A stretch of 22,470 nucleotides of DNA from IMG/VR virus record IMGVR_UViG_3300042400_001417, positions 1-22,470 of that record. One strand, 5' to 3'. Under the pieces are notes generated by a model. The model saw only the letters and a list, made by a program, of their open reading frames with translations. It made no database searches and had not been told where the DNA came from. Made by a program: the position numbers and the translations under genes. The stretch is from a virus. Shown here one piece after another: positions 1-22,470 of the stretch. Each line of letters opens with the position of its first letter. Position 1 is the stretch's first letter.

Positions 1-228
1 CTGGGTGCCTAAAACTGATAACTTTTGCTTGATTTGAACTACATCTGAATCAATTGATGCAATTTCAACTGAAACTTCGTCCTGTCCCTCAACATAATTG
101 ATTGAACGCAAAAAATCCTGAACCGCTGACGCGATTAAGTTAACGTTAAAATTTGTAAACTCGACAATAGAGGTAAGGCTTGTATTTGATAACTGCTTTA
201 CGCCTGAAAGTTTGACCTGAACTGCCAT
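1..228 (-). CDS. N-terminal part of an unknown, possibly fibre-like virion protein (3' end outside window)
   Basis: The first 76 residues are visible; the frame is open to the window edge. The ATG start at 228-226 is supported by a GAGG three bases upstream (232-235) and by a late-promoter-like GATAAATAAT at 260-251. I do not recognise the protein. Residues 26-43 (N26-F-N28, L31, V36-Q-D38, S42-I43) match the spacing of a segment at residues 27-44 of the 328-aa protein encoded at 18397-17411 (N27-A-N29, L32, V37-Q-D39, S43-I44). That suggests a shared N-terminal docking or trimerisation segment. The visible end (about residues 55-72) is heptad-like and could begin a coiled coil. Its place at the end of a run of virion genes makes a structural role likely, but this is inference from context. 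Confidence 0.6.
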   Translation of the reverse strand, partial: MAVQVKLSGVKQLSNTSLTSIVEFTNFNVNLIASAVQDFLRSINYVEGQDEVSVEIASIDSDVVQIKQKLSVLGTQ

Positions 229-231
229 GTG

Positions 232-235
232 CCTC
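232..235 (-). promoter_or_regulatory. Ribosome binding site GAGG for the gene starting at 228
   Basis: GAGG on the minus strand lies three bases before the ATG. The spacing is short, but it is one of only two clear Shine-Dalgarno-like sequences in the window and supports the start at 228. Confidence 0.45.
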
Positions 236-250
236 GGATTTTTGCTTTTG

Positions 251-260
251 ATTATTTATC
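251..260 (-). promoter_or_regulatory. Late-promoter-like box GATAAATAAT
   Basis: This matches the NATAAATA late-promoter core of T4-type phages (T4 consensus TATAAATA). It lies in the 58-base gap before the gene starting at 228, with 22 bases between the box and the ATG. That gives a leader of roughly 15-17 bases if transcription starts about six bases past the box, as in T4. Confidence 0.65.
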
Positions 261-286
261 AGTAATGAAACCTATTTTACTAGACT

Positions 287-1630
287 TCACTCTTTTGCCC
301 TAACGCTAGTAGAGTCATCAACAACAAATTCCGTTTTTGAGTCAGCTATTGAATTATAAGATAGCGTACCCGACCGAACAATACATTCTTTTAGTTCTGC
401 AAAAATTGGGTGTTCTGGCTTAATATCTAAATATGAACCAGCAATTAAATTAACTCCGTCTCGCTGGAATGAACAATTTTTGAGCAGCGAATGACGAATT
501 TCATTATTTGTGTGAATTACGCTCTCACTAATTAGCGAAGATTTTACACGGCAACCGTATAGTAAACAGTTTGAAACCTCGCCTTCAATTACACAATTGA
601 ATAGATCAACTCCTGAGATACCAAAACCCTCTTTCAGTTTAGCATCCTTTATTTGAATTCGCTTCGTTGCTGTATCATAGTTAACAACACCGGATTTTAG
701 ATTGCCGAAAGCAATCATATCGAATAGAGCATCCTTTAGATTTGCAAAGTTCGACTCGACTATTGGCTGATCTGCCCGCAAGTCAACATACAAACTAATG
801 TTTGGATATGCAGTTCTTAGATTCTGTGGGCTCTTTACTGCAAGCAGAGTTGCCTTTTGTTTTTCTAGAATCTTAGAGATTTGTTGTTTTTCAGTTAACG
901 AATAGTCTGAATTATTTTCCAGAACAGTATGAGTTAATTCAGTTAAGTAGTTAATAAGCTCAATCGCTTGACTCTTTTTATTTTGATAGTCGGTGCCGCC
1001 AGCATATCTAATTTCAAGATAACTTTCAGCCAATTTTGAAAAATTAAGACCAAAATATTTGGATTGAGGCACGTTAAATTGAGTTGGATCAGGTTTAACA
1101 TGTAGTGCAGTTTCGGCAATGAATCTATTTTTTGGATAGATGAAATTTACTGAACCTTTATAGGGCTTTTGAGTCTTATTTAGCGCACTTGGCCACAGAT
1201 CGTAAATCTTAGCTTCATCCAAATTCAAAATAAACTTAAGTACATTTAGATTCTCTAATGAAACTGGTAGGTTTGCGGTTTTCTTATCAAAAGATAAGTT
1301 GATGTGTAGTCCGCAACGATCGCTAGTAAAACCATTTTCCGCAATAACGTTCATTGATCTAAATAGTACGTTAACTGCCTCTGCATACGGCAATGGTGCT
1401 GTCACAAATTCATGCATTTTAAAACCTCCAGAGAAATCTGCCTCCAGTTTAAATTGTGACTCAGTAACTGGCGTGCCAGATTTATAGGAATTTGACCAGA
1501 CTACTTGACGACCTAGGGCTTTTTCAAATATTGCTGCTAGGTTCTCACGGCTAACTGGTGAAAAGAATTCAAACTCAAATCCCAGATTTGCGTTTTCAAA
1601 AATGTGTCTTTTAGATAGGTCGTTATACAT
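287..1630 (-). CDS. Amidoligase-like (GS-fold COOH-NH2 ligase) protein with C-terminal beta-helix-like region
   Basis: The 447-residue product carries, in order, the landmarks of the Amidoligase_2 family (glutamine-synthetase-like fold, ATP-dependent carboxyl-amine ligation). They are an acidic first strand G17-F-E19-F-E21, an L62-E-A-D65-F-S67 strand, H73-E74-F-V-T-A-P79, C106-G-L-H109-I-N111, Y192-F-G-L-N196-F and L205-E206-I-R208-Y. The metal- and ATP-binding Glu and His positions therefore look kept, although the usual second histidine of GxHxH is Asn here. Residues 217-310 are mainly helical. Residues about 325-400 have short hydrophobic repeats (CVIEGEV, CLLYGCRV, SLISESVI, SLLKNCSF), as in hexapeptide or other beta-helices. 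There is no signal peptide or membrane segment. It follows the 682-aa gene by nine bases and has a late-type box that ends six bases before the ATG; no SD is visible. The substrate is unknown. Modification of a virion protein, or of host wall peptides, is inference. The family call is from motif recognition only. Confidence 0.62.
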   Translation of the reverse strand: MYNDLSKRHIFENANLGFEFEFFSPVSRENLAAIFEKALGRQVVWSNSYKSGTPVTESQFKLEADFSGGFKMHEFVTAPLPYAEAVNVLFRSMNVIAENGFTSDRCGLHINLSFDKKTANLPVSLENLNVLKFILNLDEAKIYDLWPSALNKTQKPYKGSVNFIYPKNRFIAETALHVKPDPTQFNVPQSKYFGLNFSKLAESYLEIRYAGGTDYQNKKSQAIELINYLTELTHTVLENNSDYSLTEKQQISKILEKQKATLLAVKSPQNLRTAYPNISLYVDLRADQPIVESNFANLKDALFDMIAFGNLKSGVVNYDTATKRIQIKDAKLKEGFGISGVDLFNCVIEGEVSNCLLYGCRVKSSLISESVIHTNNEIRHSLLKNCSFQRDGVNLIAGSYLDIKPEHPIFAELKECIVRSGTLSYNSIADSKTEFVVDDSTSVRAKE

Positions 1631-1636
1631 ATTAGA

Positions 1637-1644
1637 TATTTATC
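1637..1644 (-). promoter_or_regulatory. Late-promoter-like box GATAAATA overlapping an upstream stop codon
   Basis: GATAAATA on the minus strand includes the TAA stop (1642-1640) of the 682-aa gene and ends six bases before the amidoligase-like ATG at 1630. If it is used with T4-like geometry, transcription would begin about one base before the ATG, giving an almost leaderless mRNA. It could equally be chance in an AT-rich junction, with translation by reinitiation from the upstream gene. Confidence 0.4.
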
Positions 1645-3688
1645 GATTTATTGCAATGAAAGGTACATTCAATTGAGGCTTAGCATTATCAACGATTGCT
1701 ACAATCGACTCGTCTCTGATCCAAAGTTGACTTAAGACATAATCATGATCCTCTTCCTGAACCATAGTTTTAAATAGTCGAATATTTGCAATTGAATAAT
1801 CTCCAGCCATTAATGAATAGTTTGACAGTGACGATGCTAATGGGGTAGCTAGTGGCACAAAGTTTGTATAGTCCTTAATTAACTTATTGAGATTCTTAAC
1901 ATTCGCTGGATCCTGTTGAAATGAATATCTAGTGACTCCGACTTGAGAAAACTCATTTGAAATTGGAATGACTAGGGCATACCAAGTATCCCTAGCAACT
2001 GGCCCGGTTTCAAAATTGATCACTGTCGAATTAACGGTTATTACCAAACGCAGCTTGTCCGTTCCAGAATCGTTCCAGATGACGCCTGAGACCGCTAATC
2101 CGTTATTGTTAGTGTTATCTTTAGTTCTGATAATGGGTGAATCTGTAAAGCTCTGATTAAACTTAACTAATGCAGTAAACGTCATATTTGAGTACTGTGT
2201 TAAGTCCTGCTTTTCTTTATAGATTACAGCGGTTTCGGACTTCTTGATCTTTAATTGACCGCCATCCAGTGTTAGATTTTTTCTAACAGTCGAGCCTAGT
2301 GCCTTATAGCCTTCAACTAGTACGTATCGACCAGATGCTGTAAATGAGTCCTTTGGTCCATTTAGTTTAACTGAAGTTGATCCCCCGGTGTAATAGTTTG
2401 TGTCGCCAACATTCAGTCTGCCGCCTAGCCAATCCAAAAAGACTTCGCTCTCTTCGTATGCATAAAAAGCATTTGGTGTATCTGGACTTAAGTACTGATC
2501 AGTCTTGGTATTTGTTGTGCTAGGCGTATATGCCTGTAAGGTTGGCAAAATACTGGATAAATCGTAATAGTGCTCGATTAACGGCGCATAATTATACGTG
2601 ATGTCCAAGATTTTGGATCTTAAGTTTGGGTGGATTTTTTCACGAACTTCGTCAAATCTTTTGGAAATAGTCGAATATTGTTGTTTCATTAGTGCATCTT
2701 CAGTTTGCACCTTTGCCTCTGCTCCAAACAATTCATCAGTTGTCATGATGACATTATCTAATGACGCTTTAATTCCGGTGTCTTCAATTAGCATATCGAT
2801 ATTTGGATGAAACTTCGTTAGCTGTACTTTCCAGTAAATAGGTTCCATCATAAACCCACGGTGTAGATACGAACCTTGAATTTCATACATACGATTAGTT
2901 AATGGAAAATAGAGATAATCTCTTTTTCGAGGTTGTGAGTCAACGCCAAAGATTGATTGAAAGTAAGTATGGTCAATATGAATTTCAAATGGAATCTCAA
3001 AGTCAACACCAAATTCGTTAAAAACTGGTTTTGAATCCGGAAAAATATTGTCCGGTACCATTACCTTAACGCACTTTCGATTTGTGGTTTTATAGAGTGT
3101 CCATTCTTTAAAGATGAAGTCGCCAGATTGACGATCAGGTTCAGTTTTAAAGTAGACCACCTCATGGCCGAATATCTTATTTGTTTGTAGACTTAGCTCT
3201 CTAGCAATACCGATTGCTGAATCAACTCCGTATGGATTAAAGCTTGCTTCTCGGTCAGCGATTATAACTGGACAGCCTTCTGCACTACAGCTAACCGAAC
3301 CATATGAAGTTTCAGGCACTGAAATAGAATCACTAGTTACAGTTAACTGGATTTCTTCAATTACGACAGGTTGCGCAAGCGCAGCATAGGTCGAATTATC
3401 ATAAGTATACTTAAATTCAAAATAAGTTGAAACTGAATCGTCCAGCACTACAGTATTGGAATTATCAAATGAAACCCAAAGCGACCAGTTTTGACCGTCC
3501 TTTGACCATCTAAACTGGCGGTTTAAATTGGTCAGCAAGTTACCGTTTAACTCTAAAAAATTGTTAAGACTGACGATTTGCACAACATTTGGCACAGGTT
3601 CAGTTAGCCTAAAAATTCGATAATTCTTGCTATAAGTGATCGAATTATTGGCGGTGTCTGTAACCAATTTAAAGAGTAAGTTCCGCAT
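1640..3688 (-). CDS. Virion structural protein with probable LamG-like jelly-roll C-terminal domain
   Basis: The 682-residue protein has no signal peptide or transmembrane helix. The N-terminal third is beta-rich and has a short Cys pair (SCSAEGC, about residues 132-140). A segment near residues 250-275 is rich in aromatic and charged residues (RDYLYFPLTNRMYEI). This kind of segment looks familiar from uncultured marine myovirus structural proteins, but I cannot give it a T4 gp number. Residues about 325-390 are helical. From about 490 to 640 the pattern (DLTQYSNMTFTALVKF, then strand pairs and DTWYALVIPI) resembles concanavalin/LamG jelly-roll domains that bind glycans in phage fibres. The ATG at 3688 lies 14 bases after a GATAAATAA box; the leader is A-rich without an SD. 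A baseplate- or fibre-associated role is inferred from its neighbours. Confidence 0.6.
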   Translation of the reverse strand: MRNLLFKLVTDTANNSITYSKNYRIFRLTEPVPNVVQIVSLNNFLELNGNLLTNLNRQFRWSKDGQNWSLWVSFDNSNTVVLDDSVSTYFEFKYTYDNSTYAALAQPVVIEEIQLTVTSDSISVPETSYGSVSCSAEGCPVIIADREASFNPYGVDSAIGIARELSLQTNKIFGHEVVYFKTEPDRQSGDFIFKEWTLYKTTNRKCVKVMVPDNIFPDSKPVFNEFGVDFEIPFEIHIDHTYFQSIFGVDSQPRKRDYLYFPLTNRMYEIQGSYLHRGFMMEPIYWKVQLTKFHPNIDMLIEDTGIKASLDNVIMTTDELFGAEAKVQTEDALMKQQYSTISKRFDEVREKIHPNLRSKILDITYNYAPLIEHYYDLSSILPTLQAYTPSTTNTKTDQYLSPDTPNAFYAYEESEVFLDWLGGRLNVGDTNYYTGGSTSVKLNGPKDSFTASGRYVLVEGYKALGSTVRKNLTLDGGQLKIKKSETAVIYKEKQDLTQYSNMTFTALVKFNQSFTDSPIIRTKDNTNNNGLAVSGVIWNDSGTDKLRLVITVNSTVINFETGPVARDTWYALVIPISNEFSQVGVTRYSFQQDPANVKNLNKLIKDYTNFVPLATPLASSLSNYSLMAGDYSIANIRLFKTMVQEEDHDYVLSQLWIRDESIVAIVDNAKPQLNVPFIAINR

Positions 3689-3703
3689 TAATCGTGCTTT
3701 TTG

Positions 3704-3712
3704 TTATTTATC
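3704..3712 (-). promoter_or_regulatory. Late-promoter-like box GATAAATAA for the 682-aa gene
   Basis: GATAAATAA on the minus strand is 14 bases from the ATG at 3688. It is one half of a divergent pair with the plus-strand box at 3739-3747. The two boxes are separated by 26 bases. Confidence 0.65.
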
Positions 3713-3737
3713 GCAGCTTTATTCGAATTGCAGCTTT
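3713..3737. repeat. Direct repeat GCAGCTTT x2 around palindrome ATTCGAAT between divergent promoters
   Basis: GCAGCTTT occurs at 3713-3720 and 3730-3737 (17-base period). The palindrome ATTCGAAT at 3721-3728 sits between the copies. The array fills the space between two outward-facing late-type boxes, so it could be a control site, or a duplicated promoter edge. No protein partner can be named. Confidence 0.4.
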
Positions 3738-3738
3738 G

Positions 3739-3747
3739 AATAAATAA
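3739..3747 (+). promoter_or_regulatory. Late-promoter-like box AATAAATAA for the plus-strand gene
   Basis: AATAAATAA lies 20 bases before the ATG at 3768 and is the only such box found on the plus strand. It gives the lone plus-strand gene its own late expression signal. Confidence 0.55.
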
Positions 3748-3759
3748 TAAAAAAGACCG

Positions 3760-3767
3760 GGGTACCC
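3760..3767. promoter_or_regulatory. GC-rich palindrome GGGTACCC directly before a start codon
   Basis: A perfect 8-base palindrome within ACCGGGGTACCC abuts the ATG at 3768. It is unusually GC-rich for this genome. It may act as a weak SD (GGGG at 3759-3762), as part of a translational operator, or be chance. Confidence 0.25.
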
Positions 3768-4562
3768 ATGAGACCACTTAACCCCAAACTGGTGCTTGAT
3801 CCGCTATGGTTGTGTCAGGCAAATTATGTAGACCTGGAGTACTACACTTATGTGCTATTGGATGCTCAACAAAAGTATCTTAAGAATCTAGAATTAGACT
3901 TTAGTAACTTTTATGAGATTGCATTTCATTATTTTAATCTAAATACAGTATTGGCTGATAAAAAGCTGTACAACTCAAGCTTGGAGACAATTAATAGCGA
4001 CCGAAACCTGCTTGAAATAGTGAATTCTCTTGCAAAAAGAGATGAGTCTGGTGAAAGTTCAAAGATTATAACTAGAGCATCGGAGATCTTGGGTCAAACT
4101 CTAAAGATTTATCTAGAAAGACAGACTTCAGTATTAAAGAACATGCATTTTTACTTTAATAATGCAAAGTTACATAAAGAAACTAAAATCTATATTGTCT
4201 GTCGCAGTACTCGAACTGACGAATACGATATTATCAAACTTAACTTGGCAAGCAAAAGACCACTTGCGTGTTCGCTAATTAAGTATGCTTCAGTTAAATT
4301 GCCTGATCTAAAGGAAAACGAGTTCAGGGCTAGGTTACTTGAAGTCAAGCCAAACCTGGTCGACTTTTTACCTGAGAAGAATGTGATTGTTTGCACATAT
4401 GACGACTTGGTACACGAACATGATGCGATCTTTTTAACAAAAGACCTAATCATTCTAAACAGATTAGTTAATAATCGCGGAAGTTTTGATTCAAATGCGA
4501 TCCTAGATGCCTATCGCTTGCTTGAAAAGAAGAAAGCTATTCCTTTTAAATTAAAGGTTTAA
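3768..4562 (+). CDS. Conserved-looking hypothetical protein, the only gene on the plus strand
   Basis: The 264-residue soluble protein has no signal peptide or membrane helix. Residues 1-135 are mostly helical and begin with a proline/aromatic segment (LDPLWLCQANYVDLEYYTYV, residues 10-29). Residues about 138-235 look alpha/beta, with strands such as KIYIVCRS and KNVIVCTYDDL. The end is helical and basic (EKKKAIPFKLKV). I do not recognise the family and see no catalytic motif. It starts after its own late-type box (3739-3747). Its TAA (4560-4562) overlaps the TAA of the convergent fibre gene (4561-4559), so nothing separates the two. Late timing suggests a virion component, an assembly factor or a lysis-time function. 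The reversed orientation inside a virion operon suggests a later insertion or an inversion. Confidence 0.7.
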   Translation: MRPLNPKLVLDPLWLCQANYVDLEYYTYVLLDAQQKYLKNLELDFSNFYEIAFHYFNLNTVLADKKLYNSSLETINSDRNLLEIVNSLAKRDESGESSKIITRASEILGQTLKIYLERQTSVLKNMHFYFNNAKLHKETKIYIVCRSTRTDEYDIIKLNLASKRPLACSLIKYASVKLPDLKENEFRARLLEVKPNLVDFLPEKNVIVCTYDDLVHEHDAIFLTKDLIILNRLVNNRGSFDSNAILDAYRLLEKKKAIPFKLKV

Positions 4563-6559
4563 TCTGGTGTGGCAGTAGTAGTAAGCTCTTGAACTGTCTC
4601 TTCGCCATTCGAACATGCGCCAGATTCAAGAATCCAACCTGAACCATAGATTCGAGTTGATACGTTGAGAGTTGGGTTTCCAGGTAATGTGCATAAAAAA
4701 TCATGAGGTTGTACTCGGCTAACATCTGATGATATCCGATCAGAGGCTGGATTCATAGACATATAACGATTACCTAATAACTCAATTCTAGGAGATGATG
4801 GAGTTGAACCTTGACAATAATATCGACCGAATGTTGTTCCAGGCGCAATCGGTTCAAGGTTAATAGTAGACGAAGACTGGCCAGTATTTACTTGAGCATA
4901 CAAAGGAGTCTCACGTAATGAAGGTCTAGTTGCAATAACTGCTCTAACTTTTACATCGAAGATAGCTGCAACGTCTGAGGCAAAGTTTGGCATTCCAGAA
5001 ATTCGCATTCCATAGAGTTCAGCACCATACGACGCTACGTTAATATCAGTAAAGCCTAAGTCTAATGGAGTTTGGCCGATTTGACCTTCGATCGGAAATG
5101 AAACTCCAGAGTCTAGCGTGAACTTAACGTCTATTACGAATGTAACGAATACGTATTTACCGATTTTTACATAACGACCTGCGGCATTTGACGTTTGATA
5201 GTTATTGCCACTATTGTTGTCTGCTCCATATACCATAGCAGTAGCAGTTTCAATAACTGGCACCCAAGTACCCTCTTCATAATCATCTAGTGTATTTGGA
5301 TCAGCGCTTGCTACTTGAGTAGCTGGGAACGGTAGACCTTGTGAGAGTCTATCGTTTTTAACTTTAACTGCTGAGCCTAGGCTAATTTCCTTAGCTGGAT
5401 CGTCTACGCTAATAGTTAGATTACCGCTAGCTAAGTTAAAATTAGCATGGTTAACTTTTAAGGCCGTAATGTTCGATGAAGTCTTTAAATTTACTTGAGC
5501 CGCTGTTGCGTTATCAAAGCCTAATGCCATGTGCATGGTGCCAGCTTTTGATAAGATTAGACCGTCTGTTGTTAAACTAGCAGAAGGTAGTCTATCCGAT
5601 AGAACTGGAGAAGTGGTTAATCCAAGTTGAATTATCTGACTAACTGTTGGAGTTCTCTTATTGACGGATAGTAGAATTTCTCCGTTAAGCGAATTTACAC
5701 TAGACGTTGCACCAGATAAGTCTAATTCTGCTCGATTGTATAGAGATCCTTCCAATGAACCGGCTGCAACTCTGTACTTTTTAATCTTTAGGTTTTGTTC
5801 AGTTGGAGTTAACACATACTGCTCAGTATCACCGCCAACTGTTACTGCAAGTTCGTCGACTGACCCGATTTCTAATTGATGTCTCCATCCTGTTAAACTG
5901 CTTGGTAAAAATGCATAAATCTTAGCGATTGCGCTATAATCAAACACATCATCCGATTCTGCGCTATTTTCAACTAAACTTCCTGCCTGGATCTTCCAAG
6001 TTTTTAACTCATCGAAATTTGATAGAACTAATTGTGTATTATTTGGAACGGTTCCAGTATAATACATTGGGTGAGTACTTGCCAATCCTGAATTGGTCGC
6101 ATCAATGCCATTAGTTCTTAAGAATTTTGAGTGTTTTGAATCTGAATCTCCGCCGCCTACTCCAAGTTGAAATACTTTATACGTATCTTGTAGTGATTGA
6201 GAAGTAAGTAATGATTGGAAATCGACAACTTCTTCCCAGACTCCGCTGGTAGTAGTACCCTTTACAAAGATTTCTTTAGTATTAATAAAGATGTCTCCGT
6301 TTTCTGAATTTGGCGCAAGACCTGGTAATGCTATTGGAGAATCAATAGTTAAAGTTGAATAAACTTTAGCGCCTCTAGCACCAGTTGAGCCGACTGGACC
6401 AGCTGGACCGATTGGGCCCTGTAGACCAGTTAAGCCGATTGGGCCAGCTTCTCCCAAGCCTAATGTAAGAAGTTGATTAAAATTGAAGTTAATCTTTTGA
6501 GTTAGATTAGCCTGACTATCTGATGAAAAAACTTCTTGTAAGTTAACCGATACTGACAT
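4559..6559 (-). CDS. Tail fibre/whisker-like protein with collagen-like repeat and LDDYEEGTW domain
   Basis: The 666-residue protein begins with a short N-terminal segment (residues 1-33, N26-F-N28..L31). Ten uninterrupted Gly-X-Y triplets (residues 36-65) should form a collagen-like trimeric stalk, as in many phage fibres. Residues 70-420 are beta-rich and Ser/Thr/Asn-rich. Residues 424-432 (LDDYEEGTW) open a domain found in many marine phage tail-fibre-type proteins, followed by typical GRYVKIGKYVF strands (about 459-470). The last 130 residues, with a few Cys, are probably the receptor-contact tip. The ATG overlaps the stop of the 1682-aa gene (TAATG), so translation is probably coupled. 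A RATAAATAA match 90 bases upstream, inside that gene, could provide separate transcription. A trimeric host-recognition or whisker-type fibre is the best reading; which fibre it is cannot be told. Confidence 0.75.
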   Translation of the reverse strand: MSVSVNLQEVFSSDSQANLTQKINFNFNQLLTLGLGEAGPIGLTGLQGPIGPAGPVGSTGARGAKVYSTLTIDSPIALPGLAPNSENGDIFINTKEIFVKGTTTSGVWEEVVDFQSLLTSQSLQDTYKVFQLGVGGGDSDSKHSKFLRTNGIDATNSGLASTHPMYYTGTVPNNTQLVLSNFDELKTWKIQAGSLVENSAESDDVFDYSAIAKIYAFLPSSLTGWRHQLEIGSVDELAVTVGGDTEQYVLTPTEQNLKIKKYRVAAGSLEGSLYNRAELDLSGATSSVNSLNGEILLSVNKRTPTVSQIIQLGLTTSPVLSDRLPSASLTTDGLILSKAGTMHMALGFDNATAAQVNLKTSSNITALKVNHANFNLASGNLTISVDDPAKEISLGSAVKVKNDRLSQGLPFPATQVASADPNTLDDYEEGTWVPVIETATAMVYGADNNSGNNYQTSNAAGRYVKIGKYVFVTFVIDVKFTLDSGVSFPIEGQIGQTPLDLGFTDINVASYGAELYGMRISGMPNFASDVAAIFDVKVRAVIATRPSLRETPLYAQVNTGQSSSTINLEPIAPGTTFGRYYCQGSTPSSPRIELLGNRYMSMNPASDRISSDVSRVQPHDFLCTLPGNPTLNVSTRIYGSGWILESGACSNGEETVQELTTTATPD
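6365..6454 (-). repeat. Collagen-like Gly-X-Y repeat, ten triplets
   Basis: This stretch codes for residues 36-65 of the fibre gene: GEA GPI GLT GLQ then GPI GPA GPV GST GAR GAK. It is unbroken and proline-rich at X. Such short collagen segments trimerise phage fibres. Confidence 0.9.
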
Positions 6560-9500
6560 TAGATGAATTTGATTTTTATTCTAAATCCAATATACATTCC
6601 AGAATTAATTGGTTTATCAATTGTTCCTTCTAGCATATTTGGGTTTTGATTATTTATTCGAACGTTTTTAGTTTGAGTATAACCTTCGTTTATGAATTGG
6701 TCTAGAGTTCTAGAAACAAGTTGAACTGTCCCTGGGGCTAGAGTTTTATCAAACTTTTGCCAAACTTCAACTTCGTCAACCTTGTATAGACTTTGCAGAT
6801 TTTGTTTTGCATAGGCCTCAGTATATTGGTCTAGAGTCAATTCACCAAGTAGTGGAATTGATGAAGTAATAGTATTACCAGATTGATCAACAAAGAATTT
6901 CTCGAATTCAGTATACAGCCCTTTATTTTTAAAGCCAACTGCTGCAGCTTTAGCAAAATCTACTTTAAATCGAATAGACTTTGCGTAGTCTGCATACTCC
7001 ACCATATTTGAAAAATTTGGTGATCTAAATTGTGCTTGGTCAACTAATGAAATATAGAACTCATCTAGGTGTAGGCTTTCTGGGACATTAATCAGCTTAG
7101 ACACAAACGAATAGTCTTCAGTTATTCGTCTGGTTCCAAAAATTTTGGAATAAGTGTTCTTATTTTCATAACTAAAGTGATAATCTCTATCCCAGCTACT
7201 ACTTAGGATATTGTACGGGCTTCTACCGATTGGCGTTTCGTCAATTAGCGGGTAAACTGGTAAATACTTTGTGCTATTCTCAAGTTCCAGTAGTTGAGCT
7301 TGTGAATATTTAACATGATAGAATTCAGGTAGAATAAACACGTCTGGCATTCTAATGTTTAATGCACAGTTTGCTCCATCAATTTCAATATTGTTTATTT
7401 GGAAATTTTGATAGAATGCTGAAACTGGTTTAACAATCACATCATATTCGCCAGAGTATCTGTGAATATCGATTGGTAAAGTTGAATAGTTTGAGTATGA
7501 ATAACCACCGGTTACTGATTTACTATTAGATACAACTGCTTCTGCTAAATTCAAAACACTTGACGTTAACGAGATTTCGTTTGGATCAACTGACCTAATT
7601 GTAAACTGTTGAGTTGTGGATAAGTTACCATTAGTGAATGATTTCCAAGAGATTACGGTCTCATTCGTATCGAGCAAGAATTTAAAATTCGCAAATGAGA
7701 AGTACTGGAATAGTCTTTCATAGTAGTTAGCACCGCCATTTATTTGATAAGTATAATACAGGTCTCGCCATTGCTGTTGAGAGCCAAATGGCAATTGTGA
7801 TAATATGTTTTGGGTTAGAGTTACTCCAGTATTTAGAACTTCAACTGCAAACGAATCAGAACTCGCATACGTTACTACGTTTTGGTCAACCTTTAATATT
7901 GGATTCGGTGTTTGCGAAATTTGTAGGGAACCGTCAACTGTAATGAATATGATCTGTGAAGCAAAATTCTGACCAGTTGGCTTGAATAAAACTAATGGTG
8001 AATATTGTTCCTGTACAATTGCAATTTGCGATTGAATTGACGCAGAATACCCCAATCCGATTGGAATATCGAGAGCAACGGATGAACTGGTATTTTGATC
8101 TACATTAATTTGGAAAGTAGTAAACGATAAATCAACGTTTTTGGCTAGTCGAGTGGTTGAATATGATTCTTTACCGGCGTTGTACTTCTTATCTTTTGCG
8201 TAATATAGAAATGAATGAGTCAAATTAGAAACACCGGTTTGACTAAAGTCAATTCGATAATCTCCATATAATTCAGTAAATACAATGTTGCCAGCTGGAC
8301 TTATTGAAACGAGTTCAGCTTGAGAATACTGCTTGGGCGATAGGTCGATAGTTCTAAGTTCAACTCCTGGATTTAGGTATTGTTTTGAGGCCAGTGCAAC
8401 GTATATTAAAACAACAATTGCTTTCGCATTAGTATTTTCGACAATTTCAAATCTAGCTGGCGTGATCGGTTGATCAAATTGATCTTCAACTGGGATCAAT
8501 ATTGCGCTAAACCTATAATCTTTAAATCGATCAGTTTCGATCTTTAACGAATTAACTGGCGAATTATTTTGCGCAAACAGAGCTTGATCTAATTCAAAGA
8601 ATCTGTATTTTACTCCCTTAAACACAGTTTCATATTGACCAGAGTAAGGATCTTTGAATAGATCTGAATATCTTAATTGTACTCGATCGATTTGCTTACC
8701 ATTGACAGTTGGCACATAATTGAAGTATTCATCAAAATAGCCAGCCTCAGTTACGAATCTAGAGTAGTTAAACTTAGTTTCAAAATAACTGTAATTCTGC
8801 AGCATTGTCTCCGGTACTGAGTTAAAACCGAAATCTGATTCAATATAGAACCATTCGTGCGTTAACTTTTCTGGAGTTGGAGAAGTTTCAGTATGAGATG
8901 GCCCAAAGTTATCTTTACCGAATACTAAATCCGCATTTAATCGATATGGATTAGAACGACAGTCAATTGAATCCTTTAGGCCCCATTTACAAATGTATGG
9001 AGTGATCTTGTTATCTAATGCAAATTCAACGCTAGCAGTTTCGCCATATAGCAAATATTCTGAATCAATTGCTCCAACTAGGTAACGGTTACGATACTCA
9101 GCAAGTTCAGTAAACTTAGTATTAAGAGAATCGAGAGCAGTTGCATTAGGCGTTCTAATTGAAAATTGGCCTGTATAATTTCTAAGCTCTTCATCATCGA
9201 TTGCAACCGTTGCAAGATCAATGAAGTCTAGTGGATTATCTCCATCCTGTAGAGATAAGAACTGATTTGGAGAAATTGATGTTTTTACTAATGCACAATC
9301 GCCTTCAACCAATTCATATAGTCGAATTTGATTGGTGTCTTGCCAAATAAAATCACCAGCTGAATATTCAATATCATTAACACTAACTTTACCTGAACCA
9401 ATTGCTTTATAGACGTATTTTCTAAAATTTAGAGTTGGCACATTAGCTGGTTCGTAAAAATCCTTAAATAGGTCGATTTTATCAAAGCGTGAATAATCTG

Positions 9501-11607
9501 TCTTGTAAATTGCAAAATCCAAGTCCTTTATGTCAAATAGTGATAGGACTCCAACTTTATTCTTTGCAATTTTACGGATCTCAATGTTGCCATGTGCAAC
9601 ATACGGCACCTCATTATCAGTTAACAGAATTGTGGCTTTTTCCAAAAAGTCAGTTTTGCCTTGCAGCAAAGTAGCCTCATTCTGCAATGGAGACAATAGT
9701 GAAGTCGATCTAGTAACTCTTGAAATCCTTGACCAGTTAGTCTGAGTTTTGACGATTAACTGGTCTTTAATCTCATTTATCTTTGTTAATGGCACAGTAG
9801 TTTCATTAACTTGGCCATTATCGATTACTGGATATGGGTTAGTACTACCGCCGTCTGCATACACATATGAATCAATCGGAGTACCAATTAATTTTAAAGC
9901 AGAGTTTTGTGAAGCCGCTTTTAGTTGACCAAATGATTCACCAAAGGGTTTCATTTGAACAAATACATAATTCTGTACTGCAACTGCTTGAATATCTGTC
10001 TCTTTAAAATTATTAATTGCTTTTGCCGTTGCGATTGCAATGTCTTGGGTGTCGCCGTCAGCTGACACATAGATAACACTCTCGCCGCTTGCTAAATACT
10101 CAACTGAGGCTACACCAGGTTCGTTAAATGCGAAGCTTCCGCCAGTTGCGGCAGATGATAGAATAAAAGTTAGCGGCTCGTATTCTCCTCCGCCATCGGT
10201 GTGAGTGCCGTTTGAATGATATAACTTGAAACTGCTAACGTTGGCAGGCGTACTTTCAATTTTAATACACAAAGTAGATCGACTAGGCAACTTAGAAGAG
10301 ATAGCTGGTTCCTGAGAAAACAACTCACCTGGGCCAAAGAATGAACCTAAGTCAATAGATTGATCATCGATTCTGAAGTCAGCAAATCTATTTTGTTGGT
10401 TCCAACTAAATGATTTAACTAGGTGAACATCTTCTTTAGTTTCAACGTATGTAAAGAAGATGTTGTCGTCAGTCACCATTGAATTTTTTAGATCATCTAA
10501 CTGTTCAGTTAGATTTTTTGCTCTAATTTTTACTCCATTTGTATTGGTTACCGGTAATACGATGTCTTCGTCATTGGTGTATTTTATAGTTAATGCTTGG
10601 TCGTTATCTGCTGGGTTATTGAAGGTTGCATCTAAGTCTAGATCAAACTCAGCTAATTCAATTCGATTACAATAAACTCCAAAATACCGGTTTATTTCAA
10701 AGTCTTCTGCAGTATCATCATTAAACACAAATTCCATATTCAGAATATTTGGGTGTATGATGCTATTGCTTTCAAAATTGTTAACGATGAACTGCTCCTT
10801 TTTTAATAATGGAAAAGCTCCAGTTAAAACGCTATTTGTGTCTACTGGTAATTCAACATAAGTTCCGCTCTTTATTGAGAGTCCTCGGTAATATGATAAA
10901 CCTTTTGGATTATAATTGATCGCTAGTGGCGAAGTTGGAAACATTGGATTTTCAATGATTCTCTCCAAGTATGCACCAATTTTTGTCTCAGGTCTTAAAT
11001 CGAATGCTTTAACTAACTGAAAGTTCTTAAAGAAATCTCGGCGACTTGTAATAAGCTGATCTAATGTTAGAGTTTGATCAATTTCTAATTGCGAGGTTGA
11101 ACTAGTAAAACGAATTAACTCACTGCTTAACTGGTTGGCTTGTGAGCCAGCTGCATAGCTACTTGCACCTTTGATTTTAAAAATGATGAATGAATCTGGT
11201 ATGATTCGGTTAAGGTACAGTGGAGCAAAGTATGAAAACTTTTCGTCATACTGTTTAGACTTCAAGTATTTTGCACCACTTGTATAAAAATCAAAATCGA
11301 ACTGATTTTTCAAATCTCTAGCAGTAACGCTCTGAGTAATAGTAGAACCGACTTTGAATGCGATTTTACTGGGAGTTTTGCCTTTATCGTAGAAATTGAA
11401 AACATTGAATTCGTGACTCTTTGTTATATCAATTGAGTATCTCTGATATTGGTCCTTTGCTAATTCCGGATCAGCCGCAATAGAGTTCAGATATAAGTTA
11501 TCCGAACCATCTACTACTAATTTAAGATTAGATGTTAATTTAGGATTGGTCCTAATTAACTGGAAGCTAGCATCACGGCCGACTAATTTTGTATATGAAA
11601 TACTCAC
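6559..11607 (-). CDS. Giant (1682-aa) structural protein, probable baseplate/tail periphery
   Basis: This is the longest gene in the window. It starts with GTG at 11607, 14 bases after the stop of the 1191-aa gene; AGAG five bases upstream is a modest SD. The protein is beta-rich and soluble, with no signal peptide and only a handful of Cys. The opening (R19-T-N-P-K-L-T, then LVVDG and LYLNS by about residue 41) and a central block at about residues 870-922 (KWGLKDSIDC, NPYRLNADLVFG, LTHEWFYIE) look strongly constrained. They resemble segments I associate with large structural proteins of uncultured marine myoviruses. No enzyme motif, coiled coil or clear repeat was seen. Its position between the 1191-aa protein and the collagen fibre suggests a scaffold that carries fibres. 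The exact T4 counterpart is unknown. Confidence 0.65.
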   Translation of the reverse strand: MSISYTKLVGRDASFQLIRTNPKLTSNLKLVVDGSDNLYLNSIAADPELAKDQYQRYSIDITKSHEFNVFNFYDKGKTPSKIAFKVGSTITQSVTARDLKNQFDFDFYTSGAKYLKSKQYDEKFSYFAPLYLNRIIPDSFIIFKIKGASSYAAGSQANQLSSELIRFTSSTSQLEIDQTLTLDQLITSRRDFFKNFQLVKAFDLRPETKIGAYLERIIENPMFPTSPLAINYNPKGLSYYRGLSIKSGTYVELPVDTNSVLTGAFPLLKKEQFIVNNFESNSIIHPNILNMEFVFNDDTAEDFEINRYFGVYCNRIELAEFDLDLDATFNNPADNDQALTIKYTNDEDIVLPVTNTNGVKIRAKNLTEQLDDLKNSMVTDDNIFFTYVETKEDVHLVKSFSWNQQNRFADFRIDDQSIDLGSFFGPGELFSQEPAISSKLPSRSTLCIKIESTPANVSSFKLYHSNGTHTDGGGEYEPLTFILSSAATGGSFAFNEPGVASVEYLASGESVIYVSADGDTQDIAIATAKAINNFKETDIQAVAVQNYVFVQMKPFGESFGQLKAASQNSALKLIGTPIDSYVYADGGSTNPYPVIDNGQVNETTVPLTKINEIKDQLIVKTQTNWSRISRVTRSTSLLSPLQNEATLLQGKTDFLEKATILLTDNEVPYVAHGNIEIRKIAKNKVGVLSLFDIKDLDFAIYKTDYSRFDKIDLFKDFYEPANVPTLNFRKYVYKAIGSGKVSVNDIEYSAGDFIWQDTNQIRLYELVEGDCALVKTSISPNQFLSLQDGDNPLDFIDLATVAIDDEELRNYTGQFSIRTPNATALDSLNTKFTELAEYRNRYLVGAIDSEYLLYGETASVEFALDNKITPYICKWGLKDSIDCRSNPYRLNADLVFGKDNFGPSHTETSPTPEKLTHEWFYIESDFGFNSVPETMLQNYSYFETKFNYSRFVTEAGYFDEYFNYVPTVNGKQIDRVQLRYSDLFKDPYSGQYETVFKGVKYRFFELDQALFAQNNSPVNSLKIETDRFKDYRFSAILIPVEDQFDQPITPARFEIVENTNAKAIVVLIYVALASKQYLNPGVELRTIDLSPKQYSQAELVSISPAGNIVFTELYGDYRIDFSQTGVSNLTHSFLYYAKDKKYNAGKESYSTTRLAKNVDLSFTTFQINVDQNTSSSVALDIPIGLGYSASIQSQIAIVQEQYSPLVLFKPTGQNFASQIIFITVDGSLQISQTPNPILKVDQNVVTYASSDSFAVEVLNTGVTLTQNILSQLPFGSQQQWRDLYYTYQINGGANYYERLFQYFSFANFKFLLDTNETVISWKSFTNGNLSTTQQFTIRSVDPNEISLTSSVLNLAEAVVSNSKSVTGGYSYSNYSTLPIDIHRYSGEYDVIVKPVSAFYQNFQINNIEIDGANCALNIRMPDVFILPEFYHVKYSQAQLLELENSTKYLPVYPLIDETPIGRSPYNILSSSWDRDYHFSYENKNTYSKIFGTRRITEDYSFVSKLINVPESLHLDEFYISLVDQAQFRSPNFSNMVEYADYAKSIRFKVDFAKAAAVGFKNKGLYTEFEKFFVDQSGNTITSSIPLLGELTLDQYTEAYAKQNLQSLYKVDEVEVWQKFDKTLAPGTVQLVSRTLDQFINEGYTQTKNVRINNQNPNMLEGTIDKPINSGMYIGFRIKIKFI
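6650..6658 (-). promoter_or_regulatory. Possible internal late promoter AATAAATAA ahead of the fibre gene
   Basis: AATAAATAA inside the 3' end of the 1682-aa gene lies 90 bases before the fibre ATG at 6559. It is identical to the intergenic boxes but coding, so it may be chance. If active, it would boost fibre expression over the giant protein. Confidence 0.3.
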
Positions 11608-11621
11608 TTAACTCTATATTT

Positions 11622-14600
11622 TTAGACGACGAAAATACCTCGTGGATCGCCGCCGTCACTTTGACTTACGATTGTTGTGGCAATCACAGTAGTTTCCTTA
11701 GTATATTGACATGATACATTCAAATCGAAAGAAAATACGTTATTCTTTGAGTAAATATCAATTCCTAACGTTTTTGAGTACTTTATATTTTTTAAGGCGC
11801 CAGTTGTTCTAAATCCTCCAATATATTCAAGTTTATCACTACACCTAAATTGGTATATGATAGGAATATTAATTGCTTTCGTATTGCCGTTTTCTAATTC
11901 TCGTTTAGCGCCAACTGGATTTAAACTGGTTGTTGAAACTGCTTCATACGATGTTGGTGACATGAAGAGGTATGAACCACACGAATATTTACCAATTAAA
12001 TAATCATCGCCTGCGCCAAAACCAAGTTTGATAGGGTATTGTCTTTCTCTTGTGTTTGCCGCTGGAATTGATCCTGAACTTATAGTTGCACTAGCTGGTG
12101 TAACTCTTTCGGCTTGTTGCCAGTATTTTGCACCAAAGGCATTAGTTGACTCTTCAACGCTAGTTTCAAAATGAACCCCGTGGCTAAACGCTAGAGTTTT
12201 CTGAATGTTTGCCGTTACCTCAGCTGCAGTATACGGCGGTCTTTGATAATCTATTGACCAAGCAGTAGTTGCATCTGGGTGATCTTTGTGAATACAGAAT
12301 TCCGATAGTCTGCCATTTCCGTTACCAACTCCACTAGTTACAGTACCATTCCAAACGTTTGCGTTTGTTGACCAGTTTGTATTCGCCCAAGTTGGTGAAA
12401 ATGGCAAATAGTGACCCTCTCTGTATGGAACTAAACTTGTTCCGAAGGTTGATCCTTGATAATTATAAAGAGTATCTCCTCCAGGTATAGGATATGAAGT
12501 TGTGCTTGGAGTTTGAGATTCACCAGCATACAGAGAATTCTTAATGCTAATATTCTTATATCTAGCATAGATGTATTGACTTCTAACTTGTGAACTTTGA
12601 TAGCCTTCAATTTGTGCAAAGTCTCCAATCTCGCCAGACGTTGCGTTATCAATCATGATCGGCGTTTTGTCATAACGTAAGTTAGAGTTATAGTTAGAAT
12701 CAGTTGTTGCAGCTGGGTCGGATGCTTGTGCTGCTTCACCGATACCTCCAACTAAGTATGAAATTAACTCCAATGGAGTTTGTGACGCATTTGATAGGTT
12801 AAGTGTGTATGAGTTTGCAATAACTTTACCGTGGCTATATGTAGTAGTTTGACCAGAAGTATCTTTGATAAGTTCCTTATAGTAACCGGCAAAGATATTA
12901 ACGGTTTGACCGTTTGCAATCGAAATTTCATTTGAGTTAGGTTCAATTATTCTAACTACTAGTTCACCAGCAGTTGTTGAAATTGAAGCTTTTAGTGCAG
13001 CTAATTCGTCAGTTAGCGATTTTAACTTTGCATACAAATCAATGATTGAACCGTCTGATCCAAAGAATCCGCTTGCGATATCTTCCGCTTTGTGCGCATA
13101 GTACTTATCTCTAGTTGTAAACGCTGAACCTAAGTGTATGTCAAGACCTTTCGCATTCAATTCATCTTGGAAAGTTATGCGGGTCTCTTCAGCAAAAACC
13201 TGTTGTGCTAAAATAGTTGCTTCTTCTCCAGACTCGATATTTTGTGGAAACTCAACTAAGATCGGATCAGACCATTCTGATTCAATTGCATTGTCTGGCC
13301 AGCCAGCTTCAGAAATAGATTTGATTCTGATTTCGACGCTCTCGCCTTTGCGAATTGGAATATCTAATTGGTTTGAATTTACTGCATCAGCGTCTGCGAC
13401 ATTTTCTTCAACCCACTCATAAAAACCAGTAAGTTCATTTAAGACCTTAGTTCTAGCTTTAGTTACGATTTCAGTATATGGAGAAAAATAACCAGTCTTT
13501 TTAGAGCCAACTGAATCTACAAATTCAAGAGCATCAGCTGTCTGTGAAGTACCTGTTTTGCTTAAATATCGGTATGACACTTTAAACTGAACTACTTCTT
13601 GTGTACCGTGTTCGGTTATTTTCGGAGCAGGAATTTCCCAGAATCCTCTAACTCGATATTTAGAGTCAGCTATAAATTGTGGAGTTGTCTTAATTGAAGT
13701 AGTAATCTCTTTAACAACTGATGATAGATTAGTTGTTGCAGATGAACGAGTATCACTCAGAGTTTGTAGTTCCTTTTGAAGAGATAAACGCTGGCTTTCG
13801 TTTAGTGAAGCATTAGTATTTAAGTTTGCCTTAACTCTAGAAATCTGTTGATCAGTCTCTTTGATTTGAGAAGAGAGCTGTTCTTTTGCAGAAATCTTTT
13901 GCTTGATTTGATCAGTATTGTCCGCGTTTTTGATGTGTTGGTCAATCTGAACAACTTTAAAGTTTGCGCTAGCTAAAGTTGGTGAATTTGGAACTTCGCC
14001 AAGCGAGTTAGGCAATTTCTTTTCTTTTGCGTAGTTAAGGAATAGTAAACCAAAGTCTGATACAAATTTTACATAGAACTCGGACAATGGCATCGTCTTA
14101 CCATTGTTTAGAGAAATTGTAAGTTCATTGGTGAATACTCCAAAGCCTCTTGAATATTCTTCAGTTGTTACACCAAGTCTAGTGCTAATCGGTTTAATGA
14201 AGATTACTTCACGCTCATTATATCCGACGTTTATTTGTAGTTCTGGAATAACTACCAGAACTGGCTTTAGGTTTAGGACATTTGCGCCTTGGGCAACGCT
14301 ACCTTCGCCGAATATACGGTTTAGAATTATCGTCTTCAGCTTTTTATCTACTGAATCTACTTGATATTCTGAACCATCGTTCGTTATTAGCATATCGCCA
14401 GCTTCCAGGGTTTTTTCAACCGTAGTTGGGCCAACTGTTTGATAATAACGAATTGTGTTTAGTTTATATTTTCTAACTGAACGGCTTAGTGTGTCACCAG
14501 AGATAAGTTCAGTTTGAGTATCTTCTAGAATTTTGATAACATCAAAGGAACCTCTAACTGAATTAACAGCTGGCGGTAGATCAATGATGTTTGTATCTTC

Positions 14601-15197
14601 AAAGTAGGTAAAACCTCTAGTTACTAGATCTGTGATAAATTGATTTTCGGCAATGTTAGTTTGACCTTTATAGTTTTGATCAAAGAATTCGGTTGCTGCG
14701 CTAGTATTAGTTGTCATAATAACGCGCTTCACTTCAAATTTATCAATGTCATTAGTTAATAGGGCACTAACGTCAGACTTAACATAGATTAGTGGATTCA
14801 AGAAAGATTCAAAGAACCAGTTAGATTTGTAACCAAATTGTACTGGTGCATTTAGTGAAATTGTTGAAATCTGATTTAATTCAGAGACTAGTGTCGAAAC
14901 GTCCTTTAGTTCAAATTTCTTTAAAACGCCGTTTTCGTCTCTAACTCCAATTTCATTGCTATTTGCTGAAAGTAAAGAGTTGAATTTGCTTTCAATATTA
15001 TCGATTTTTCCACTAAGGTAACCGAAAGATGGAACTAAATGCTGCACAGTTGTGCCGTCCTGTTGCTTTTGAGTAATAGTAACGGTGTCTGAATTGGTTG
15101 ATAGGATTTGCGAAAGTTTATTTAAAAACTCCTGCATATTTGAGATGTCTACTCCAAGTTCAGCTAATAGTGCGCTTAATGTGTGTTTATCTGACAT
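11622..15197 (-). CDS. 1191-aa structural protein with coiled coils and a fibronectin-III-like region
   Basis: Residues 1-100 are helical and charged (amphipathic start, KIDNIESKFNSLL). Residues about 110-400 are alpha/beta. A strong coiled coil spans about 425-500 (SSQIKETDQQISRVKANL and following). Residues about 510-655 read as one or two fibronectin-III-like sandwiches (VVQFKVSYRYL, VEIRIKSISEAGWPDNAIES, EWSDPILVEF). A second short coiled coil lies at about 718-742. The C-terminal 440 residues are Ser/Thr/Tyr-rich beta structure with little charge, as in distal fibre or receptor-contact domains. There is no signal peptide. The ATG at 15197 is five bases after the stop of the 729-aa gene, so the two are probably co-translated. 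It is a likely trimeric, elongated baseplate/fibre component; no gp number can be given. Confidence 0.62.
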   Translation of the reverse strand: MSDKHTLSALLAELGVDISNMQEFLNKLSQILSTNSDTVTITQKQQDGTTVQHLVPSFGYLSGKIDNIESKFNSLLSANSNEIGVRDENGVLKKFELKDVSTLVSELNQISTISLNAPVQFGYKSNWFFESFLNPLIYVKSDVSALLTNDIDKFEVKRVIMTTNTSAATEFFDQNYKGQTNIAENQFITDLVTRGFTYFEDTNIIDLPPAVNSVRGSFDVIKILEDTQTELISGDTLSRSVRKYKLNTIRYYQTVGPTTVEKTLEAGDMLITNDGSEYQVDSVDKKLKTIILNRIFGEGSVAQGANVLNLKPVLVVIPELQINVGYNEREVIFIKPISTRLGVTTEEYSRGFGVFTNELTISLNNGKTMPLSEFYVKFVSDFGLLFLNYAKEKKLPNSLGEVPNSPTLASANFKVVQIDQHIKNADNTDQIKQKISAKEQLSSQIKETDQQISRVKANLNTNASLNESQRLSLQKELQTLSDTRSSATTNLSSVVKEITTSIKTTPQFIADSKYRVRGFWEIPAPKITEHGTQEVVQFKVSYRYLSKTGTSQTADALEFVDSVGSKKTGYFSPYTEIVTKARTKVLNELTGFYEWVEENVADADAVNSNQLDIPIRKGESVEIRIKSISEAGWPDNAIESEWSDPILVEFPQNIESGEEATILAQQVFAEETRITFQDELNAKGLDIHLGSAFTTRDKYYAHKAEDIASGFFGSDGSIIDLYAKLKSLTDELAALKASISTTAGELVVRIIEPNSNEISIANGQTVNIFAGYYKELIKDTSGQTTTYSHGKVIANSYTLNLSNASQTPLELISYLVGGIGEAAQASDPAATTDSNYNSNLRYDKTPIMIDNATSGEIGDFAQIEGYQSSQVRSQYIYARYKNISIKNSLYAGESQTPSTTSYPIPGGDTLYNYQGSTFGTSLVPYREGHYLPFSPTWANTNWSTNANVWNGTVTSGVGNGNGRLSEFCIHKDHPDATTAWSIDYQRPPYTAAEVTANIQKTLAFSHGVHFETSVEESTNAFGAKYWQQAERVTPASATISSGSIPAANTRERQYPIKLGFGAGDDYLIGKYSCGSYLFMSPTSYEAVSTTSLNPVGAKRELENGNTKAINIPIIYQFRCSDKLEYIGGFRTTGALKNIKYSKTLGIDIYSKNNVFSFDLNVSCQYTKETTVIATTIVSQSDGGDPRGIFVV

Positions 15198-15202
15198 TTA
15201 GT

Positions 15203-17392
15203 TTATCTTGTTATTTTATCAACAATAAAGTCAAGAGTTCTATCATTTTGACAAATAATCGAGATGATAGGTCTTCCATTTCTACCATAGGTCGTTGGGA
15301 AGTCGCTTGCTGTTAAAATTGCGATAGTTTTTCCGTATGCGGCTGGATTGCCTAACTTATTTTTAGCGTCGGTTTTAATAGTTATCGTATAACCAGCCAT
15401 TTCAATTTGATCATCGATAACTAGATCAAACTTTTGACCGCTTCTCCAATCTATGACTGTGTCGTCGATCTTGATAATTACGTTACCAGTAAGAGTCGTA
15501 CTAGAACCAGCATTCTTGTGGCGATAGTAAGTATTGTATAAGCCTAGTGATAATGTTTTTGTTCCGAGCGGAGTTGTTGCTGGGCTTAAGTTAATATCTT
15601 GTACAGTCGAATATGGTGTAACATTTGACGCGATAGTTACCTCATTTGGGATTCGACGGTCGATGATAATACCTGCACCAGGTCTTAATACGTCTAAGTT
15701 ATAACTAACGTTTATTGAGCTACGACCAGCAACTAAATCGTCAACTTTTTCAGAAGTAGTCTCGATCATATCCAGCAATTCAGTTGAATTTTGAAAAGCT
15801 ACTTGGCTTGCCAATAATGAATTTTCGACAGCCTTTAGTCTAAGATCTAATTTTTGTAGAGTATTTGAGCTCGATAGCACGTCCTTTGCGCTTTCAACTG
15901 ATGCTCGTAAATTCTCAAGCTCTAATAATTTATCATTAAACGAAGTTTGTAGACTTCTAAACTCAGTCATAACGTCTGTGAATAAGTCTAATGAGAATGT
16001 ATTAAAATCGTTGATTGACTTTTCAACTGCAGTATCTTCAATTGATGTATCAAACTTTACGTTTAATTTGAATGCAAAAGAGTTGCCGTTTGTTTTAGCA
16101 ATTACGTCTGGTTTGTCCTTCTCAATAAATGGAATTGCATATTCTAGCCCGCTTCTTTCGACTTTGTTTAGGAAATAAACTCCATATAAATTTGTCTCAG
16201 AAGCAGTAGTTGCGCCACTATCATCGTATACGTCATAGTAAACTAGGATCGCATTAAATTCAAAGTTACGATTATCCACGTAATCATTTAGCTGTGAAAA
16301 TACTTTGATTTGTGGATTGTCATAGGCAATCGCATAGTTACTAAGATTGAAGTCAACTGTTACTCCATCGAGAGTAGATCTTAAGTATTCAACCGTTGAA
16401 TTACTAAAGGTCTTTTTAATTCTCTGTACGTAAGCTTTATTGTAATTTGCGCTAGGCTCAGTGAAATAAGTATTAGTTGTCGAAATTGAACCCCACCAAA
16501 AACTAGGAGTAGTTGGAGCATATCCCAAAACTGCTGCACTTGGGTCGGTTGGTAGAATATTATTCATTTCAACCTTAGTTGATGCATATTGAGAGATTGA
16601 GTTTGCGTCCAAATCGTAATATGCACGTAAGTTCATACCTGCAAATGGGTGAGTATCATAATAATTTCTGCCCTTTAAATATTCTTCATTCAAGGGGTCA
16701 TCTGGATTATTAACTACCAGCATCCCAGCACCATAGTTTACGTCTGCAACTGACTTAAATAGGACAGTTGGTGTTGAACCAACGTTTGTTGGTACGTGGA
16801 TGTAAAGTTCAGAATATGAATTTTCTGGATTCTTAACTGAATTGACTACATCAATTTCTCCGACGTAAACTGCTACTCTATTGTAAGGGCTTGCGCTTTG
16901 ATCGTAAAAATCTTCGGAGAATCGAGCTTCTCCACTTGGGACGTTTGCTGAAACTTCAACTTGACCCAATTGGCTGGTCTGTCTAGCTGTTCTCCAACGA
17001 ACTGCTCCAGTTTCCTTTAACCATTTCCAAAAAACTCTTTCTGAAACATTCAGTTTAGTTTCTCGGTTATACGTTGGTGAGGAGATCATTAGTGCCTCTA
17101 AATTCAAAGCATAGTTCTGAAAAGAAGTAGCTAAGTTTAGATTTTGGTCAGTTGATAGGCCTTCGGTGATTGGTGTTTCGCCAAGTGCATCGAATTGGAT
17201 TTTATTGTCCAATAGTCTCTGCGTGTTTGGATCGCCAATCTCTGGAATGCGCAGTAACACAAATTTAGAAAACTTAAACTTGTTCGCCCCATTATTATTG
17301 AAGGTTAGGTTCAAATCTTCAAGCGCACTTTGAAAAGTATAGAATATACCTTTCTTTGTCTGAATTGGTTTTATTAATGGTGTTACTGCCAT
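15203..17392 (-). CDS. 729-aa structural protein with central coiled coil
   Basis: The N-terminal block (residues about 14-50: GIFYTFQSALEDLNLTFNNN, KFKFSKFVLLRIPEI) is unusually rich in Phe, Asn and Lys and looks like a conserved module. Residues about 120-450 are beta-rich. A long coiled coil runs from about 455 to 550 (TEFRSLQTSFNDKLLELENL and ENSLLASQVAFQNSTELL). The last 180 residues return to beta structure, with NVIIKIDDTVIDWRSG and DLVIDDQIEMAGYTITIKTD. This layout (head, trimeric stalk, beta tip) is typical of trimeric baseplate or short-fibre proteins. The ATG at 17392 follows the stop of the 328-aa gene by 18 bases; the leader has AGAAA rather than a clear SD. The function is inferred from architecture and operon. 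Confidence 0.62.
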   Translation of the reverse strand: MAVTPLIKPIQTKKGIFYTFQSALEDLNLTFNNNGANKFKFSKFVLLRIPEIGDPNTQRLLDNKIQFDALGETPITEGLSTDQNLNLATSFQNYALNLEALMISSPTYNRETKLNVSERVFWKWLKETGAVRWRTARQTSQLGQVEVSANVPSGEARFSEDFYDQSASPYNRVAVYVGEIDVVNSVKNPENSYSELYIHVPTNVGSTPTVLFKSVADVNYGAGMLVVNNPDDPLNEEYLKGRNYYDTHPFAGMNLRAYYDLDANSISQYASTKVEMNNILPTDPSAAVLGYAPTTPSFWWGSISTTNTYFTEPSANYNKAYVQRIKKTFSNSTVEYLRSTLDGVTVDFNLSNYAIAYDNPQIKVFSQLNDYVDNRNFEFNAILVYYDVYDDSGATTASETNLYGVYFLNKVERSGLEYAIPFIEKDKPDVIAKTNGNSFAFKLNVKFDTSIEDTAVEKSINDFNTFSLDLFTDVMTEFRSLQTSFNDKLLELENLRASVESAKDVLSSSNTLQKLDLRLKAVENSLLASQVAFQNSTELLDMIETTSEKVDDLVAGRSSINVSYNLDVLRPGAGIIIDRRIPNEVTIASNVTPYSTVQDINLSPATTPLGTKTLSLGLYNTYYRHKNAGSSTTLTGNVIIKIDDTVIDWRSGQKFDLVIDDQIEMAGYTITIKTDAKNKLGNPAAYGKTIAILTASDFPTTYGRNGRPIISIICQNDRTLDFIVDKITR

Positions 17393-17410
17393 GTGGTTTT
17401 CTATTGTTTA

Positions 17411-18397
17411 TTAAGATTGAGCTACGGTTGTTAATCCAGCAACAGCTGCTGTCACAAGTCTCATTGGAACAGTTGTGTTAATAACAGTCAATGTACCAGT
17501 ACCGGCGTAATTTGCAGCAGGGCCATCAAATTTCAAATATGGACCAGCAATTACGATTGGTGAAGTTGCAGCGCTTGCTTGTTGATTAATAAGAGTACGG
17601 TTTAGACTTGCGTTATTTCCACCAATAACTCTAACTACTGCAGCACTTTGCCATGCTGATGAAACATCAACTGAATCGCTGCCTTTAACGGATTTTACCA
17701 TGAAGGTAAAGCTTTGACCTTTAACTGGTGGAGTTGTTGAGTTCGTGTAGATATTAACAACTACAATTGGGCTAGTTAATGCGTTCGCTGCAGTTGACGT
17801 GATTGGATAAACAAGAGCAAGTTCGATATTTTGTTTTGAAGTGGCATTCAATGTGATATCGCATTGGTATACGCTTGGGCTACCGGAAACGGCAGTTAAA
17901 TTTGCAGTAACTGACTCTGAACTGTGCTGAATTGAGTTGCTAAACTGCGCGCTGCCGAGTACATACATACCAGAGCTTGCAGCAATAGTTAAACCGTCGG
18001 TAAGCAAGTTAGCCAGATCAGTTATTCCAACGCCAAGACGAGTAACTCCAATCTTGCTAGCTGCTCCCATTGCTGAGACGTGGCCGCCGGCTTTAATTGA
18101 AATTTGGTCAACCGCTAGGATTGATTTACCCGCAGATTTAGTTAACGACCCGATTTGAGTAGAACCGTCCGTAAAGAGTAGTTCATTTCCAAGTCTAAGA
18201 GCACTTGTGTAAATGCTAGTTAGCGGATTGTCTACTCCGATTTTCTTGTTAACTGTATCGATTTCAATTGAGTTGAAAGCGTCTTGCACAGTATTTTTTA
18301 ACAGAGTTGTGTTCGCATTAATAATGATACGCATGTCCGAAATGAACGTGCTCTCAAGTAATTGTTGCGTTTGCAAGTTAAGTTGTGTGAATGCCAT
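17411..18397 (-). CDS. 328-aa low-charge virion protein, probably abundantly expressed
   Basis: The product is rich in Ala, Ser, Thr, Val and Ile, with very few charged residues after position 100 and a single Cys, in the style of fibre or surface-decoration proteins. Residues 27-44 (N27-A-N29, L32, V37-Q-D39, S43-I44) match the N-terminus of the gene at 228-1 and, in part, the collagen fibre. Expression signals are the best in the window: two tandem RATAAATAA-type boxes (18429-18421 and 18420-18412) and a clear AAGGTG seven bases before the ATG. The local GC appears higher than in its neighbours (42% and 53% in two 60-base lines counted by hand, against 33% in one line of the 1682-aa gene), which fits optimised codons of a high-copy protein. 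No enzyme motif is seen. Candidates are a decoration protein, a fibre subunit or a fibre-tip protein. Confidence 0.65.
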   Translation of the reverse strand: MAFTQLNLQTQQLLESTFISDMRIIINANTTLLKNTVQDAFNSIEIDTVNKKIGVDNPLTSIYTSALRLGNELLFTDGSTQIGSLTKSAGKSILAVDQISIKAGGHVSAMGAASKIGVTRLGVGITDLANLLTDGLTIAASSGMYVLGSAQFSNSIQHSSESVTANLTAVSGSPSVYQCDITLNATSKQNIELALVYPITSTAANALTSPIVVVNIYTNSTTPPVKGQSFTFMVKSVKGSDSVDVSSAWQSAAVVRVIGGNNASLNRTLINQQASAATSPIVIAGPYLKFDGPAANYAGTGTLTVINTTVPMRLVTAAVAGLTTVAQS

Positions 18398-18404
18398 TTG
18401 TTTA

Positions 18405-18410
18405 CACCTT
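18405..18410 (-). promoter_or_regulatory. Strong ribosome binding site AAGGTG
   Basis: AAGGTG lies seven bases before the ATG at 18397. It is the clearest Shine-Dalgarno sequence in the window. Confidence 0.7.
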
Positions 18411-18411
18411 T

Positions 18412-18420
18412 TTATTTATG
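18412..18420 (-). promoter_or_regulatory. Late-promoter-like box CATAAATAA (proximal of tandem pair)
   Basis: CATAAATAA directly abuts the distal box at 18421-18429 and ends 14 bases before the ATG at 18397. The SD would lie about one base inside or outside the transcript if this box sets the start, so the distal box may be the working one. Confidence 0.5.
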
Positions 18421-18429
18421 TTATTTATC
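18421..18429 (-). promoter_or_regulatory. Late-promoter-like box GATAAATAA (distal of tandem pair)
   Basis: GATAAATAA ends 23 bases before the ATG at 18397. With T4-type geometry the transcript would begin just before the AAGGTG site, giving a complete leader. Confidence 0.68.
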
Positions 18430-18442
18430 AGGAGCTCATCTA

Positions 18443-21400
18443 TCATCTCGATAGTTCAAGTTTTCTCCGATTTAACTCATTTTCAACATAGTCAACATAG
18501 AGATCCTTTGGTAAAACTTCAACGAACATGATCGAGTTCGCTGTTGAAAATATGTTACCGAATGAGTCTTGAGTAGATACATCGATTGTGTATTTACCAG
18601 GCTCGTTAAATCTCCAAGTAAAATATGAAGTTGATTTAATTTTAGCAAGTTCAGTACCGTCCTTCCGTAGAGTCCAAATAGTTTCAGTCTTGGAGTCAAT
18701 ATTGTTAACTACTGCAAAGACCGGCATTTGTAGTGGAATCCTAATCGTGTCATCCGATACTTTTAGACCAACAAAGTCAAATGCATTTTGATCATAGTAT
18801 GACGGTAAGAATCCAGTTTGTGCAGTTGTTGAATATGTCACAAAGCCACGATCGATCCAGTATTGAGTAGTTCCACCTAGTCCTTGAATCAAATCATCGA
18901 ACGGTACATTTAGGAACAATAGGTCTCTATCTACTAATGGAAATTCTGTTTCCAACCAGCTAATAACGTCTTCTGAATAGACTTTAGTTGGAAAACTAAA
19001 TGTGTATTTTTTAACAGTAACTGAACTTGGGAAAGTAAATGTCAGTATTGCGTGATTTTTTCGGTCAATTAGCTTTGCAGCTGCTCTAACTTGAGAGCCG
19101 ACTACTGCGTATGTATAGTCAGACCAACCAGCAAACGGCACTTGATTCATGTAGTTTGCGAACTGAGTTAAGTTTGAAGAGTATTGTGGAGGTACTGTTA
19201 TTGCTGGAAAATTGCCATATTGCATTGAAATTAGGCCGATTGGATCTATTGAGAAACCATTTAGATAATCGACAGGATAAACTGCGTGGCCGAGTCTAGT
19301 GTGATACATTGAGCCTAATCGAACATTGGCTAAATCTCCAAGAGTTAGTCGTCCATCGTTTAAACCTAGACCCCATTGCTTTGCAGCAGGCACGGTTGAC
19401 GTAACAATCGGTTCATAGACTGAACCGTTATAAATTTCAACACGACTAACTGATGAACCTAGACCGAAATTATTTAAGTATGTAAAAAGACTAAAGTGAT
19501 TGCTATCTAATAAGATTGAGCCTGGATCTGGGTCGACCACGTTAACTGCCGCATTATAGATTGAACTACTACCAAAGTCCCGGATCATAACATTGTCTAG
19601 GTTTTCAAAACGATATGAAAACTTATCTTCAAGTCTTGTGAAAACGGTTAGCATTGGCTCTTCGCCTTCAACCTTGATATAAAGATTATCTGTTGAGATG
19701 CCGGCTGCTAGATCATACATTTTTAGAGTAACTGTATAATCTCCAACATATGGTAGGATATGTGGCCATTTTGCATAGTCGACAGTTGTGCCCCTAACAT
19801 TATAGTAGTAATTGTTTGGTCCAGTAATTGTCCATTCAGCTTCAAACGAATCTCGATACTTTAATGTTCCGATTGTGTGATGAGATTTCATTGAATCTGA
19901 TGTTTCAGCTGTGTATGGGCCGAATGATATTGGAATAACGTTTGCCTGCTCTAGTAAGTTATCAACTGAATACCAACCTGTACCAGCTAAGGTATCACCT
20001 TCATCAACAAACGCAATAACTCCAAGAGAATTAATGTATGTCGTAAAATCTGTTGTTCTGGCCCAGCTCGCATCGCTAGCTAACCAAATACCGTTTTGTA
20101 TAGCATTAGTCTGTTCCTTAACTAGAACTCTGTCCCCGATGTTTACTTGGACTCCATCAATTTCCTGCAGACCGCTTAGTGTGATATTTGTAGTAGTTGC
20201 GACTCTAACGAAAGATTTAGTTACTCTAAATTCGTTAAAAGTTGATCCGTCTAGATCAGACAAAGTTAGATCGTCAATGTTTGCGAGCAGCACAATAGGA
20301 CAGCCACTTTGGCCGTGGGCATCATCACCTAATTTAAATGGATTGTCTTCACCGTGATATTTAAACTCATAAGCTTTCTCATTCAAATAGTAACTTTGAA
20401 TTGCTTGGACAAAAGTTTGTGCCTGAGCTGGATCGTAGTGTTGATTATTTGAGTATGGATGAATTTGAGAAACGTTAAATGTCACAAATGGAAAGGCTGA
20501 AGTTAGATTTTCCTTTGGAAATAGTGACTTTATATCTCGGATTATCAACTCTTGAGACTTTGTATTGGGATATATGATCTCGGCTGTAAAATCTTCATTG
20601 ATTTGGGTCTCAACGATATCAGTTCGGTCTGGCCAATAACGTAAATTGAACTTCTCAAAGTAGATAAATTCACCAATTATGTCCTTGATCACAACGTTTA
20701 TCGGTAAAATCTCATTTTTGAGCTTTTCCGACATTTTATTGAGCTTATAGAAGATCTCGTTTACCGTAAATTCAGTTGTAAACTCAACTTCAGGTAAACC
20801 ATCATCGTCATATTGACCGCTTGGCTGAGAAAATTGATAAACTAGCGCTAAAAATTCAGTTTTTACAAACCGTTCGCTCTTTTTTATCTGTGCATTGCGG
20901 TTAACTAGGTCTAGATTTTGAATAATGCCGTCATCCATCATATCAGTGATGTCGACTTGGGCAAATTTCTTATAATATGGCGAGTTTACCTCAACGTTTT
21001 GCCAATATTCCTTAACTTTTAAGACGTCTCGATAGCCGAGGATGTTAACTAAGTTGATTAGTCCTTTGTATGTACCTACATATGGATAAATTTGATCACG
21101 ATTGACTAAAATTTCCTTTCGGGCTAAGTTAACGTCTTTCCAGTCCGGTAAATTTTCCTTTAGGTCGTAATTTTTAAGGATTTGAGCGTCTTCGCGATTG
21201 AATTTGATACCAAAGTTGTTCAACCACACTCTAAATCTCTCATCTTCGTCCTCACCTTCACCATAAAAGCCTAATTCTAAGATTTTAACCGTATTTGTGC
21301 TATCGTTCCAATAAAATTCAAGCACTCGGTCATAGGCTCTTTCAATATCGGGCGTAAATGCAACGTTTACCTGCAAAGGATACTTTAAATTGCTAAAATT

Positions 21401-21748
21401 GAAGTTAGAACCGAAATCGCTTTCACTTATTACCTGTTCAGTTAACTTATTTAGATAAGAATTATCGTCAGTTTGAGTTGGAGCAGTAATTGAAAAGAGA
21501 AAGAAGTTATTTACATCCTTTAAGCTCTTCCATTTGACTGTTAATTGCCCGTTTACTCCTAAATTTGGAAAGTGATATTCATTATTAGTCTTCTCTAGAA
21601 TAAAGATGTTCGACACATCATATAGTGCTGTCGAAACTGGTAAAAAGTAATCAGCTCCATACCAATATTGGGAAGTACCAGACGTTACGAGCTCAAAATT
21701 GTAAGCCTCGCCGTTTTTGTCAAAAAATCTAAGATTACTAACGTTCAT
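18443..21748 (-). CDS. 1101-aa baseplate protein: tail-protein-I/gp7-like segment plus fibre-type module and PKD-like domains
   Basis: Residues about 135-255 resemble phage tail protein I (P2 gpI; T4 gp7 carries an equivalent segment): helices, then residues 221-249 with YVGTYKGLINLVNILGYRD followed by VKEYW, the 'G-T-xx-G-L...L-G-Y...E-W' pattern of that family. Residues 514-597 form a module seen in phage fibre/adaptor proteins, with EIDGVQVNIGDRVLVKEQ and QNGIW at its core. PKD/Ig-like sandwiches are likely at about 630-695 (HILPYVGDYTVTLKMYD) and at the C-terminus, 1022-1085 (FNEPGKYTIDVSTQDSFGN). The remainder is beta-rich. The ATG at 21748 lies 22 bases after an AATAAATAA box; no SD is seen. 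In contractile tails this family joins the inner wedge to peripheral proteins, which fits its place at the head of the structural run. The gpI-like call is from motif pattern only. Confidence 0.58.
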   Translation of the reverse strand: MNVSNLRFFDKNGEAYNFELVTSGTSQYWYGADYFLPVSTALYDVSNIFILEKTNNEYHFPNLGVNGQLTVKWKSLKDVNNFFLFSITAPTQTDDNSYLNKLTEQVISESDFGSNFNFSNLKYPLQVNVAFTPDIERAYDRVLEFYWNDSTNTVKILELGFYGEGEDEDERFRVWLNNFGIKFNREDAQILKNYDLKENLPDWKDVNLARKEILVNRDQIYPYVGTYKGLINLVNILGYRDVLKVKEYWQNVEVNSPYYKKFAQVDITDMMDDGIIQNLDLVNRNAQIKKSERFVKTEFLALVYQFSQPSGQYDDDGLPEVEFTTEFTVNEIFYKLNKMSEKLKNEILPINVVIKDIIGEFIYFEKFNLRYWPDRTDIVETQINEDFTAEIIYPNTKSQELIIRDIKSLFPKENLTSAFPFVTFNVSQIHPYSNNQHYDPAQAQTFVQAIQSYYLNEKAYEFKYHGEDNPFKLGDDAHGQSGCPIVLLANIDDLTLSDLDGSTFNEFRVTKSFVRVATTTNITLSGLQEIDGVQVNIGDRVLVKEQTNAIQNGIWLASDASWARTTDFTTYINSLGVIAFVDEGDTLAGTGWYSVDNLLEQANVIPISFGPYTAETSDSMKSHHTIGTLKYRDSFEAEWTITGPNNYYYNVRGTTVDYAKWPHILPYVGDYTVTLKMYDLAAGISTDNLYIKVEGEEPMLTVFTRLEDKFSYRFENLDNVMIRDFGSSSIYNAAVNVVDPDPGSILLDSNHFSLFTYLNNFGLGSSVSRVEIYNGSVYEPIVTSTVPAAKQWGLGLNDGRLTLGDLANVRLGSMYHTRLGHAVYPVDYLNGFSIDPIGLISMQYGNFPAITVPPQYSSNLTQFANYMNQVPFAGWSDYTYAVVGSQVRAAAKLIDRKNHAILTFTFPSSVTVKKYTFSFPTKVYSEDVISWLETEFPLVDRDLLFLNVPFDDLIQGLGGTTQYWIDRGFVTYSTTAQTGFLPSYYDQNAFDFVGLKVSDDTIRIPLQMPVFAVVNNIDSKTETIWTLRKDGTELAKIKSTSYFTWRFNEPGKYTIDVSTQDSFGNIFSTANSIMFVEVLPKDLYVDYVENELNRRKLELSR

Positions 21749-21770
21749 TTATGAGCCAATCGGTTTAGGG

Positions 21771-21779
21771 TTATTTATT
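21771..21779 (-). promoter_or_regulatory. Late-promoter-like box AATAAATAA ahead of the 1101-aa gene
   Basis: AATAAATAA in the 47-base gap after the sigma gene ends 22 bases before the ATG at 21748. It would uncouple the virion genes from the regulatory gene upstream. Confidence 0.62.
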
Positions 21780-21795
21780 AGCTCGTTATGTCGGA

Positions 21796-22215
21796 TCAAA
21801 TTGTATAGATCTCGCTATCCGACGACTGGCTTAGAGACACAAACTCTATTTTCTCGCCCTTACCGATATGTTTGTAAATTTTCTTGTATTCTTTAGCGTA
21901 ACCATTTTTAGCAATCTGCGTAAAGTAGGCAAATGCGTTATTGGATTTCTCCTCATTAAAGTTTTGCCAGTATCTAAGTAGGTCCAATAGCGCTGACTGA
22001 ATACAGTCTTCCTTATCTAATGGATTTGAGAACTTTAGCTTTAAGATTGCTCGGTTTGCTAAGGTAATGAAGTATTCGATTGCTCTTGGTGATAGTTCAC
22101 CAGCTGTGTGTTGATACCCAGTTTCTTCGTTTAGGTGACCGTATTTGCAACGGACGATTTCGTTTGTGAAATCTTTATTGTTAATGTAGTACTTACTGGC
22201 TTTTGCTTTAGACAC
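21796..22215 (-). CDS. 55: T4 gp55-like late-transcription sigma factor
   Basis: The 139-residue protein resembles T4 gp55, the sigma-70-family factor that directs host RNA polymerase to late promoters. Residues 9-16 (YYINNKDF) match gp55's start (YNYVNNKEL). Residues 67-112 form a sigma region-2-like helix set: DKEDCIQSALLDLLRYW, then NFNEEKSNNAFAYFTQIAKN, against T4 gp55's [20 protein letters not shown]. No region 3 or 4 is present, as in gp55. It is shorter than T4 gp55 (185 residues); the C-terminus (SDSEIYTI) is acidic and hydrophobic and might serve as the sliding-clamp contact, but that is inference. The start is GTG at 22215 with no convincing SD, 15 bases after the preceding stop. 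NATAAATA-type boxes before nearby virion genes are its expected targets. Confidence 0.8.
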   Translation of the reverse strand: MSKAKASKYYINNKDFTNEIVRCKYGHLNEETGYQHTAGELSPRAIEYFITLANRAILKLKFSNPLDKEDCIQSALLDLLRYWQNFNEEKSNNAFAYFTQIAKNGYAKEYKKIYKHIGKGEKIEFVSLSQSSDSEIYTI

Positions 22216-22230
22216 GATTGTTGGGTTCTT

Positions 22231-22470
22231 TTAGGTTAAAATCTCATGGATTTTTAGAGCAGCTAAATAAGAATCAATCATGTCTGAAAAGGGAGACTTT
22301 ATCTCCTGGCCCTTTAGCACAAGATCCTCATACTTATTTATTAGTTGATATAGATCACTTTGTTTTACTGTTTCAATTTTTGGATCAAGCTTGAACTGTT
22401 GGTAGATTTCATACTTGTTCGCGTTGCCTTTGGCGCCGATTGCATTTTTTAACTCGCTTGGGGAAAAAAT
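22231..22470 (-). CDS. C-terminal part of a probable RuvC-like Holliday-junction resolvase (5' end outside window)
   Basis: The last 79 residues are visible. The segment FSPSELKNAIGAKGNANKYE (visible residues 2-21) matches the 'P-x-x-V/L-K-K-x-x-x-G-K-G-N-A-x-K' block typical of RuvC-type nucleases of phages. Near the end, SPFSDMIDSYLAALKIHEIL carries the paired acidic residues D-x-x-D-S/A that supply late catalytic Asp residues in this RNase H-fold family. The enzyme would cut branched replication and recombination DNA before packaging, a role filled in T4 by gp49. The stop codon is 15 bases upstream of the sigma gene, so the two are probably in one transcript. The N-terminal catalytic residues cannot be seen; another RNase H-fold nuclease is the main alternative. 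Confidence 0.58.
   Translation of the reverse strand: MFSPSELKNAIGAKGNANKYEIYQQFKLDPKIETVKQSDLYQLINKYEDLVLKGQEIKSPFSDMIDSYLAALKIHEILT
22334..22342 (-). promoter_or_regulatory. RATAAATAA match inside the resolvase-like gene
   Basis: AATAAATAA lies within coding sequence, 118 bases before the sigma GTG. It may be a chance match in codons for Ile-Asn-Lys, or a weak promoter for the sigma gene. If real, it would give the late sigma factor control over its own expression. Confidence 0.2.

Follow-up and report, generated by a model that had tools for sequence, protein, structure and literature searches.

An amidoligase fused to a pentapeptide-like β-helix in the virion gene clusters of huge phages: a candidate late amide-bond ligase

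A huge freshwater phage carries, among its tail and neck genes, a gene for a 447-residue protein in which an Amidoligase_2 enzyme with a glutamine-synthetase-like fold, an assignment that is well supported, is joined to what we call a divergent pentapeptide-repeat-type β-helix, conserved together with the enzyme. Judged from its kept active site the protein is likely to carry out amide ligation, and we tentatively propose that it is a late ATP-dependent amide-bond ligase whose likeliest substrate is a phage virion-assembly protein and whose tail serves as a docking arm. The window is the whole 22,470-nucleotide stretch of DNA that was analyzed, in which the gene and its parts lie as follows.

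287-1630 (-), amidoligase/pentapeptide-like β-helix protein (447-aa ORF with an ATG start; PF12224 above cut-off)
836-1630 (-), glutamine-synthetase-like catalytic domain, about residues 1-265 (AlphaFold2 pLDDT 84 and 82; Foldseek matches to glutamine synthetases)
1565-1582 (-), GFEFEF, residues 17-22 (E19 and E21, in 63 of the 63 rows with letters there)
1430-1444 (-), EADFS, residues 63-67 (D65 and S67 in 69/69 homologues, E63 in 68/69; aligned with EPDGS of the Atu_ph07 amidoligase)
1394-1414 (-), HEFVTAP, residues 73-79 (E74 in 69/69; aligned with VELVSP of Atu_ph07)
1298-1315 (-), CGLHIN, residues 106-111, the HxN motif with H109 and N111 (H in 40/69, Q in 29/69; aligned with TGFHIN of Atu_ph07)
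1040-1057 (-), YFGLNF, residues 192-197 (N196 in 69/69; aligned with RFFNF of Atu_ph07)
1004-1018 (-), LEIRY, residues 205-209 (E206 and R208, each in 69/69; aligned with YIEFRAVGG of Atu_ph07)
323-694 (-), pentapeptide-repeat-like β-helix, about residues 313-436 (AlphaFold2 strands; Pentapeptide_4 in 9/17 homologues; profile matches to MfpA/Qnr/McbG-like structures)

Results

Family and fold

A sequence-only reading of this DNA had reported six Amidoligase_2-type motifs, and all six are present in the 447-residue frame in the order it gave. The Pfam family PF12224 (Amidoligase_2) matches the protein with 27.1 bits (E 4.8e-6), above its curated threshold of 22, and also matches 12 of 17 divergent homologues at E ≤ 0.1, while PHROGs held no family and NCBIfam no meaningful family for it. 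Together with this match, the retention of frame and motifs in relatives down to ~28% identity and the low dN/dS given below argue that neither arose by chance.

An AlphaFold2 model of the whole protein, built from 21 sequences, reached a mean pLDDT of 84.3 and a pTM of 0.76, and its top Foldseek matches in the PDB were glutamine synthetases (E 2.5e-5, probability 1.00); residues 1-300 modeled alone (pLDDT 82) again returned glutamine synthetases (E 6.8e-5, probability 1.00). The expected glutamine-synthetase-like fold was thus recovered, albeit with low TM-scores to the solved enzymes (0.2-0.4, at most 0.39, for both models), which means that only the core of the glutamine synthetase fold matches. 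Alignment of the family profile to E. coli GlnA with hhalign gave no real match, and the link to glutamine synthetase therefore rests on the structure search. Against viral models, Foldseek matched mostly named amidoligases, and the BFVD model A0A6J5PQ40 from an uncultured Caudovirales phage matched over the full length (TM 0.88-0.90, 33% identity); this entry, listed as uncharacterized, belongs to the same fused family as the window protein. The family profile also aligned to the amidoligase of Agrobacterium phage Atu_ph07 by hhalign (E 3.3e-13) from the EADFS through the LEIRY motif, with GFEFEF falling outside the alignment. The Glu, His, Asn and Arg positions of the putative site correspond to those of the Atu_ph07 enzyme, and the catalytic assignment made from the letters holds on this comparison, as does the amidoligase identity on the Pfam, Foldseek and viral matches taken with it.

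Active-site conservation and selection

Conservation was counted over 69 distinct full-length homologues, the window protein included. Residues E19, E21, K61, D65, S67, E74, K191, N196, E206 and R208 are invariant wherever aligned, and E63 is altered once. From knowledge of the glutamine synthetase family we take E19 and E21 to be ligands of Mg-ATP, which the residues of the ExE/E/HxN/ExR site as a whole would presumably hold. The HxN motif is the variable part: besides the split at residue 109, residue 111 is N in 42 homologues and S or G in 27, the replacement of HxN by QxS/G occurring in one sister clade. In a maximum-likelihood tree the H/Q difference at residue 109 is a single change (support 95/89). 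The window copy has the H/N form and hence the full site; in the sister clade, Q and S/G at 109 and 111 may reflect altered or lost chemistry. Between close relatives dN/dS is 0.015-0.07 in both domains, with some dS values near or past saturation, and the fused family is under strong purifying selection.

The β-helix tail

The AlphaFold2 model shows strands in the tail from about residue 313 onward, up to where the helix finishes near residue 436, several of them five residues apart (356/361/366, 377/382, 395/400). A separate β-helical tail had been recognized from the letters and stands, while its length, put at about 75 residues, proved too short, since the modeled strands extend from ~313 to 420 or beyond. 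The window's own tail has no Pfam pentapeptide match at E ≤ 0.1, and its sequence shows no 5-residue period beyond chance; Pentapeptide_4 matches the tail in nine of 17 divergent homologues at the same threshold, and solved pentapeptide proteins of the MfpA/Qnr/McbG-like type are among the matches of the family profile. Enzyme and tail are kept together in relatives. A left-handed (hexapeptide) β-helix was our first idea for the tail and was dropped, as the profile matches point to pentapeptide repeats.

Distribution

With a query that was widened step by step, successive IMG/VR scans gave 33, 152 and 513 related stretches, and the top 80 from each scan were retrieved. Members of the fused protein family number several hundred viral contigs, belonging to huge phages of 219-735 kb. 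Among annotated phages, matches along the whole length were confined to six metagenomic huge-phage records (462-735 kb); in Atu_ph07 and Salicola phage SCTP-2 the match is limited to the enzyme part. At L074:4442-5759 the amidoligase frame is interrupted, possibly by an assembly error. Hundreds of related contigs from giant phages have retained the gene with both its parts, and it therefore probably has an important role late in infection. One relative sits on a 254-kb contig binned as Bacteroidota, and the predicted hosts of phages over 634 kb are Bacteroidetes (PMC7162821); we regard Bacteroidota as a weak lead to the host.

Late-type boxes

The pattern RATAAATA, chosen after looking at the sequence, occurs eight times in the window, and for six of the copies a gene on the same strand starts no more than 60 nt downstream, against 0.12 expected. 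Those six copies precede six genes (253-260, 1637-1644, 3705-3712 and 18422-18429 on the minus strand, 3739 (+) and 21779 (-)), and the pattern is likely the late promoter of this phage. The late-type box claimed earlier is accordingly real as RATAAATA and not as the T4 late box TATAAATA, which is absent from the window; the amidoligase gene's own copy is not found in all relatives. Searches of the window for tRNAs and Rfam families returned nothing. The elements nearest the gene, and the sigma factor gene, are these.

1637-1644 (-), GATAAATA late-type box before the amidoligase gene, overlapping the end of the neck gene
3705-3712 (-), GATAAATA box upstream of the neck gene (in 6/6 relatives checked)
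253-260 (-), GATAAATA box upstream of the downstream neighbor
21796-22215 (-), late-transcription sigma factor, gp55-like (phrog_234, E 1.5e-17; Sigma70_r2)

The box at 1637-1644 lies unusually close to the ATG (14 nt), and several relatives lack it or have it displaced; for these two reasons the amidoligase gene may be read from the neck-gene promoter instead of its own box.

Genomic setting

Two genes flank the amidoligase gene in the window.

1640-3688 (-), neck/head-closure Hc2 protein, upstream neighbor, 682 aa (phrog_679, E 1.7e-7; T4_neck-protein below cut-off)
1-228 (-), downstream neighbor, N-terminal part only (ORF; the homologue in L054 has 808 aa with Thr-rich linkers)

The Hc2 neck gene adjoins the amidoligase gene throughout the window's clade, and nearly all contigs of sufficient length share the order of a divergent 264-aa gene, the Hc2 neck gene, the amidoligase gene and the downstream neighbor. 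With a collagen-like fiber gene also in the window (Pfam match below cut-off), the earlier placement of the gene among virion genes is borne out. The 264-aa gene (3768-4562 (+)), divergent from the neck gene, keeps its place in most clade relatives and has no family match. In L054 the homologue of the downstream neighbor (11408-13834) has Thr-rich linkers of the form TTTTTIAPT, and a later gene (16990-21312) holds long GSSGTSGTSG repeats.

Across nearly every branch the amidoligase gene lies in or beside a neck, tail or baseplate cluster. Hub, baseplate, adaptor or gp25-like genes are found within a few kb of it in LR756500, LR745206, LR756502 and LR756504, and in LR756501 the sole virion gene linked to it is a distant one. 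The sister clade has the order hub, large protein, S1-domain protein, amidoligase, head-tail adaptor, gp25-like and gp6-like. We used the gp6-like gene as the seed, so that these loci were not chosen by the amidoligase itself; among seeded loci with more than 4.2 kb upstream, drawn from the 80 best matches (some near-identical, and not the whole clade), the amidoligase gene was present in 57 of 57, with the S1 gene just before it. The neck neighbors of the two clades, Hc2 in the window's and Ad2 in the sister clade, showed no homology to each other when compared. Huge phages of the sister clade also encode a RimK-like glutamate ligase (L216:6178-7662 (-) and L219:3303-4766 (+)), the L216 copy having a weak C-terminal retropepsin/Zn_protease match.

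The Prevotella phages Lak-C1 and Lak-A1 possess the gp6-like gene (E 1.3e-94, TAG read through) and an S1 gene, and neither matches the family profile or PF12224. Not every relative, then, requires the amidoligase gene, and this type of virion can be built without it.

Discussion

Proposed function and alternatives

As we picture it, the 287-1630 protein would be a catalytically active member of the Amidoligase_2 group that forms amide bonds in an ATP-dependent reaction. By family knowledge, such an enzyme would bind Mg-ATP in its ExE/E/HxN/ExR site and phosphorylate a carboxylate, after which an amine would attack the acyl phosphate. The C-terminal pentapeptide-like β-helix would act as a docking arm that chooses the protein target. 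The ligase would be made late, together with the neck and tail genes, and its likeliest target would be one of the phage's own assembly proteins, from the neck, tail or baseplate of the virion, to which an amino acid would be added or which would be crosslinked. Placement in virion clusters of different gene order, the late-type boxes and the gp55-like sigma gene support the proposal; the two Lak phages that lack the gene count against it, and gene order alone has no power to show that a product acts on its neighbors. For the target, we would put a phage assembly protein first, ahead of wall peptides and translation machinery, a preference that we hold with somewhat less than even confidence. 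The fuller picture, in which a late-cluster enzyme of a large huge-phage lineage places a non-templated amide or isopeptide bond on the phage's own neck, tail or baseplate protein under guidance of the β-helix arm, is doubtful as a whole.

It is improbable that the enzyme instead acts on host peptidoglycan, on envelope peptides or on a precursor, adding an amino acid and so blocking the attachment of other phages or changing the timing of lysis. A wall-modifying role was indeed suggested earlier for phage amidoligases, that of phiEco32 among them (Iyer 2009, as quoted in PMC10580990 and PMC11318856). Yet the COOH-NH2 ligase, glutamine amidotransferase and ATP-grasp partners of the cassette described below are not beside the window-type gene, whose neighbors are virion genes, and the gene is part of a late virion cluster instead of a block located near replication genes. 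A genome-wide search of 12 genomes likewise found PF14395 in none (a search without a positive control, as the control genomes gave no match either), RimK in four and GATase_6 in three, two of the three GATase_6 matches being, on inspection, asparagine synthases.

RimK adds glutamate to ribosomal protein S6, and a comparable modification of the translation machinery, or of the phage's own S1-domain protein, is a second reading that we consider unlikely. The S1-domain protein (~360-410 aa, e.g. L094:8838-10001) is encoded in 11 of the 11 searched huge phages that carry the amidoligase and in the two Lak phages. In the sister clade its gene lies directly upstream and nearly always overlaps the amidoligase gene (offsets of -11 to +3 nt), and a RimK-like ligase occurs in three genomes of that clade as well, all of which would suit such a substrate. 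Against it, phages of the window's clade carry the S1 gene elsewhere in the genome, and the Lak phages keep S1 without an amidoligase, so that S1 does not depend on the enzyme.

That the protein is a structural or chaperone component of neck or tail, its enzyme fold kept and its chemistry lost, is distinctly improbable: virion-cluster placement and the replacement of H109 in 29 and of N111 in 27 of the 69 homologues speak for it, but ten other site residues, E19, E21, E74, E206 and R208 among them, never vary, the copy in the window retains the complete site, and the H-to-Q change arose once and then held, so that re-tuning fits better than decay.

If the ligase does act on a virion protein, phage assembly would include a step in which an enzyme modifies a protein, in contrast to crosslinks such as those of HK97, which are spontaneous. 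The long conservation of the ligase in the virion clusters of the largest known phages, set beside its absence from the two related Lak phages, offers a natural comparison for finding the target.

Comparison with known phage amidoligases and pentapeptide proteins

The sequence-only reading had held the gene to be the best candidate in the window for an undescribed phage modification system, which is too strong, because amidoligases have been recognized in phages before and a role in modifying the wall has already been proposed for the one of phiEco32. What looks undescribed is narrower, namely a fused, cassette-free amidoligase of the virion cluster kept across huge phages; among the titles and passages returned by literature searches linking amidoligases with virions, baseplates, pentapeptide repeats or jumbo phages, none describes the fused gene.

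The tails of relatives resemble MfpA, Qnr and McbG-like pentapeptide proteins, matching Pentapeptide_4 and these structures by profile, whereas the window's tail is an appendage of an enzyme and lacks a Pfam pentapeptide match of its own. The Atu_ph07 amidoligase (AUZ94978.1), also from a jumbo phage, shares the ordered catalytic motifs and the glutamine-synthetase-like fold, and its gene is near the portal gene, its neighbors being a gene adjacent to that of the portal and one for a nucleotidyltransferase; the profile match, however, covers the enzyme part alone, and no Pfam pentapeptide match was obtained for the Atu_ph07 protein. LUZ24 and phiEco32 have an amidoligase that belongs to the same Pfam family, in a different arrangement: in these phages, RIO-1 and others, a COOH-NH2 ligase, a small protein, the amidoligase and a glutamine amidotransferase form a block, often with an ATP-grasp protein and a gamma-glutamyl cyclotransferase, near replication genes. 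The window-type amidoligase, by contrast, with its fused β-helix, stands by itself within a late virion cluster, which sets a virion-linked group of amidoligases apart from the cassette type with its proposed wall-modifying role.
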